From Gammaproteobacteria bacterium (GTDB lineage Bacteria; Pseudomonadota; Gammaproteobacteria; Enterobacterales; Psychrobiaceae): a DNA stretch of 63,069 bases. The DNA lies in contig JABSRT010000009.1 in NCBI GenBank assembly GCA_013214945.1, positions 1 to 63,069 of the forward strand. Direction: 5' to 3'. Under the pieces are notes generated by a model. That model saw only the letters and a list, made by a program, of their open reading frames with translations, was not told where the DNA came from and did not search any database. Positions 1 to 63,069 of this stretch are shown piece after piece (within the stretch, counting starts at the first letter, position 1; every line of letters starts with the position of its first letter). The position numbers and the translations under genes are program-made.

Positions 1-354
1 ATTGTAACTGTAGTGATTATCAAGGTTTCGCTGTGAGTGCTCTTCCCACAGCAGTTGTAACGTTAGGGTTTTATGCTTCAACTCTTGATAAATTACCGAC
101 CAGTCTGGCACTGGGATCGTTAATTTAGTTTTGACTTTAGTTTTAAGGAACTCTCGATTGAGTTTTGCATCATCCCATTCTTGAGATAGAGGCCAGCTGG
201 TGATCCCCATTTGTGCCGCTCTATTGGCATAACGAGAAACAACTGAGGGTGAAATAGATAAGCTTTTTGCAACCTGACGATGACTAAGTAAACAGCCATA
301 TTTTAGTCGCAGTATTTCTTTTAATTTACGCATAGAAATTGGTACCGTAGACAT
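1..354 (-). CDS. istA: IS21-family transposase IstA, N-terminal part (runs off the window)
   Basis: The first 118 codons of an IS21-type IstA transposase are visible, from an ATG at 354 to the window edge with no stop. The N-terminus reads as a helix-turn-helix domain (about residues 8-45, with SHRQVAKSLSISPSVVSRY), which in this family binds the repeats at the element's ends. The DDE catalytic domain and the IstB ATPase gene would lie to the left, outside the window. The coding frame is open and undamaged as far as it can be seen. The upstream DNA (355-565) fits the terminal region of the same element. The family call is firm; whether the element is intact cannot be judged here. Confidence 0.88.
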   Translation of the reverse strand, partial: MSTVPISMRKLKEILRLKYGCLLSHRQVAKSLSISPSVVSRYANRAAQMGITSWPLSQEWDDAKLNREFLKTKVKTKLTIPVPDWSVIYQELKHKTLTLQLLWEEHSQRNLDNHYSYN

Positions 355-473
355 AGTTATTCTCATCATCAAATGAAAAAGAATAACGGTTAAATATACC
401 TACAGAACAGAGAAAAGATTAAAAAACAACCAACAATATCAAGCGTGATATTAAATAACATTTAGAGCGATAG

Positions 474-565
474 TGATCTCCATGAATGTTATTAGCTGAT
501 CTTGATGGATGTTATTGAATGATCTCCATCGATGTTATTAGGTGATCTCCATGGATGTTAATATG
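474..565. repeat. Four 23-bp tandem repeats at the IS21-family element end
   Basis: Units begin at 474, 497, 520 and 543, exactly 23 bp apart. Each starts TGATCT and contains GATGTTA or a one-base variant (AATGTTA in the first). IS21-family ends are known to carry several repeats that IstA binds, and these lie just upstream of istA. The element boundary is probably near 560-567, where the repeat pattern stops and the nucleotidyltransferase codons resume. The exact terminal dinucleotide is not certain. Confidence 0.8.
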
Positions 566-994
566 CAGTTTATCGGCCTCGACTAAATAAAGAGCTAAAC
601 CATTTTGTTTCATCTCTATCATTTGGAATTCGTATTGGCTATATATTCTATTGTGCTCTTTATACACACGCGTGGCGCTCGTTTCAAACACAACTTGTCC
701 AAACTCAACCACATTAAAAGCTAAGTAAACTGGGCAACGATTAATATCAACAATACTTAGTATATTTTCGCTAATACCCAATGCTAGTGCCCAATCCATC
801 GCTAGTTCATTTGGCCGTAACATTGCATTTGTCGGCGATAAGTCAAAGTCTTTAAAAGCAATCGCTAAGTCAAAATCACTGCCCTCAACATCAGTGCCTT
901 GCGCCCTAGAACCATAAAGCCACACGACATCAATATCACTATTTCCTACTGCTAACTGTTTAATCAACGCTAATATTTGTGTTTGGTTTGTCAC
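512..994 (-). CDS. mntA: MntA-type minimal nucleotidyltransferase antitoxin, 3' end replaced by IS DNA
   Basis: This is a minimal nucleotidyltransferase of the MNT/HEPN toxin-antitoxin type, where MntA adenylylates and neutralises the HepT RNase. The signature GSRAQG lies at residues 28-33 and the metal-binding pair D40/D42 follows in SDFDLAI. Translation starts at GTG (992-994), preceded by AGGATAGG. The frame is 160 codons, longer than usual for the family (about 140). The last 16 or so residues, from about residue 144, are encoded by the IS21 end repeats, so the native C-terminus has been replaced. No HEPN partner is visible upstream (995-1148). If it exists it lies beyond the insertion, outside the window. 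The family call is good; activity is uncertain. Confidence 0.8.
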   Translation of the reverse strand: MTNQTQILALIKQLAVGNSDIDVVWLYGSRAQGTDVEGSDFDLAIAFKDFDLSPTNAMLRPNELAMDWALALGISENILSIVDINRCPVYLAFNVVEFGQVVFETSATRVYKEHNRIYSQYEFQMIEMKQNGLALYLVEADKLHINIHGDHLITSMEIIQ

Positions 995-1148
995 GGTGAC
1001 CTATCCTATTTATATTGACCAGCCTTAATCAATGCGTTGCTTATTATGAATCAACATCATTAACAGCGTTGCCATAAACTCATTCGACACATTATCACCC
1101 CCTAATGCCAAATTAGCATCAGATATATTTAGTCTTACCCTCAAAACG

Positions 1149-1175
1149 AAAAATGGCAGCCGAAGCTACCATTTT
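1149..1175 (-). terminator. Rho-independent terminator with UUCG loop after galU
   Basis: On the minus strand this forms an 11-bp stem (AAAATGGTAGC with GCTGCCATTTT, one T-G wobble) closed by a TTCG tetraloop and followed by a T-rich run. It lies about 85 nt after the galU stop, so it probably ends the long polysaccharide operon. Confidence 0.82.
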
Positions 1176-1259
1176 AAAACCATCACAAATTTTATTACTG
1201 TCATGCCCAGTATCAGGCCTTTAGTGTCAGGCCCTCAGCTTCAGAGTGGTAATAACAGC

Positions 1260-2168
1260 CTACTGATATTGTTTAAGTAACTGAGCAACTGATTCTATAA
1301 AGTCTTTGCCTAAATTAGGATCGCGCAAGCCATATTCAACAAACGCATTCATGTAACCTAGTTTGCTGCCACAGTCATGTGACTTACCTGTCATGTGGAA
1401 CGCTTCAACCGTTTCCACTTTCATCAAGCTAGCAATAGCATCGGTTAACTGAATTTCATCACCAGCACCTGGCGGGGTAAACTCAAGCAAGTCCCAAATT
1501 TGGGCTGACAATACATAACGACCAACAACCGCTAAATTAGACGGCGCTTCATCTACCGGTGGCTTTTCAACGACTGCCGTCATTACTTTCGACTCACCAG
1601 GCTCTAACGCATGACCACTACAATCTGCAACACCATAATTGCTAACCAGCTCCATTGGCACTGGCTCAACCATAATTTGGCTAGCGCCAGACTCATCAAA
1701 ACGCTTGAGCATTGCAGCTAAATTCTCAGTTTTTAAATTAGCGGTCGCATCGTCTAAAATCACATCAGGCAATACCACTACAAACGGTGCTTCACCAATA
1801 ATCGGCCGCGCTTTTAGAACAGCATGGCCAAGCCCTTTCGCCTCGCCTTGGCGCACATGCATAATAGTTACGCCTTTAGGGCAAATCGCTTGAATTTCTT
1901 CAAGCAACTGGCGTTTAACGCGGTTTTCTAGGGTTGTTTCTAGCTCAAACGACTTATCAAAGTGGTTTTCAATCGCATTTTTAGATGAATGGGTCACTAA
2001 CACAATTTCAGTAATACCCGCCGCCACACATTCATTAACAATGTATTGAATAAGCGGCTTATCGACTATCGGGAGCATTTCTTTAGGAATAGCTTTAGTC
2101 GCTGGCAACATCCGCGTGCCAAGCCCTGCAACTGGGATAACGGCTTTTGTTATTTTTTTAACTGTCAT
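1260..2168 (-). CDS. galU: UTP-glucose-1-phosphate uridylyltransferase
   Basis: GalU makes UDP-glucose from UTP and glucose-1-phosphate, feeding the adjacent ugd. The N-terminal nucleotide-binding motif [16 protein letters not shown] is intact, as are VDKPLIQY, the ILPDVILD-like stretch ([10 protein letters not shown]) and the C-terminal [11 protein letters not shown]. The length of 302 residues is normal. An in-frame ATG lies five codons upstream at 2183. The start at 2168 is preferred because AAGGA sits seven bases before it, and GalU proteins begin close to this point. It is the last gene before the terminator, downstream of the UDP-glucuronate epimerase and ugd, so these three form a UDP-glucose to UDP-GlcA to UDP-GalA set. 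Confidence 0.96.
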
Positions 2169-2229
2169 TAATGAATCCTTCACTCTTACTGACTAAATAT
2201 CTATTTACACTTAAATTTTATTTAACTCT

Positions 2230-3258
2230 TTATTTGGCAATGTTATAAAACTTACGGTACCACTGCACAAAGTTTTCGACACCTTGGCTAACACTAATCG
2301 CCGGCTTGTGCCCAGTAACAGCAAACAAGTCTTCAACTTCAGCATAAGTCTGGTAAACATCTCCCGCTTGCATCGGCATAAAGTTTTTAATCGCCGACAT
2401 GCCTAATGAGCTTTCTAATGAATCTATAAACTCCATTAGTTTAACGGGGTTACCATTGCCAATGTTAAATATGCGATAAGGTGCTGAGCTTTGCGCTGGT
2501 GAGCCTGACTCAACTTTCCAAGAAGCATCAACAACCGGTACAGTATCTTGCACCCGAATAATACCTTCGACAATATCGTCAATGTAGGTAAAGTCACGGC
2601 GCATATCACCATGGTTATACACATCAATTTCTTCGCCAGCTACCATAGCTTTAGTGAATTTAAACAAGGCCATGTCAGGTCGGCCCCATGGGCCATAAAC
2701 AGTAAAGAACCGTAACCCGGTGGTTGGTAACCCATACAAATGAGAATAGGTGTGCGACATTAGCTCATTCGACTTCTTAGTCGCTGCATAGAGCGAAATG
2801 GGATGGTCGATACTGTCTTGGGTCGAAAATGGTGTTTTATTGTTTAAACCATACACAGAGCTTGAAGAGGCATAAACTAAGTGCTCAACCTTATTATGGC
2901 GACAGCCTTCTAACACGGTTAAGTGACCAATCAAGTTAGAATCGGCGTAAGCTAACGGGTTATCAATTGAATAACGAACACCTGCTTGCGCAGCCAAGTG
3001 AATCACTCGGTTAAATTGTTCATCAGCAAACAACTTAGCCACCCCAGCACGATCAGCTAAATCAAGCTTCACAAACCGAAAAGAACCTGGTGAGCGCTCA
3101 GCGCTGTCAGCTAATGTATCTAAGCGCGCCAGCTTTAAGCTGACATCGTAATAATCATTTAAATTATCAAGACCAACAACTTCATGTCCCATCTCGCTAA
3201 GACGAGTAGCAACATGAAAACCAATAAAACCGGCCGCACCGGTGACTAAAAATTTCAT
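2230..3258 (-). CDS. UDP-glucuronate 4-epimerase-like SDR (CapI/LpsL type)
   Basis: This is an extended short-chain dehydrogenase/reductase that most resembles UDP-glucuronate 4-epimerases, which interconvert UDP-GlcA and UDP-GalA. The NAD-binding GAAGFIGFHV (residues 7-16), the serine-rich SSSSVYG and the catalytic YAATK (Y-x-x-x-K) are present. RFFTVYGPWGRPDMA is typical of the uronate epimerase branch. The length of 342 aa is usual. Its position directly after ugd, the enzyme that makes UDP-GlcA, supports the substrate. A UDP-GlcNAc/GlcNAcA epimerase is the main alternative. It is part of the ops-controlled operon, with short gaps on each side. Confidence 0.87.
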   Translation of the reverse strand: MKFLVTGAAGFIGFHVATRLSEMGHEVVGLDNLNDYYDVSLKLARLDTLADSAERSPGSFRFVKLDLADRAGVAKLFADEQFNRVIHLAAQAGVRYSIDNPLAYADSNLIGHLTVLEGCRHNKVEHLVYASSSSVYGLNNKTPFSTQDSIDHPISLYAATKKSNELMSHTYSHLYGLPTTGLRFFTVYGPWGRPDMALFKFTKAMVAGEEIDVYNHGDMRRDFTYIDDIVEGIIRVQDTVPVVDASWKVESGSPAQSSAPYRIFNIGNGNPVKLMEFIDSLESSLGMSAIKNFMPMQAGDVYQTYAEVEDLFAVTGHKPAISVSQGVENFVQWYRKFYNIAK

Positions 3259-3318
3259 TTTATTCCTTTAAATCACTTAACAATGAGTTTTCATAACGAC
3301 TTACCATTACGATGGGTA

Positions 3319-4485
3319 CTAATCTGACCCAAATAAGTCGCGAGTATAAACTTTTTCACTAACATCACTTAACACAACATCCATTCGGTTAGACACTATC
3401 ACATCAGACATTGCCTTAAATTGCGCTAAATCAGTGAGCACTCGTGAATGGAAAAACTCAGCCTCATTTAATTCAGGCTCAAAAACAACCACCTCAATGC
3501 CTTTCGCCTTAATCCGTTTCATTATACCTTGAATTGAAGAGGCTCTAAAATTATCAGAACCTGTCTTCATAATTAAGCGATACACACCGACAATTTTCGG
3601 ATTACGTTTAATGATAGAGTCAGCGATATGATCTTTACGGGTGCTATTCGCATCAACAATTGCGCTAATTAGCGAATTAGGCACATCTTTATAGTTAGCA
3701 CGAAGCTGCTTGGTATCTTTTGGTAAACAATAGCCACCGTAGCCAAATGATGGGTTGTTATAATGAGAGCCAATGCGAGGATCTAAACCAACACCTTCAA
3801 TAATATGTTTGGTGTCTAAACCATGTGTTTCAGCATAAGTATCAAGCTCATTAAAATAAGCAACCCGCATCGCTAAATAAGTATTCGAGAATAGCTTAAC
3901 AGCCTCGGCTTCAGTTGAATCAGTAAACAAAATATCAATATCTTGTTTAATAGCACCCTGAGCCAATAAATTGGCAAATACTTTAGCTCGCTCAGACTGC
4001 TCACCGACAATAATTCTTGAAGGGTGCAAGTTGTCATAAAGTGCCTTACCTTCACGCAAAAACTCGGGTGAAAATATTATATTGTCACAATTGAATTCTT
4101 TTTTAATCCGCTCTGTATAACCAACAGGAACAGTTGATTTAATAATCATCACTGCAGCAGGATTAATAGAGATAACATTTTTAATGACAGCTTCAACAGA
4201 TGATGTATTAAAGTAGTTATTTTCAGGATCATAGTCGGTTGGCGTTGCTATTATAACGAATTCAGCATCTTTATATGCCAGCTGTTTATCCAATGTAGCG
4301 GTTAAGTTCAGTGATTTATTGATTAAGAAGTCTTCAATTTCAGCATCGGCAATTGGAGACTGCTTGTTATTTAGCATATCAACCTTTTCAGGCACAATAT
4401 CAATCGAAAAAACTTCATTATATTGCGCTAAAAGTACTGCATTAGATAGACCTACATAGCCTGTACCAGCGATGGTTATTTTCAT
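3319..4485 (-). CDS. ugd: UDP-glucose 6-dehydrogenase
   Basis: Ugd oxidises UDP-glucose to UDP-glucuronate with two NAD+. The N-terminal Rossmann motif [10 protein letters not shown] is followed by the middle-domain motif [10 protein letters not shown]. The catalytic cysteine motif [14 protein letters not shown] lies near residue 250. The 388-aa length matches the short bacterial form. The start at 4485 is chosen over an in-frame start nine codons upstream because family members begin directly with [12 protein letters not shown] and an AGGA lies upstream. It supplies the neighbouring epimerase and probably gives the polymer its acidic residues. Confidence 0.95.
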
Positions 4486-4618
4486 TATTGAATAATTCCT
4501 ACAAAAAGGCACTAATCGAAGTAAGTGCCGAAAAGTTGTTGAATGTTAATAGAAGAGACTATTAGATATAAGCCGTAGTATCATTTTAATATTTAGCTAT
4601 AATTATGATTTATTTAAC

Positions 4619-5812
4619 TCATTGCAATGCATTAACTACATCTTGTACCGCAGACTTAACTGTAAACTCTTTATGTAATAATGTAGTTGCATTTCTGCCT
4701 TTGTTATTACGGTGTTCATTATCTAAATAGGCAATTGACGCATTCAATAAATTTGCATCATCACCATTAATGAATATATCCCCAGCATCATGTTTCATAA
4801 CAATATCTAGCAGGTCATTACCTAGATTAACACTACCTAATATTGGTAAAGATTCAACCATATAACCAAGTAATTTACCTGGAAAATTATGAGAGGTGTG
4901 ACTATGCGCTAAAGAAAATAAACCCACATCGACTTCCGATAATAAATGTTTGAATTCAACCTGAGATACTGAAGGTAAATAAGTAAAGTTATCTAGCTCC
5001 CAATCTGCAGCAAGTTTATTAATTAACTCAACTTCATCGCCCTGACCAACAAATAAGAAATGCGCCTGTGGATATAATTGCATGTCACGCGCTAAACGCA
5101 TTAAATTTTCCATATCTTGAGCATGCCCTATATTTCCACCATAAAAATATATCACTTTATTATTAAGATTTAATTTATCCCTATAGTTAAAACTCGCTGC
5201 CTTAGAGTCAAATGGGGAAAATTCAGCCCAGTTTCTTAAAACGGTTGTTAGATAAACTTCATCTCTCATATTATTAAACAAGGTAAGATTATTCTGAGAC
5301 ATCAAGCCAATATAGTCAGCGGAATTATAATTTAAAGTCTCAAAAAATCGAAAGTACTTTTCAATAAAAGAGCCTTGCTTTATTAACCCCTCATCAACAG
5401 CCCATTGTGGAAATAGGTCCCGTAACACTAGGTAAGATTTACAACTGCAAACCTTTTTAAGTTTTGTAACAAGATGGGAAAAGAAGATTGACGGCGAATA
5501 ATACACAATCCCATCAAAGTAACCAGGCGTTACCTCTGCTTTAATAGCACTCCATGCACGGGTAGAAAGTAATGTTTCATTTATCGCCCGCTTTACTTTA
5601 CCAATATCTTTTATTTGTCCGCTTTTAAATTTCCAAACAGTGACACCATCGAACATACTTTTTTCTAGAGATTTTGTTTGATTAACCTCTGGAGTAATAA
5701 CAACAACATCATGACCGCATTTCACAAGCTCACCGGCCAACTCATGAAACATTTTAGCCCCTACACGAGTACTACCAGGAAGGTAATCATCAATCAATAA
5801 AGCTAAACGCAT
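4619..5812 (-). CDS. wbuB: WbuB-like family 4 glycosyltransferase (probable L-FucNAc transferase)
   Basis: This is a GT-B fold, family 4 glycosyltransferase of 397 aa acting at the cytoplasmic face. The N-terminal half starts MRLALLIDDYLPGSTRVG. The C-terminal half carries YFYGGNIGHAQDMENL and FPGKLLGYMVESLPILG, the donor-binding region. It follows fnlC with no gap (stop and start adjacent at 5812/5813), as wbuB does in E. coli loci that make L-FucNAc. WbuB is known as the L-FucNAc transferase there, so the same donor is inferred. The acceptor is probably the WecA-attached GlcNAc. Family assignment is firm; the donor rests on context and resemblance. Confidence 0.83.
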   Translation of the reverse strand: MRLALLIDDYLPGSTRVGAKMFHELAGELVKCGHDVVVITPEVNQTKSLEKSMFDGVTVWKFKSGQIKDIGKVKRAINETLLSTRAWSAIKAEVTPGYFDGIVYYSPSIFFSHLVTKLKKVCSCKSYLVLRDLFPQWAVDEGLIKQGSFIEKYFRFFETLNYNSADYIGLMSQNNLTLFNNMRDEVYLTTVLRNWAEFSPFDSKAASFNYRDKLNLNNKVIYFYGGNIGHAQDMENLMRLARDMQLYPQAHFLFVGQGDEVELINKLAADWELDNFTYLPSVSQVEFKHLLSEVDVGLFSLAHSHTSHNFPGKLLGYMVESLPILGSVNLGNDLLDIVMKHDAGDIFINGDDANLLNASIAYLDNEHRNNKGRNATTLLHKEFTVKSAVQDVVNALQ

Positions 5813-6943
5813 TTAATATTTTTTCCAAACAACTCGATTAATATAATCAGTGTATGAATGTATTATTCGTACAACTTTATCCGACACATTAGGCATAGAG
5901 TAATCGGCTACTTGGCGTAATATTCTTTCTTCACCACGACTTTGAGTTTCCAAAATTTGTAGTGCTTGCATAACCCTTTCAGGCTCTAAACCAACCATCA
6001 TAACTGCAGCTTCTTCCATACCTTCTGGTCGCTCATGAGCTTCACGTATATTAAGTGCAGGAAAATTCAAAATGGATGACTCTTCATTGATTGTTCCACT
6101 ATCAGAAAGTACCGCTCTAGCTTCTTTTTGCAGCTTCACATAATCTTTAAAGCCAAGTGGTTTTAACAGCTGAATCAGTGGATGAAATTTAATGTTTTTA
6201 GCATCAATTCGCTTCTGTGTTCTTGGATGCGTTGAAACTATCACAGGCTCGTTATAGTTTTCTGCAACTGAATTTAAGGTTAAAACTAATTTTTCTAAAT
6301 TAACATCTGAATCAATATTTTCTTCACGATGAGCGCTGACAACGAAGTATTTTCCAGACGTTAACGCTAATCTAGATAAAACATCTGAAGCATCAATACC
6401 CTTGCCGTAATAATTCAAAACTTCAAACATTGGGCTGCCCGTCTTAATCGTGCGATCTGCAGGTAAGCCTTCAGCAAGTAAATATTCACGAGCGATATCA
6501 CTATAAGTAAGGTTTACATCTGCAGTGTGATCAACGATACGACGATTAATTTCTTCTGGTACACGCATATCAAAACAACGATTACCCGCTTCCATATGGA
6601 AGATTGGTATCTTACGACGCTTGGCTGGAATTGCAGCCAAGCAACTATTAGTATCACCTAAAACAAGCAGCGCTTCTGGCTGTTCTTTTTCTAAAACTTC
6701 ATCAACTGCAATGATGATTTTACCAATTGTTTCTGATGCGTTTTTTCCTGCTGCATTTAAGAAATAATCAGGTTTACGAACACCAAGATCATCAAAAAAT
6801 ATTTGATTTAATTCGTAATCATAATTTTGACCAGTATGAATTAATGTATGCTTACAATGCTCGTCTAACTTAGCCAAAACACGTGATAAACGGATAATTT
6901 CAGGACGGGTGCCGACTACACTAACAATATGTAACTTTTTCAT
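5813..6943 (-). CDS. fnlC: UDP-N-acetylglucosamine 2-epimerase family enzyme of the UDP-L-FucNAc pathway
   Basis: This is the third enzyme of UDP-N-acetyl-L-fucosamine synthesis (FnlC/WbjD/CapG). It epimerises C2 of the 6-deoxy-talose intermediate. It belongs to the WecB-like fold: VVGTRPEIIRLSRVL at the N-terminus, HTGQNYDYELNQIFF, then VVSAHREENID and DSGTINEESSILNFPALNIRE around residues 280-300. The SGT-EES substrate-binding block is intact. The 376-aa length is typical. The ATG is only two bases after the fnlB stop, so translation is likely coupled. Direct adjacency to fnlA and fnlB separates it from ordinary WecB/NeuC enzymes. Confidence 0.93.
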   Translation of the reverse strand: MKKLHIVSVVGTRPEIIRLSRVLAKLDEHCKHTLIHTGQNYDYELNQIFFDDLGVRKPDYFLNAAGKNASETIGKIIIAVDEVLEKEQPEALLVLGDTNSCLAAIPAKRRKIPIFHMEAGNRCFDMRVPEEINRRIVDHTADVNLTYSDIAREYLLAEGLPADRTIKTGSPMFEVLNYYGKGIDASDVLSRLALTSGKYFVVSAHREENIDSDVNLEKLVLTLNSVAENYNEPVIVSTHPRTQKRIDAKNIKFHPLIQLLKPLGFKDYVKLQKEARAVLSDSGTINEESSILNFPALNIREAHERPEGMEEAAVMMVGLEPERVMQALQILETQSRGEERILRQVADYSMPNVSDKVVRIIHSYTDYINRVVWKKY

Positions 6944-6945
6944 TA

Positions 6946-8052
6946 TTAAACCTTAAATGTAACCGTATCTGGATTTTCACGATCAAATATTTCATTTGCC
7001 CATAACATCACGACCAACTCATTATCGCCAATATTTGTTACGTCATGCGACCAACCTGGGGCTGTTTCTACAACTTGTGAATCGACACCGTCTACAATCA
7101 ACTCGTATGATTCACCAGTTGTAATATGCTTAAATTTAAAAGAGGCTTTGCCATTAATAACCAAAAACTTTTCAGTTTTAGAATGATGATAATGACCACC
7201 TCTGGTTATCCCTGGGTGCGCAGTGAAAAAAGAAAGTTGCCCAGAATCTTTGGTTTTAAGCATCTCAACAAATGTACCACGCTGATCACTATGGCGAGTC
7301 ACGGGATAACAGAACTGCTCAGGAGCTAAATAGCTAATATATGTAGAATATAAAGCACGTACAAAGCCCACACCAACTTTAGCAGTGATTAACGAATTGC
7401 GACTTTCTTTAAACTCTGTTAATAATGCAGCAACTTCACCTACAGTTGTTTGATAAACGGGAGAAACTGTACTGTAACCATCCACAACACTTGGAGAAGT
7501 TAACTGACTAATGAAACTTTTACACACATCATCTATGTAAACAAGGTTAAGCTCTGCTGCGGAGCTGTTTATGGTGATAGGCAAGCCGTTGAGAGTATTA
7601 AAACAAAAAGTTGCCACGACTGAATTATAGTTCGGGCGGCACCATTTACCAAACACATTGGGTAAGCGATAAATATATACTGCAGCCCCTGTCAACTGCT
7701 GATATTTGAGTAAAGCCTCTTCAGCACCTGCTTTACTGACACCATAAGCATTATCTAAATCAGCTTGAATAGATGAGGTAAATACAATGGGAGTTTTCTT
7801 CTTAGCTTTAATTAACAGATCAAGAATTAACTGAGTAAAATCAGTATTGCCTTTCTTAAAATTTGAATTATCTTTAGGCCGGTTAACGCCAGCTAAATGA
7901 AAAATAAAATCAGCTCGAGAAACTTTGCTTACAATTTCTTGCTCAGAGTTATCTAAAATTATTGTTGAAATATTCTCATAGCCAGCTTCAGCTAGGAATA
8001 CCATTAAGTTACGCCCAATAAACCCTGTGGCACCTGTTACTAAAATATTCAT
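6946..8052 (-). CDS. fnlB: Bifunctional cupin/SDR enzyme of UDP-L-FucNAc synthesis
   Basis: FnlB/WbjC/CapF carries out C3 epimerisation and C4 reduction to UDP-N-acetyl-6-deoxy-talosamine. The N-terminal SDR domain (about 1-245) has GATGFIGRN at 7-15, a Y-x-x-x-K in AYGVSKAGAEE and FTSSIQ. The C-terminal cupin (about 255-365) has the metal-ligand region GGHYHHSKTEKFLVI and PGWSHDVTN. The 368-aa length agrees with CapF. The start directly abuts the fnlA stop (8053). All key motifs are seen, and the two-domain layout together with its neighbours makes the call secure. Confidence 0.95.
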   Translation of the reverse strand: MNILVTGATGFIGRNLMVFLAEAGYENISTIILDNSEQEIVSKVSRADFIFHLAGVNRPKDNSNFKKGNTDFTQLILDLLIKAKKKTPIVFTSSIQADLDNAYGVSKAGAEEALLKYQQLTGAAVYIYRLPNVFGKWCRPNYNSVVATFCFNTLNGLPITINSSAAELNLVYIDDVCKSFISQLTSPSVVDGYSTVSPVYQTTVGEVAALLTEFKESRNSLITAKVGVGFVRALYSTYISYLAPEQFCYPVTRHSDQRGTFVEMLKTKDSGQLSFFTAHPGITRGGHYHHSKTEKFLVINGKASFKFKHITTGESYELIVDGVDSQVVETAPGWSHDVTNIGDNELVVMLWANEIFDRENPDTVTFKV

Positions 8053-9090
8053 TTACACTCCTTCTGGCACACTTACGTTACCAGCCTCAATCTCACGCAT
8101 AAAATCAAGTTTACGAAGTAACGTTTTCATCCCTTCTACATCTAAACGTTGTGTATTATGTGAATTATAATCTTCTACTTTAGAAAGATCTTTTTCACCT
8201 TCCTCTGTATATTGCGCATAATTTAAATCACGGTTATCGGCAGGAACCCGGTAGTATTCACCTTGGTCTTGTGCCACAAACATCTCCTCACGACTGCATA
8301 ATGCTTCAAACAACTTTTCACCATGTCGAGTGCCAATTATATTAACTTGATGATCCGGTTTATCAATCATCTCAAGAATAGCTTTGGTTAATACCTCAAT
8401 GGTTGCAGCAGGTGCTTTTTGTACAAAAATGTCACCATTTTCACCATAAGTAAATGCATGCAATACAAGGTCAACAGCATCATCCAGTGTCATCATAAAG
8501 CGAGTCATCGACGGATCAGTAATAGTCAGCGGCGTATTTTCGATAATTTGGCGAATAAATAGGGGAATAACACTCCCGCGAGAAGCCATCACATTGCCGT
8601 AACGTGTTCCACAAATAACCGTGTTTGTGCCTTCTAAGTTACGGCTTTTAGCAACAATCACTTTTTCCATCATGGCTTTAGAGATACCCATTGCATTTAT
8701 TGGGTAAACGGCCTTATCAGTACTTAAACAAACTACACGACTTACACCATGAAAAACAGCAGACTCTAAAACGTTTTCAGTGCCTAATACATTAGTTTTA
8801 ACCGCCTCTAAAGGATAAAATTCACAAGAAGGAACCTGTTTTAATGCTGCGGCATGAAACACATAATCTACTCCACGCATTGCAGTTGAGATACTTTGCG
8901 GATCACGCACATCTCCAATATAAAACTTTAATTTCTCATGATTAAAGGCTTTACGCATATCATCTTGTTTTTTCTCATCACGAGAAAAAATGCGTATCTC
9001 TTTAATGTCAGTATCTAAAAAACGGCGAAGAACAGCATTACCGAAAGAGCCTGTTCCGCCAGTGATCATTAAAACTTTATTTTCAAACAT
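8053..9090 (-). CDS. fnlA: UDP-GlcNAc 4,6-dehydratase/5-epimerase
   Basis: FnlA/WbjB/CapE begins the UDP-L-FucNAc pathway from UDP-GlcNAc. The nucleotide-binding GGTGSFGNAV (residues 11-20) and ALKQVPSCEFYPLEAVKTN are clear. The active-site segment reads MGISKAMMEK: a methionine stands where most SDRs have tyrosine. This is known for CapE-type enzymes, so it is not a defect. The length of 345 aa is usual. It heads the tightly packed fnlABC-wbuB group, 78 bases after the previous glycosyltransferase stop. Confidence 0.95.
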   Translation of the reverse strand: MFENKVLMITGGTGSFGNAVLRRFLDTDIKEIRIFSRDEKKQDDMRKAFNHEKLKFYIGDVRDPQSISTAMRGVDYVFHAAALKQVPSCEFYPLEAVKTNVLGTENVLESAVFHGVSRVVCLSTDKAVYPINAMGISKAMMEKVIVAKSRNLEGTNTVICGTRYGNVMASRGSVIPLFIRQIIENTPLTITDPSMTRFMMTLDDAVDLVLHAFTYGENGDIFVQKAPAATIEVLTKAILEMIDKPDHQVNIIGTRHGEKLFEALCSREEMFVAQDQGEYYRVPADNRDLNYAQYTEEGEKDLSKVEDYNSHNTQRLDVEGMKTLLRKLDFMREIEAGNVSVPEGV

Positions 9091-9168
9091 TATTATTCGC
9101 CATAGAATTAGGACCAGTTATCATTATTTTTAGAAAAACAGCACAAAACATATAAAAATCCAATAAAA

Positions 9169-10188
9169 TTAGTTCGTTAGTTTGCTTAGTTTGTACACCA
9201 TTTCAACAGCAAGATCATCAAAGTAATAACCACTTTGAACCACTCTCTCATAACCTTTAGCTGCAATATTTTCCCTGCCTTGATCGTTCAATAAATAATA
9301 TTGAAGTTTTTTTAGAAGTTCATCATCATTTTCGAAAAATTCAGCCTCAACTCCTTCTTTAAATAATCGCAGATGTTCTTGCGTTCGCTCCATCAACATA
9401 AAACCACCACATGCTGGTATCTCGAATGTACGAGAAGTCTGAGTATCACTATTTACCTTTCTCAAAAATCCTAACGTGATCTTTGATTCAGAAATAGCAG
9501 CAGTATAATCATGCCCGGTAAGCTCTCGGAAATGGATGTTTAAATTAGAATGAAATCCTCCTTTATGCCTATCCCACATAGCACCAAAAATATTTATCTT
9601 AACTCCATTTAAAGCTAAATAATTTAAAGTACTAAAACGGTCCTTCTCATAACTTCCAATGAAAAGAACATCATAGTTAAAAATCAACCTCTCCGGATTT
9701 CGTGGTATATGAAAATATTTATCTGCCCGCTTGTCAATATAAAAAACAGGTTTACTGCAAGTCTTTTCTATAGATCTATAACTTGGTATATTTACACTAA
9801 ATAATGCATCATAATAGTTTATACCGAAGTGGTAAAAATATGATTTATTATGCCATTTTGACATATTATCACCACTCCAAGAAATTAATTTTGTATTTGG
9901 ATAGGCTCGTTTTATTTCTCGCAGAGTAGATGGGTAAAGCCTATTACCTTTGAATATAAAAACAACATCGTATGAATTACTAGAAAGTTCATTCAACAAC
10001 CTGCGGTTAATACCTGATTTATCAAATTCAAGGTTTAGCTTATTTGCAACACGATCAAGAAATGTAATTCGCTCAGAAGATTTTTTACTCCAAATGACAG
10101 AAGCTTTAAAATTTCTTACTAAAGCATTGACCAGATAATCTGTCGAAGATTTAGCTTCATGGCGATCCGAAACAATCAGGAAATTCAT
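9169..10188 (-). CDS. CgeB-like glycosyltransferase (glycos_transf_1_2 type)
   Basis: This 339-aa protein resembles the CgeB/DUF3880 branch of GT-B glycosyltransferases. The N-terminal domain has FLIVSDRHEAKSSTDYLVNA and VVFIFKGNRLYPSTLREIK. The C-terminal domain contains TSRTFEIPACGGFMLMERT, EFFENDDELLKKLQYYLLND and ENIAAKGYERVVQSGYYFDD, the usual end of PF13524-type proteins. Its ATG overlaps the preceding GT2 stop by four bases. It probably adds one residue of the repeat unit. Donor and linkage cannot be read from the sequence. It lies in the AT-rich, likely transferred, part of the locus. Confidence 0.8.
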   Translation of the reverse strand: MNFLIVSDRHEAKSSTDYLVNALVRNFKASVIWSKKSSERITFLDRVANKLNLEFDKSGINRRLLNELSSNSYDVVFIFKGNRLYPSTLREIKRAYPNTKLISWSGDNMSKWHNKSYFYHFGINYYDALFSVNIPSYRSIEKTCSKPVFYIDKRADKYFHIPRNPERLIFNYDVLFIGSYEKDRFSTLNYLALNGVKINIFGAMWDRHKGGFHSNLNIHFRELTGHDYTAAISESKITLGFLRKVNSDTQTSRTFEIPACGGFMLMERTQEHLRLFKEGVEAEFFENDDELLKKLQYYLLNDQGRENIAAKGYERVVQSGYYFDDLAVEMVYKLSKLTN

Positions 10189-11099
10189 TTAAACTCTCGC
10201 TTAGTTCGACCGAGACGCCCACCAAAAAAGTCCCAAACTCCAAATAAGTACGCTTTAATAAACCCAAAATGAAACGAGTAATTTTTAACCGTGACAAAAA
10301 AAAGATATAATGACAACAAAACAACACCATCATTATTTTTACTCTTAAAAAATAACAAATTCCTCGTTTTGTAATACCACCTAACAGCTTGATGATTACC
10401 AAAAGTTTTTCCACCTTCATGAAAAACCTTTGAACTCTTAACCATATATGAGGTAATACCTTCAGACTTCAACCTATAACAAAAATCATTTTCTTCAACA
10501 TACATAAATAAACGCTCATCAAATCTATGTCCTTTAATAAATTTTGTTTTAATAAACATACTAGTACCAATTACAGCATCTACAGGATAAGCCTCGCCTA
10601 ATAATTCGATATTTTTTGGGGAACCATAGCCTTTAAAGCCAGACATATTAACCGTTCCGGTCACAGTACCATGGTCCTCATAAATAGTTGAACCGAGGAT
10701 TTTTAAATCATCATTTGCCATGTAGGGTAACAATGCGCTTAATACATTAATATCTAGACTTAAATCATTATTAAGAAGCCAAATGACATCATAATAATCA
10801 CTTGACTCCGCATAATCTAAAACAATATTATTAGCCGCACCAAAGCCATCATTAGTACTTGCATAAATATGATTACTTCCAATATTAAGATCAGAATTAT
10901 CATTTACGTAGTTGAAATTTAATAATTGACTAAGCTTTTCTCTAAAATTTTCAAGACCTTCAGTATTACTACTATTATCTACGATAAAAAAATCAATACT
11001 ATAACCTAAACGATCTATTGTCCGAATAATGTTATTTACAAGGGAAATGGTATCATCATACGAATTGTAATTAACAATACTTACCAAAAGTTTAATCAT
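10185..11099 (-). CDS. Family 2 glycosyltransferase (rhamnosyltransferase-like)
   Basis: A GT-A fold, family 2 enzyme of 304 aa. The N-terminal SIVNYNSYDDTISLV, FIVDNSSN, the DXD-like NNDLSL around residue 114 and the acceptor-side segment DERLFMYVEENDFCYRLK are all present. The layout matches the WbbL-like rhamnosyltransferase/GT2 group, which suits the rfbBADC genes upstream, but the donor is only inferred. A C-terminal hydrophobic stretch (VVLLSLYLFFVTV) may anchor it to the membrane. It overlaps the MptE-like gene by eight bases and the CgeB-like gene by four, so these three are translationally linked. Confidence 0.86.
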   Translation of the reverse strand: MIKLLVSIVNYNSYDDTISLVNNIIRTIDRLGYSIDFFIVDNSSNTEGLENFREKLSQLLNFNYVNDNSDLNIGSNHIYASTNDGFGAANNIVLDYAESSDYYDVIWLLNNDLSLDINVLSALLPYMANDDLKILGSTIYEDHGTVTGTVNMSGFKGYGSPKNIELLGEAYPVDAVIGTSMFIKTKFIKGHRFDERLFMYVEENDFCYRLKSEGITSYMVKSSKVFHEGGKTFGNHQAVRWYYKTRNLLFFKSKNNDGVVLLSLYLFFVTVKNYSFHFGFIKAYLFGVWDFFGGRLGRTKREFK

Positions 11100-11955
11100 T
11101 AATTTCTCCTATTACCCGAGAATAACTGTCCATCTCTACCATAGTTATAATGCCACGACCGGTAAGATTTATAATTTTAGAACCATTTCTCAATGTATAT
11201 TTATCCAGATAATGCCACGACAACATCCAACGGCACACGCTGTTCAAAGCTTCCCTAACTCCTACCCAGCTTTGAAATTTCTCAAGATCATCTTTATTTA
11301 CACCGTACGAGTGAGAGTCAACACCTAAGAGTAAATTTGCAAAGCCGTCGCCATCAACGCCAGTAATATAAATTTGTTTAAAGCCCATATATACTGCTGT
11401 AATGATTCCGTTTTCAACTACATTTTTACCTAAACTGCGCTTAGTAAGATCTATTTTAGCTTTAGTATTAAAACGTGTTAACTCCAGACTAAGATCTATC
11501 CAAATAATTTTATATTTCACTTTATATTCGACGAACTTTGAATCATTAAACCATTTACTATTCAAAATAAATGTCACATCTGGATTTATTTTCGCAATAT
11601 CATCAAGGTATGTGATTGGCCATTGACCTGTTGCTAATTTATTATCAACAATTATATGGTAACAAGGTTTTATTACAGCATAATTCTCATCCAAGAATGC
11701 TCGATTAACCATAAAAACACATTGATCTTTAAGCCTCGTAATATCTTGTTGTTTTAATGACGGTCCATTACCTAGTACAAAGCAATTTTTTCCTTTATGG
11801 ATATCTTTAATTTCAGTATTTAACGATAAATGTGAGTGTTGATTTAACAAATACCTTTCAACTAAATACTTCGTATATCTGATCGTATTATTTATCGAAT
11901 AAAGTAAATCAAACAACATATCTGATATTTTGTCAGTTTTTGTTTTCTTATTCAT
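11092..11955 (-). CDS. MptE-like (DUF115/PF01973-type) protein, candidate CMP-ulosonate transferase
   Basis: This 287-aa protein has a Rossmann-type core with GNGPSLK at residues 62-68, VNRAF at 83-87, GKNVVENGI at 176-184 and ITGVDGDG at 197-204. The pattern is that of MptE-like/DUF115 proteins. The same GNGPSL loop is known from Maf flagellin glycosyltransferases and GT42 sialyltransferases, which use CMP-activated nonulosonic acids. Its gene comes directly after a CMP-sugar synthetase, HAD phosphatase and aldolase. A role in transferring the CMP-activated product is therefore inferred, not shown. The preceding aldolase ends in a related domain. A short AT-rich gap (48 bases) separates it from the cytidylyltransferase gene. 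Confidence 0.7.
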   Translation of the reverse strand: MNKKTKTDKISDMLFDLLYSINNTIRYTKYLVERYLLNQHSHLSLNTEIKDIHKGKNCFVLGNGPSLKQQDITRLKDQCVFMVNRAFLDENYAVIKPCYHIIVDNKLATGQWPITYLDDIAKINPDVTFILNSKWFNDSKFVEYKVKYKIIWIDLSLELTRFNTKAKIDLTKRSLGKNVVENGIITAVYMGFKQIYITGVDGDGFANLLLGVDSHSYGVNKDDLEKFQSWVGVREALNSVCRWMLSWHYLDKYTLRNGSKIINLTGRGIITMVEMDSYSRVIGEIND

Positions 11956-12003
11956 TATAATTACTCTCTATCATTGTTTGTTATTCCTGAACAACTAGAA
12001 ATG

Positions 12004-12693
12004 TTAACTTTCCCTGGCTAATTTAGCTTTCCATGTACTCTCTGCATAAGTAAAGTCATGTGGCCAATCAATATCTATAGAACTCTCTGCATCTTGAATA
12101 AACATCGATGGTTTTAAACCTATTCGATCATTTAACGAAATATACTGCTCAATGCTACTCAAAAATACCGAACTATCAATTTCGTAAAGTGGTTGAATTG
12201 ATTGTGTTCTTGGCCATTTTTCAATATTACGGTCATAGCTTAACGGCTTATCTTTATTCCAAATAAAACCTTTTAACTCTTTGACTGTCATTAGAGAGTC
12301 GAAGCCTTGGGTTAAAGCTTCGATATATTGCTGAATAATCGCCTCATAGCCAAACTCATCCAAAAATGGAGACGTCACATGCGTCCAAAGAACATGACCA
12401 GTAGTAATTATGCTAGGAACATATTTAATTAGCTCATCAGTACTAGTGCTGCTAGAGCCTAAATGTTCAGGTCTTTCGTCGATGAAAATCCTAGAATCGG
12501 TATAAGTAGTTGCAAAATCTAGTACAATTTCATCATTAGATGAGACAACTATTGAATCAACAGTCGACAAGCGGGTTAATTGATCCAATTTTATTTTCAA
12601 TAAACCACCTTTAACACCAGCAAAGTCTTTCGTATTTTTATTAGGGATACGTTCACTGCCTCTTCGGCATGGGAGGAAAACAGTCATCAACAT
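12004..12693 (-). CDS. Acylneuraminate cytidylyltransferase-like CMP-sugar synthetase
   Basis: A 229-aa NeuA/KdsB-type enzyme, expected to couple CTP to a 2-keto-3-deoxy sugar acid giving a CMP-sugar. The CTP-binding motif CRRGSERIPNKN (residues 9-20) is intact, followed by VDSIVVSSNDE and WTHVTSPFLD. The C-terminal EIDSSVFLSS and ESSIDIDWPHDF carry the acidic metal residues seen in the family. The start at 12693 is supported by AAGGAG eight bases before it; the ATG two codons later is too far from that site. No neuB, neuC, kdsA or leg/pse genes are nearby, so the substrate is not ordinary Neu5Ac, Leg or Pse from this locus. The adjacent aldolase probably makes it. Confidence 0.88.
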   Translation of the reverse strand: MLMTVFLPCRRGSERIPNKNTKDFAGVKGGLLKIKLDQLTRLSTVDSIVVSSNDEIVLDFATTYTDSRIFIDERPEHLGSSSTSTDELIKYVPSIITTGHVLWTHVTSPFLDEFGYEAIIQQYIEALTQGFDSLMTVKELKGFIWNKDKPLSYDRNIEKWPRTQSIQPLYEIDSSVFLSSIEQYISLNDRIGLKPSMFIQDAESSIDIDWPHDFTYAESTWKAKLARES

Positions 12694-12694
12694 G

Positions 12695-13330
12695 TTACCA
12701 ACTCCTTAATAAGGTAAAGCCTTCGCTCTGCGCTAAAGACTCAAGCTTTTTTTTCTCATTGGAGAAAGGGATAAAACCAATAAAATCAATAGCATTTTCA
12801 TTTGCTGCTTCATAATCAGATAAAGAATCTCCAATCATCACGGCTCTTCCTGAACTTTGCTGAAGAATCTTAGCCACATTCTCTGATTTCGCAACAGGTG
12901 ATCCAAAAATATCTTCAAAATATTGCTTTAGATTACGATGTTTGAATACCTGCCGTAACTCCTCTTGGGCAGACCCACTGGCAATATATAGCTTGGCTGA
13001 GCAATCTTCGATTACTTGTATGAAACCAGGAGTTAAATTAGCGGTTAAATACAAAGCTTCACACCGCATAGAATAATGACCTAACACATTTTCATATAAA
13101 TTTTTATCCATTTTACTGATGATATTCTCAATAAAATATTGTATATGATGAAATCGAGACTTACCGAAATTCCCTTTAAAATAGGCACAACATTGCTCTA
13201 TTTCTTGACAATCAACGTTGGTGAGACTCAAAGATTCACGCATAGCTTGAACTTTGAGATTATTTGAATCTAGGATTACTCCATCGCAATCAAAAATAAT
13301 TGTATCATAGAGTTCAAAACTTGGGTGCAT
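12695..13330 (-). CDS. HAD-family phosphatase (candidate ulosonate-phosphate phosphatase)
   Basis: A 211-aa HAD hydrolase with a helical cap. Motif I is FDCDGVILDS (D14 nucleophile, D16), motif II lies in YIASGSAQEE, the motif III lysine is in VAKSENVAK, and motif IV is MIGDSLSDYEAA. All catalytic residues are present. It overlaps the aldolase gene by 17 bases, and its stop is one base before the cytidylyltransferase start, so the three are translated as a unit. In sialic acid and Kdo routes a phosphatase acts between condensation and CMP activation, and the gene order suggests the same role here. The substrate is an inference. Confidence 0.86.
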   Translation of the reverse strand: MHPSFELYDTIIFDCDGVILDSNNLKVQAMRESLSLTNVDCQEIEQCCAYFKGNFGKSRFHHIQYFIENIISKMDKNLYENVLGHYSMRCEALYLTANLTPGFIQVIEDCSAKLYIASGSAQEELRQVFKHRNLKQYFEDIFGSPVAKSENVAKILQQSSGRAVMIGDSLSDYEAANENAIDFIGFIPFSNEKKKLESLAQSEGFTLLRSW

Positions 13331-14936
13331 AGATAGAGCCCTTGTCTATTGGGTAAGATGTTGGTGTTAATGATGTGATTTTTTTGCTGCCTTCTGATAA
13401 ATAATATAAATTAAAGATATCAACCATTTCTTGCTGCCGGGTATCATTTTCCCCATATCCATCAAAACCCACAACGGAAATTGAATTAACATTCGATTCT
13501 AGCAATCCCCCTAAAATATAAGCGCTAGTGATATCATAAGGTGTCACGGTATGAGTTCCATTCATAGATAACTTATTTGGAGTTACCTCCAAGCCGTAAT
13601 CAATAAGCTTGAGATTTTTTAATTCACTAAGTTCTAAATCAGAGAAGCGACATTTAGGTAAAATGATAGGCTTATCTAATTCCTTGTAATATTTGAAGTC
13701 TGAAAGAAATTTAGAATTATGAGAAATAACATAGTAATCAATGAAATCTTCAGAAAGCCATGTTGCAATATTGATTGAAACCACCACTGGTCTATTTTTT
13801 TTAATATACAACTCAATATCTTGCGCGTACTTCTCCGTACTTGGAGCATTAGCTACAATTAAAACTTCTTTACCATCAAATAGATTATTAATGGCTGTAG
13901 AGCCACTTGGAGCTTTCAGCTTATTATCAGAGAAGCTCAATGCATTATTAAGAACAGCACCATTATATGACGTTGTTCCTTCTAATTTACTTAAATAATC
14001 TATCGCACCAATAATTTCATCCGTTCCATAATGAGCGTTAGATAGTAGATTCTGGATATACGTAGGGTGAACATCGTTTTGCGCGCCTAGAAAATATAAT
14101 AAATTACTGCCCCAACCATGCTTTTTTTGCATCCCTTCGAAAAAGCGAATTACAAGTTCATAAATAGGTTTTGGATTGTATTTAGTTGGCTGCATACACA
14201 AAGACGCAAGTAAACTTTCCGTTGCAGTATTGCCGGCACCTCGCCCCATACCTGTTATTGTTGAATCCAACCACTCAACCCCTGCCTCCATCGCATACAG
14301 CGTATTATCAAGTCCTCTTCCCATATTATTATGAGTATGAATACCTAGCGGCCCATTCCAATTTGAACGTAAAGCATCAACAATCCGGCCAACTTCTTTT
14401 GCTTCCATATTCCCCAAGGAATCTGCAAAATACAGAACATCAAGTTCTATCCAATTTGCTATGTGATTTGCTTTATCTTTAATTTCACTTGTTGCTTTCC
14501 CCCCTGCCTGCATTAAATTAAAACCAACTATATACCCGAGTTTTTTAAGACATGCGACGATAGGCCCACACTCCTCGACTTCCTTAAAATGTCCAGCAAC
14601 TCGAACTAAACTAACTTTACTTTTATCTGCAGGTACAAATAATATATTAATAGCCTCTTCTACAGATAAACCAGACTCTAAAATAGTTTTAGCATCTACC
14701 ATAACACCATAAGTAGGACCTTCAGGCAAAGCTAACGTATTAAGAAAGTCTTCCGTTGTATAAGCAAAAGCCCCCAAAAAAACCTTTTGAGGGAAATTCC
14801 TAAGCCCTAACTCCACATAATCAATGTTTGATTTAGCTACACTATTTAAATACTCTTTAACAACTATTGTGTCAAAATCCCAATTATTATAATAACCGCC
14901 ATCTCGTAAGGTACAATCTAGAATGCAAGTAGCCAT
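13314..14936 (-). CDS. DRE-TIM (HMGL-like) aldolase fused to a degenerate MptE-like domain
   Basis: This 540-aa protein has two parts. Residues 1-320 or so form a class II DRE-TIM barrel: LDCTLRDGG with D7, R11 and D12, metal-binding H200-T-H202, and GMGRGAGNT at 229-237, as in 4-hydroxy-2-oxovalerate aldolases. Such enzymes join or split pyruvate and an aldehyde. Residues 355-540 form a second Rossmann-like domain with VLIVANAPST (358-367) and VVGFDGYG (488-495), resembling the MptE-like protein two genes on, but with the GNGPS loop changed to ANAPS. The proposed job is condensing pyruvate with a phosphorylated sugar aldehyde to give a 2-keto-3-deoxy acid for the HAD and CMP enzymes. That role is inferred from domains and gene order. 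Confidence 0.84.
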   Translation of the reverse strand: MATCILDCTLRDGGYYNNWDFDTIVVKEYLNSVAKSNIDYVELGLRNFPQKVFLGAFAYTTEDFLNTLALPEGPTYGVMVDAKTILESGLSVEEAINILFVPADKSKVSLVRVAGHFKEVEECGPIVACLKKLGYIVGFNLMQAGGKATSEIKDKANHIANWIELDVLYFADSLGNMEAKEVGRIVDALRSNWNGPLGIHTHNNMGRGLDNTLYAMEAGVEWLDSTITGMGRGAGNTATESLLASLCMQPTKYNPKPIYELVIRFFEGMQKKHGWGSNLLYFLGAQNDVHPTYIQNLLSNAHYGTDEIIGAIDYLSKLEGTTSYNGAVLNNALSFSDNKLKAPSGSTAINNLFDGKEVLIVANAPSTEKYAQDIELYIKKNRPVVVSINIATWLSEDFIDYYVISHNSKFLSDFKYYKELDKPIILPKCRFSDLELSELKNLKLIDYGLEVTPNKLSMNGTHTVTPYDITSAYILGGLLESNVNSISVVGFDGYGENDTRQQEMVDIFNLYYLSEGSKKITSLTPTSYPIDKGSIYAPKF

Positions 14937-15431
14937 AGTATTTTCTCTAATGTTATATTATTAATTTAAAATGTCATGTTAGGCAAATTCAACTTTGAAG
15001 TGCATAACAGAGTTGCTATATCTTCAGTATTAATTGAGCTGGTGTTTAAATTTAGTTTCTTTATTGATCGACCATTGAACTGCACAATTGCACCTTACAC
15101 TTCTGAACGCGTAACTTTTTATGAAGTCTGCGGATTTCGACCAATATTATCGTAACAGGCCATTGGCGTTTATATATAGATCTAGTTGCCACAAACAATA
15201 AGGATTTGTAATAGCCCACGCATTTCAAACTACCAGTAATGTTTTCTTACTAAGAAAACTCTTTATCATTGTCTGCGACACTCGTTAGCACACCTGAATG
15301 GTTTTGATAAAGCAAGGCTTGCTACTGAGACTGATCTTGTCATGCATACGTCACGATTAAAAAACTAATTTTCGTTCTAAAATAGTAAGAAAATTCATTG
15401 TTCAACTTCAGTTCACATCCCAGAAATAATG
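14937..15431. other. Non-coding, AT-rich gap between the aldolase gene and the IS3 remnant
   Basis: About 495 bases with no credible gene on either strand. It includes a perfect 9-bp inverted repeat around one base at 15241-15259 (GTTTTCTTA/TAAGAAAAC). The missing first reading frame of the IS3 element may once have been here, but I cannot recognise it. The promoter or leader for the aldolase group, if any, would lie at the left end; no clear boxes are seen. Confidence 0.5.
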
Positions 15432-16210
15432 CGAACTAGGGAAGACAATCAACTTATTGGTCGAATCAAGTATTTCAGGTTAGAAAACGGCTGTTTTTTT
15501 GTTACCGCAATTTAATGCTCGATTTGCGTGATAATGGCGAAAACTGTAGTAAAAATTGAATATACAAAATCATGAAAGCCGCTAAAATGAGGGCAATTAA
15601 AGGCTACAAACGCAGAGCTAGTTTTGGTGGCAGTTCTGTTAATTTTACAGCACCACACACACTAAACTGTCAATTTAATGTGAACTACCCCAGTAAAGTT
15701 TGGGTGACTGACTTTACCTACAGTGTGCACGCATCAAAATTGGCTGTACCTGACTGTAGTCATTGATTTGTTTTCACGCAAAGTTGTTGGTTGGTCAATG
15801 AAAAACACACCTAAAGCTGATCTTGTGATTGATGCACTTTTAATGGTTGTTTGGCGGCGTCAGCCGACAGAAAAGGTCATAGTGCATTCTGATCAAGGTG
15901 TGCAATATACCAGCTCAGATTACCGCTGTTTCTTTAAGGAACATAATTTAGAAGCTAGCATGAGCCATCATGGTAATTGCCATGACAATGCCGTTGCTGA
16001 GAGCTTATTCTCACTACTAAAAAAGGATCGGGTTAAACGTAAAATCTATAAGACTAGGGATGATGCTCGATCAGAGATATTTAATTATATTGAAAACTTC
16101 TACAACCCTCAGCGTCATCATGGTACTAATAACGGACTGTCTCCAATGGAGTTCGAAAAAGCAGTATTACGAGAACCTAGAAGTATCTAGTAAACTCCTG
16201 GCGTACCACT
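15432..16210 (+). pseudogene. Decayed IS3-family transposase (orfB remnant)
   Basis: Three pieces of an IS3-type OrfB integrase follow each other on the plus strand. The first (from about 15438) reads REDNQLIGRIKYFRLENG. The second (to about 15720) has AIKGYKRRASFGGS and VWVTDFTY. The third (15730-16190) has NWLYLTVVIDLFSRKVVGWS, HSDQGVQYTS and GNCHDNAVAESLFSLLKKD. An in-frame TGA at 15557-15559 and a frameshift near 15722 break the gene, and OrfA is not recognisable. The DDE residues in the last piece are intact. An IS3-like inverted-repeat end may lie at 16183-16209. The element is opposite in strand to the surrounding operon and surely inactive. Confidence 0.88.
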
Positions 16211-16289
16211 TACTATTTGTGATTCAAGTTAAGTCTATTTAATTCGATGATAATTTATCTTTTAACATTTATTCGACTATTGCTATAAT

Positions 16290-17297
16290 TTAATCAGTTA
16301 CAAAATCCACCAATTCAGAAACCTGATCTTCAACTAATGACTTAGCTGCAATATAATTATCTGCATTCTGTATCATATCAATCATTTTTTCAGCTAGGTC
16401 GTATTTATCTAGATGATCGAAAACCATAGAAGGTTCAACAACCTGGTATACATAAGCGATGTTTGGGGCTAATATCTTCAATCCAACTTGTGCGGCTTCT
16501 ATAAGAGGCAACCCAAATGTCTCTTTCTCTGAAGGAAACACAAGAACTTCAGATTTATTATAAAGATCACAAACTTTGCTCTTAGGCAATATACCATAAT
16601 TAACAATTTCAAGTGAGCCTTGAGAGTTTATAGTATTAATCTTTGAAACAAGATCATCCCGGGTTTTTTCGATGGTAAGAGCAATAGAGCAATAAACTCC
16701 TTTACGGGACATTATATCTAGTGCATCTAAGAGAAGTTCGTGATTCTTATGAGCATGAGCAAGTGAAATATAACAAAAATCGTACTTTTTGTTAGTATCT
16801 TTACCTTCACAACGTCTAAAAAATGGAGTTACTTTAGCATTTACATTACCATAGAGTTTTTGGAAATTATTTTTCATTAACTGATTCTGACAAACGAAAA
16901 AATCAACATTCCTAAGAAAAGTGTGAATATATAGTTGCTGAAGACTATATTTAATAAACATCTTAAATCCTGATTTATATAATTTACTAAGATTTAAAAC
17001 CAAATAGGGATTATGCATATAAACAAGAGATTTTCTTGACTTCACTAAAGGGGGAAGATTTCCAAAATATATGGCATTATCGATCTTTTTACCAAAAAGT
17101 AAAATTTTCTTTATTACAGAAGAAAAATAAACAACTTTTAGGTTTTCTTTATCTACAAAATGTTCTAATGAATGATCTATAAAAAGATTAACTTTTATAT
17201 TTTTTCTATGTAAAAGTAAATAATCAACTAGATACTCTAGTAACTCTTTTCCTCCTCCATTTTTAATATTTGGAGCAATTATATTAATAATGTTCAT
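16290..17297 (-). CDS. Family 4 glycosyltransferase
   Basis: A 335-aa GT-B enzyme with the family 4 C-terminal signature. NNGGGKELLEYL-like IKNGGGKELLEYL lies near the N-terminus (acceptor side). KYDFCYISLAHAHKNHELLLDAL follows, then VLVFPSEKETFGLPLIEAAQVG with the conserved E-x7-E. It probably adds one sugar of the repeat unit; donor unknown. It stands alone between the IS3 and ISAs1 remnants, is very AT-rich (many A and T runs) and has lost its close neighbours. It is therefore the least certain member of the operon to be expressed, though its frame is intact. Confidence 0.83.
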   Translation of the reverse strand: MNIINIIAPNIKNGGGKELLEYLVDYLLLHRKNIKVNLFIDHSLEHFVDKENLKVVYFSSVIKKILLFGKKIDNAIYFGNLPPLVKSRKSLVYMHNPYLVLNLSKLYKSGFKMFIKYSLQQLYIHTFLRNVDFFVCQNQLMKNNFQKLYGNVNAKVTPFFRRCEGKDTNKKYDFCYISLAHAHKNHELLLDALDIMSRKGVYCSIALTIEKTRDDLVSKINTINSQGSLEIVNYGILPKSKVCDLYNKSEVLVFPSEKETFGLPLIEAAQVGLKILAPNIAYVYQVVEPSMVFDHLDKYDLAEKMIDMIQNADNYIAAKSLVEDQVSELVDFVTD

Positions 17298-17567
17298 TTA
17301 AAAAAAACCTCAAAATCAAGTAAATTATTCCTAAAGTACTAATTTAAGAAAATAATAAAAGCCGTACAAAAATAAATTAGAAAACTAATCATCCTTGGCT
17401 TATAAATTAATATTAAGTGTGGAACCAACACCAATAAACCGAGCCTATTTAATCCAATTACCGCCGAATATTCATGGAAAGATTACGAAGCCCCTTGCCC
17501 GGTAAGAACTTGAGATAAGTAACTTTCACTCCGGTTCGCTCGTTTCTGTTTTCTTTTGATGCCGCCA

Positions 17568-18583
17568 CTAAAACTTTTCTGCATTTAGTAGATTCAATGC
17601 GACGTGTCGAACTTTCGCGAAGTTTTCCGCCGCATCGCCTCGTCTAATTCTGCATGCATTCTCTCGGAATGCTGTATCTAATTTCCAATGAAGTTTTACT
17701 TCAATCGACCAGTGCTCTCGTATCGCATGAGCAAAGTCTTTTGCACTGAGCTTCGCTGAACTAATGTAATACCGAATTGACGCGCTGACTGCGGGTTTAC
17801 CATCTTCTTGACGAAATAATACGGCATAACCCAGCGTCTTTAAACTCGGCCACTCAAACGCTAAATCACCAAGCCCATCAATGTCATGGTTGACTTTGTG
17901 TAATCTTGTCTCTAAACGACCGCGAGATATTTCTTGCGTCGCGTAGGTATTATCTAGCGAATCTTGCAGATCCTTTAGGTCAAAAATATTATCAAAGTCT
18001 TGTTCTAAGCGCTTTTGGTTACCTTTTACCGTTAACAAATAATCAGCTTCACATTCTAATATCTTGGTCGCTATTTTCTTCTGGCAACCCATTGCATCAA
18101 TGGTAACTAAGCATCCCCGTATATCCAATAGCTTTAATAGTTCTGGGATAGCCGTGATCTCATTTGACTTCTCTTGTGTTTTTATTTGTCCTAATACAGC
18201 TTCATTTGCTGCCGAGAACGCACTGACCATATGAATTGCACCACGCTTTTTACTCTTATCATATGAACCCCCGTTTTAGCATTAAAAGCATCGCCTTTTG
18301 TTGCTGTATGGTAATCTTTCATCTATGCAATGAAACACGTTTGAAACTGTTTAGGGTTAATCATACTAATCATTCGAGCAATAGTATCATGAACTGGAAC
18401 ACCATTCTCAAAGTCACCGTACTGTTTCAGCCATTCTAATTTATCACGACCAAAATCTTCAATTTATTCCCAGCTTTCAGCGATGGCTAAAAAGATAATG
18501 TCTGATAGTTTATGCGCTACTTTCCAGTTCTGCCGAGGGTCCTTAATGATTAATATATGGTCCACTAAGGTTAATCTGTTCAT
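17568..18583 (-). pseudogene. Decayed ISAs1-family transposase
   Basis: The C-terminal 220 codons (17568-18230) are open and read as an ISAs1/H-repeat transposase: EKSNEITAIPELLKLLDIRG, VTIDAMGCQKKIA, LLTVKGNQK and IREHWSIEVKLHWKLDTAF. Upstream, the N-terminal part (from ATG 18583) is recognisable but broken. There is a TAA at 18464-18466 after ESWE and a TAG at 18323-18325 after TCFIA. A deletion with a frameshift follows just before the SYDKSKKRGAIHMVSA segment. About eight residues also seem missing after FLAIA. The element is inactive. It lies in the same direction as the operon between wzy and a glycosyltransferase. Confidence 0.9.
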
Positions 18584-18860
18584 ATGCTTATCTTCAACTT
18601 AAAGAGAAGAATATGATCAAATCCAATACTGATCGTCAAATTATACTTTCAAAAGAAGCTGGATTTTATCTAAAAACCAAAAATTAAACAAACTGATTGC
18701 TCTTCAATGACTAAATACGATTGAATTTTCATTGCAGCAAGAGAGGGGAGGATACTTGATGCATGATTTATTACTAGTAATTTAAATGTTGATATGAATT
18801 TACATTCGGCGCCAAGATTGAAAAATTACGATCACACATAAATGTCTACCTTCCAAAGAG

Positions 18861-20237
18861 TCAGCTAATCAACCTAATTCTACAAATAAACTTAACTACA
18901 AGCGAGTACAGAACAAGCAACAAAAATGTTCTAAGTAACTGAAGAATCCATGATGCAAACGTATACTCATAAACTATAAAATAAAAAAGTGATGAAGAAA
19001 CAAAAACGAATGCAAACGCCTTATATGAACTATTAAAAAAAGAACGATATAGAAGCTTAAGAAATAATCCATAGAAAAACATTCCTATTACCACTCCTAA
19101 TACTCCATAGTTCAGATAGAGGTCACCGGGTATAAATAGCGCAGTGCTTTGATACCCCGTTAAAGCTAGGTCCGGATTCCATAATGTTTCTGTAAACCAC
19201 TGTCCCATAGATGTATCTGGTTTGTCGTGCAAAATAAACCTTGGAACAAGGCCAGATAACAACAAATAAAACATATAACCGTATGAATATTCTATTTTCT
19301 CATTATCAATAGCACTAATTATAACGGCTAGAGAGTCGATACCATGGAATCTATCAGATAGCCTTATAAGTACATGATAAATATCAAGGCGAGATAAAAT
19401 TTCACTAAAGACATGCAGATTTGCTAGCACATCTGAAAAGGAAAGCCCTAATGTAATAGCTGCACGCGCGAACTCTTTAATGAAATAACTTACAAACAAA
19501 AACAAAGTAGCGGTAACCCCAAAGAGAACTATTCGGCTTGGTGATATTCGAAACCTTTTAATTTTTATCAGGCCGAAAAATTCCGACCAAAAATAAACAA
19601 CAAGAAAAGCCAGAAATATATTAATCAAGCCAAGAGCTCCACCAGATATAACTGCTATAGCTACTTTAGATACAACAGTGAAAACAAAAAGTTTAGTGTA
19701 TATCGAGTATTGGAAATAGAGGTAAACTATGAAAAAAAAAGAGAATTCAAATACAGTTTTGATGAGGCTTACAATATAGGGCAGACCAAAAGATGTTCTC
19801 TCGCCAACAGAAAACTCACCCGCGTAATGAGTCATCCCATTAAGCAATTTGTAAAATGTAATAGAGAGCCAAACTGCATACATAATAAAATTAATCGAAA
19901 ATAGTTTTTGAGGTGCAATACTATCTAGTCGGACACCGATTTTATAGGCAACATTGGTTCTTAATCTTAATAACTTATAGCCGCAAAACATCGCCACAAA
20001 TCCAACATTAAAAACTCCTAACGCATACGCTACGTAATATTCATTAAAATGGTGAGCATCGAACGAAGGTTTCATTAAATCAATATTTAAATAAATCATG
20101 CTGGAGCGGAATATGTAATAAAAGAAATAAGCGCTGGCGATTAATATAAATGGAGATAGGAATTTTGTTGTACGTAGTTCAACGAACAACAAAAAGAAAT
20201 ATAACAAAAATCCGAATCCGAGCATTGTTAAGTACAT
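18861..20237 (-). CDS. wzy: O-antigen polymerase-like membrane protein (Wzy candidate)
   Basis: A 458-aa, very hydrophobic protein with about 11-12 predicted membrane segments and a large loop near residues 300-390 (FHGIDSLAV, LLSGLVPRFILHDKPDTSMGQWF). This topology, the O-antigen ligase/polymerase-like loop and its overlap with the flippase gene identify it as the likely Wzy, which joins repeat units at the periplasmic face of the inner membrane. Wzy proteins share little sequence, so the call rests on topology and context. Its start overlaps the wzx stop by ten bases. It is followed by the ISAs1 remnant after about 277 empty bases. Confidence 0.78.
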   Translation of the reverse strand: MYLTMLGFGFLLYFFLLFVELRTTKFLSPFILIASAYFFYYIFRSSMIYLNIDLMKPSFDAHHFNEYYVAYALGVFNVGFVAMFCGYKLLRLRTNVAYKIGVRLDSIAPQKLFSINFIMYAVWLSITFYKLLNGMTHYAGEFSVGERTSFGLPYIVSLIKTVFEFSFFFIVYLYFQYSIYTKLFVFTVVSKVAIAVISGGALGLINIFLAFLVVYFWSEFFGLIKIKRFRISPSRIVLFGVTATLFLFVSYFIKEFARAAITLGLSFSDVLANLHVFSEILSRLDIYHVLIRLSDRFHGIDSLAVIISAIDNEKIEYSYGYMFYLLLSGLVPRFILHDKPDTSMGQWFTETLWNPDLALTGYQSTALFIPGDLYLNYGVLGVVIGMFFYGLFLKLLYRSFFNSSYKAFAFVFVSSSLFYFIVYEYTFASWILQLLRTFLLLVLYSLVVKFICRIRLIS

Positions 20238-21469
20238 GAAAGACTTCTTTTTATGTAGATAAATTGTATTACTAGAATAATCAAATACGCAGTTATTGTT
20301 GATACTGCAGCGGCAATTATGCCGTAGTCCTGTATAAATATATTACCAATCAAATTAGTTACGAATGCTATTGCATAAATCATCACTAAAACCTTCAATT
20401 TTTTCAAAAGAGTCAAATACATTGACAAAGCTGTTTGTAAAACAGTTAAAAAAACTGACGCCATCAAAATATATAATGTTAACAAATTCGTTTGATTATC
20501 CAGTACTTCCGATTCGATAAATATGGTCCAGATAAATTGTGGCATTATCACCGCAATTAAACCGAACACAATAAATGTAACAGTTAAAATAATTAACGAT
20601 TGCTTTAAATAACGCAATGCCTTGTACTTATTTTCCTCATAATCTCGTAATACTTGTGGATTTACATAAGTGCTATATATCTGCCCGATAACAGTACCTA
20701 GGCCAGCTACTGTCGCTAATATAGAGTAAATAGCTACTTCACGAGACGTCAAATAATAATCTATAAAATATCGATCCGAAAATGTAATTCCCCAACTAAA
20801 GAAACTAACAAATAGCATTGGATATGCAAAAACTAAGTAACGCCTCAAATTACCCAGATTAATATAAAACTTAAAGTTCACTCCTCGAAGAAACCTCCTC
20901 AAAACCACTACCGATAGAATATATCCAAGTACAATCCCAAATAGTAACGATTCGAGGCTTCCATAAATGCTGTAAACAATAATTGGAATTATAAATTTCG
21001 CTGCTGCCTCTAAGATTTGCAGTGTCAGATAGCGTAGCCTTTCCATATTTAAAAGAAATAGTTGCCGGTTTAAAGAAAAATAACTTAGAAGCCAGAAATA
21101 CACTACAACCGACGCCATTACATTAAAATCAAATCTAGTAAAAAAGAACCCATATAAAGCGACAAGCACCACGCTAAATAGATTAATAAAGATAACTAAT
21201 GTTTGAAATTCACTAATAAATTCGTGTTTATTTTCCGCTGAGTTATAGAATCTTTTATACGCTTGTGTAGGAATTTGTAATAAGACATATGATAAGGCAA
21301 CGATTAAACTCTGCAATAATACGAATTCACCATATATCATCTTGTCAATTGAGTAAGATACATAACGTATATAAATCAACTGCATAACCATCGGAAAAAT
21401 AACAGTAAGAACTGTTATTTGGAACGATTTAGTAAAAACTTTCACAATATCACTCTTAATTTTTATCAA
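20228..21469 (-). CDS. wzx: Oligosaccharide-lipid flippase (Wzx family)
   Basis: A 413-aa MATE/MOP-type membrane protein with about 12 hydrophobic segments. It starts KVFTKSFQITVLTVIFPMVMQLIYIRY, with later segments such as FAYPMLFVSFFSWGITFSDRYFIDYYLTS and a C-terminal pair. The SDRYFIDYYL region is typical of polysaccharide flippases, which move undecaprenyl-PP-linked units across the inner membrane. It overlaps the upstream glycosyltransferase by 14 bases and wzy by ten, forming a translationally linked group. Family call is good; substrate specificity cannot be read. Confidence 0.86.
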   Translation of the reverse strand: MIKIKSDIVKVFTKSFQITVLTVIFPMVMQLIYIRYVSYSIDKMIYGEFVLLQSLIVALSYVLLQIPTQAYKRFYNSAENKHEFISEFQTLVIFINLFSVVLVALYGFFFTRFDFNVMASVVVYFWLLSYFSLNRQLFLLNMERLRYLTLQILEAAAKFIIPIIVYSIYGSLESLLFGIVLGYILSVVVLRRFLRGVNFKFYINLGNLRRYLVFAYPMLFVSFFSWGITFSDRYFIDYYLTSREVAIYSILATVAGLGTVIGQIYSTYVNPQVLRDYEENKYKALRYLKQSLIILTVTFIVFGLIAVIMPQFIWTIFIESEVLDNQTNLLTLYILMASVFLTVLQTALSMYLTLLKKLKVLVMIYAIAFVTNLIGNIFIQDYGIIAAAVSTITAYLIILVIQFIYIKRSLSCT

Positions 21470-22604
21470 TAATCATTCTTAGATTTTCGTAATACCGTTC
21501 TCCATAATCCGCCCATGTATAACCCGCTTTAACTCTTTCTTTAGCGTTATTACCCATTTCGTCTCGGATTATAGGGTTTTTATACAAATACGTTATCTTA
21601 TCCTTTATCGCGTTCACATCCCTTATCGGAATAACAAAACCCTCTTTGCCTTGTTCCGTTATTAAATCATCCCCTCCCGTATTCGTTGTACAAATTAACG
21701 GCAGACCACAAGCCATTGCTTGTAACTGAACTAAGGCAAGACCGTCTTGAATGGAAGGCATAACAAATACGCTACCTTGAGAGTAAAGCTCATACAATTC
21801 ATTCTGGGGATAGCTTCCCTTATAGATAATTTTTTCAGATTCATACTTTTTGATAAACACATCCATTTCATCAAGTACATTTCCAATATGCCAGAATTCT
21901 AGATTATCTAAATTTAATTCATGAATAGCTTTTAATAAATAGTGGCTGCCTTTTTGGAGAGACAAAGCACCGCAAAATATCACTCTAAAAACATCATCAG
22001 TTTTTTTTACAGGCCTAAAAGCACTCAAATCCACACCATACGGATTAACGATCAACTTACACTCAGGAACACCATTCTCTAAAAAGGAGCGCTTAACAAA
22101 AGATGAAGGTATCGCTATATAATCTGCCATCTCAATCGATTTTAGTTGCCAGCTTATATTTTCCTCTGAGTCCAATTTAGGAATAAGCCCTTGTGCAGTA
22201 TATTCGTCTTGTAATATCTTCTGTACATACCTGGGATGGGTAGACCCAATCTCTAAAATAATTGTTTGTCCGTACGATTTTGATTTTCTCATTGAGTCAT
22301 ACGCATAACCACCCCATGATATATATATATCGTTGTCACTAGATAGACTCTTGGCAATTTTTTTGTCATATATTTTCTTTAAGAAAATACTATCAGGAAA
22401 TAATTTTTTAAAAAACTTTCTTCTCAGTCTGTTTAATATTTCTAGAGTGGGATAACAAGTCAGACTCCCCTCCTGAATCTGATATTTACTGACAAAAAAT
22501 TCAGGATAAGTGGTGTAGAATTGATTTATTATATTTTTTTTCGACAACTCTTCAGCAGTATTAAATATATGAAATCGTCCAAATACTGATAATGCAATTT
22601 TCAT
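21456..22604 (-). CDS. Family 4 glycosyltransferase
   Basis: A 382-aa GT-B enzyme. The acceptor-side half contains DNDIYISWGGYAYDSMRKSK and ILEIGSTHPRYVQKIL. The donor-side half contains VNPYGVDLSAFRP, RVIFCGALSLQKGSHYLLKA and VFVMPSIQDGLALVQLQAMACGLPLI, with the family 4 E-x7-E region changed to D-x7-Q (DGLALVQLQ). GSTHPRY resembles a group of mannosyl/glucosyltransferases, but the donor is not certain. It lies one base after the acyltransferase gene and overlaps wzx by 14 bases. Confidence 0.84.
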   Translation of the reverse strand: MKIALSVFGRFHIFNTAEELSKKNIINQFYTTYPEFFVSKYQIQEGSLTCYPTLEILNRLRRKFFKKLFPDSIFLKKIYDKKIAKSLSSDNDIYISWGGYAYDSMRKSKSYGQTIILEIGSTHPRYVQKILQDEYTAQGLIPKLDSEENISWQLKSIEMADYIAIPSSFVKRSFLENGVPECKLIVNPYGVDLSAFRPVKKTDDVFRVIFCGALSLQKGSHYLLKAIHELNLDNLEFWHIGNVLDEMDVFIKKYESEKIIYKGSYPQNELYELYSQGSVFVMPSIQDGLALVQLQAMACGLPLICTTNTGGDDLITEQGKEGFVIPIRDVNAIKDKITYLYKNPIIRDEMGNNAKERVKAGYTWADYGERYYENLRMIIDKN

Positions 22605-22605
22605 A

Positions 22606-23064
22606 TTAAAATCTATCTCTCAATTTTATTGCAGGTACTCCTGCCCATATTTCATTTTTCTTAATATTTTTTGTAACCATAGAGCCTGCAGCAATTATAC
22701 TATTTTCCCCAATAGTAATTCCCTGTAAAATCGTTGCATTTGCCCCGACCCAAACCCCATCACCTATAAATATAGAAGAATTTATATGTGTTTTATTTCT
22801 CTTATCAGGATCTAATCCGGTCGATATTAACGAAACTCCAGCTGATATTGTCACATTATTTCCAATTTTAATGCCACCCATACCATTTAAATATACATTA
22901 TGATTTAATGAACACCCGTCTCCAATTTCTATTCGATCTTCAAATAAAACATCTTGATTACCAAAAACTGAAATATTGTCATTCCTTAAAAAAACCTTTA
23001 TTTTTTTCTTATTATAGGCATTTATCAATTTTCTAAAAAACTTAAAAATATACATATACAACAT
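22606..23064 (-). CDS. Hexapeptide-repeat O-acetyltransferase
   Basis: A left-handed beta-helix acyltransferase of 152 aa, likely acetylating a sugar of the polymer from acetyl-CoA. Hexapeptide repeats run from about residue 40 (FEDRIEIGDGCSLNHNVYLNG, IKIGNNVTISAGVSL) to the end (IFIGDGVWVGANATILQGITIG, SIIAAGSMVTKNI). WAGVPAIKL is the usual C-terminal tail. ATG at 23064 is chosen because GGAG lies nine bases before it. The frame is open upstream to a TTG at 23097, but that codon has no such site. A short amphipathic N-terminus (YIFKFFRKLINAY) precedes the helix. Sits between rfbC and a glycosyltransferase. Confidence 0.85.
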   Translation of the reverse strand: MLYMYIFKFFRKLINAYNKKKIKVFLRNDNISVFGNQDVLFEDRIEIGDGCSLNHNVYLNGMGGIKIGNNVTISAGVSLISTGLDPDKRNKTHINSSIFIGDGVWVGANATILQGITIGENSIIAAGSMVTKNIKKNEIWAGVPAIKLRDRF

Positions 23065-23138
23065 CGAAAAACACTCCAAGCATAAATTTAAAGTCAAGTA
23101 ACTTATTCTAATTAACTAAAGAGCTAACATATAAAAGA

Positions 23139-23684
23139 TTAAAGCAATGTTATTTTATTCAACAATTTACCATCGATATCTTTTGGGGATAACGTCAGTT
23201 CATCAATTAATGGCCACTCAATATTCAAACTTGGTTCATTCCATAACAAAGTAACTTCAGCGTTTGGGTTATAATAATCTGTACACTTATATACAAATTC
23301 AGCTTCATCACTAGTCACGTAGAAACCATGAGCAAAACCCTTTGGCACCCATAATTGTCGTTTATTCTCTGCAGAAAGGTACTCCCCAACCCATTGACCA
23401 AACGTGGGAGAGTTTTTACGAATGTCCACAGCAACATCAAATACTTCTCCTGAGATCACGCGCACAAGCTTTCCCTGTGTATTTTCAGTTTGGTAATGCA
23501 AACCACGCAAAATGCCTTTTCTGGATTTTGAGTGATTATCTTGCACAAACTGAGTGGCTTCACCTGTCACGAGCGCTTCAAATTGTTTTTGACTCCAGGT
23601 TTCCATAAAAAAACCACGCTCATCACCGAATACGCTTGGTTCAATGATTTTGACATCGGAAATTTTTGTATCAATTACTTTCAT
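23139..23684 (-). CDS. rfbC: dTDP-4-dehydrorhamnose 3,5-epimerase
   Basis: RfbC/RmlC is the third step of dTDP-L-rhamnose synthesis. The cupin fold carries GDERGFFMETW, the catalytic-His region GILRGLHYQ, and the second motif VWVPKGFAHGFYV-like LWVPKGFAHGFYVTSDEAEF with the conserved tyrosine. The length of 181 aa is usual. The start at 23684 (MKVIDTKISDVK) is taken because family members begin there and GGA lies eight bases upstream. A longer frame to 23744 runs into rfbD. It is separated from the rfbD stop by four bases. Confidence 0.95.
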   Translation of the reverse strand: MKVIDTKISDVKIIEPSVFGDERGFFMETWSQKQFEALVTGEATQFVQDNHSKSRKGILRGLHYQTENTQGKLVRVISGEVFDVAVDIRKNSPTFGQWVGEYLSAENKRQLWVPKGFAHGFYVTSDEAEFVYKCTDYYNPNAEVTLLWNEPSLNIEWPLIDELTLSPKDIDGKLLNKITLL

Positions 23685-23688
23685 TGGA

Positions 23689-24570
23689 TTATTCCGTATA
23701 GGCTTTAATGTGTTGTAATGCGGCCTTCCAATCACTCGCTTCAATTGAAAAAGTCTGTGTGATTTTTTTTGTGCTCAATTTGGAATTAGCTGGGCGTTTC
23801 GCCAGTGTCGGGTATTGCTCTGTAGTAATACTGTGTAATATTGGCTTCTTACTAATCACTTTATTTTCTTCAGCCACATCAAAGATAGCGTGTGCAAACT
23901 CATACCAGCTAACATGAGGCAAGCCTGAATAATGATAAATACCGTACTCGACTGGCATACCTGTTGTAATTTTTTCAGCGATACCAATTAATGCATTAGC
24001 AATATCACCTGCATAGGTAGGCCCACCGATTTGATCACCCACGACACTCAACTCATCTCGACAAGTGCCTAAACGAAGCATCGTTTTTACGAAGTTATTG
24101 CCATTTACACCAAACACCCAGGCGGTACGAAGAATAATGTGTTTCTCACACGCGTATGCTACGGCTATTTCCCCCGCCAATTTACTTTCACCGTAAATGC
24201 CTTGTGGGTTAGTTACATCTCTTTCTTCATATTCGCCTTTTTTATTGCCCTCAAAGACGTAATCAGTTGATATATGCAACATTGCAGCATTTACCTGTTG
24301 AGCAGCTTGCGCCAAATAACGAGGGCCATCACGGTTAATGGCATAAGACAGAGCAACCTCATCTTCAGCTCTATCGACTGCGGTGTACGCTGCGGCATTA
24401 ATAATGATATTTGGCTTAAATTTTTGAACCGTTTGAATCACAGCCCTTTTAACGGTAATGTCTAAGTCTTCTCTGCCTAGAGCAAGTACTTCAACATTAT
24501 CTTGTTTGCTCAATTTATCTGTTAGACTATGACCAACTTGACCACGGCATCCTGTAATTAAAACACGCAT
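23689..24570 (-). CDS. rfbD: dTDP-4-dehydrorhamnose reductase
   Basis: RfbD/RmlD makes dTDP-L-rhamnose, the last step of the pathway. It is an extended SDR of 293 aa: GCRGQVGHSL at residues 7-16, INAAAYTAVDRAE, ISTDYVFEG and the catalytic YGESK (Y-x-x-x-K). TAWVFG and DQIGGPTYAGDIA follow, as in RmlD. The ATG shares one base with the rfbA stop (24570), so translation is coupled. Confidence 0.96.
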   Translation of the reverse strand: MRVLITGCRGQVGHSLTDKLSKQDNVEVLALGREDLDITVKRAVIQTVQKFKPNIIINAAAYTAVDRAEDEVALSYAINRDGPRYLAQAAQQVNAAMLHISTDYVFEGNKKGEYEERDVTNPQGIYGESKLAGEIAVAYACEKHIILRTAWVFGVNGNNFVKTMLRLGTCRDELSVVGDQIGGPTYAGDIANALIGIAEKITTGMPVEYGIYHYSGLPHVSWYEFAHAIFDVAEENKVISKKPILHSITTEQYPTLAKRPANSKLSTKKITQTFSIEASDWKAALQHIKAYTE

Positions 24571-25460
24571 TAACGTGCTACCTTCTTTTTTTGGCTTTCA
24601 GTGACCAAGCGCATTAAATATTGACCGTATTCATTTTTCATCATTGGTTTAGCAATCGTGACTACTTGTTCATCAGACAACCAGCAATTTCGCCACGCTA
24701 TCTCTTCTAAACACGCCACTTTAAGCCCTTGCACGTTTTCAATGGTTTGTACAAAAGAAGACGCTTCATGCAAGCTTTCATGCGTTCCCGTATCAAGCCA
24801 TGCAAAACCACGACCTAATAACTCAACATTCAATGAGCCATCATGAAGGTACATTTCATTCAACGTGGTAATTTCAAGCTCACCACGATGTGATGGTTTG
24901 ACTTGCTTAGCCAAATCAACCACGCGGTTATCGTAAAAATACAACCCCGTTACTGCATAATTCGATTTTGGTATTTCTGGCTTCTCTTCAATAGAGATAG
25001 CTTTCATGTTGTCATCAAACTCAACCACACCAAAGCGCTCTGGGTCTTTGACTTGATAACCAAATACCGTTGCACCACTCTCACGAGAAGCGGCACTTTT
25101 TAGTGTTTGTGAGAAAGACTGACCATAAAAAACATTATCACCCAATACGAGGCACACTGAATCATCGCCAATAAACTCTTCACCAATGATAAAAGCCTGA
25201 GCTAAACCATCTGGGCTTGGCTGAATGGCGTATTCGAGGTTAATACCAAAATCAGAGCCATCTCCAAGTAAACGCTTAAATCCCGTATTATCTTCAGGGG
25301 TAGTGATTATTAGAATATCCTTAATGCCCGCAAGCATTAAGGTTGATATTGGGTAAAATACCATTGGCTTATCATAGATAGGCAATAGCTGTTTAGACAC
25401 ACCTCGAGTTAATGGATATAAACGTGTACCAGTGCCTCCGGCTAGAACAATCCCTTTCAT
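24570..25460 (-). CDS. rfbA: Glucose-1-phosphate thymidylyltransferase
   Basis: RfbA/RmlA joins dTTP and glucose-1-phosphate to dTDP-glucose. Nucleotidyltransferase motif [25 protein letters not shown] spans residues 8-32. VLGDNVFYG carries the metal aspartate, and [20 protein letters not shown] and [14 protein letters not shown] are typical. The length of 296 aa is usual. It shares one base with the rfbB stop and one with the rfbD start. As in this family, allosteric control by dTDP-rhamnose is expected. Confidence 0.97.
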
Positions 25461-26536
25461 TATTTCACCTCCTGATTTGAGACACCTAAACGCTCACCGG
25501 CATAAGAACCATCAAGCACACGTGACCACCATGCTTTGTTATCTAAATACCATTCAACGGTTTTCCGAATGCCTGATTCGAATGTTTCTTCTGGCTTCCA
25601 ATCCAATTCACGCTCAATTTTAGAGGTATCAATAGCGTAACGAATATCATGACCCGGACGGTCTGTGACGTACATAATTAAATCTAGGTAATACGCAACG
25701 CCTACAGGTTTATTCGGTACCAATTTTTCAAGTAACGAACAAATGGTTTTTACCACGTCGATATTGGCTTTTTCATTATTCCCACCAATATTGTAAGTTT
25801 CGCCGACTTCGCCTTCTGTCACTACTTTATAAAGCGCACGAGCATGGTCTTCAACAAATAGCCAATCACGAATTTGCATGCCATTACCATAAACCGGCAA
25901 AGGTTTACCCTCTAGTGCATTTAAAATAACTAGCGGGATCAATTTTTCAGGAAAATGGTAAGGGCCGTAGTTATTAGAGCAATTAGTTACCAAGGTTGGT
26001 AGACCATAGGTACGTTGCCATGCGCGGACTAAATGGTCGCTTGACGCTTTTGATGCTGAATAGGGGCTACTTGGTTCATATGACGTTGTTTCTGTAAATA
26101 AGCCATCCGTTCCTTCTAAATCACCGTATACCTCATCGGTAGAGATATGGTGGAAGCGAAATGCATCATTTCGATTTTTTTCAAGCTTATTCCAGTAAGA
26201 TCGGGTCGCTTCAAGTAACGTATAGGTACCAACAATATTAGTTTCAATAAATGCTGCGGGGCCATCAATTGAACGGTCTACATGTGACTCAGCTGCTAAG
26301 TGCATTACCGCATCAGGCTGATATTCCGAAAATACTCGGTCAAGATCTTCGCGGTTGCAAATATCGACTTGTTCAAACGCATAGCGGTCATTGTTTTCAA
26401 TATCAACTAATGACTCCAAGTTGCCCGCGTAGGTTAATTTATCTACATTGATGATACTATCGTTTGTGTTTTTGATAACATGACGAATAACAGCAGAGCC
26501 GATAAAACCAGCACCGCCAGTAACGAGGATTTTCAT
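25460..26536 (-). CDS. rfbB: dTDP-glucose 4,6-dehydratase
   Basis: RfbB/RmlB makes dTDP-4-keto-6-deoxyglucose. An extended SDR of 358 aa: [13 protein letters not shown] at residues 7-19, [27 protein letters not shown] with the D-E catalytic pair, and YSASKASSD (Y-x-x-x-K). It begins the rfbBADC set. It is preceded by a 221-base gap after wecA, which could hold an internal promoter, though no strong boxes are seen. Confidence 0.97.
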
Positions 26537-26757
26537 ACTTTTCTCTTGTATTAAATACTAAAATTAACTCACGGGAGTGAGCATATAATTGAAGGCTAAC
26601 TGATTTAATTCATTTTTATATCTCAGCTATATTTATACCACTGAGACATATTTAATCTATTTTGAGACAGCCTACCATCAGCTATCCCTTGTAATCACTG
26701 GGTTTTACTTACTTTGACTCACAGGCCCCAATAGGTCTTAAACTCGTATACTTGAAT

Positions 26758-27813
26758 TTATTTGGCTTTAGATAACTTTCTAAATAATGTTAGCAAACGC
26801 CATACATGATTTATTGCATAGGCATAAATAACAAACACGCAGACAAATAACGATAGCGTAAGCCACTCAGGCGCATGTAACGCTTCCAGTGATATTCCGA
26901 CCAAAGTCAATGCAACAGAGATACAGCTTATCAATGCTAATGTTTGCCTTGATGAAAATCCTGCTCTTAGAAAGATGTGATGTAAATGGTCACGGTCTGG
27001 TTTGAATGGTGACTGCCCTTTACGTATTCGACGTACCATAATTGCAGCCATGTCCATTAACGGCACCGCAATTAACCACAATGCCGTTACTGGTTTAAAT
27101 GCTTGCTGTTCTGATTGAGTGCCCACCACCAGTAACCAAACTACGGTTAAACCAATTAACATACTGCCCGCGTCACCCATAAATATTTTCTTAAATTTTG
27201 AGCTTGGCCATTCGAGGTTAAACATTAGATAAGCCAAGGTGGCGGCAATAAACAATACTGGTAATAAAAACCATTCATTGCGAGTTTGGCTTAGTAGGAA
27301 GGCTAATGAACAAAAGGTGATCATTGATAACATGCCAGCAAGGCCGTCGATGCCGTCGACCATATTAAAGGCATTAATAGCGCCGACAACTGCAATAACA
27401 GTTAATAACGTACCAAACACGCCTAAATGAACATCGCCAAAACCAAATATGTTACCAAGATTTTCAAGGTAAAGCTCTGCGCCAAAGATCATCATGCTAG
27501 CGATTAATACCTGCGCCACCATTCGTGGTTTAACGGGTAAGTCTTGATAGTCGTCAAGCACGCCAATGAACACGATTAAGGCTGCAGCAATTAAATATAA
27601 ATTAAGTGCTTGGCTTTGCGGCAAAAAGACCATTGCGGCCATTAACACCCCTAGGAAAATGCCAATGCCACCGACTAACGGAATAGACCCAGTGTGGACT
27701 TTGCGGGCATTAGGATTGTCAACTAAGCCCAATTTTATGGCAATGGGCTTAGAACAACGAATGCAAACATATGAGGTCAAAAAAGTAAAAACTAGCGGTA
27801 CTATAAAATCCAT
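26758..27813 (-). CDS. wecA: Undecaprenyl-phosphate GlcNAc-1-phosphate transferase
   Basis: WecA starts the lipid-linked unit by adding GlcNAc-1-phosphate to undecaprenyl phosphate at the inner membrane. The 351-aa protein has about 11 membrane segments. The signature blocks are GVLDDYQDLPVKPR (the DDxxD region, about residues 83-96), NAFNMVDGIDGLAG, FMGDAGSMLIG and DRDHLHHIFLRAGFS. All are intact. It implies that GlcNAc is the first sugar of the repeat. Its presence inside the cluster, not elsewhere in an ECA locus, may mean it is dedicated to this polymer. Confidence 0.95.
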   Translation of the reverse strand: MDFIVPLVFTFLTSYVCIRCSKPIAIKLGLVDNPNARKVHTGSIPLVGGIGIFLGVLMAAMVFLPQSQALNLYLIAAALIVFIGVLDDYQDLPVKPRMVAQVLIASMMIFGAELYLENLGNIFGFGDVHLGVFGTLLTVIAVVGAINAFNMVDGIDGLAGMLSMITFCSLAFLLSQTRNEWFLLPVLFIAATLAYLMFNLEWPSSKFKKIFMGDAGSMLIGLTVVWLLVVGTQSEQQAFKPVTALWLIAVPLMDMAAIMVRRIRKGQSPFKPDRDHLHHIFLRAGFSSRQTLALISCISVALTLVGISLEALHAPEWLTLSLFVCVFVIYAYAINHVWRLLTLFRKLSKAK

Positions 27814-27858
27814 AATTAACTCTTTTGTTTAAATCTATTTTTTAATCTACTTTTTAAT

Positions 27859-28926
27859 CTACTTTTTAGAAAAGTATCTAATCAACACGAACATAACAGC
27901 TAGCATGCCACCAAGCAACACACCCAACACACAAATTAGTGCGCGCTTTGGGCCGTCTTTTAGCTCTGGCACTAAGGCAGGATCAATGGTTTTGAACGCG
28001 TATTGTTCGCGCACTTCGGCAAACATAATAGTTTTTGTTTGCTCTTCAATAATTTCATAGAGCACGTTCTGTAAATCACTTAACCGAGTTTTGCCTAACT
28101 GTTGCTCAAGGTAGCTAATACTTTTATGCGCCTCTGTTAAATCACGGGTTTTCATTTCAAGGTTAATCGCGTCGATTAACCAATCGACCCATTGTTTAGC
28201 CACTGCTGGTGAATAATGTTTAACTGAAATAGTAACCATAGAGCTGATTTTGTCTTGGCTTATGTTTACGATAGCAGATAATGCTTTATAGGCTTCTTGA
28301 GCAGACGGCTGCGGAGTAAATGGCGCTTTAACTTCTCTTAGCCATTTTTGATCGCTAACATCGTAAGCCTGTTCGTTATATATTAATTGATTGCTGTTTT
28401 GATCCCAGCCCTTGGTGGCCATTAATGGCACTAACAGGTCATGGTCGTTAATAAATTTTGTGACAAATATTCGCGACTTCATAATTTCAATTGCGAGTGC
28501 TGTACTGTCGAGGCTGCCACCACCGCCTAAACTAATGCCGGCAAGGCTAGCTAAGCCACCTAATTGCGAGGCCATACCGCCGCCACTTTGCTCTTGAGCA
28601 GGGGCAAGTAAGGCTTCTGATTTGTAGATGTTTGGCAGTGACAATGCGTAAGCAACCGCGGCTGCTGCAAATAAGCTAGTTATTGCAATAATTAGCCATT
28701 TTCCTGACCAAATAGCGCGCCATAGTTCGGCGAGGTCAATTTCGTCGTCCTGCTGTTGATGTTGTTGGTTCAGGGCTGCTGCCTGTGCTATTTGTTGCAA
28801 TAACAAGGTGCTGTCTATTTTGCTTTCGCTGAGGATGGCTGGTTCGCTAAGCTTTTTCTGTTTATCGCTAAGTTTTTTCTGTTTAGCGCTAAGGGCTTGA
28901 TTCTGACTGCTGAGTGGGTTATTCAT
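27859..28926 (-). CDS. wzz: Wzz-type chain-length determinant
   Basis: A polysaccharide co-polymerase of 355 aa that sets chain length. It has a cytoplasmic N-terminus, membrane segment TM1 (about 73-95, WLIIAITSLFAAAAVAYALSL), a periplasmic domain with a Gly-rich SGGGMASQLGGLASLAG stretch, and TM2 near the C-terminus (ALICVLGVLLGGMLAVMFVLI). No kinase domain is present, so this is the O-antigen type, not a Wzc tyrosine kinase. The N-terminus is unusually long and carries a tandem KQKKLS repeat followed by a Gln/His-rich run, probably replication slippage. It sits two bases after the exporter gene. Confidence 0.9.
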   Translation of the reverse strand: MNNPLSSQNQALSAKQKKLSDKQKKLSEPAILSESKIDSTLLLQQIAQAAALNQQHQQQDDEIDLAELWRAIWSGKWLIIAITSLFAAAAVAYALSLPNIYKSEALLAPAQEQSGGGMASQLGGLASLAGISLGGGGSLDSTALAIEIMKSRIFVTKFINDHDLLVPLMATKGWDQNSNQLIYNEQAYDVSDQKWLREVKAPFTPQPSAQEAYKALSAIVNISQDKISSMVTISVKHYSPAVAKQWVDWLIDAINLEMKTRDLTEAHKSISYLEQQLGKTRLSDLQNVLYEIIEEQTKTIMFAEVREQYAFKTIDPALVPELKDGPKRALICVLGVLLGGMLAVMFVLIRYFSKK

Positions 28927-28928
28927 GA

Positions 28929-31400
28929 TTAAATCCCACTAATTGCGGCATAAGCAACCGCTGTGTTATATAAAATTTTGGTGATTTGTGCCCATAGAGT
29001 CAAGTTATCTTTATGCTCAGTATCAAGTGGCACCACAATAGTATCGCCTGGTTGCATTGTTTTATCCTGCCCGAACCAGCTTGGGATCATCACTGCGCCG
29101 TTAGCACGAATCACATAAATTCGGTCATCGTCTGCTCGTCGTTTTAGCCCACCAGACAAACTCAAATATTGCGTGAGTTCTAAGTCATTATTAAACATGT
29201 GGGTTGAATTATGTTGTACTTCGCCAACCACCGTTATAATTCGTTGTGGTGATGGAATGTATAACATGTCTCCATCTTCAACTGTCAAATTATTAGTTGC
29301 TAGATCAATCACCACACGACCAACCGTGTTAAGGTTTTCTAGCTCGTTTAACATCTTCGATGACTCAGCAAAAGAAGTGGTTGGGCCTTGACTGCTTAAA
29401 CCTTTTGATGCGATGTCTAACCGCAGTTGATCGGCCAATTTCGCTATTTGTTTGCGCTCATTAGCTTTAATTGCTTCGCGAGTAAAAACCGCACCAGCTA
29501 AAAATGCATTTTCGGTATAACCACCGGCCCGTTTAATTACGCTGTTAAGTGATTCACCACGGTGAACAGAGTAGGTACCTGGAAATTTAACTTCACCATT
29601 AATCCTTATCGATAAATTTTCTTGCCACGCCGGTATTTTAAACACTTTTAAGCGATCGTTATTCACCAAAAAGCTATTGGCTACATCTTCATTTTGCATC
29701 ACAGCCTGCAAATTTACATCATAATGGCTAACTTTGGCCCCTTGGTCGGGATCGGTATTAAGGCTGATTAATTCAGCTCGCTTAAGATGAGCGCTTTCTT
29801 TTAAGCCGCCAGCTGCTATTAACAAATCACTTAAACGGTTATTTATTGTAATTGGGTATTCACCTGGGAAATAGACCTCACCTGAAATCGTTGCCACGCC
29901 AGATGCCCCTTGATGAGTTACTTGACGTTTTAGTTGCTCAACAATAGGGTTGAGCAATGCGCGTCGAGACTCGCTATTTTTTTGCTCAAATATCACGAGT
30001 TTGTCTTGCGGTTGTAAGACATAGTTATCTGGTGAGTTTGGAGTCTTTAACAACGTCTCTAGGCTAAATTTATAAAGCTCGATATCACCTTGCAGGTTAA
30101 GTTTGCGAATAAGCAAGGCGTAATTAAGATCGGTATTGGTTGTTAGGTCTTTCCAAGTCGACTCTATTACATCACTAATTGCCATGCCTTTACGCCATTG
30201 ATAGACACCAGGACGATTAACCGCACCGACTAAAGTTACTTGTTGCTGCACTCTATTAGTGGTCGATTTGACGGTTAGTACATCGCCATCTTTTAATTTT
30301 AATTTTCGCCCTTGGCGTGTCATTAAGTCGACACTGACTAATTTAGGCAAATGGTTTTTATCAAATGTTTGTAATAGGCTAGCCTGAGGATAAGAATTGG
30401 CTTTTAATCCGGCGGCAAGGCCGATTAAGTCACTGATGTTTTCGCCGGCTTTCATTTCGTAAATTGCCGGACGACGTACCTCACCTTTAATCGCAACGGA
30501 AGTGCCAACCGGTGGGATAAATATAATGTCACCCGATTGCAGTCTGAGATCGTTTTTGGCAACCCCTTTCGTTAACAACTCATACAAATCAAAGCGACCA
30601 ACTAGTTTGCCGCCGCGATTTAACTGAATATTGCGTAATGAGCCAATGCCATTGATGCCACCAGAAAGGAACAACGCTTGGGTGATGGTTGACAAGGCAC
30701 TTACTGAATAAGTGCCTGGTTTGTAAGACTCACCAGCAATAATAATTCGAATAGAGCGTAATTCACCTAGGCTAATGCTCGATTCTACCCCGATATATCG
30801 TTCTTTAATTTTTCGCGTAAGGATTCTTTTAAGCTCTTCGAAACTTAACCCCATGACACTAACGGGCCCTAGCTCTGGCAGCTGGATGTTACCACTACGC
30901 GCCACAACCAAGCTGTACTGTTTATTGTCTTTGCCATATATTTGTATTTTTATGACGTCGCCTGGTCCCATTAGGTAATCAGACGGCACAGGCACATCAC
31001 TAACTGGTGCAAAGGTCGTTGGCTCACCTGCAAACATGTCATAGCCAAATCGCTTGAGTGCTATTACTTTTTCTGGGCCGTCGGCAGTCGTGATAGCTGT
31101 AACTACTGGGGCTATCCCTTCTTTGACCTGCTGTGATGTTTGTTGTTGGTTCGCACTACGCTCGGTCACCACGGTCGGGTTACTAATGGATTGTTGCTGC
31201 TGCTGAGTGCCACTTGGTGGAGAAATGCCATATTGCTTCATTAAGCGCTGTTGTTCAGATTTAGGTATTTGCTTAAATTGCTCTAACATTGCTGGCGACG
31301 GCGTAATGGCAGTAGCATTTGCTGCAAATAAGGCTAGCGCAGCCATAATCACACCGCTAACACTTGCTATTTTTAATTTGTAAAAATATGTTTGCAACAC
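28929..31400 (-). CDS. Large OPX polysaccharide exporter with multiple SLBB domains
   Basis: An outer-membrane polysaccharide export (Wza-like) protein of 823 aa, about twice the length of E. coli Wza. The signal sequence (about 1-31) ends at ANATA. The polysaccharide-export domain begins near residue 137 (VPSDYLMGPGDVIKIQIYG). SLBB-type modules follow at roughly 220, 305, 390, 505, 600 and 715 (e.g. VAIKGEVRRPAIYEM, VTLVGAVNRPGVYQW, VVGEVQHNSTHMF). No lipobox cysteine is seen at the cleavage site. The start is GTG at 31400 with GGAG nine bases upstream. It is the first gene after the ops element. Which polymer it exports (capsule or long O-polysaccharide) is open. Confidence 0.87.
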   Translation of the reverse strand: MLQTYFYKLKIASVSGVIMAALALFAANATAITPSPAMLEQFKQIPKSEQQRLMKQYGISPPSGTQQQQQSISNPTVVTERSANQQQTSQQVKEGIAPVVTAITTADGPEKVIALKRFGYDMFAGEPTTFAPVSDVPVPSDYLMGPGDVIKIQIYGKDNKQYSLVVARSGNIQLPELGPVSVMGLSFEELKRILTRKIKERYIGVESSISLGELRSIRIIIAGESYKPGTYSVSALSTITQALFLSGGINGIGSLRNIQLNRGGKLVGRFDLYELLTKGVAKNDLRLQSGDIIFIPPVGTSVAIKGEVRRPAIYEMKAGENISDLIGLAAGLKANSYPQASLLQTFDKNHLPKLVSVDLMTRQGRKLKLKDGDVLTVKSTTNRVQQQVTLVGAVNRPGVYQWRKGMAISDVIESTWKDLTTNTDLNYALLIRKLNLQGDIELYKFSLETLLKTPNSPDNYVLQPQDKLVIFEQKNSESRRALLNPIVEQLKRQVTHQGASGVATISGEVYFPGEYPITINNRLSDLLIAAGGLKESAHLKRAELISLNTDPDQGAKVSHYDVNLQAVMQNEDVANSFLVNNDRLKVFKIPAWQENLSIRINGEVKFPGTYSVHRGESLNSVIKRAGGYTENAFLAGAVFTREAIKANERKQIAKLADQLRLDIASKGLSSQGPTTSFAESSKMLNELENLNTVGRVVIDLATNNLTVEDGDMLYIPSPQRIITVVGEVQHNSTHMFNNDLELTQYLSLSGGLKRRADDDRIYVIRANGAVMIPSWFGQDKTMQPGDTIVVPLDTEHKDNLTLWAQITKILYNTAVAYAAISGI

Positions 31401-31506
31401 GTATGTTTTCTCCGTTTTTTAAGGCGACAAGGTCATTTTAGGATTAGAAAATGACTTTATAATTTACAACTTAAGTTTAAAATAAGACTAACAGTATGCC
31501 TTTAGA

Positions 31507-31518
31507 CACGCTACCGCC
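31507..31518 (-). promoter_or_regulatory. ops element (RfaH recruitment site)
   Basis: On the minus strand this is GGCGGTAGCGTG, identical to the E. coli ops core. It lies about 107 bases before the exporter start and 74 after the rfaH stop. The elongating polymerase pauses at ops and RfaH binds the exposed strand. The operon from 31400 to 1260, with IS remnants inside, is thus expected to need RfaH. The 20 bases at 31511-31530 form a near-perfect dyad that covers the first eight bases of ops. Confidence 0.92.
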
Positions 31519-31591
31519 CTAGGGTGGTGGCTCCCCATTTGCCTTTTTAAATTTTAATTGTGCTGTATTTAATTAAGTTAATAAGCTCAAG

Positions 31592-32107
31592 TTAACTATT
31601 AGCTAACGCAAACTCGTTATTGTTCACCACCAACTTGGCTTGCTGCTCTAGCATCTTTATTAGCAATATAGATCGTTCTAGGCCATCACTGGCTTGGTAT
31701 ATTGCTTCAAGACCTTGGTATATGCCTTGTTGTATTACCACTTTGTCACCAGTTTTTGGTAACGCTGTGGTACTAACTTGCATTGGCATAGCAGCTAATT
31801 GTTCTTTTAAGCTGTCGATCACCGCGGCTGGCACTTGTGCATGGTTTAATCCAAAACGCACAAAGCTAGCAATGCCACGGGTTGACCGAATGGCATTAAA
31901 GTTGGCAGTAGCAGGATTTAATTTTACAAAGAGGTAATTAGGAAATAACGCTTCGTTTTTAACGTTGCGGACACCTTTACGAACTTTTTCCACTGCTATA
32001 GTGGGGTAAAAAGCCTCAATTCCCTGGTTTTGTAGATTTGTAAGTCCCCGCGCTTCCTCGCGCGGCTTGCAATAAAGCAGGAACCAGCTACATGTTTCTC
32101 TTGTCAT
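31592..32107 (-). CDS. rfaH: Transcription antiterminator RfaH
   Basis: RfaH is an operon-specific NusG paralogue that binds RNA polymerase at ops and lets it read long operons. The N-terminal NGN domain (about 5-105) has WFLLYCKPREEARGLTNLQNQGIEAFYPT and LFPNYLFVKLN. IRSTRGIASFVRFG follows. The C-terminal KOW-like part includes TGDKVVIQQGIYQGLEAIYQ. The length is 171 aa, against 162 in E. coli. It lies directly upstream of the operon it should control, on the same strand, with no terminator visible before ops. Confidence 0.95.
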   Translation of the reverse strand: MTRETCSWFLLYCKPREEARGLTNLQNQGIEAFYPTIAVEKVRKGVRNVKNEALFPNYLFVKLNPATANFNAIRSTRGIASFVRFGLNHAQVPAAVIDSLKEQLAAMPMQVSTTALPKTGDKVVIQQGIYQGLEAIYQASDGLERSILLIKMLEQQAKLVVNNNEFALANS

Positions 32108-32502
32108 GGCACCAACTGCAGTATTTAAAAGCGTTTCGATTGTATCACCGCTAATGTAAGGCTGACAAGCAAATGTCGCTCAATTAACAGGCTGTAGAAC
32201 CAAGATCAATCAAATAACATAAAATAAAGTCGAGCTATTACACTAGTTTATCAAGATCGTCACTTGAGTGTGGCTTGCCGACAAATTAGCCGGTCGCGTT
32301 GTTGGCTGTCTTTTTTACGCTATTTTAACAATGATTTGGTCACTTATATTCGTTGAAAACCATGAATCTGGGTCACTTTCCACCCATAGCTTTTACTGCC
32401 ATGGGTAACTCCTCGCCTACGACAACATTTCACTAACGACAACACCATTTGTAACACACTGATTTTACGAGTCATTAACAATACGTTCATGTTAGCAACT
32501 AC
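32108..32502. other. Divergent regulatory region between rfaH and dctP
   Basis: About 395 bases with no gene. It must hold the rfaH promoter (left part; no clear boxes) and upstream sites for the sigma54 promoter of dctP. A 5-bp inverted repeat with an 8-base gap, TGGGT at 32369-32373 and ACCCA at 32382-32386, lies about 117-134 bases before the -24 element. It is a possible but weak DctD enhancer site. Confidence 0.5.
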
Positions 32503-32518
32503 TGGCACGACTGTTGCT
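32503..32518 (+). promoter_or_regulatory. Sigma54 promoter of dctPQM
   Basis: TGGCAC, five bases, TTGCT: a full match to the -24/-12 sigma54 consensus with correct spacing (GG at 32504-32505, GC at 32516-32517). Transcription should start near 32528, about 35 bases before the dctP ATG. The DctB/DctD pair downstream fits this promoter type. Confidence 0.9.
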
Positions 32519-32562
32519 TTGTAATAGCGTTACTAATTTTAATAATTATAAGGAAGCACCAA

Positions 32563-33570
32563 ATGTCTTTTACAAAAAAACTGTTAGTCACCGGTCCAAT
32601 TTTGGCCGCCAGTACTTTACTATTTAGCAGTCTTGCGACTACGGTTCAGGCTCAGCCGATTGAAATTAAGTTTTCGCACGTAGTTGCTGAGAATACGCCA
32701 AAAGGTAAAATGGCGATTAAGTTTAAAACTCTCATTGAGCAACGCCTGCCAGGTCAAATTAAAGTTGATGTGTTCCCTAACTCGCAGTTGTTTGGCGATA
32801 ACAAGGTACTTGAAGCCATGTTATTAGGCGATGTGCAATTAGCCGCACCGTCGTTATCAAAGTTTAAAAAATATACTAAAAAATTACAAATTTTTGATCT
32901 ACCATTTTTGTTTAAAGACATGGCGGCGGTTGAGCGTTTTCAGCAAGGCCCTGCTGGTCAAAAGTTATTACAGTCAATTAACCGTCGTGGTTTAGTTGGT
33001 TTGGGTTATTTACACAATGGTCTTAAGCAGTTTTCTGCGTCGAGCAAGTTGGTTACACCTGGCGACGCTCAAGGCAAAAAATTCCGTATTATGAGTTCAG
33101 ATGTATTAGCAGCGCAATTTGAAGCTGTTGGTGCCCTGCCGATTAAGAAGCCATTTTCAGAAGTGTTCACCTTGTTGCAAACCCGAGCTATCGACGGTCA
33201 GGAAAACACTTGGTCGAACATTTACTCAAAGAAATTCTTCGAAGTTAATCGTTACATTACCGAGTCAAACCACGGTTTGCTTGATTACATGATTGTTACT
33301 TCACAAGAGTTTTGGCAAGGGCTAGACGCCAATGTTCAAAAAGAGATTCAGCTAGCATTGAACGAAGCTATTGCTTATGGCAATGCGATTGCCGCAGAAA
33401 AAGCACAGTCTGATCGTCAATTGATTGTTGACTCTCGTCGCACTGAAATTTTAACCCTAACTGACGAGCAACGTCAGGAATGGGTTGATGCGATGAAGCC
33501 AGTATGGAAAAAGTTTGAATCTAAAGTTGGCAAGGACATGATTGAAGCGGCTATTGCTTCAAACAAATAA
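32563..33570 (+). CDS. dctP: TRAP transporter dicarboxylate-binding protein
   Basis: The periplasmic solute-binding component of a TRAP transporter, 335 aa. A signal peptide covers about residues 1-30, probably cut after VQA. The mature part has IEIKFSHVVAENTPKGKMA, the substrate-arginine region KKFRIMSSDVLAAQFEAVGALP and QTRAIDGQENTWSNIYSKKF, close to DctP of the C4-dicarboxylate group (succinate, fumarate, malate). AAGGA lies before the ATG. Sigma54 promoter upstream; dctQ and dctM follow. The ligand is inferred from family and from the DctBD pair. Confidence 0.94.
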   Translation: MSFTKKLLVTGPILAASTLLFSSLATTVQAQPIEIKFSHVVAENTPKGKMAIKFKTLIEQRLPGQIKVDVFPNSQLFGDNKVLEAMLLGDVQLAAPSLSKFKKYTKKLQIFDLPFLFKDMAAVERFQQGPAGQKLLQSINRRGLVGLGYLHNGLKQFSASSKLVTPGDAQGKKFRIMSSDVLAAQFEAVGALPIKKPFSEVFTLLQTRAIDGQENTWSNIYSKKFFEVNRYITESNHGLLDYMIVTSQEFWQGLDANVQKEIQLALNEAIAYGNAIAAEKAQSDRQLIVDSRRTEILTLTDEQRQEWVDAMKPVWKKFESKVGKDMIEAAIASNK

Positions 33571-33628
33571 CCAGCAGTGGTTAGTCGGTGATGTTATGTC
33601 ATCGATATTGGGCATGGATTGCCACCAA

Positions 33629-33651
33629 CGCGGTGCTGAATAGGCACCGCG
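33629..33651 (+). promoter_or_regulatory. Stem-loop between dctP and dctQ
   Basis: A perfect 8-bp stem (CGCGGTGC/GCACCGCG) with a 7-base loop, in the 117-base gap between dctP and dctQ. No T-run follows, so it is not a simple terminator. It may protect the dctP mRNA 3' end or reduce transcription into dctQM, giving more binding protein than permease. Confidence 0.7.
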
Positions 33652-33687
33652 CACAATTATATTACCCATCCCAACCGGATAATTATC

Positions 33688-34302
33688 ATGTTAAAAAAAT
33701 TATTAGGCCGACTCGAAGAAGACATTATCTGTCTGCTCTTGGTGTCGATGACCTTATTGGTAGTGCTAGATGTAGTGCTACGCTTTGGTTTTTCAATGGG
33801 CTTCCATTGGATGGCCGAACTCACACTCACCATTGCCGGCTGGTTCGTGCTGTTTGGCATGTCTTACGGCGTTAAAGTAGGCGCTCACATTGGTGTTGAC
33901 GCCTTTGTAAATATGCTGCCACCGACCGCACGTAAAATTAGCTCGCTTGCTGCGATCAGCATTTGCATGGTCTATTGCATGATGTTTTTGTACGGCAGCT
34001 GGGTTTACCTAGCCAAGATGTACACCTTTGGCATGACAATGGAAGATTTGTACTTACCTGAATTTTTTACCTCAATGCTGTCTGACGATGTCGCTTGGGA
34101 TATCTTAAAGATTGATGTTGAAGAGCGTTTAATTCCTACCTGGATGGCACAAAGCATTTTGTTGTTTGGCTTCGGATTACTGATGTTACGTTTTGTTGAG
34201 CTGTTTATTAAAGTGCTGCAAGGCAAAGCCGTTGGATTTAAGCTTGCTGACGAAGCAAAAGAAAGTATGCACCTAGCCCAGCATGATGAGGACAACAAAT
34301 AA
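33688..34302 (+). CDS. dctQ: TRAP transporter small permease subunit
   Basis: DctQ, 204 aa, with four hydrophobic helices (e.g. IICLLLVSMTLLVVLDVVLRF, LTIAGWFVLFGMSYGVKVGAHIGVD, SLAAISICMVYCMMFLYGSWVY and SILLFGFGLLMLRFVELF). VGAHIGVD is the typical conserved block. It forms the inner-membrane complex with DctM. The stop overlaps the dctM start by one base. Confidence 0.93.
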   Translation: MLKKLLGRLEEDIICLLLVSMTLLVVLDVVLRFGFSMGFHWMAELTLTIAGWFVLFGMSYGVKVGAHIGVDAFVNMLPPTARKISSLAAISICMVYCMMFLYGSWVYLAKMYTFGMTMEDLYLPEFFTSMLSDDVAWDILKIDVEERLIPTWMAQSILLFGFGLLMLRFVELFIKVLQGKAVGFKLADEAKESMHLAQHDEDNK

Positions 34303-35699
34303 TGACTATTGCCGCGCTGTTTATCACCCTATTCGCGTGCATGCTATTAGGCATGCCAATTGCCATTGCGCTTGGTTTTTCAAGCATGATGACTATTTTA
34401 GTTTTTTCGAACGACTCGCTCGCCTCTGTTGCATTAAAGTTATACGAAGCAACGTCAGAGCACTACACCTTAATGGCTATTCCGTTTTTCATTTTGTCGT
34501 CGGCCTTTTTATCAACTGGCGGCGTTGCTAAGCGTATTATCGACTTTGCAACAGATGCTGTTGGCCATGTTAGAGGTGGCCTTGCGATGGCTTCGGTTAT
34601 GGCTTGTATGTTGTTTGCCGCTGTGTCTGGTTCATCACCTGCTACGGTAGCTGCGATTGGTTCAATTGTTATCGCTGGCATGGTGCGTGCGGGTTACCCC
34701 GAAAGCATGGCTGCTGGTGTTATCGCCAACGCCGGTACTTTAGGTATTTTAATTCCACCTTCAATCGTGATGTTGGTTTATTCAGCAGCCACTGAAGTGT
34801 CTGCGTCTAAAATGTTTATGGCTGGTTTAATTCCTGGCTTAATGATGGGCGGCATCTTAATGATCGCCATCTATGTAGTAGCACGCGTTAAAGGTTTACC
34901 GTCACGGCCATTCCCTGGCATTGGCCAACTAGCGCGTAGTTGTTTTATTGCGATGGGCGGCTTGATGCTAATTGTCATCGTGATGGGCTCTATCTACGGA
35001 GGCATTGCTAGCCCAACAGAAGCAGCTGCAGTAGCTGCCGTTTATGCTTACCTGGTTGCTATCATTGGTTACCGTGACATGGGCCCTATTAAAGGCGTGC
35101 CATGGAAATATAAAGATGAAAACTTAGGCAAAGCTATTGTCCGTAACCTTGGTCAAATGGGCTTGGCGTTACCGCGCAGTGTGGTTGACAAAGAAGTGCG
35201 GTCGGTGCTGTTAGACGGCTCCAAAGTTAGTATCATGTTGTTATTTATTATTGCTAACGCGATGTTGTTTGCGCATGTATTAACTACTGAGCGTATTCCG
35301 CACGAAATTGCGGAAGTAATTGTGGGCTGGGGCTTACCGCCTTGGGGCTTCTTGATCATCGTTAACATTTTACTGTTAGTGGCTGGTAACTTTATGGAGC
35401 CGACAGCAATTTTGCTTATCATGGCACCAATCTTGTTCCCTATCGCTACCCAGTTAGGCATAGATCCAATTCACCTTGGCATTATCATGGTGGTCAATAT
35501 GGAAATAGGCATGTTAACCCCTCCGGTTGGGCTCAATCTCTTTGTGACCGCAGGTATAACGGGTAAAAGCATGGGCTGGGTTATTAAAGCTTGTTTACCT
35601 TGGTTGTCGTTGCTATTGATATTCTTAATGTTAATTACCTATGTACCACAAATATCGTTATTTTTACCCGAATATATTGATAAACTAAACGGATATTAA
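34302..35699 (+). CDS. dctM: TRAP transporter large permease subunit
   Basis: DctM, 465 aa, with 12 or so membrane segments. It catalyses Na+-coupled uptake with DctQ and DctP. Family blocks include LLGMPIAIALGFSS, VSGSSPATVAAIGSI, NAGTLGILIPPSIVMLVYSA, GSIYGGIASPTEAAAVAAVYA and MEIGMLTPPVGLNLFVTAGI. There is a cytoplasmic or loop insertion of about 60 residues (KGVPWKYKDENLGKAIV). It ends 34 bases before dctB. Confidence 0.94.
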   Translation: MTIAALFITLFACMLLGMPIAIALGFSSMMTILVFSNDSLASVALKLYEATSEHYTLMAIPFFILSSAFLSTGGVAKRIIDFATDAVGHVRGGLAMASVMACMLFAAVSGSSPATVAAIGSIVIAGMVRAGYPESMAAGVIANAGTLGILIPPSIVMLVYSAATEVSASKMFMAGLIPGLMMGGILMIAIYVVARVKGLPSRPFPGIGQLARSCFIAMGGLMLIVIVMGSIYGGIASPTEAAAVAAVYAYLVAIIGYRDMGPIKGVPWKYKDENLGKAIVRNLGQMGLALPRSVVDKEVRSVLLDGSKVSIMLLFIIANAMLFAHVLTTERIPHEIAEVIVGWGLPPWGFLIIVNILLLVAGNFMEPTAILLIMAPILFPIATQLGIDPIHLGIIMVVNMEIGMLTPPVGLNLFVTAGITGKSMGWVIKACLPWLSLLLIFLMLITYVPQISLFLPEYIDKLNGY

Positions 35700-35733
35700 A
35701 TAACACAGTGAGTGAGTTTTATGAGTAAGCGCA

Positions 35734-37608
35734 ATGTCGCCTAAGCTAATCCGCAGGATCCAAGTAACTATTTTGGTCATTGTCGGGTTACTGCTAACGA
35801 TAAGATTCACTCACTACCTGGTCATTAACAATGCTTATCAGCAGTTGCAGCAACAATCGCAACGGCAATTAAGTGGCTTAGTGACCTTTTTAGACGGCAT
35901 GCTTCAGCGCTTTGAAAGCATGCCGCAATTATTATCGCAAAATATTAGTATTCGAAAATCTCTGGCCGAGCCAGATAATCAACAAGCCACCTTGGCGCTT
36001 AACCGTTATTTAGAACAGGTTAATCGTTCTATTCATGCTTCCGATATTTATTTAATTAATGAACAAGGTTTTGTACTAGCCGCGAGTAACTGGCAGCTAT
36101 CACATACATTCGTTAATAGTTTTTATGGTTTTAGGCCCTACTTCACCCAAGCTATAGCTGGCAAGCAAGGCCGTTATTTTGCAGTGGGTACCCGTTCGAA
36201 TCGTCGAGGTTATTACTTCTCTTATCCTGTAAGCATTGACGGTAAAATTCGTGGTGTAGTGGTGGTAAAGGTCGATGTTGCGCAAATTGAGCAATACCAC
36301 GGCGAAGTATTTGCTGGAAGTGATAGCCACTTTTTAATTACCGCCGACGACGGTGTTATTTTTGTTAGCGACCAAGCACAGTGGCGGATGAAAACCCTGG
36401 GCCCAATATCGCCAGCGCAGCGTCAACTAATAAAGCGTGAACAGCGCTATGCCACACGCCGCTTATCAAAGTTACCCCTGCTAGAGGCAGACCCTTTCGA
36501 TTATCCGCCTCAAGCACAGTTCAAGGTCATAGAATTACAAGATGACCAATACCCTCCGCATAAAATGTTGTCGCAACAACGTAAAATGAACGACGCAAAC
36601 TGGTTAGTGCATATTTGGTTACCACTGGATAAAATTCAAAAAATTAGTTTGTATACGATAGTGCTCAGCGCTGCCTTTTATTTACTGGTGGTGATGGCAC
36701 TATTTTTTGGCCTCGAGCGCTGGCGCAATATAATTCACCTGCGCAAAGCCAGAGCAGAACTAGAGCAGCGAGTTGATGAACGTACTAGTGCGCTAAGTGC
36801 CAGTAATAAACTGCTGCGCGATGAAATAGACAAAAAGAAACTTGCACGCCAACAATTAAAAGCCACTCAAGAGCAGCTGATTCAAGCCGCTAAATTAGCC
36901 TTAATTGGCGAAATGTCGGCCAGTATTAATCATGAAATTAACCAACCTTTAACGGCCATTCGCAGTTATAGTCAAAATGCTAAAACCATGTTGGATCGTA
37001 ACATGCCGGACAAAGCGGCGGTAAACCTTGATATTATTTTAGAGCTGGTTGACCGGCTTGCGTCGATTGTTGGTCAGTTTAAAAATTTCACCCGCAAAAG
37101 CGTGCAATCTAATAACGCGCTTGAAATACAGCACTGTATCGAGCAAGCGCACACCATTGTGACGCCGCTGCTTAATCAGCACCGGATCAATATTAATTTT
37201 GAACTACCCAGTGCCACTATTTACGCCGTGGGCGATCATATTAGGCTAGAGCAAGTATTAGTTAACCTGATTACCAACGCCAGTGAGGCAATGATTGCCA
37301 GCAGCGATAAGTCGTTGTGGTTAACGGTGACCGTGGTTAACGCGTCAATTACGATTGAGTTAAGAGATTCTGGCCCCGGCATTTTAGAAACCGAATTTAG
37401 CGAACTGTTTGAACCATTTTACACTAACAGACGCAGTGCGTCAGATGGCCAACGGCCAGATTCAGGCCCAGGATTGGGGCTTGGTTTATCTATCTGCAAA
37501 CGAATTATTGAATCGATGAACGGTCAGATCACTGTGACCAATCATCCCCTAGGCGGTGCTGTTTTTAGCATAAACTTGCCCGAGCACCAGCCTTGTAAGG
37601 ACGCTTAA
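35734..37608 (+). CDS. dctB: C4-dicarboxylate sensor histidine kinase
   Basis: DctB, 624 aa, inner membrane. TM1 lies at about 9-30, the periplasmic double-PAS-like sensor at 31-304 with the RGYYFSYPV motif (158-166) typical of DctB ligand binding, and TM2 at 305-326. A coiled linker follows (340-395). The H-box is SINHEINQPLTAIRSYSQ with H400. The HATPase part has NLITNASEA, DSGPGI and GLGLGLSICKRI. It phosphorylates DctD. The stop is two bases before dctD, so the two are coupled. Possible cotranscription with dctM, although sensor genes often have their own weak promoter. Confidence 0.94.
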   Translation: MSPKLIRRIQVTILVIVGLLLTIRFTHYLVINNAYQQLQQQSQRQLSGLVTFLDGMLQRFESMPQLLSQNISIRKSLAEPDNQQATLALNRYLEQVNRSIHASDIYLINEQGFVLAASNWQLSHTFVNSFYGFRPYFTQAIAGKQGRYFAVGTRSNRRGYYFSYPVSIDGKIRGVVVVKVDVAQIEQYHGEVFAGSDSHFLITADDGVIFVSDQAQWRMKTLGPISPAQRQLIKREQRYATRRLSKLPLLEADPFDYPPQAQFKVIELQDDQYPPHKMLSQQRKMNDANWLVHIWLPLDKIQKISLYTIVLSAAFYLLVVMALFFGLERWRNIIHLRKARAELEQRVDERTSALSASNKLLRDEIDKKKLARQQLKATQEQLIQAAKLALIGEMSASINHEINQPLTAIRSYSQNAKTMLDRNMPDKAAVNLDIILELVDRLASIVGQFKNFTRKSVQSNNALEIQHCIEQAHTIVTPLLNQHRININFELPSATIYAVGDHIRLEQVLVNLITNASEAMIASSDKSLWLTVTVVNASITIELRDSGPGILETEFSELFEPFYTNRRSASDGQRPDSGPGLGLGLSICKRIIESMNGQITVTNHPLGGAVFSINLPEHQPCKDA

Positions 37609-37610
37609 GT

Positions 37611-39014
37611 ATGACAACAAACATCAAAAACCTTGATACCCCTTCGTCGCTGCCAATCGAAAATGATATCGAAGTGGTAGTTATTGATGACGAGCGCCAT
37701 ATAACGCACGCCATTGAGCAATTATTAGATTTAGAAGGTTACAAGGTCCGGACCTTTAGCGATGCCAGCCAAGTGCTGCCTTTGTTAAGTCCACAATGGA
37801 CTGGCGTGATTTTATCGGACATTAACATGCCAATTATGGATGGCTTGACGCTGCTGTCCAAAGCACGGGTCATTGATGCCGACTTGCCAATAATTTTACT
37901 GACTGGTTTTGGCGATATAACCATGGCGGTGCAAGCGATGCGCGATGGCGCTTACGATTTCATTGAAAAACCTTTTGATAACGACCTGCTGCTCGACGTG
38001 GTGCGCCGTGCCATTGAAAAGCGCCGCTTAACCCTTGAGAATCGTCATTTAAAAGTACAGCTCGCGACTATCTCGGCTATTGGACCGCGTATTTTAGGTG
38101 ACTCTGCGGTGATGGAACAAATGCGGTTTATGATCCATCAAATATTAGACACCCCAGCAGATGTCTTAATCCATGGTGAAACTGGGACAGGCAAAGAATT
38201 AGTTGCCCGTTACCTGCATGATAACGGCAACAGACGTGATGGTAATTTTGTTGCAATCAATTGTGGCGCCATTCCCGAAAACTTAATTGAAAGTGAGCTG
38301 TTTGGCGCTGAAGCTGGTGCCTATACCGGCGTTGATAAGCGCCGAATTGGCAAGTTTGAATATGCTAACGGTGGCACCTTGTTTTTAGATGAAATTGAAA
38401 GCACCCCGCTACCGCTGCAAATAAAACTGTTACGAGTGTTAGAAGAGCGCAAAGTGGTGCGACTGGGCTCTAACCACTCGATTGATCTTGATATTCGAGT
38501 GATTGCTGCAACTAAGGTTGATTTGCCGCAACTGTCTAAAAGTGGCGAATTTCGACTCGATCTCTATTATCGACTAAACCTGCTGGCGGTAAATATTCCA
38601 GCGTTGCGCGATCGCAGTGACGACATTCCGTTATTATTCTCTCACTTTACTCGTGTGGCATCAGCGCGTTACAAGCGAGAACAAATTCCAATCACCCAGC
38701 AGCATTTAGCGCAATTACGCCAGCATAGCTGGCCTGGCAATGTCCGAGAATTACGCAATTTGGCTGAGCGATATGTATTATTAGGTGGTGACGCCGCGTT
38801 TAACCAGCATTTAGGTGCAAATGAGCACGCGATCCACTCAAACATGACGCTGCAACAACGGGTCGGTTTTTTCGAAAAATCGCTGATTCAAGAGTCATTA
38901 AGCAATAACAACGGCTGCATTAAAGATTGCATGCACGAACTATCGTTGCCAAGAAAAACCTTGTACGACAAAATAAAAAAATACCATATCGAACGTAAAG
39001 AATACGTCGATTAG
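37611..39014 (+). CDS. dctD: Sigma54-dependent C4-dicarboxylate response regulator
   Basis: DctD, 467 aa. The receiver domain has D26/D27, phosphoacceptor D70 (ILSDINMP) and K120. The AAA+ domain has Walker A GETGTGKE (189-196) and Walker B FLDE (258-261). The C-terminal helix-turn-helix contains CMHELSLPRKTLYDKIKKY. The sigma54-contacting loop, normally GAFTGA, reads GAYTGV (236-241); F to Y is a known tolerated change, A to V is unusual. It should activate the sigma54 promoter before dctP. Confidence 0.94.
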   Translation: MTTNIKNLDTPSSLPIENDIEVVVIDDERHITHAIEQLLDLEGYKVRTFSDASQVLPLLSPQWTGVILSDINMPIMDGLTLLSKARVIDADLPIILLTGFGDITMAVQAMRDGAYDFIEKPFDNDLLLDVVRRAIEKRRLTLENRHLKVQLATISAIGPRILGDSAVMEQMRFMIHQILDTPADVLIHGETGTGKELVARYLHDNGNRRDGNFVAINCGAIPENLIESELFGAEAGAYTGVDKRRIGKFEYANGGTLFLDEIESTPLPLQIKLLRVLEERKVVRLGSNHSIDLDIRVIAATKVDLPQLSKSGEFRLDLYYRLNLLAVNIPALRDRSDDIPLLFSHFTRVASARYKREQIPITQQHLAQLRQHSWPGNVRELRNLAERYVLLGGDAAFNQHLGANEHAIHSNMTLQQRVGFFEKSLIQESLSNNNGCIKDCMHELSLPRKTLYDKIKKYHIERKEYVD

Positions 39015-39051
39015 CTAATGAGGTTTGGTTGTTGATTCGGGAGTTGGGGCT

Positions 39052-39131
39052 CTTAAATTGGGACAGACAGATTCTTAAATAAGGACAGACATAAATTTAT
39101 GATTCTTAAATAAGGACAGACATAAATTTAT
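39052..39131. repeat. REP-like repeats, left side of the RAYT element
   Basis: Two perfect 31-bp tandem copies (39070-39100 and 39101-39131), each with AAGGACAGACATAAATTTAT, and a partial third copy at 39052-39069 with TTGGGACAGACA. They are inverted relative to the GCCTGTCCC repeats on the other side of the transposase gene. Confidence 0.88.
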
Positions 39132-39307
39132 AACTGTAATTTGAGCGGTCTCTTGCATTTTTTTGTAATTAAAATTGCTCAACTTTAGGTTTGTCGCAAT
39201 GAGAATTTATGATTTCAAGGCTTAGGCTGCTGATTTACGTATTTCATGCAGCAGCGATTATGCCCACAAGAAAGGCTATAATTCAGTTTGTTTTTGATTA
39301 TAGAGCG

Positions 39308-40294
39308 TCAACCAACGCCTTTATACCACTCGTGTCCATGAGCATGGGCACAACTGCGTAAATTATTTGCACTACCAGCAAAGCTACCGTATTTCCGTCT
39401 GAAATTCTTTATGGTTTCCAGCCAAGTATCTTGTTCTATCCCGAGCTTATTTAAAATAATAGGCTCGGAACCTGCAATACTGCCAAGTTTGTTCGGGTCA
39501 ACATGCCGACCGCTCCAGCTGACTAACTCTAAGTAATCATCTAATTTAAAAGGTATATCATTAATCCCACCAGAGTTCGCAAAGGGTAACAACGAAGGTG
39601 GTTGGGCCTGAACTTTTACATCAGTGTTATTGCTTTTTCGGTGTTGCTGATGAGAATGGTACTGAATAATTCGCTCTCTGATCGAGGTGAATTCACTTGT
39701 TCGTAAAGTATCACAGACTCCAGCTCTGATTGGATTTAAATCTACATAGGCCATACAACTTAGCAGTGCAACTTCGTCGAGCAGTGCCTGTGATTTAAAG
39801 CGGCCTTCCCAGAATTTTCCGCTGCATTTATCTTCTTTGTTGGATGCTCTAGCAATGTACTCATTTAAGCATTTCATAAACCACGATATATCATGTAATC
39901 GTTTACGCCAGACTTGTGAGACATCTATTACAGCTTGCAGATGAGCTGGCGATAATTTATCGCCGTTCAGGTAGTTATCAACCAACAAATTACCCTTGAA
40001 AAGTCGGTACCAACGCTCAATCACCTGATCCATAGTCCAACTATCAGCCAACTTTTTATCGACATGTAATACCAGATGATAATGATTACTCATAATCGCA
40101 TAGGCTGCGATGTCTATCGAGTAGATGGTGGCTAACTTCTTTATTCTATCGATAAGCCACTGCCGACGGTGTTCGTAATTTTTACCGCTATATCGGTCTT
40201 TACCACACAAAAAACTGCGTTTAATACAACGATTAATGACGTGATAATAAGAAGTTGAGTCTAGGTCAATTTGGCTATTTCTCGCTCGAGTCAT
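39308..40294 (-). CDS. REP-associated tyrosine transposase (RAYT, Y1/IS200-like)
   Basis: A single-strand Y1 transposase of the RAYT group, 328 aa. The HUH motif lies in MSNHYHLVLHV (about 69-79). A likely catalytic tyrosine is in MKCLNEYIARASN. FWEGRFKSQALLDE and YVDLNPIRAGV are hallmarks of the family. Flanking DNA carries inverted GGGACAGRCA repeats. A 12-bp hairpin stands just before the ATG and would hide the AGG of the ribosome site. RAYTs are domesticated transposases that spread REP sequences. The frame is intact, so it may be active. Confidence 0.92.
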   Translation of the reverse strand: MTRARNSQIDLDSTSYYHVINRCIKRSFLCGKDRYSGKNYEHRRQWLIDRIKKLATIYSIDIAAYAIMSNHYHLVLHVDKKLADSWTMDQVIERWYRLFKGNLLVDNYLNGDKLSPAHLQAVIDVSQVWRKRLHDISWFMKCLNEYIARASNKEDKCSGKFWEGRFKSQALLDEVALLSCMAYVDLNPIRAGVCDTLRTSEFTSIRERIIQYHSHQQHRKSNNTDVKVQAQPPSLLPFANSGGINDIPFKLDDYLELVSWSGRHVDPNKLGSIAGSEPIILNKLGIEQDTWLETIKNFRRKYGSFAGSANNLRSCAHAHGHEWYKGVG

Positions 40295-40304
40295 CTTTGC
40301 ACTA

Positions 40305-40336
40305 CCTAAGCTTGGAAAAACATGTCCAAGCTTAGG
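40305..40336 (-). promoter_or_regulatory. Strong hairpin in the RAYT leader
   Basis: Perfect 12-bp inverted repeat (CCTAAGCTTGGA/TCCAAGCTTAGG) with an 8-base loop, ending 11 bases before the RAYT ATG. The AGG that could serve as ribosome-binding site is part of its 3' arm, so folding would repress translation. IS200-type tnpA genes are known to be repressed by leader hairpins. Confidence 0.78.
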
Positions 40337-40385
40337 TTACAAATGTAATTATGACCAATTTCGAGCGTAAATTACTGAAAGATTC

Positions 40386-40460
40386 TGCCTGTCCCAAAAT
40401 AGAGGAGTCAAAGAGGAGAGGCAGAATAGGCGCTAATTTATGCCTGTCCCAAACTGAGGA
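40386..40460. repeat. REP-like repeats, right side of the RAYT element
   Basis: Two direct copies of TGCCTGTCCCAAA with similar tails (AGAGGAG/TGAGGAG) at about 40386-40406 and 40441-40460, 55 bases apart. They are inverted relative to the left GGGACAGACA copies. The second copy overlaps the end of eda. Confidence 0.85.
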
Positions 40461-41088
40461 GAGAGTCGGTGCATAGGTCGGTGATTTGTTGCCATTGGCC
40501 GTCTTCAATTAGCTTTGGTGGTACTATCCAGCTACCACCAACGCAACAGACAGAATTAAGCGCTAAATAATCAGGTGCATTGGCTAAAGTAATACCGCCA
40601 GTTGGGCAAAACTTAATATCGCCAAAAGGTGCACCTAATGCTTTTAACGCTGGGGCGCCGCCGTTAGACTCAGCTGGGAAAAACTTAAAGTGATCGTAAC
40701 CCTGCTCAATACCACTCATTAATTCAGAGGCGCTAACAACACCAGGAATAAGTGGAATATCTCCCTCATTAGCGGCCGCTAACAAGCTAGTTGTTGAACC
40801 AGGGCTAATAGCAAATTTAGCGCCAGCGGCTGCTACTTGTGCTAACTGCTCAGCGTTAATAACCGTGCCAGCACCAATCAGTGCTTCAGGGCAATTTTGA
40901 GCAATTAACGCAATCGCCTCAACAGCACAGTCTGTACGTAACGTAACTTCCATGACTTTAATGCCGCCAGCCAACAAGGCATTCGCTAGCGGAAGTGCTT
41001 GTTCGATTTTACTTATTACGATCACCGGAATGATTGGCGCCGAAGCAAAAATTTGTTGTGGGGTCAGTTGCCAGTTTTGACGACTCAT
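40438..41088 (-). CDS. eda: KDPG/KHG aldolase
   Basis: Eda splits 2-keto-3-deoxy-6-phosphogluconate into pyruvate and glyceraldehyde-3-phosphate. The class I aldolase fold has PVIVISKIEQALPLANALLAGG, VTLRT (substrate arginine), GAGTV, and the Schiff-base lysine in FKFFPAESNGG. FCPTGGITLANAPDYL binds phosphate. The length is 216 aa. The last residues (LSLGQA) and stop lie inside a REP-like repeat of the neighbouring RAYT element, so the C-terminus has been replaced or trimmed. Core catalysis should not suffer. It ends the Entner-Doudoroff operon. Confidence 0.95.
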   Translation of the reverse strand: MSRQNWQLTPQQIFASAPIIPVIVISKIEQALPLANALLAGGIKVMEVTLRTDCAVEAIALIAQNCPEALIGAGTVINAEQLAQVAAAGAKFAISPGSTTSLLAAANEGDIPLIPGVVSASELMSGIEQGYDHFKFFPAESNGGAPALKALGAPFGDIKFCPTGGITLANAPDYLALNSVCCVGGSWIVPPKLIEDGQWQQITDLCTDSLLSLGQA

Positions 41089-41137
41089 ATTACCGTTCCT
41101 TAATTAATCAGTTTGTTATACATTGGCTAGTTAGCCG

Positions 41138-42955
41138 TTAACCCGGCGCAAATAATGAGCAGGCACCTTGTTCTGCTCCTGAGAGCTGACTGCGCATGCT
41201 GCCAAATAATTCTCGACCCATGCCGATCCGACTCGCGTCAAGATTCGGTACCACTGCTTCGCGTTTTGCTAACACATCAGCATCGACTAACAGGGTTAAT
41301 TCGCCAGTACGGGCGTCTAGGCGGATCATATCGCCCTCAACAACCTTAGCTAACAGACTACCGTCGACCGCTTCTGGGGTTAGGTGAATAGCCGCAGGCA
41401 CATTGCCAGACGCGCCAGACATCCGTCCGTCTGTTACTAATGCCACTTTATAACCCTGACCTTGCAAGACGCTAAGCGGTGGGGTTAATTTATGTAACTC
41501 GGGCATACCAATCGCTCGTGGTCCTTGAAAACGTACCACCACGACACAATCTTTATTTAATTCACCGGCTTTAAAAGCACCGTCTAAGTCATGCTGACTT
41601 TCAAAGATTACCGCTGGTGCTTCAACAAAAAGCTGCTCGTCGCCAAGCGATGACGTTTTGATCACGCCTCGTCCTAGGTTACCCGCCATGACTTGCAAGC
41701 CGCCGTGTGTTTGAAATGCCTTTTCTACTGTGGTTAATACCGTTTCGTCGCCACTTTTCTCTGGCGCATCGATCCAATCGAGTTGGCCATCGATCATTAC
41801 CGGAGTTAAGGTATACTTATCTAAGCCTTTACCAACAATGGTTTGAACATCAGGATGCAAATAACCATTGTCGAGCAGTTGCTTGACCAAAAATGCCATG
41901 CCACCGGCTTGTTGGAAGTGGTTGATGTCTGCTTGACCATTAGGATAAATACGGGTCAACAGAGGAATAACACTCGACAATTCGGCAAAGTCATCCCAGT
42001 CAATAATAATGCCAGCAGCTAGTGCTACCGCAACCAAATGCATGGTTAAATTAGTCGAACCACCGGTTGCTAACAAACCAACAATGCCATTAACCATTGA
42101 TTTTTCGTCAATCACTTCGCCAATCGGTGCGTAGTTACCACCCAAGTCCGTGATCCGGCTAACCTGTTTTGCTGCAAAATCAGTTAAGGCTAAACGTAAA
42201 TCCGTGTCTGGTGCAACGAACGACGATCCCGGCAATTGCAAGCCCATCATTTCGATCACTAATTGATTAGAGTTTGCGGTGCCATAAAAGGTACAAGTAC
42301 CTGGTGAGTGGTATGACGCCATTTCAACAGCCAATAACTGGCTTTCATCAGCTTCGCCCTTGGCATAACTTTGACGAACCGCGGCTTTCTCTTTGTTTGG
42401 AATACCAGATGGCATTGGGCCGGCAGGTACAAATACTGTAGGTAAATGACCAAAGCTTAAAGCGCCAAGCAATAATCCTGGTACAATTTTGTCACAAATT
42501 CCGAGCATTAACGTGCCATCAAACATGTTGTGCGACAGCCCAACCGCGGTTGTCATTGCAATGACATCGCGACTTAATAAGCTTAGCTCCATGCCAGGCT
42601 GACCTTGAGTAACGCCATCACACATCGCCGGTACGCCACTCACAAACTGGGCAACACTGCCTTCGCGGGCTAGCGCTGCTTTGATTTGTTGTGGATATAC
42701 TTCGTAAGGCTGATGCGCTGAAAGCATGTCGTTATACGCCGACACGATCGCAATATTGGATTTGGTTAACGAACCAAGATCCGTTTTTACTTCTTTACCA
42801 CAGCCGGCAACTGCGTGGGCAAAGTTGCCACAAGATAATACTTGGCGCAGTGGCCCTTCGCTTCGAGCTGCGGTAATTTTTTCTAAATAGGCTTGTCGAG
42901 TTGCCCGACTACGCTCAATAATTCTTAAAGTGACTTTTTCTATTACGTTATTCAT
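41138..42955 (-). CDS. edd: 6-phosphogluconate dehydratase
   Basis: Edd removes water from 6-phosphogluconate to give KDPG. It is a 605-aa IlvD/Edd family Fe-S enzyme. The cluster ligand regions are VPAMCDGVTQGQPGMELSL and MLGICDKIVPGLLLGAL, with GCGK near residue 50. VAPAGPMPSG-like VPAGPMPSGIPNKEKA, GGSTNLTMHL and GRMSGASGNVPAAIHLTPEA are standard. It lies between pgl (23-base gap) and eda (49-base gap). Confidence 0.97.
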   Translation of the reverse strand: MNNVIEKVTLRIIERSRATRQAYLEKITAARSEGPLRQVLSCGNFAHAVAGCGKEVKTDLGSLTKSNIAIVSAYNDMLSAHQPYEVYPQQIKAALAREGSVAQFVSGVPAMCDGVTQGQPGMELSLLSRDVIAMTTAVGLSHNMFDGTLMLGICDKIVPGLLLGALSFGHLPTVFVPAGPMPSGIPNKEKAAVRQSYAKGEADESQLLAVEMASYHSPGTCTFYGTANSNQLVIEMMGLQLPGSSFVAPDTDLRLALTDFAAKQVSRITDLGGNYAPIGEVIDEKSMVNGIVGLLATGGSTNLTMHLVAVALAAGIIIDWDDFAELSSVIPLLTRIYPNGQADINHFQQAGGMAFLVKQLLDNGYLHPDVQTIVGKGLDKYTLTPVMIDGQLDWIDAPEKSGDETVLTTVEKAFQTHGGLQVMAGNLGRGVIKTSSLGDEQLFVEAPAVIFESQHDLDGAFKAGELNKDCVVVVRFQGPRAIGMPELHKLTPPLSVLQGQGYKVALVTDGRMSGASGNVPAAIHLTPEAVDGSLLAKVVEGDMIRLDARTGELTLLVDADVLAKREAVVPNLDASRIGMGRELFGSMRSQLSGAEQGACSLFAPG

Positions 42956-42978
42956 AACTACTCTCTAATCTGGTCGGT

Positions 42979-43674
42979 TTACGCCGTTCGGCTGATCAAC
43001 ACTTCCAGTGCTGCGTGCTGCGCAATAACGGCACCAATCGGCATCGTTTGATAATTTTCAATCTCACACGCCTGTTCAAATACAGCGACTTTGGCTGATC
43101 CTACTAAGGGTAAATAGAGCTTTTTCGCTGCGATAATTTGATTAAGGGTGACACTAATGCGTTGATAAGGTGCTGTTGTTGGGATGGTCACTATAAGCTG
43201 CTGCTTATTATCAGGTGCCATCGCGGTTGCGACCTGAGCTGAGCAAGGGAAAATTGACGCTGTATGACCGTCTACTCCCATGCCTAGCACCATCACATCG
43301 GCTCCATTTTCGAGTGGTTTAACCCGCAAAATTGCATCGTCAAGCCCAGCATGGGCATCGCTTTGCTCGCCAACCAAAGGAATAAAGGTCGCAGCACTGG
43401 CTAGGTTTATGAGTAAGTGAGTACACACTAAAAGCTCATTACTATCACTATGGTTAGCCTCAACCCAGCGATCGTCAACTAAGGATATAGTAACCTTGTG
43501 CCAATCGAGTGGTAGCTGGCTTAAACGGTTAAATAAAGCGATGGGTGATTTTCCGCCAGACACTAATAAGCTGGCATGACCTTGACGTGTTATCGCCGCT
43601 GCAAGATCTTGGCCGATGCTGTTGGCTAAATGAATTACCGCATCATCGTTGTGTTCAAATTCAATAATATTCAT
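42979..43674 (-). CDS. pgl: 6-phosphogluconolactonase
   Basis: Pgl opens 6-phosphoglucono-lactone made by Zwf. It is of the NagB/DevB type: LLVSGGKSPIALFNRLSQLPLDW near residue 35, VTISLVDDRWVEANHSDSNE, and MGVDGHTASIFP with the catalytic histidine. The length of 231 aa is usual. The start at 43674 is taken because the longer frame overlaps zwf and GGGA lies eight bases before this ATG. The zwf stop is one base upstream. Confidence 0.93.
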   Translation of the reverse strand: MNIIEFEHNDDAVIHLANSIGQDLAAAITRQGHASLLVSGGKSPIALFNRLSQLPLDWHKVTISLVDDRWVEANHSDSNELLVCTHLLINLASAATFIPLVGEQSDAHAGLDDAILRVKPLENGADVMVLGMGVDGHTASIFPCSAQVATAMAPDNKQQLIVTIPTTAPYQRISVTLNQIIAAKKLYLPLVGSAKVAVFEQACEIENYQTMPIGAVIAQHAALEVLISRTA

Positions 43675-43675
43675 T

Positions 43676-45157
43676 TTATTCGTCCCACGCACGGCCATCA
43701 CGGGCAATTAATGCCACTGATGCAACGGGGCCAGAAGTTCCGGCCGGGTAAGGTTTTAATGACTGTCCGGTAGTAGCCCATGCAGACAGAATACTGTCAC
43801 ACCATTGCCACGACGCTTCAACTTCGTCACGACGCACAAATAACGCTTGATTGCCGTTAATAATCTCCAGTAATAAACGCTCGTATGCATCGGCTATGCG
43901 CGTGTTTTTGAAGGCTTCATTAAAACTTAAATCGAGTTTGGTTGTTTGCAAGCGCTGGGTTTCTTCTAATCCAGGTACTTTATTAAGCATTTGCACTTCA
44001 ACCCCTTCTTCGGGCTGCAGTCGAATGGTCAGTTTGTTTGGCGGTAACTCTTTGTAATATTCTTTAAATAGATTATGTGATGGGTTTTTAAAATAAACCA
44101 CTATTTCAGAAACCTTCGAGGTCATGCGTTTGCCGGTTCTAATATAAAACGGCACGCCGGCCCAACGCCAATTATCAATTTCAACTTTTAATGCAACAAA
44201 AGATTCGGTGGTGCTATGCAGGTTAGCGCCCTCTTCTTCGAGGTAACCCGGTACTTTAGCACCATCAATAAAGCCTTTTTTATATTGGCCGCGCACAGTA
44301 TTTTCATTAACGTTATCAATATTAATTGGTCGTAGCGCTTTAAGTACTTTAACTTTTTCATCTCGAATATTATCAGCATCAAGACTTAATGGCGGATCCA
44401 TTGCAACCAAACTTAATATTTGGATTAAATGATTTTGCAGCATGTCGCGCATTTGACCCGCTTGGTCAAAATAACCCCAGCGCCCTTCAATGCCAACTTC
44501 TTCTGCTACGGTAATTTGCACATGATCAATGCTGCGGTTGTCCCATTGCGAGGCAAATAATGAATTGGCAAAGCGTAAATCGAGCAAGTTAAGCACGGTT
44601 TCTTTGCCAAGATAGTGATCAATTCGGTAAATCTGTTGTTCGGTAAAGTATTGAGCAACCTGATCGTTTACTTCATTAGAAGTAAACAAACTAGAACCAA
44701 TAGGTTTTTCTAAGACTACGCGTGATTGCGGATGGTTTAGGCCAACGCTAGCCAGACCATGACATATTTCGCCATAAATCGATGCGGGCACCGCAAAATA
44801 GTTAATCACTATCCGTGGTGTTTTCTGGTCTTTGAAACCTAAGGTTTGCGCTAAAGATTCAAAATTTTCACTGTTGCGGCTGTCTAATTTCACATAGTCA
44901 ATTTTACTGACGAAGCGGGCCACTACATCTTGGTTTAATGCTGGGCCGACAAATTCTGTTAAGCTTTGCTCGACCAACAGTTGGAATTCTTGTTGGCTAT
45001 GCTCTTGTCGTGAAACACCAACAATGCGACTGCTTGGTGCCAGTAGACCGGCCAACTCCAATTGATATAACGCAGGTAATAATTTACGGCGGGATAGGTC
45101 ACCTAAGCAACCAAAAATAACGAGATCTGTTTCTTTATTGTGTCTCATATTACTCAC
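43676..45157 (-). CDS. zwf: Glucose-6-phosphate 1-dehydrogenase
   Basis: Zwf oxidises glucose-6-phosphate with NADP+. The nucleotide motif GCLGDLSRRKLLPALYQL is near the N-terminus, and the catalytic RIDHYLGKETVLNL is near 180. IEGRWGYFDQAGQMRDMLQNHL and FYIRTGKRM are typical. The length is 493 aa from GTG at 45157; an ATG three codons in (45148) is equally possible. It is followed by pgl, edd and eda. Confidence 0.97.
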   Translation of the reverse strand: MSNMRHNKETDLVIFGCLGDLSRRKLLPALYQLELAGLLAPSSRIVGVSRQEHSQQEFQLLVEQSLTEFVGPALNQDVVARFVSKIDYVKLDSRNSENFESLAQTLGFKDQKTPRIVINYFAVPASIYGEICHGLASVGLNHPQSRVVLEKPIGSSLFTSNEVNDQVAQYFTEQQIYRIDHYLGKETVLNLLDLRFANSLFASQWDNRSIDHVQITVAEEVGIEGRWGYFDQAGQMRDMLQNHLIQILSLVAMDPPLSLDADNIRDEKVKVLKALRPINIDNVNENTVRGQYKKGFIDGAKVPGYLEEEGANLHSTTESFVALKVEIDNWRWAGVPFYIRTGKRMTSKVSEIVVYFKNPSHNLFKEYYKELPPNKLTIRLQPEEGVEVQMLNKVPGLEETQRLQTTKLDLSFNEAFKNTRIADAYERLLLEIINGNQALFVRRDEVEASWQWCDSILSAWATTGQSLKPYPAGTSGPVASVALIARDGRAWDE

Positions 45158-45170
45158 ATCTAAAATGTCT

Positions 45171-45512
45171 TCAAAAATTTAATTCAAACAGCAAAGCGGC
45201 CAAGCTTGGTTGCCAACGATACTTTTTAAAATCAACTCGGCTACCACTCACTATAACACCGTCACTACGTAATAAGCTCAATTGCAATTGATGGCTAGGT
45301 TCACTCGCTGGGATCGCTATTTTACCTTGACTGTTAACCACTCGATGCCAAGGCACCTCGGGGTTATCATTCGCTTTTAAGGCAGTGCTAACTAAACGAG
45401 CTCGCCGTGGCAAACCAGCCAAGTCTGCAACTTGACCATAACTGGCAACTTTCCCCGCAGGAATTAGTTTAACCACGGCAATAATTTGCAGCCATTTTTC
45501 AGTCATGAACAT
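45171..45512 (-). CDS. Alkyltransferase-like DNA-repair protein (ATL, MGMT fold without the cysteine)
   Basis: A 113-aa protein of the methylguanine-DNA methyltransferase C-terminal fold. VASYGQVADLAGLPRRARLV is the helix-turn-helix with the arginine finger. The active-site motif reads PWHRV (residues 54-58) where methyltransferases have PCHRV. The tryptophan means it cannot accept alkyl groups. ATL proteins bind O6-alkylguanine and pass it to nucleotide excision repair. It sits 13 bases before zwf, inside the sugar operon. Confidence 0.9.
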   Translation of the reverse strand: MFMTEKWLQIIAVVKLIPAGKVASYGQVADLAGLPRRARLVSTALKANDNPEVPWHRVVNSQGKIAIPASEPSHQLQLSLLRSDGVIVSGSRVDFKKYRWQPSLAALLFELNF

Positions 45513-45579
45513 TGCCGAGTTGATGTTAAGTCATTAGATATTACCGTAATTTATGCTAATAGCCTAAATTTCAGTTTGC

Positions 45580-46635
45580 TTAACTAATTAACGTCGCTTC
45601 GTTGCTCGCGCTCACTTCTTTGGCCGCAGGCGCCGCCATTAATGCTTTGGCATTGTCGAGCATCCGGTTACTAAAGGCCCACTCGTTATCGTACCAAGCC
45701 ATCACTTTAACTAAGCGACCAGATACGCGGGTTTGCGTTGCATCGAATATTGACGACAGTGGATTATGATTAAAATCGACAGAAACTAAAGGTAAGTGGT
45801 TAACACCCAGTACTTTAGATAAAGGAGCGCTACTCGCTGCGGTTTCAATTAATTGATTAATTTCTTCTACACTCGTTTCACGCGCAGCAATAAAGTTTAA
45901 ATCAACCAATGACACATTCGATGTTGGCACACGAACGGCCAGGCCATCAAATTTGCCCTTAAGTTCAGGAACAACTAGACCAACTGCGGCAGCAGCGCCG
46001 GTTTTTGTTGGGATCATCGACAAGGTCGCAGCTCGAGCACGGCGTAAATCACTATGACAACTGTCAGACAATGCCTGATCATTAGTATAAGCATGAATGG
46101 TGGTCATTAGACCTGACTCAATACCAATTTCGTCATTAAGTACTTTGGCAAAAGGTGCCAAGCAGTTGGTGGTACAAGAGGCATTAGAGATTACGGTCAT
46201 GTCGCTGGTTAAAGTGTCATGATTAACGCCGTAAACCACGGTCGCATCAACATTTTTAGCAGGGGCAGAAATAATTACTTTCTTCGCGCCCGCAGTTAAG
46301 TGCGGCTGAACAGCTTCTTTTGATGTAAAAATACCACTGCATTCAAAAACAATATCAACGCCTAATTTAGCCCAAGGTAAATGCCCAGGGTTACGTTCAC
46401 TATACATTGCAATTTTATCACCATTAACCGTCATTACATCAGCTTCGTGGCTAACTTGCGCATTAAAGGTGCCATGAACTGAGTCATATTTAGTTAAATG
46501 AACATTGGTTGCAGTGTCCGCTAAGTCATTTATCGCGACCAGCTTAAATTCAGTCTGTTGATTGCTTTCATAAATTGCACGCAAGATATTGCGGCCAATT
46601 CGACCAAACCCGTTTATTGCTATTCTAATCGCCAT
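45580..46635 (-). CDS. gap: Glyceraldehyde-3-phosphate dehydrogenase, type I
   Basis: GAPDH, 351 aa, with [14 protein letters not shown] (NAD site), AINDLADT, the catalytic [17 protein letters not shown] and [11 protein letters not shown]. The C-terminal [19 protein letters not shown] is typical. Erythrose-4-phosphate dehydrogenase (Epd) is a close paralogue; the SCTTNCLAP and overall pattern favour GAPDH. A HexR-like operator lies 36 bases upstream. It probably heads the gap-atl-zwf-pgl-edd-eda series, which would give co-control of the pathway and its triose product. Confidence 0.92.
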
Positions 46636-46670
46636 AATTGAAACTCCGTTGCTATGTCCAAGCTACCAAA

Positions 46671-46685
46671 TGTAGTTTAATTACA
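46671..46685. promoter_or_regulatory. HexR-type operator upstream of gap
   Basis: TGTAGTTTAATTACA is a 15-bp palindrome with one mismatch. It agrees with the TGTART-n-ATTACA pattern known for HexR, the KDPG-responsive regulator of zwf, edd, eda and gap genes in gammaproteobacteria. hexR itself is not in the window. Confidence 0.75.
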
Positions 46686-46871
46686 ACATTACCTAACAAA
46701 AGAACCAATATCAAGCAAAACAACCCGAGATATGTTGCATTTATTACAAGTAAGCTTGTGTTCATTGCTAAAAATAAAAATCAGTTAGCGTGAACTCGAC
46801 TATAATTTCAAAATATCCGTCCAGTTGTTAATTAAACAACGCACGCACACGGTTTAAATAGGAGCCAAACA

Positions 46872-49202
46872 ATGGTCACGCAGTTTGCCCAACGGTTAAT
46901 TACTTCAAGATGGCTAATCGTACTTGGTTGCCTGTGTCTGATAATTGTCGCTGCGATTGGCTTAGCTCAATTACAATTTAATGGTAATCACCGAGTATTT
47001 TTTGGTCCCGAAGATCCTAAATTGATTGCTTTTGATCAAATGCAGGCAACGTATAATAAAAGCGATAATGTCGCGATTATTATCGCACCCAAAAACGGCA
47101 CTGTTTTTACCGCCAAAGCCCTAACACTAGTGTGGCAACTGACCGATCAAGCCTGGCAAATTCCGCACTCGCTGCGAGTCGACTCTATTAGCAACTATCA
47201 GCATACCCAATCTGAAGATGATGACTTGTTAGTCGAGGACTTGTTATTGGAGGTTGAAGATCTTAATTCTGAAAAAATTGCGAACATTAAAGCCGTGGCC
47301 CTTAATGAGCCACTGTTGCTGCACAAATTAGTTGCCGCCAACGGCGACTCAACCGTCGTTAACGTCACTATTCAATTGCCCGGCCAAGATTTAATAAAGG
47401 AACTGCCACAAACCGGTGATTACGTTGACAGCTTAGTGGCACAATATCGTTTGCTGTATCCCGAGATAGATATTTTCACCTCAGGGGTTATTGAAATGAA
47501 TCGAGCCTTTGCATCTGAAGCACAACATGACGCCAGCACTTTAATCCCCGCGATGTTTGCCACGGTTGTCATCGTACTAGGCTTGTTGTTGCGCTCGTTA
47601 AATGCAACATTAGCGACCTTAGTCATTATTATTACCAGCATTGTCAGTACGATGGGCCTAGCCGGTTGGCTTGGCATGGATATAACCACCACCACGGTTA
47701 ATGTGCCGACTATTGTCATGACCTTGGCTGTCGCCGACTGTGTGCACATTGTAGCAGGGGTACTTTATTTTCTTGCGCAAGGGCAAACCAAGTATCAGAG
47801 TATTATTAACAGTTATCAGCTTAACTTTAGCCCCATTTTACTCACTAGCATAACCACCAGCATTGGTTTTTTAACCCTTAATTTTTCTTACTCGCCAGCG
47901 ATGAACGACTTGGGCAACTTAGTCGCCATTGGTGTGATGTTAGCTTTTGCTTTTTCGGTCACGCTATTCCCAGCGCTGCTAGCGCTAATTCCATTAAAGG
48001 TAGTAGACCAATCAAGCAGTAACCGCGGATTTGTCAGCTTAGCTAATTTCATCATTAGTCGTTACCGACAAGTCGCCCTGCTTGCCACCCTGGCAGTTGT
48101 CGCGATTAGTTCGCAATTATTTAACAACGTGATCAACGATGTCGCGATTGATTATTTTTCAACTAAAACCGAATTTAGACAGTCAACCGATTACATGTCA
48201 GATCACCTCTCCGGTTTATCCCAGCTCGATTACGCCATTGATAGCGGCGAGGAAAATGGCATCAATGAGCCCGAATTTCTTAAAACCATTGCTGCGTTTG
48301 AGCAATGGTTATTGTCCCAACCAGAAACAGATCATGTATCAGCCATTACCACCATCGTTAAACGCCTTAATAAAAATATGCATGGCGACGACCCCACGTA
48401 TTACCAACTGCCCGAGTCTCGTGAATTATCAGCTCAATATCTATTAATGTATGAAATGAGCCTGCCTTATGGCTTAGATCTAAACAATATGCTTAATGTC
48501 TCCAAATCAGCCACTAGAGTCAGTGCTAATTTTACTAACTTAGGCAGCAGTGAGGTTATTTCCATCGAGCAACGCAGCTACGCGTGGTTTGCCAAGTTTG
48601 CGCCGCAACTGTCGGTCAGCATTGCCAGCACCAATCTGATTTTTGCCTACATTGGCGATCGCAACATGGTTAGCATGTTAATAGGTTCGGCGGTCGCATT
48701 AGTACTTATTTCATTCTTAGTGGGTTTATCATTAAAGTCGGTGCGCTTGGGCTTGATTAGTCTGGTGCCCAATATTGCGCCGGCCGCCCTTGGGTTTGGT
48801 ATTTGGGGTATGCTCGATGGCCAAATTAATTTAGCGCTGTCAGTCGTCACCAGCATTACCCTTGGCATCGTAGTAGATGACACCATTCACTTCCTCAGTA
48901 AGTATCAGCTCGCCAAAAATAGCGGCCTTAGTACCAGCGATGCCATTCGTTCTTCTTTCTCATTGGTTGGTCGCGCATTGCTGATCACGACTATTGTGCT
49001 GGCCATTGGTTTTTCCATTTTAACCCTGTCTAATTTCACCTTGAATAGCGACATGGGTTTGCTTACAGCAATCATTATTGTCATTGCGTTACTGGTAGAT
49101 TTCATTTTATTACCGGCAATGTTGTTGATTTTTGACAACCAAACAACCTCTGATAATCCTATCTCGCCCACCGATCCCAAGGAGGTGCAACATGAGCATT
49201 AA
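46872..49202 (+). CDS. MMPL/RND-family exporter
   Basis: A 776-aa RND transporter of the MMPL/HpnN-like type. TM1 is near 15-35 (WLIVLGCLCLIIVAAIGLAQL). Two periplasmic loops and two five-helix bundles follow (about 215-375 and 615-765), each with the sterol-sensing-like helices (ASTLIPAMFATVVIVLGLLLRSL; VVDDTIHFLSKY). The acidic DD in helix 10 (VVDDTIHF) is a proton-relay candidate. It is the first of a three-gene unit. It probably moves a lipid or hydrophobic compound; the substrate is unknown. The stop overlaps the next gene. Confidence 0.88.
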   Translation: MVTQFAQRLITSRWLIVLGCLCLIIVAAIGLAQLQFNGNHRVFFGPEDPKLIAFDQMQATYNKSDNVAIIIAPKNGTVFTAKALTLVWQLTDQAWQIPHSLRVDSISNYQHTQSEDDDLLVEDLLLEVEDLNSEKIANIKAVALNEPLLLHKLVAANGDSTVVNVTIQLPGQDLIKELPQTGDYVDSLVAQYRLLYPEIDIFTSGVIEMNRAFASEAQHDASTLIPAMFATVVIVLGLLLRSLNATLATLVIIITSIVSTMGLAGWLGMDITTTTVNVPTIVMTLAVADCVHIVAGVLYFLAQGQTKYQSIINSYQLNFSPILLTSITTSIGFLTLNFSYSPAMNDLGNLVAIGVMLAFAFSVTLFPALLALIPLKVVDQSSSNRGFVSLANFIISRYRQVALLATLAVVAISSQLFNNVINDVAIDYFSTKTEFRQSTDYMSDHLSGLSQLDYAIDSGEENGINEPEFLKTIAAFEQWLLSQPETDHVSAITTIVKRLNKNMHGDDPTYYQLPESRELSAQYLLMYEMSLPYGLDLNNMLNVSKSATRVSANFTNLGSSEVISIEQRSYAWFAKFAPQLSVSIASTNLIFAYIGDRNMVSMLIGSAVALVLISFLVGLSLKSVRLGLISLVPNIAPAALGFGIWGMLDGQINLALSVVTSITLGIVVDDTIHFLSKYQLAKNSGLSTSDAIRSSFSLVGRALLITTIVLAIGFSILTLSNFTLNSDMGLLTAIIIVIALLVDFILLPAMLLIFDNQTTSDNPISPTDPKEVQHEH

Positions 49203-49977
49203 ATTTAGCACACTATTGATCGTCACACTGCCATTGTCAGCAGCATTATGGGCCCAAACACCCGCTGAACAAGGGTTAGAAATAGCCAATGCCAGAAAAG
49301 CCGCCGATCGTGGCTGGGTTAGCTCACAATCAGATTCACTGATGATTTTACGCAACAAGCAAGGCGACCAAAGCAAACGAAAACTGCGCAACAAGTCATT
49401 AGAAGTCAGCGATGATGGTGACAAAGCCTTGACCATTTTTGATACGCCCAGAGACATTAAGGGCACCGCATTTTTAAGTTTTTCACACAACAGTAAAAAC
49501 GATGATCAGTGGCTTTATTTGCCGGCGTTAAAACGGGTTAAACGTATTTCGTCGCGCAACAAATCGGGGCCCTTTATGGGCAGCGAGTTTTCGTATGAAG
49601 ATATGGCCTCATTTGAAATTGAAAAGTTTAGTTTCACATACCTTAAAGACCAAGCCTGCAGCGATCAAACCTGTTATGTGGTGCAAAGCATTCCCACCGA
49701 CAAATATTCGGGTTATAGCAAGTTAATCAGCTGGATCGACCAAGCTCATTACCGGGTTCATAAAGTCGAATTTTATGATCGTAAAAAATCGCACTTAAAA
49801 ACTCTAATCGCCAGTGATTTCAAATTATATAATGATCAGTTTTGGCGTGCTCACCAAGCCACGATGACCAATCATTTAACTGGAAAAACTACCGAAATAA
49901 TCAGCTCGAACATTAGGTTTGATACCGGTTTAACCGCCAAAGATTTTAACAAAAACACCTTAAAGCGAGCGCGTTAA
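49192..49977 (+). CDS. LolA-like outer-membrane lipid-sorting protein of an RND module
   Basis: A 261-aa exported protein of the LolA-like family that is usually encoded next to MMPL/RND exporters. The signal peptide (about 1-20) ends at LWAQ. DQWLYLPALKRVKRISSRNKSGPFMGSEFSYEDM is the conserved block of the family. The start at 49192 has a perfect AAGGAGG six bases before it. A longer frame back to 49132 lies within the RND gene. It overlaps the RND stop by 11 bases and the next gene by one. It may carry the exported lipid across the periplasm. Confidence 0.88.
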   Translation: MSIKFSTLLIVTLPLSAALWAQTPAEQGLEIANARKAADRGWVSSQSDSLMILRNKQGDQSKRKLRNKSLEVSDDGDKALTIFDTPRDIKGTAFLSFSHNSKNDDQWLYLPALKRVKRISSRNKSGPFMGSEFSYEDMASFEIEKFSFTYLKDQACSDQTCYVVQSIPTDKYSGYSKLISWIDQAHYRVHKVEFYDRKKSHLKTLIASDFKLYNDQFWRAHQATMTNHLTGKTTEIISSNIRFDTGLTAKDFNKNTLKRAR

Positions 49978-51209
49978 TGACCATAAAGCAACGATTTTTG
50001 GCTATTACTAGCTTGGTGTTAATAGTTAGTAGCATAACCGTGTTATCAGAGGCACAAGCAGAAATAAGTGTTAGTGGCTCGGTTGGCCTTGAGCAGCGTT
50101 ACTTTTGGCAAACTGCGCTCGATCCCAGGCAAACCAATAATCAAACCAGTATCACTGGCGACATTGAGCTTTACTGGCAAGCGCCCCAGGGCAACGATAG
50201 TTTAACTGTCACCACCTTTGGCCGCAAAGATTTTAGTGATGATCAGCGCAGCCATCTTGAATTAAAACAAGCATACTGGCAGCACCTCACCGCTGACTTC
50301 GAGCTGTCACTGGGTTCGAAAATAGTATTTTGGGGCGTTACTGAGTCGCGTCATTTAGTCGATATCATTAACCAAACCGACTTAATCGAATCACCCGATG
50401 GTGAAGACAAACTGGGTCAACCGATGGCGCAATTGAGCTGGATTCAAGATTGGGGCAGTCTTGATCTATTTCTACTGCCTTACTTTCGCCAGCCTTTGTA
50501 TGCTGGTGTCAAAGGCCGGCTACGAACGCAACTTGCGGTAAGCGACCAAGTATTATATCAGTCGTCAGCGGGTCAAAATCACCATGACTTTGCGTTAAGG
50601 TTAAACCAAACCATCGGCGATTGGGACGTCGCTCTTAGCGCTTTTAAGGGCACCTCTAGAGAACCCGACTATATTGTAACCAGCCCAACAGATATCACCC
50701 CGTACCATCGTCAAATCAGCCAAGTAAGCATCGACGCGCAGGCGGCTATCGACGACTTTTTATGGAAGTTTGAGGCAAGGTATTTCAAGCAAAAGTCTTT
50801 ACCAACAGCGCTACGTAACTCGGGCAGAATTTTAGCCAGTGATAGCTACGCCGCGGTTACAGCAGGGCTGGAGTATACATTGGTCGGGTTTAATCAGGGC
50901 AATAGCGATTTGGGCTTATTGCTGGAGTATAACTACGATCAACATCCCTATTCTGCCTTTAGTGACACCACGTTTGTCGCGGCTCGCTTAGCCTTTAATG
51001 ATTTTAGTTCGTCTGAAGTTTTGGCGGGCATTAATATTGACTTGGCCAACGGCAACCACAGCATTTTGGTTGAAGCCAGTACACGGGTCGGTGAAAATTT
51101 CAAACTGTCGCTAGCTGCTTGGTCTTTTAACAGCAAACCCCAAGACTCAACGTTGTATATGCTACGTCAGGATGACTTTATTAGTCTTGAGATTAAGTAT
51201 TATTTTTAG
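49977..51209 (+). CDS. Outer-membrane beta-barrel protein of the RND module (DUF1302-like)
   Basis: A 410-aa protein with a signal peptide (about 1-28, cut after AQA) and alternating polar/apolar strands through to a terminal phenylalanine (EIKYYF), typical of outer-membrane barrels. It resembles proteins found with RND/LolA-like pairs (DUF1302 type). SKIVFWGVTESRHLVDIINQTD near residue 115-135 is a plausible family block. It is proposed to be the outer-membrane end of the export path. Function is inferred from context. Confidence 0.78.
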   Translation: MTIKQRFLAITSLVLIVSSITVLSEAQAEISVSGSVGLEQRYFWQTALDPRQTNNQTSITGDIELYWQAPQGNDSLTVTTFGRKDFSDDQRSHLELKQAYWQHLTADFELSLGSKIVFWGVTESRHLVDIINQTDLIESPDGEDKLGQPMAQLSWIQDWGSLDLFLLPYFRQPLYAGVKGRLRTQLAVSDQVLYQSSAGQNHHDFALRLNQTIGDWDVALSAFKGTSREPDYIVTSPTDITPYHRQISQVSIDAQAAIDDFLWKFEARYFKQKSLPTALRNSGRILASDSYAAVTAGLEYTLVGFNQGNSDLGLLLEYNYDQHPYSAFSDTTFVAARLAFNDFSSSEVLAGINIDLANGNHSILVEASTRVGENFKLSLAAWSFNSKPQDSTLYMLRQDDFISLEIKYYF

Positions 51210-51258
51210 TTTGGGCCAAATAATCCGAGCACCGGATAAGAGGATTTAGCCCAAACTA
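51207..51258. terminator. Large hairpin between convergent genes
   Basis: TAGTTTGGGC (51207-51216) and GCCCAAACTA (51249-51258) form a perfect 10-bp stem with a further AATCC/GGATT stem inside. The first arm begins at the stop codon of the barrel gene. T-runs are weak on both strands, so the terminator call is tentative. Confidence 0.55.
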
Positions 51259-51265
51259 ATTAACC

Positions 51266-52066
51266 CTAGTTTTTTGCCGAAATTAACTGTTTAAGTTCTT
51301 CAATTTGGCGCGACAAATCGTCAATCGTTAACTTGCCATCTATCTTGTCTTGAATCGCTTGTTCTTTGGCATGTTCATCTTCAAGCACGTTAACCACAAT
51401 GCCAATCACCATATTAAGGAAAGCAAAAGTCGTTAAGAAAATGAAAGACAAAAAGTAGACCCAACCAATTGAATATACCGCCATGACTTCATACATTACG
51501 TCGGTCCAATCTTCAAAGGTCATGACCCGGAACAACGTTAGCATTGAAATAGAAATATCAGCCCACAAATCAGGGTTAATCACGCCAAAGAAACTGCTGC
51601 CAACCGCGGCGTAAATATAAAAAATAATAAACATTAACAACACCACATAACCCAGTTGCGGCAAGGCTCTTAATAACGAGTTAAGCAACAACCGAAGTTC
51701 TGGCACAAATGAAACCATTCGCATCACTCGGAAAATGCGGATAAGTCGCCCCACCAGCGCCAATTCACTGTCTTCGACCGGGATTAAGCTGACAATTACC
51801 ACTAGGCTATCAAAAATATTCCAGCCCTTAGTAAAAAAGCGTTTTTTGTCTTCATCAGCAATAAAACGGATCAAAATTTCAAATAAGAAGATCCCAGTAA
51901 TAAACCAGTCCATCAATTTAAGGGCACCGAGGGCATATGCCGGAATATCGTAGGTTTTAGCGCCGATTAATAAGGCGGACAATACAATAATCATAATCAC
52001 AAACAGCTCAAATACTTTGTTGTTTTTTAGCTGCCGTGAATAGGTTTGGATTGCTGAAATATTCAT
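51266..52066 (-). CDS. NavBac-type voltage-gated cation channel with calcium-like filter
   Basis: A single-domain, six-helix channel of 266 aa. S1-S3 are followed by an S4 with arginines spaced by three (GRLIRIFRVMRMV). The pore helix and filter read TLFRVMTFEDWTD (filter TFEDWTD at 183-189). S6 is FLSFIFLTTFAFLNMVIGIVVNVL. A C-terminal coiled coil (IDDLSRQIEELKQLISA) is typical of NavBac tetramers. The sodium channel NavAb has TLESWSM and its calcium-selective mutant TLDDWSD. The D in the fourth and seventh places suggests Ca2+ permeation here. The start at 52066 overlaps the ABC gene stop as TAATG. Confidence 0.9.
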   Translation of the reverse strand: MNISAIQTYSRQLKNNKVFELFVIMIIVLSALLIGAKTYDIPAYALGALKLMDWFITGIFLFEILIRFIADEDKKRFFTKGWNIFDSLVVIVSLIPVEDSELALVGRLIRIFRVMRMVSFVPELRLLLNSLLRALPQLGYVVLLMFIIFYIYAAVGSSFFGVINPDLWADISISMLTLFRVMTFEDWTDVMYEVMAVYSIGWVYFLSFIFLTTFAFLNMVIGIVVNVLEDEHAKEQAIQDKIDGKLTIDDLSRQIEELKQLISAKN

Positions 52067-53847
52067 TAACTTAACTCTTTGTTTTGTTGAAGTCGCCATA
52101 AAGCGGCATATTCTCCATCTTGTTGTAATAATTGATGATGATTGCCTTGTTCGACAATTTCGCCGGCTTTCATCACTAAAATAGTATCGGCATCGACAAT
52201 AGTCGACAACCTATGGGCAATCACTAAACTGGTGGTGGTTTTAGCAATACCATTAATCGCATTTGTAATCTGCTGCTCACTGTAGCTGTCCAATGATGAC
52301 GTTGCTTCGTCGAACACTAAAATCGCCGGATTTTTCAAAATAGTACGCGCAATCGCCACTCGTTGTTTTTCACCACCTGAGAGTTTTAAGCCACGCTCTC
52401 CGACTAAGGTGCAATCGCCATCAGGCAAGCTGTCAATAAAACCTCGTAAATGAGCAAGATCAATCGCATCATTAATTTGTTGCTTGCTGGCAGCGGGACG
52501 ACCGTAGCGAATATTTTCAAAAATAGTGTCATTAAATAACACCGTATCTTGTGGCACAATGCCAATCGCTTGGCGCAGTGATTGCTGGGTCACTTCGCTA
52601 ATATTGACGCCATCAATTAATATTTTTCCACCACAGACATCGTAAAAGCGGAATAGTAATTTAACTAGGGTCGATTTACCACCGCCACTTGCACCAACCA
52701 CCGCAACTTTCTGGCCGGCGCCAATGTAAAATGAGATGTTCTTTAAGATGGGTCGCTGCGCTTGGTAATGAAAATCAACCTGCTCAAACCGAATTTCACC
52801 ACGGGTTGTTACTAATGCTTGGGCATTGGGGCTGTCTTGTACTTGCGGTTGTTTGGCTAATAATAAGAACATTTGTTCGATACTGGCCAGCGAACCACGA
52901 ATTTCTCGGTAGACAAAACCAAGGAAGTTAAGCGGCATAAAAATTTGCATCGTAAAGGCGTTAATCAGCACAAAATCGCCGAGAGTCATTGTGCCCGCCG
53001 CGACTTCAAAAGCAGCCAAACTCATCATGGCGGTCATCGCGAGCGCAATAATAAAAGCCTGTCCGCCATTAAGGGTGAATAACGACAGCCGATTCTTGCG
53101 CTTGGCGAGCTCCCACTTAGCCAGCTCGGCGTCGTAACGATTGGCCTCATAAGTCTCGTTTCCGAAATATTTAACCGTTTCATAATTAAGTAAGCTGTCA
53201 ATCGCCCGGCTATTACTGCTCGAATCAGCCAAATTCGCCTCACGAATATACTGGGTGCGCCACTGTGTCGCCTTAACTGAATACATCGCGTAACTGACTA
53301 CCGCCAGCACGATCACCAACGCAAAACTAATGCCGTAATTGAATAATAAAATCGCCACCACAAATATAAACTCGATTAGGGTCGGGATAATATTAAAGAT
53401 CATAAAACGCATTACAAAGTTGATGCCCGAGACGCCGCGATCCATGTCGCGCGATAAACCACCGGTTTGGCGGTTTAAATGAAAATCGAGATCAAGCTGA
53501 TGTAAATGGTTAAACACTCTAAGCCCAAGTCGGCGCATCGCCCGTTCGGTAACCCGGCCAAAGAGGGTATCACGCAATTCACCAAACAATACCAGCGCTA
53601 ATCTAAGCACACCATAAGCGACCACCAGCATCACCGGGGCAACCATAACTTGCAACTTATCACCGTCGAGAGAATCAACAATATGCTTGAGAATAAAGGG
53701 CAAACCAACGGTCGCTATTTTAGCAAAAACTAAACACAGTAACGCTAAAAACATCCGACCTTTATATTCAGTCAAATAAGGTACTAAGGTTTTAAAAACC
53801 GACCAGTTTATGGTCTCGGGAACCTCGTCATGTTGCATGCTGCGCAT
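52066..53847 (-). CDS. Atm1/HMT1-type ABC exporter
   Basis: A 593-aa half-transporter with six N-terminal membrane helices (about 30-330) and an ATPase domain. SLLNYETVKYFGNE is the signature of the Atm1/ABCB7 group, which exports glutathione-linked or sulfur compounds and heavy metals. Walker A is GASGGGKST, the signature LSGGEKQR, Walker B ILVFDEATS and the H-loop IAHRLST. The start may be 53847 or the ATG three codons in. It is directly coupled to the channel gene. Confidence 0.9.
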   Translation of the reverse strand: MRSMQHDEVPETINWSVFKTLVPYLTEYKGRMFLALLCLVFAKIATVGLPFILKHIVDSLDGDKLQVMVAPVMLVVAYGVLRLALVLFGELRDTLFGRVTERAMRRLGLRVFNHLHQLDLDFHLNRQTGGLSRDMDRGVSGINFVMRFMIFNIIPTLIEFIFVVAILLFNYGISFALVIVLAVVSYAMYSVKATQWRTQYIREANLADSSSNSRAIDSLLNYETVKYFGNETYEANRYDAELAKWELAKRKNRLSLFTLNGGQAFIIALAMTAMMSLAAFEVAAGTMTLGDFVLINAFTMQIFMPLNFLGFVYREIRGSLASIEQMFLLLAKQPQVQDSPNAQALVTTRGEIRFEQVDFHYQAQRPILKNISFYIGAGQKVAVVGASGGGKSTLVKLLFRFYDVCGGKILIDGVNISEVTQQSLRQAIGIVPQDTVLFNDTIFENIRYGRPAASKQQINDAIDLAHLRGFIDSLPDGDCTLVGERGLKLSGGEKQRVAIARTILKNPAILVFDEATSSLDSYSEQQITNAINGIAKTTTSLVIAHRLSTIVDADTILVMKAGEIVEQGNHHQLLQQDGEYAALWRLQQNKELS

Positions 53848-54063
53848 AGTTTGGCCGTTATTGTTAATTATTAGTGCGCTATTTTACGGGCTAGCGCTGG
53901 CGTTGTCAGCATATAAAATAAGCACAATTCAATCAATTACGTATGCTGGCTTACAAATATAAACATCGGTAGGTGCTTAACCAATCTAACGAGCGACATC
54001 GGCTTAAAAGCTTGCTAGCATCGCGCCGCAAAAAATTTAACCCAGCAAAAAGGTCTGTTACAA

Positions 54064-55488
54064 ATGAGTAAAGAAAGAGAACATTTTAGTTCTCGATTAG
54101 GTTTTATCTTAGCAGCTGCAGGATCAGCTGTCGGGATTGGAAATTTGGTCGGTTTCCCTGTCAACGCCGCTAAAAATGGTGGTGGCGCATTTTTAATTAT
54201 ATATGCGATTTTCGTGGTCGCTATTTGCTTGCCAATTATGGCTGCAGAACTGGCGATGGGTCGCCAAACCAATAAAGGTCCGGTTGGCGCCTTTGGTCAA
54301 TTGTCAAACCAAAACCCGTTATGGCGCATCACCGGAGTTATTGGGGTAATTACACCCTTTATGATTGCCGTTTTCTATACCGTAATCAGTGTCTGGATTT
54401 TAGGGTATTTACTGATGGCTATATTTGGCCAACTTGAATACTTAGCCGCCGATGGCAGCTTTGGCGCGTTCGTTAATAGCCCTTATGTGTTTATATCATT
54501 AGCCTTAGTTGCGTTGATTGTTTATATCATTTTAAAACTTGGGGTTCAGCAAGGCATTGAGAAGGTATCAAAAATAATGATGCCGGCATTACTTATCATG
54601 CTACTGGCTTTAGTGGCCTTTGTCTTAACACTAGACAATGCACTAGCTGGCGTCGCTTTTTATGTTATCCCTGACATGAGCAAGATCACCGCGTCGGTCA
54701 TTAATAATGCCCTATCGCAGGCGTTCTTTTCATTGTCATTAGGCATGGGTGTGTTAATTACCTATGGTTCATACCTGAGCAAAACCACCAATATCGTTAA
54801 CTCAGCAAAATTTGTTGCGCTGGCTGATACTAGCGTCGCATTTATTGCAGGTTTACTGATTTTACCGGCTATTTTCTCGTTTGATCCTAACGTTAATACC
54901 GCTGAACTAAGCAACTCATCGATTAGTCTTATTTTTGTATTGCTGCCAAAGATCTTCCTGACGCTGCAAGTCAGCATTGGCTTTGTTGGAGCAAGTGCAA
55001 TTGCGACGCTGTTTTTCTTGTTAGTATTTTTTGCCGCGATCACTTCGTTGGTGTCGCTAATTGAAGTGCCCGTTGCTTACCTTATCGATGAAAAGCAGCA
55101 AACACGTAAAAAAGCGCTGTCGAGCATTGCGGTGTTTGGTGGTTTGCTAACGTTATTGTGCGCGGCTTCATTTGGCATGGTGAGCTGGTTAACAGAAGTA
55201 ACCAACTACGGTGGCAATGTTAAATCGTTCTTCGATCTTGTTTATGATCTGTTCTACGATACCATTTTACCGCTAAACGGTTTGTTACTGTGTTTATTTG
55301 TCAGCTTCCGCTGGAAAAAGCATTCGTTAAACCAAGAGCTCAGTATCGGTAATGATAAATATCAGGGGTCACTGACCCAAAAATATATTAACTTTTCACT
55401 TAGCACCTTTATTCCGGTGGTCTTATTAGCTATTTTCCTTAACACTGTCGCCCAAATATATTTTGGTGCGCCATTATTTGGTCAATAA
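54064..55488 (+). CDS. Neurotransmitter:sodium symporter family transporter
   Basis: A 474-aa NSS/SNF protein with 11-12 membrane helices, taking up an amino acid or amine with Na+. SSRLGFILAAAGSAVGIGNLVGFP and NGGGAFLIIYAI carry the unwound TM1 substrate region. ELAMGR and SFSLSLGMGVLITYGSYL (TM6 region) are conserved. No close regulator gene; the 216-base gap upstream shows no clear promoter boxes. Substrate unknown. Confidence 0.92.
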   Translation: MSKEREHFSSRLGFILAAAGSAVGIGNLVGFPVNAAKNGGGAFLIIYAIFVVAICLPIMAAELAMGRQTNKGPVGAFGQLSNQNPLWRITGVIGVITPFMIAVFYTVISVWILGYLLMAIFGQLEYLAADGSFGAFVNSPYVFISLALVALIVYIILKLGVQQGIEKVSKIMMPALLIMLLALVAFVLTLDNALAGVAFYVIPDMSKITASVINNALSQAFFSLSLGMGVLITYGSYLSKTTNIVNSAKFVALADTSVAFIAGLLILPAIFSFDPNVNTAELSNSSISLIFVLLPKIFLTLQVSIGFVGASAIATLFFLLVFFAAITSLVSLIEVPVAYLIDEKQQTRKKALSSIAVFGGLLTLLCAASFGMVSWLTEVTNYGGNVKSFFDLVYDLFYDTILPLNGLLLCLFVSFRWKKHSLNQELSIGNDKYQGSLTQKYINFSLSTFIPVVLLAIFLNTVAQIYFGAPLFGQ

Positions 55489-55706
55489 CTATTTGGTGAA
55501 GAAGCATTTCCCTAAACAAAAGCACGGACACGGATGTCTTTGCTTATGCCCTATTCCGAACCCTCCCCAATATTTAAACGATTTCCCATCAACTCACTCG
55601 ATAGTTTTATTGCTCATTCTCTTATTTTAAGTCAAAAAGTCAGCTTTATTTCTATGGTACAAAAGAGCTAGTTTCTGCAATTTTGACCATAACAATGGAT
55701 TAAGCA

Positions 55707-57317
55707 ATGAATAAAATAATGGCAAGTCTGTCGATCAAAATTAAATTAGCGCTGACACTGATCGGCTTGAGCATTTTAGTTTCCAGTGTGTTGTTTTTTT
55801 ATCAGCAGCAGCGACAAATGGCCGAAAAGTTTGTCGAAGCCAATATCGAAAGTTTGGCCAAAAATTATTTTGACTCGGTCAACACCATGATGTTGTCTGG
55901 CTCGATGGCCAACCGCAAGATTTACCAACAAAAAGTCCAAAGTCACGACAACATTACCGGGGCAAAAATTATTCGAGCCGACAAAGTCATTGAGTTATAC
56001 GGCCCTGGTTTTGAAGATCAAAAAGCACAGAGCGACTTTGACCGCCTCGGATTATCAGGTACCCGATCAATCGAAATTATTGAACAAGATGGCCATCGAG
56101 TGATGCAAATAATCTTGCCGATGAAAGCCAGTGCAGACTATCTTGGCACCAACTGCCTTGGTTGCCATCAAGCAACCGAAGGTGAAATTTTAGGGGCGGT
56201 AAAAGTTAGCTATGATATGTCAGACAGCGATCAAGAGATTGTGCATGCGTTAATTAAAAGCAGCCTGCTACAGTTGGCCATTATTATGATTGGTTTCGTA
56301 TTATTAGCGATTATTTTGCAACGCTTAATTTTCAATCGTCTGCGCCGATTACGGGCAACCATTAGCGATATTGAACAAAATCTCGACCTGAATAAAATAA
56401 TTACTGTCCACCATCCCGATGAACTTGGCGCCGTGAGCCAAGCATTAAATTCAATGATGGCAAAATTTAAACACAGTTTTAGCCATGTCGCCCAAGCCAC
56501 ACTTGCGTTAACTCAAACAGCCCAAGAGGTGAGCGAGATGGCACAACTAACTAAGCAAGCCGTGTTAACTCAAAAAACCGCGACAGAATCGGTGGCAGCG
56601 GCGATCAACGAGCTAGACGCTTCAGCCAGTGAAGTTGAACAACATACCAAATACGCCGCTGAAAAATCGATTGCCGCTAATAATGACGCTAGCCAAGGCC
56701 AATCGTTGGCGTTACTGGCACGTGATGGCATAAATGATCTTGCATCCGAAATTCAAATCAATAGCCAATTAATTGAAGACCTAAGCACTAAAACCAATGA
56801 AGTCGGCAGTATTTTGGAGGTGATAACTAAAATTGCCGAGCAAACCAACTTACTGGCATTAAATGCGGCAATTGAAGCGGCCAGAGCTGGCGAGCAAGGG
56901 CGCGGTTTTGCGGTGGTAGCCGACGAAGTAAGGTTGCTGGCAACCCGAACTCGCGATTCAATCAAGGAGATTCAACTGACCATTACTAATTTACAGCAAA
57001 CCGCGGTCAAAGCTGTCGCTTCAATGCATAGTGTCAGCGCTCAAGCTAACCAAAAGGCCCACAATGTCGCCGATGTCGCCAAGCTGTTAACAAGCATAAC
57101 CGACCAAATAAAAGAGTTAGATCAGTTAAATGCCCAAATATCTAATGCCGCTACTCAGCAAAATATTGCGGCAGAAGAAATTAACTACAATGTAATCGAC
57201 ATTCGCAATGTCGCAGAGCAATCAAGCGATGATACCTTGCGCGGCGAGCAGATAAGTCAACAGCTGTTGGCATTGGCCAGTGATCTCAATACTCAGGTTG
57301 CCCGCTTTAAGCTGTAA
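55707..57317 (+). CDS. Methyl-accepting chemotaxis protein with a periplasmic c-type haem motif
   Basis: A 536-aa chemoreceptor. TM1 lies at about 10-32, a periplasmic domain at 33-184, TM2 at 186-206, HAMP at about 207-260 and the signalling domain to the end. The signalling tip has [21 protein letters not shown]. Within the periplasmic domain, C150-L-G-C153-H154 is a covalent haem-binding motif (CxxCH). Haem-c PAS-like chemoreceptors are known from Geobacter and suggest redox, O2 or NO sensing. No pentapeptide for CheR/CheB docking is seen at the C-terminus. Confidence 0.92.
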
Positions 57318-57330
57318 GTTTTAAGTAAAG

Positions 57331-57363
57331 TCGCCAGCCTCAACAAACAGCTTTGGCTGGCGA
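57331..57363. terminator. Hairpin between the convergent MCP and argP genes
   Basis: Perfect 9-bp stem (TCGCCAGCC/GGCTGGCGA) with a 15-base loop in the 88-base gap between the two convergent stops. It has only short T-runs. Probably a shared terminator, not certain. Confidence 0.6.
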
Positions 57364-57405
57364 ATGTCCTGACAGGTAAGCTGCTATTGTTAGCAAGTTA
57401 AAGGG

Positions 57406-58299
57406 TTAGTTCATTAACACTTGCTGGCCATAACGGACGATTTCTTGCGACAAGGTTTTATTAATGCCACTCACCAAGATCCAACTATGCCAATATAAAA
57501 TATCAATTAACCGTTTATCGGGACATAAGTTTATTAGTTCGCCCCGCGCTAACTCATCTTCAATTTGCAAGGTCGGGATCAAGCAATAAGCGACTCCTTT
57601 TTTGGCCAAATCAACGAAAGCTTCTGAAGAACGTACACTGTGACAGTAATAATCACTGGCATCGACCTTAAAGTGCTCAGCAATAAAGCGCACATGCATA
57701 TCATCGTTATGATCATAACTAATGCCCGGTGCCTGCATTAGCGTCTGCGCACTAATGCCCTGTGCAAAGTAACGTTGCTTAAATTCAGGCGAAGCAACTA
57801 AGATAAAATCAACCCGCCCGAGCTTGAATGATTGATAACCAGCGAGTGGCTTACTTTGCCGGCTTACCGCACCAATAGCCTCACCGGTCCGTAATTTGTC
57901 GATACTGCGGCTTTCATTGCAAATAATTAAATCGAGCTCTACCAAATTATTTTTTAAGATTGGCGCTATCGCATCAAGAAACCAAGTCGCGACACTGTCG
58001 GCATTCACCGCGAGCGCGATCTTAATTGGCTGCACTGGAACATCGGGTAATAAATCGGGTAATAGCTCATTTTCAAGCTGCTGAACTCGCTGAAAGTGGC
58101 GTAATAGCTTCTCGCCGGCCGCAGTCACGGTAATGGGCTGACTGCGCACAATGACTGGCTGACCAACCGTTTCTTCGAGCAACTTAATCCTTTGCGATAC
58201 GGCCGACTGGGTAATAAATAATTTAGCCGCTGCCTGTTCAAAGCTTTGGTGCGCCATTACCGCATTTAGTGCGTCGAGCAACTTATAGTCAAACTTCAT
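57406..58299 (-). CDS. argP: LysR-family regulator ArgP
   Basis: ArgP (IciA) activates argO in response to arginine and is silenced by lysine. The N-terminal winged helix has FDYKLLDALNAVMAHQSFEQAAAKLFITQSAVSQRIKLLEE. The effector domain has the ArgP-like VQPIKIALAVNADSVATWFLDAI. The length of 297 aa matches. The start at 58299 is preferred: GAGGAG lies nine bases before it; the frame is open to 58332 without a better site. It is divergent from argO, the classical arrangement. Confidence 0.93.
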   Translation of the reverse strand: MKFDYKLLDALNAVMAHQSFEQAAAKLFITQSAVSQRIKLLEETVGQPVIVRSQPITVTAAGEKLLRHFQRVQQLENELLPDLLPDVPVQPIKIALAVNADSVATWFLDAIAPILKNNLVELDLIICNESRSIDKLRTGEAIGAVSRQSKPLAGYQSFKLGRVDFILVASPEFKQRYFAQGISAQTLMQAPGISYDHNDDMHVRFIAEHFKVDASDYYCHSVRSSEAFVDLAKKGVAYCLIPTLQIEDELARGELINLCPDKRLIDILYWHSWILVSGINKTLSQEIVRYGQQVLMN

Positions 58300-58444
58300 T
58301 AATTGATACTCCTCATCAATAGACACCCTCATTAACAGGCACCCTCAACATTAGCTGAGCTAATGATAAATAAATATTATTAATTTTATTACTTAACATT
58401 TCAAGTTCACAATAAGGCATCAAATCAATCAGCGGAATTTCTTC

Positions 58445-59074
58445 ATGAGCATATTAGTGTTAGCAAAAGGCTTTAGCCTAGGTCTTAGTATGATTTTACC
58501 TATTGGCGCGCAAAACTCGATGATATTAAATAACGGCATTAATCGTAATTATCATTTAACAACCGCGACCTTATTCGCGATCTACGACGTATCCTTAATC
58601 GGTTTGGGTGTTATTGCCAGCGGCACATTAATGAATACCAGCGACCTGATGTATAGTGCGCTAACTTGGGCGGGTATTATATTTTTACTGGCCTACGGCT
58701 CAATGTCATTTAAGCAAGCGTTGACGCTAAACAATTCCGATTTAAACCAAGCAGCTAAGAAAAAGTCATTAAAATATGTGCTTATCACCAGTTTGCTGGT
58801 TACTTTCCTTAATCCTCATGTCTACATCGACACGGTGATGGTGCTTGGTAGTGTCAGCAGTCAATACCATGGCTCGGCCAAGGTCTATTTTGTGCTCGGA
58901 CTGATGTCTGCGTCGGTGGTGTGGTTTTATTGTCTTGCAATTGGAGCTGCCAAGCTCTCGGTTTACCTCAGTCGCCCTAAAGTTAAGCAAACCATTGATG
59001 TCATAATTGGCTTGATAATGTGGCTAGTTGCTTATTCATTATTTGACAGCTGGTCAATTAAGTTTTATGGCTAA
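58445..59074 (+). CDS. argO: Arginine exporter ArgO (LysE family)
   Basis: A 209-aa LysE-type membrane exporter with six hydrophobic segments. LAKGFSLGLSMILPIGAQNSMILNNGI is the conserved N-terminal block of ArgO/LysE, and VTFLNPHVYIDTVMVLGSVSSQY is the second family motif. It exports arginine or toxic analogues. The 145-base gap to argP holds the shared control region. The divergent argP gene supports the call. Confidence 0.94.
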   Translation: MSILVLAKGFSLGLSMILPIGAQNSMILNNGINRNYHLTTATLFAIYDVSLIGLGVIASGTLMNTSDLMYSALTWAGIIFLLAYGSMSFKQALTLNNSDLNQAAKKKSLKYVLITSLLVTFLNPHVYIDTVMVLGSVSSQYHGSAKVYFVLGLMSASVVWFYCLAIGAAKLSVYLSRPKVKQTIDVIIGLIMWLVAYSLFDSWSIKFYG

Positions 59075-59167
59075 AACCCTAATAATTAAGGTTATTGATA
59101 ACAAGTCAATGACCGACCAAGGTAAATAGGTTAGGATAAAATTTTGCAAGATCAGGAGATTAAGATA

Positions 59168-59836
59168 ATGTTCAAACTAACGGCCGAGCAATCTCGAGTG
59201 ATTGGGGTATTACTAGAAAAAGAAACAACCACCCCAGATCACTATCCTTTATCGCTAAATAGCCTGACCAATGCTTGCAATCAAAAAAGTAGCCGCGAGC
59301 CAGTGATGGATCTCACCGAATCCGAGGTTCAAGATCTGTTAGATCAATTAACCACACAGCACCTAGTTGGTGAGCAAACCGGTTTTGGCAGCCGGATCAT
59401 TAAATACAAGCACCGTTTTTGTAACACCGAATTTGGCAGCTTGCAGTTTACACCCCAGCAGCGCGCTATTGTCTGTCTATTGTTATTGCGTGGCCCGCAA
59501 ACTCCGGGTGAGTTAAGAACCCGATCTAACCGATTAGCTGATTTTACTAATGTTGACGAAGTAGAAGCGGCCCTAAGCAGTTTAAGTGATCACTGCGAAG
59601 GTCAGTTAGTCGCCAAGCTCGAGCGCGAACCGGGCAAGCGTGAATCTCGTTATGCTCAGTTGTTTAGTGAGCTAAGCGCGCCTGAAAAAATCGTGCCAGA
59701 ACAAATACCTGCTAGCACTACCGAGCCTTCGCCACAGCCTCAGTCAGACGCCAACCAGCGGATTGACGAACTAGAGCGCCGGGTTGACCAGTTAACGCAA
59801 CAAGTAGAAAAGTTAACCGTGCTTTTGGCTAATTAA
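59168..59836 (+). CDS. yceH: YceH family protein (DUF480)
   Basis: A 222-aa YceH protein with two winged-helix domains: [46 protein letters not shown] is the family's near-invariant first domain; [22 protein letters not shown] begins the second. The C-terminus is a coiled coil ([19 protein letters not shown]). The start at 59168 is preferred: AGGAG lies nine bases upstream. Function is not known. Confidence 0.92.
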
Positions 59837-60035
59837 TTTTTGATCGCTATTATCTCGTCAACGAACGCAAGTTGATAGCGGTGCCATGTCACACAGCAAC
59901 CACATCAAATAAATCAAAGATAGTAATTAGCTGCCCAAACGGTTAAAATATGCCGCTTTTTTAGGAATTTAAACCTTGCGCTTAGCGCAGCAAAAATCTC
60001 CTAAACTTTATTAAATCACTTAAGAGTAAATTACA

Positions 60036-61625
60036 TTGATTTCTACAGCTAACATCACCATGCAATTTGGCGCTAAGCCGTTGTTTGAGAACATTTCGGT
60101 TAAATTTGGTAACGGTAATCGTTATGGTCTTATCGGCGCAAACGGTTGTGGTAAATCAACGTTTATGAAGATCTTAACCGGTAACTTAACGCCTTCTTCT
60201 GGCAACGTATCAGTCGATACTGGCGAGCGTTTAGGCGTGTTGGGCCAAGATCAGTTCGCGTTCGAAGACTTTTCGGTTATCGATACTGTGATCATGGGTC
60301 ACAAAGAAATGTGGACCGTTAAAGAAGAACGTGACCGCATTTACTCAATGCCAGAAATGAGCGATGCCGATGGCATGCGCGTTGCGGATTTAGAAACCGA
60401 ATTCGCAGAAATGGACGGTTACAGCGCTGAAGCTCGTGCCGGTGAGATGTTACTCGGCCTAGGCATTGAAGAAGCGCTTCATTATGGTCCAATGTCTGAA
60501 GTTGCACCGGGTTGGAAACTTCGTGTTTTACTTGCTCAAGCATTATTTTCTGATCCAGAAATTCTACTGCTCGACGAACCAACCAACAACTTGGACATCG
60601 ACACCATTCAATGGTTAGAAAACGTGCTTAACGAACGTAAATCTACCATGATTATTATTTCGCACGATCGTCATTTCTTAAACTCAGTATGTACTCACAT
60701 GGCTGACCTTGATTACGGCGAAATGTCATTATTCCCAGGTAACTATGACGAATACATGACTGCTGCACATCAGTCACGTGAACAGCTAATGTCTGACAAT
60801 GCTAAGAAGAAAGCACAAATTGCTGAACTGCAGTCATTTGTTAGCCGTTTCTCTGCTAATGCTTCTAAAGCAAAACAAGCAACGTCACGTGCTAAGCAAA
60901 TTGACAAAATTCAGCTAGCTGAAGTTAAAGCGTCTAGCCGTCAAACGCCGTATATCCGTTTTGAGCAAGAAAAGCAGTTATACCGTAATGCAATTACGAT
61001 TGAAGGTTTAAGCAAGTCATTTGACGATAACCACATCTTTAAAGATTTTAACATGATCACTGAAGTTGGTGAGCGTGTGGCAATTATCGGTCAAAACGGT
61101 GTTGGTAAAACTACCCTATTACGTATTTTACAACGTGATTTGGCAGCAACATCGGGCGAAATGAAATGGTCTGATAACGCGAACCTTGGTTATTACGCAC
61201 AGGATCACTCAGACGAATTTGAAAGTGACCTAAGTTTATTCGATTGGATGGCTCAATGGATGCACGAAGGTGACGACGAGCAAGCAGTTCGCAGCATTTT
61301 AGGTCGTCTGTTGTTCTCGCAAAATGACATCGGTAAGTCAGTTAAAGTAATTTCTGGTGGTGAGCAAGGCCGGATGTTACTTGGTAAAATCATGATGCAT
61401 AGCCCGAACGTATTGCTAATGGATGAGCCAACTAACCACATGGATATGGAATCAATCGAAGCACTAAACTTGGCACTAGCGAACTACGCTGGCACCATGT
61501 TCTTCGTTTCTCATGACCGTGAGTTTGTTTCGTCAATCGCCACCCGTATTCTAGAAATCACCCCACAGGGCATTAATGATTTCCGTGGTACTTACGACGA
61601 GTTCTTAGCCACTAAAGAAGCTTAA
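60036..61625 (+). CDS. ybiT: ABC-F ATPase YbiT
   Basis: A 529-aa ABC-F protein with two ATPase domains and no membrane part. The first has GANGCGKST and [15 protein letters not shown], the second GQNGVGKTT and ISGGEQGRM with [14 protein letters not shown]. The linker (about 245-310) contains [27 protein letters not shown]. The overall sequence is close to E. coli YbiT, thought to act on ribosomes. The start is a TTG at 60036 with AAGAG nine bases upstream; the next in-frame Met is at residue 9. It is followed by a strong terminator. Confidence 0.95.
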
Positions 61626-61657
61626 TTTAATTAAGTTTTTTAGTGTCTAAACAAAAA

Positions 61658-61682
61658 CGCCGACAATTGTCGGCGTTTTTTT
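61658..61682. terminator. Rho-independent terminator after ybiT
   Basis: Perfect 18-bp palindrome (CGCCGACAATTGTCGGCG, 61658-61675) followed by seven Ts, and preceded by five As. It stops ybiT and may also serve the DoxX gene arriving from the other strand, whose stop is at 61708. Confidence 0.93.
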
Positions 61683-61707
61683 GCTCGTAATAATACTAAT
61701 GGCTATA

Positions 61708-62172
61708 TTATGCATTGCCTTTAAACAGCAAACGATCGAGCGATAACAAACCACCGCCGTGTTTAATTAAAAACAGTAAACTTGCGGCCCATAAAATGTG
61801 CGTTGGCCACGCATCCGGATATACCAACATTTGAATAACGCCAGTCATGCCGAGCAAAGCCAAGGCACTTAAACGAGTAAACAAGCCAAAAATAAGCGCC
61901 AACGACAGCCAAAATTCGGCAAAGGTTGCCAAATAAGCCGCGACTTCAGGATCAATAATCGGCAAGTCATATTCGTATTCAAACAAGGTAAAGGTCGATT
62001 GATTGAGATTAAAAAATTGCCAATCTTGACCAAACAGCTGCCAGCCACTGAATTTGGTTTGGGCGCTGCGCCAAAAGACCGCTGCGATCGCCAATCGAGC
62101 AGCTAAAATAATCAACTGATTAGGTAAACGGCAACACCAACCTCGCAATGTAACTACTATGTTATTGATCAT
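61708..62172 (-). CDS. DoxX-family membrane protein (HvfD-like)
   Basis: A 154-aa DoxX protein with four hydrophobic helices: LIILAARLAIAAVFWRSAQTKFSGW is the family start, then AAYLATFAEFWLSLALIFGLFTRLSALALLG and HILWAASLLFLIKHGGGLLSLDRLL. The start at 62172 has AGGAG seven bases upstream; the frame is open further but overlaps the previous gene. Such DoxX genes follow DUF692 and DUF2063 genes in operons for copper-binding modified peptides (bufferins/HvfA). It is probably the last gene of such an operon. Confidence 0.88.
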   Translation of the reverse strand: MINNIVVTLRGWCCRLPNQLIILAARLAIAAVFWRSAQTKFSGWQLFGQDWQFFNLNQSTFTLFEYEYDLPIIDPEVAAYLATFAEFWLSLALIFGLFTRLSALALLGMTGVIQMLVYPDAWPTHILWAASLLFLIKHGGGLLSLDRLLFKGNA

Positions 62173-62177
62173 ATTAA

Positions 62178-62237
62178 TGCTCCTGTAATTGTTTCTGTAA
62201 GCGTTCCTGTCATCGTTACTGCAATTGTTCCTGTAAC
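62178..62237. repeat. Five 12-bp degenerate tandem repeats across the hvfC stop and DoxX ribosome site
   Basis: On the minus strand the units read GTTACAGGAACA, ATTGCAGTAACG, ATGACAGGAACG, CTTACAGAAACA and ATTACAGGAGCA. The first two encode the last residues (LQEQLQ) and stop of the HvfC-like protein, and the last contributes the AGGAG used by DoxX. Confidence 0.85.
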
Positions 62238-63064
62238 CGAAAATCACTAAACAGTGGCAGTCCAAACAAATAAGCCAACATCGGCCCTAATTCATCTTCG
62301 TTAAGCGACTCGGTTATTTCACTGACCGATTGTTGAGCCAACAACAAAGTAGCTTGCCACGCTTGCGCTATGCTATGACCAGCGCTAAGTTGACTGATAA
62401 AGTTAAAACAATGCGGATTAAGATCAACCACCTGAACCTCAAACTCGCGGCGAAAAACTAACAAATAACAACCACCAGCCTGATCAATATTAAGCGGCTG
62501 CGGGTCCGCCTTAAGGTTCTCTTGCCAAATGTCTTCAACTGGCCAGCTCGACTGTAATAAATGCACCGCAGGATCAAGGGTAAAGCTTAGCGATCCCAGT
62601 TGCTCTGGCGCAATGTTAGCCAATTGACTTGGCTCAAAATTATCGCAATCGGTCGCATGAAAACACTGGTGACAAATTAACTCTAGTTGGGCGACATCAC
62701 TTAAGTAAGGTAACTGAGCACAGGCCTGATGTTGGGCAATAAACTCGACAAAGCCCTGACCATATAAAACCAAGGCGCTATTATTTGGCGGATAAAGCCG
62801 AACAAATTCAATTGCCAAACCATTAAAAAATTGCTTACCCACCAAGCGTTTGACGATCGGATACAAATCACCAATCGCACAACTTAGTGAATGAATAACG
62901 TTATTACGATAAATGTCGAGTCGAGTTCTAGCTTCGATTAAGCCATCAATAGACTCTTTGCTTTTACCTTTGTTTTTACCTTTGTTTTCGCCATTTACTG
63001 GCGAAAACTGAGACTTAAACTGTGCCAGCAATAGTTCACTTGACTGCTCAAGCTGCGGCGACAA
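62216..63064 (-). CDS. HvfC-like DUF2063 protein (MNIO partner), 5' end uncertain
   Basis: A DUF2063 protein, partner of the DUF692 (MNIO) enzyme that modifies cysteines in bufferin-type peptides. ARTRLDIYRNNVIHSLSCAIGDLYPIVKRLVGKQFFNGLAIEFVRLYPP is the family's N-terminal domain; QLPYLSDVAQLEL follows. No ATG occurs near the start. The first start-like codon is TTG at 63064 and the frame stays open to the window edge, so the true start may lie outside. A 12-base slippage repeat encodes GKNKGKSK near residue 30. The DUF692 and peptide genes would be further right. Confidence 0.85.
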   Translation of the reverse strand: MSPQLEQSSELLLAQFKSQFSPVNGENKGKNKGKSKESIDGLIEARTRLDIYRNNVIHSLSCAIGDLYPIVKRLVGKQFFNGLAIEFVRLYPPNNSALVLYGQGFVEFIAQHQACAQLPYLSDVAQLELICHQCFHATDCDNFEPSQLANIAPEQLGSLSFTLDPAVHLLQSSWPVEDIWQENLKADPQPLNIDQAGGCYLLVFRREFEVQVVDLNPHCFNFISQLSAGHSIAQAWQATLLLAQQSVSEITESLNEDELGPMLAYLFGLPLFSDFRLQEQLQ

Positions 63065-63069
63065 TAAAT

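Follow-up and report, generated by a model that had tools for sequence, protein, structure and literature searches.

An aldolase, phosphatase and CMP-transferase gene module as a probable pathway to CMP-activated ulosonic acids of surface polysaccharides

We describe a gene module consisting of an aldolase, a HAD phosphatase and a CMP-transferase gene, which probably forms a self-contained pathway to a CMP-activated 2-keto-3-deoxy (ulosonic) acid for a surface polysaccharide. The metal-dependent aldolase domain would join pyruvate to a phosphorylated aldose and so replace the PEP-condensing KdsA or NeuB, the HAD enzyme would strip the phosphate, and CMP would be added by a KdsB-like or a NeuA-like enzyme, depending on the species. 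The sugar may then be transferred by a Maf/GT42-like domain found on the aldolase itself, possibly together with an MptE-like protein or other glycosyltransferases of the locus. These reactions, their substrates and a transferase function for the second domain are what we infer from the genes and their grouping, the exchange of CMP enzymes, changes in KdsB and two predicted folds. To our knowledge, the established routes to CMP-ulosonic acids (Kdo, sialic, pseudaminic and legionaminic acids) all start with a PEP-condensing synthase. If our reading is true, the aldolase-based module would represent a second chemical logic for CMP-ulosonic acid synthesis, and a new sugar is to be predicted in many surface polysaccharides. 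A more specific version, which we put forward tentatively, is that the route is PEP-independent and leads to an undescribed CMP-ulosonic acid, with a single 540-residue protein performing the first and the last step, in marine bacteria, Prochlorococcus and SAR11 among them, and in split form in an archaeon. A literature search, with subscription journals mostly outside its coverage, found no paper describing the module, and the word 'aldolase' is absent from the main texts of PMC4616057, PMC7541508 and PMC6856556.

The window, by which we mean the whole stretch of 63,069 nucleotides that was analysed, contains the module on its minus strand (Table 1). The first-pass annotation had reported four neighbouring genes for an aldolase, a HAD phosphatase, a CMP-transferase and an MptE-like protein, and the open reading frames together with Pfam matches above the curated cut-offs for all four proteins bear this out. 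The aldolase, HAD and CMP genes do overlap or abut as had been described, with a 17-bp overlap between the first two and a 1-bp gap between the HAD and CMP genes. The CMP gene is separated from the MptE-like gene by 48 bp, and the latter overlaps the adjoining GT2 glycosyltransferase gene by 8 bp.

Table 1. Positions of the module genes, the two aldolase domains and the adjoining gene run in the 63-kb window
Feature	Positions	Strand	Description
Two-domain aldolase gene	13314-14936	-	ORF, 540 aa
Aldolase domain, residues 1 to ~335	13932-14936	-	HMGL-like DRE-TIM barrel, 4-hydroxy-2-oxovalerate-aldolase-like type; D12, H200, H202 invariant
Aldolase C-terminal domain, residues 338-540	13317-13925	-	Predicted Maf/GT42-like fold; candidate for transferring or binding a CMP-sugar
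HAD-IA phosphatase, putatively acting on an ulosonate phosphate	12695-13330	-	211 aa; PF13419 (HAD_2) 49.5 bits
NeuA/PseF-like CMP-transferase	12004-12693	-	229 aa; PF02348 (CTP_transf_3) 37.5 bits
MptE-like protein, candidate separate transferase	11092-11955	-	287 aa; PF01973 43.0 bits
GT2 glycosyltransferase, same gene run	10185-11099	-	PF00535 33.7 bits
Glycosyltransferase (Glyco_trans_1_2), same gene run	9169-10188	-	PF13524 99.7 bits

Carriers of the module, which are marine, plant-associated and other microbes, belong to the Gammaproteobacteria, the Alphaproteobacteria and Prochlorococcus; an archaeon has a related set in split form. A search for co-occurrence in other loci had been proposed; it recovers the aldolase, HAD and CMP genes grouped without a linked KdsA, but the MptE-like gene is inconstant and NeuB lies in the flanks of 9/36 loci. 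The HAD gene is present in 31 of the 36. A HAD of the window's family is lacking at L065 and at L076, the locus from the archaeon, and L067 has no CMP gene nearby, which counts against our reading. All four HAD motifs noted by the first-pass annotation hold, as D14, D16, S118, K148, D168 and D172 are invariant in 31/31 relatives, window included. Seven further loci encode short aldolase homologues without the second domain, and these show no KdsB, NeuA or HAD match at E <= 1e-4, in keeping with a grouping beyond chance; among the seven, L045 has a NeuB-like match and L043 a marginal match to HAD with an E-value of 0.001.

The exchange of CMP-enzyme families supports the module reading more strongly than the evidence in the first-pass annotation. 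At 22 of 36 loci (22/35 of those with a CMP gene, there being none near the aldolase in L067) the CMP enzyme is of the KdsB-like type, in the window and 12 others it is NeuA-like, and the locus of the window's nearest relative carries a KdsB-like instead of a NeuA-like enzyme. The exchange within the module can be seen on the tree, from which, as from the alignment, the broken aldolase gene of L072 was left out and on which L067 is unlabelled. The CMP type is only weakly clustered on this tree, because the observed number of switches was reached in 36 and 41 of 500 label shuffles. Since KdsB and NeuA are members of the same superfamily, the exchange is also less striking than one between unrelated enzymes would be. 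The description of the window's CMP enzyme as NeuA-like is sound: its PF02348 match lies above the gathering score of 22.6 bits, and P8, R10, S13, R15, K19 and N20 are invariant in 13/13 NeuA-like module enzymes. Against the PseF equivalog it scores 42.3 bits and does not reach the cut-off of 205.7.

The five module KdsBs that were scanned all exceed the cut-off of the subfamily NF009905, and with 128.5-148.1 bits all five stay below the TIGR00466 cut-off of 155.2. R10, R15, K19, D100 and D235 are invariant in 23/23 module and 23/23 canonical KdsBs; R10, R15, K19 and the Asp pair are the catalytic CTP/Mg residues according to PMC3149649. Module and canonical KdsBs from the same genomes nevertheless differ at six fixed positions, among them 181, 183 and 211, which are Q, C and I in 23/23 module enzymes and H, G and Q in 23/23 canonical ones. 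The canonical set of 23 was taken from 30 loci (L085-L114), of which five were unextracted and L113 and L114 are, judging from their position, the module KdsBs of L056 and L070. Positions such as 181 and 211 presumably touch Kdo. The two plasmid records examined annotate their module KdsBs as Kdo cytidylyltransferases, a label that would be corrected if our reading is true.

The KdsA-KdsC-KdsB route to CMP-Kdo follows the same logic of C-C condensation, dephosphorylation and CMP activation, and its KdsB has a counterpart in the 22 KdsB-type loci. It differs in that its first enzyme is the PEP-dependent KdsA and not an aldolase, that its HAD is, as we understand it, of another type, and that the module KdsBs fall in a separate group with changed positions. 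The NeuB-NeuA pathways to sialic, pseudaminic and legionaminic acids share the NeuA-like enzyme with the window and 12 other genomes, but the module is without NeuB, and none was found in 7 of the 13 NeuA-type genomes, all 7 of which have KdsA. No KdsA was found in 6 of the 22 KdsB-type genomes, and 5 of these 6 have NeuB. The presence of the other synthase in these genomes counts against our reading, as does the unrated completeness of the Prochlorococcus assemblies. For ocean bacteria without a detected KdsA, the module would, if our reading is true, offer a route to a Kdo-like acid.

These comparisons bear on an alternative that we consider unlikely, namely that the CMP enzyme activates a conventional sugar, either Kdo or a nonulosonic acid, supplied by a KdsA or NeuB encoded elsewhere in the genome, while the aldolase and HAD make a separate building block, for instance a hydroxy-acid substituent. 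The absence of NeuB and KdsA claimed by the first-pass annotation is true of the 63-kb window, where neither has a tblastn match at E <= 1e-3, but the same genome encodes two NeuBs and one KdsA elsewhere, which favours the alternative. The refuting condition named by the first-pass annotation, a NeuB elsewhere that supplies the CMP enzyme, may thus apply to this genome, although both NeuB genes lie on another contig, one of them next to genes for NeuC and a PseF-like CMP-transferase. The nine NeuB-flanked loci also speak for a conventional sugar; KdsA was seen in none of the stretches around the 36 loci. However, seven of the nine (L049, L062, L064, L069, L070, L071 and L075) have, within the stretch around the locus, a separate NeuA-family gene besides the module KdsB; in L073 no separate one was seen, and L065 has the module's own alone. 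The missing synthases would furthermore require NeuA-type genomes to use Kdo and KdsB-type genomes to use nonulosonic acids, and the six fixed positions in the module KdsBs argue against the alternative as well. On its side, only one of the 36 genomes lacks both synthases, that of L055, a KdsB-type uncultured assembly of 1.1 Mb and unrated completeness. Its KdsA may simply be missing, since the assembly is uncultured and of unrated completeness and a canonical KdsB is present.

By its Pfam score (PF00682, 82.6 bits against a gathering score of 29) and its metal residues the window aldolase is classed as an HMGL-like or DRE-TIM metallolyase. The metal residues had been given as D7, H200 and H202; both histidines stand, but the aspartate is D12, which phmmer pairs with D18 of DmpG (1nvm), with H200 and H202 also aligned, and all three are invariant in 33/33 homologues. 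We take D18, H200 and H202 of DmpG to be metal-binding. A Foldseek search with the model of the whole protein (pLDDT 89.2) gives a TMt of 0.87 for 3dxi and 0.78-0.81 for 1nvm. The former is the Bacteroides vulgatus protein BVU_2661, which belongs to the same subfamily (E 2e-47 by sequence, 32% identity by Foldseek) and has the LRDGGYY motif in common with the window aldolase; the entry covers its N-terminal domain alone and is titled a putative aldolase, with no function in the title. The DmpG-type aldolases (1nvm, 4lrs, 4jn6 and 8ih7) share the fold and the metal residues at 17-18% identity, but DmpG has an aldehyde dehydrogenase partner according to the structure titles, where the window aldolase has a transferase-like domain instead.

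The 4-hydroxy-2-oxovalerate aldolase equivalog TIGR03217 is not reached (84.7 bits against 286), and Tyr15 occupies, in 33/33 homologues, the position of DmpG His21, presumably the proposed base or catalytic histidine. The chemistry may therefore differ, and a second alternative, with rather less to recommend it than a conventional sugar, is that the enzyme performs another C-C reaction, either an acyl-CoA Claisen-type condensation or a retro-aldol cleavage, and leaves synthesis of the keto acid to a second aldolase. DRE-TIM enzymes do include isopropylmalate and homocitrate synthases, and at 3/36 loci another enzyme might carry out the pyruvate step, as the aldolase and CMP genes of L034 and L035 are separated by a gene for an HpaI-type aldolase and L076 has a KDG-aldolase/NAL-like gene. 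But an HpaI-type tblastn query matched L034 and L035 only, and the aldolase resembles pyruvate aldolases more closely than it does acyl-CoA synthases in sequence and, by a modest margin, in fold. FR-900098-type phosphonate pathways make use of both an HMGL-like synthase and a NeuA/KdsB-like nucleotidyltransferase, but a pathway to a CTP-activated phosphonate, or another one that does not lead to an ulosonate, is very improbable here, as the window's genome has no PEP mutase above the cut-off (best 134.5 bits against 319.55) and the partner is KdsB-like in 22/35 loci, exceeding the NF009905 cut-off in 5/5 scanned.

Returning to the aldolase-based ulosonic acid pathway, the second domain of the aldolase, at about residues 338-540 and absent from the first-pass annotation, is the constant transferase-like part of the module. 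Its predicted structure has a Maf/GT42 fold. Compared with the Maf flagellin glycosyltransferase (5mu5) and the GT42 enzyme CstII (1ro7, 1ro8), to which it is 12-14% identical, the domain is fused to an aldolase and has no invariant histidine across 33 aligned sequences. CstII uses His188 as its catalytic histidine, which may speak against a transferase role for the domain. MptE and SteA have the same fold and come top when Foldseek is run with the domain alone, at E-values of 4e-4 or worse, and Maf and CstII are not among the best 50. PF01973 has no match to the window domain; among the C-terminal domains of the members it reaches E <= 1 in 7/24 (best 1.6e-4), and it gives 24.0 bits against a gathering score of 34.6 for the archaeal stand-alone counterpart. 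In a profile-profile comparison with the MptE-like set, the match is confined to a short GxGPS stretch.

The separate MptE-like gene, which matches CstII chains at an E-value of about 1e-4, is present as claimed but is not a constant partner. Using its product as a tblastn query, we found no homologue at the loci of relatives, the genome's own Maf-like gene excepted, and the MptE-like neighbours in six loci (L038, L057, L058, L060, L061 and L074) differ, as judged by eye; as a module member it is ruled out. What survives of the route first proposed is thus a conserved aldolase-phosphatase-CMP module without linked KdsA and mostly without linked NeuB, and not its MptE-like transferase step.

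Some minor observations concern more distant relatives of the aldolase. Two rhizobial plasmids encode short HMGL-like proteins in the company of other enzymes, with no annotated CMP-transferase, and a Streptomyces match carries no annotation. The aldolase gene of Brenneria has no DNA match in E. coli in 'distant' mode, and one weak match in phages is annotated as a 4-hydroxy-2-oxovalerate aldolase.

In 35 of the 36 genomes that we compared, a CMP-transferase gene adjoins the two-domain aldolase gene or sits one gene away. The set comprises 29 relatives from one contig scan, six from a search of the class, and the window itself, with neighbouring genes gathered by ORF, HMM and tblastn. The partner is KdsB-like in 22 loci (one truncated by a contig end) and NeuA-like in 13; only in L067 was no CMP-transferase found nearby. 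Any gene in between encodes the HAD phosphatase, or an HpaI-type aldolase in the related loci L034 and L035. A HAD gene lies within 31 of the 36 loci, about 3.7 kb away in L059 and L063 and on the opposite strand in L064; three of the five misses are due to contig ends (L036, L066, L071) and two are genuine absences (L065, L076). No other family occurs close by in more than 8 of the 35 clustered loci. Two more complete operons were found on Leisingera plasmids (two of three records examined). In seven control loci, whose short homologues have no C-terminal domain, no such partner was found at E <= 1e-4; one of them, L045, carries a NeuB-like match. A reverse search for module-type KdsB, at a strict threshold (1e-48) that more divergent module KdsBs would escape, found it in 2 of 369 genomes, both adjoining an aldolase, one truncated by a contig end.

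KdsB and NeuA enzymes are both known to charge 2-keto-3-deoxy acids with CMP. The alternation of these two distinct families of one superfamily in a single slot is our best evidence on the product class, and from it we infer a 2-keto-3-deoxy acid. A tree of 37 aldolases requires eight changes of partner type, at least six of them dictated by well-supported branches; as few changes sufficed in 36 and 41 of 500 shuffles of the labels. In Vibrio penaeicida, the closest relative of the window, the partner is of the KdsB type.

We set 23 module KdsBs against 23 canonical ones drawn from the same set of genomes and found six changes without exception on either side (T125N, V142P, H181Q, G183C, L209I and Q211I). 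Canonical H181 and Q211 presumably touch Kdo. The module KdsBs form a separate group in a quick tree (SH-aLRT 100), and all five that were scanned fall below the KdsB equivalog cut-off. The CTP and Mg residues, as named in PMC3149649, are kept. E. coli KdsB tolerates an azide on Kdo at C8 and refuses it at C7, according to PMC12409901. The module product is probably something other than Kdo.

An alternative is that KdsA or NeuB, encoded elsewhere, feeds the CMP enzyme. Among the 36 genomes, of which those reached via loci carry no completeness rating, our searches found no NeuB in 18, and 7 of these belong to the 13 genomes whose module is of the NeuA type. They found no KdsA in eight genomes (SAR11 L055, the archaeon and all six Prochlorococcus); six of the eight carry the KdsB type. 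Two of the seven NeuB-less NeuA-type genomes are single-contig assemblies rated 99-100% complete. Weighing against the aldolase route, KdsA is present in all these seven, NeuB is present in five of the six KdsB-type genomes in which KdsA was not found, and the sole genome without both is an uncultured 1.1-Mb assembly with a canonical KdsB. Classical feeding in these genomes would require each CMP enzyme to accept the other family's product, which we think unlikely. The window's own genome has both KdsA and NeuB. Its two NeuB genes, both on a different contig, are separated by about 18 kb, and one of them adjoins a NeuC gene together with a gene for a PseF-like CMP-transferase (178.6 bits, below the PseF cut-off). 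At L046 in the same genome, about 18 kb from this set, a divergent NeuB-like gene stands near WbuX, HisH and HisF/WbuZ homologues, a gene set which we take to resemble acetamidino-sugar modification.

We consider it reasonably likely that the module is a CMP-ulosonate pathway. The aldolase domain would join pyruvate to an aldose phosphate, giving a 2-keto-3-deoxy acid phosphate; HAD would remove the phosphate and the KdsB-like or NeuA-like enzyme would attach CMP. Transfer of the sugar would come last, perhaps through the domain fused to the aldolase, a role in which we have less confidence than in the pathway class. That no more than three genes recur suggests that the aldehyde is a common metabolite. 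Glyceraldehyde-3-P, erythrose-4-P and pentose-5-P are candidates, leading to six-, seven- and eight-carbon acids, and the evidence favours none. Compared with known CMP-ulosonate pathways, we regard the different first step and the unusual fusion as new. Our full-text searches of the open literature found no description of the module, and both examined plasmid records annotate its genes in generic terms only.

The window opens a 198-kb contig of a 4.7-Mb gammaproteobacterial genome. The four ORFs of the first-pass annotation are present as described, tightly packed, in what looks like a locus for O-antigen or capsule. Around them, WecB and WbcJ score above their cut-offs and an FnlA-like gene below its own; Wzz, a polysaccharide export protein and a NusG-family gene are also nearby. 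Transposase pieces flanking the glycosyltransferase gene suggest insertions in the locus. O-antigen loci are usually accessory. This one is too, since the aldolase occurs in one of nine genomes of the genus, the window's own, and at full length in 7 of 369 Gammaproteobacteria genomes, the window's included (an eighth is truncated by a contig end).

Features of the window and of loci elsewhere
Feature	Location	Strand	Remark
rmlA-D genes	23139-26536		labelled by eye
Transposase piece, integrase-core rve	15723-16190	+	
Transposase piece, DDE_Tnp_1	17568-18230	-	
Glycosyltransferase gene	16290-17297		just upstream of module, between the transposase pieces
HpaI/GarL-type pyruvate aldolase gene	L034:8228-8992		between two-domain aldolase and CMP gene; scanned
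HpaI/GarL-type pyruvate aldolase gene	L035:8228-8989		same placement; 78% identical to L034 gene
Divergent NeuB-like gene and neighbours	L046:6464-10244		own genome, contig C12
Split aldolase and C-terminal domain genes, with the two genes after them	L076:9318-12546		Thermoplasmatales
Aldolase gene in several reading frames	L072:9959-11578		Candidatus Symbiopectobacterium
Short HMGL-like relative	L083:7968-8990		rhizobial plasmid
Short HMGL-like relative	L115:7974-8999		rhizobial plasmid

In L076 the C-terminal domain and the aldolase are encoded by two genes side by side; next come a NeuA-like gene and one of the KDG-aldolase/N-acetylneuraminate-lyase-like kind. The extra HpaI-type or KDG-aldolase-like genes (3 of 36 loci) may point to tasks being divided differently in these loci. 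In L072 the HAD and CMP genes adjoining the broken aldolase gene are open. Judged by eye, L057, L058, L060, L061 and L074, mostly Pseudomonas/Stutzerimonas loci, encode an MptE-like protein with an ASGPS motif downstream of HAD; L060, with heptosyltransferase-like and carbamoyltransferase-like genes, resembles an LPS core locus. The short relatives of L083 and L115 (about 340 aa) lack the C-terminal domain and have SDR and HAD-type genes, and aminotransferase or reductase genes, as neighbours, with no CMP-transferase among the annotations; they are apparently another use of the same aldolase fold.
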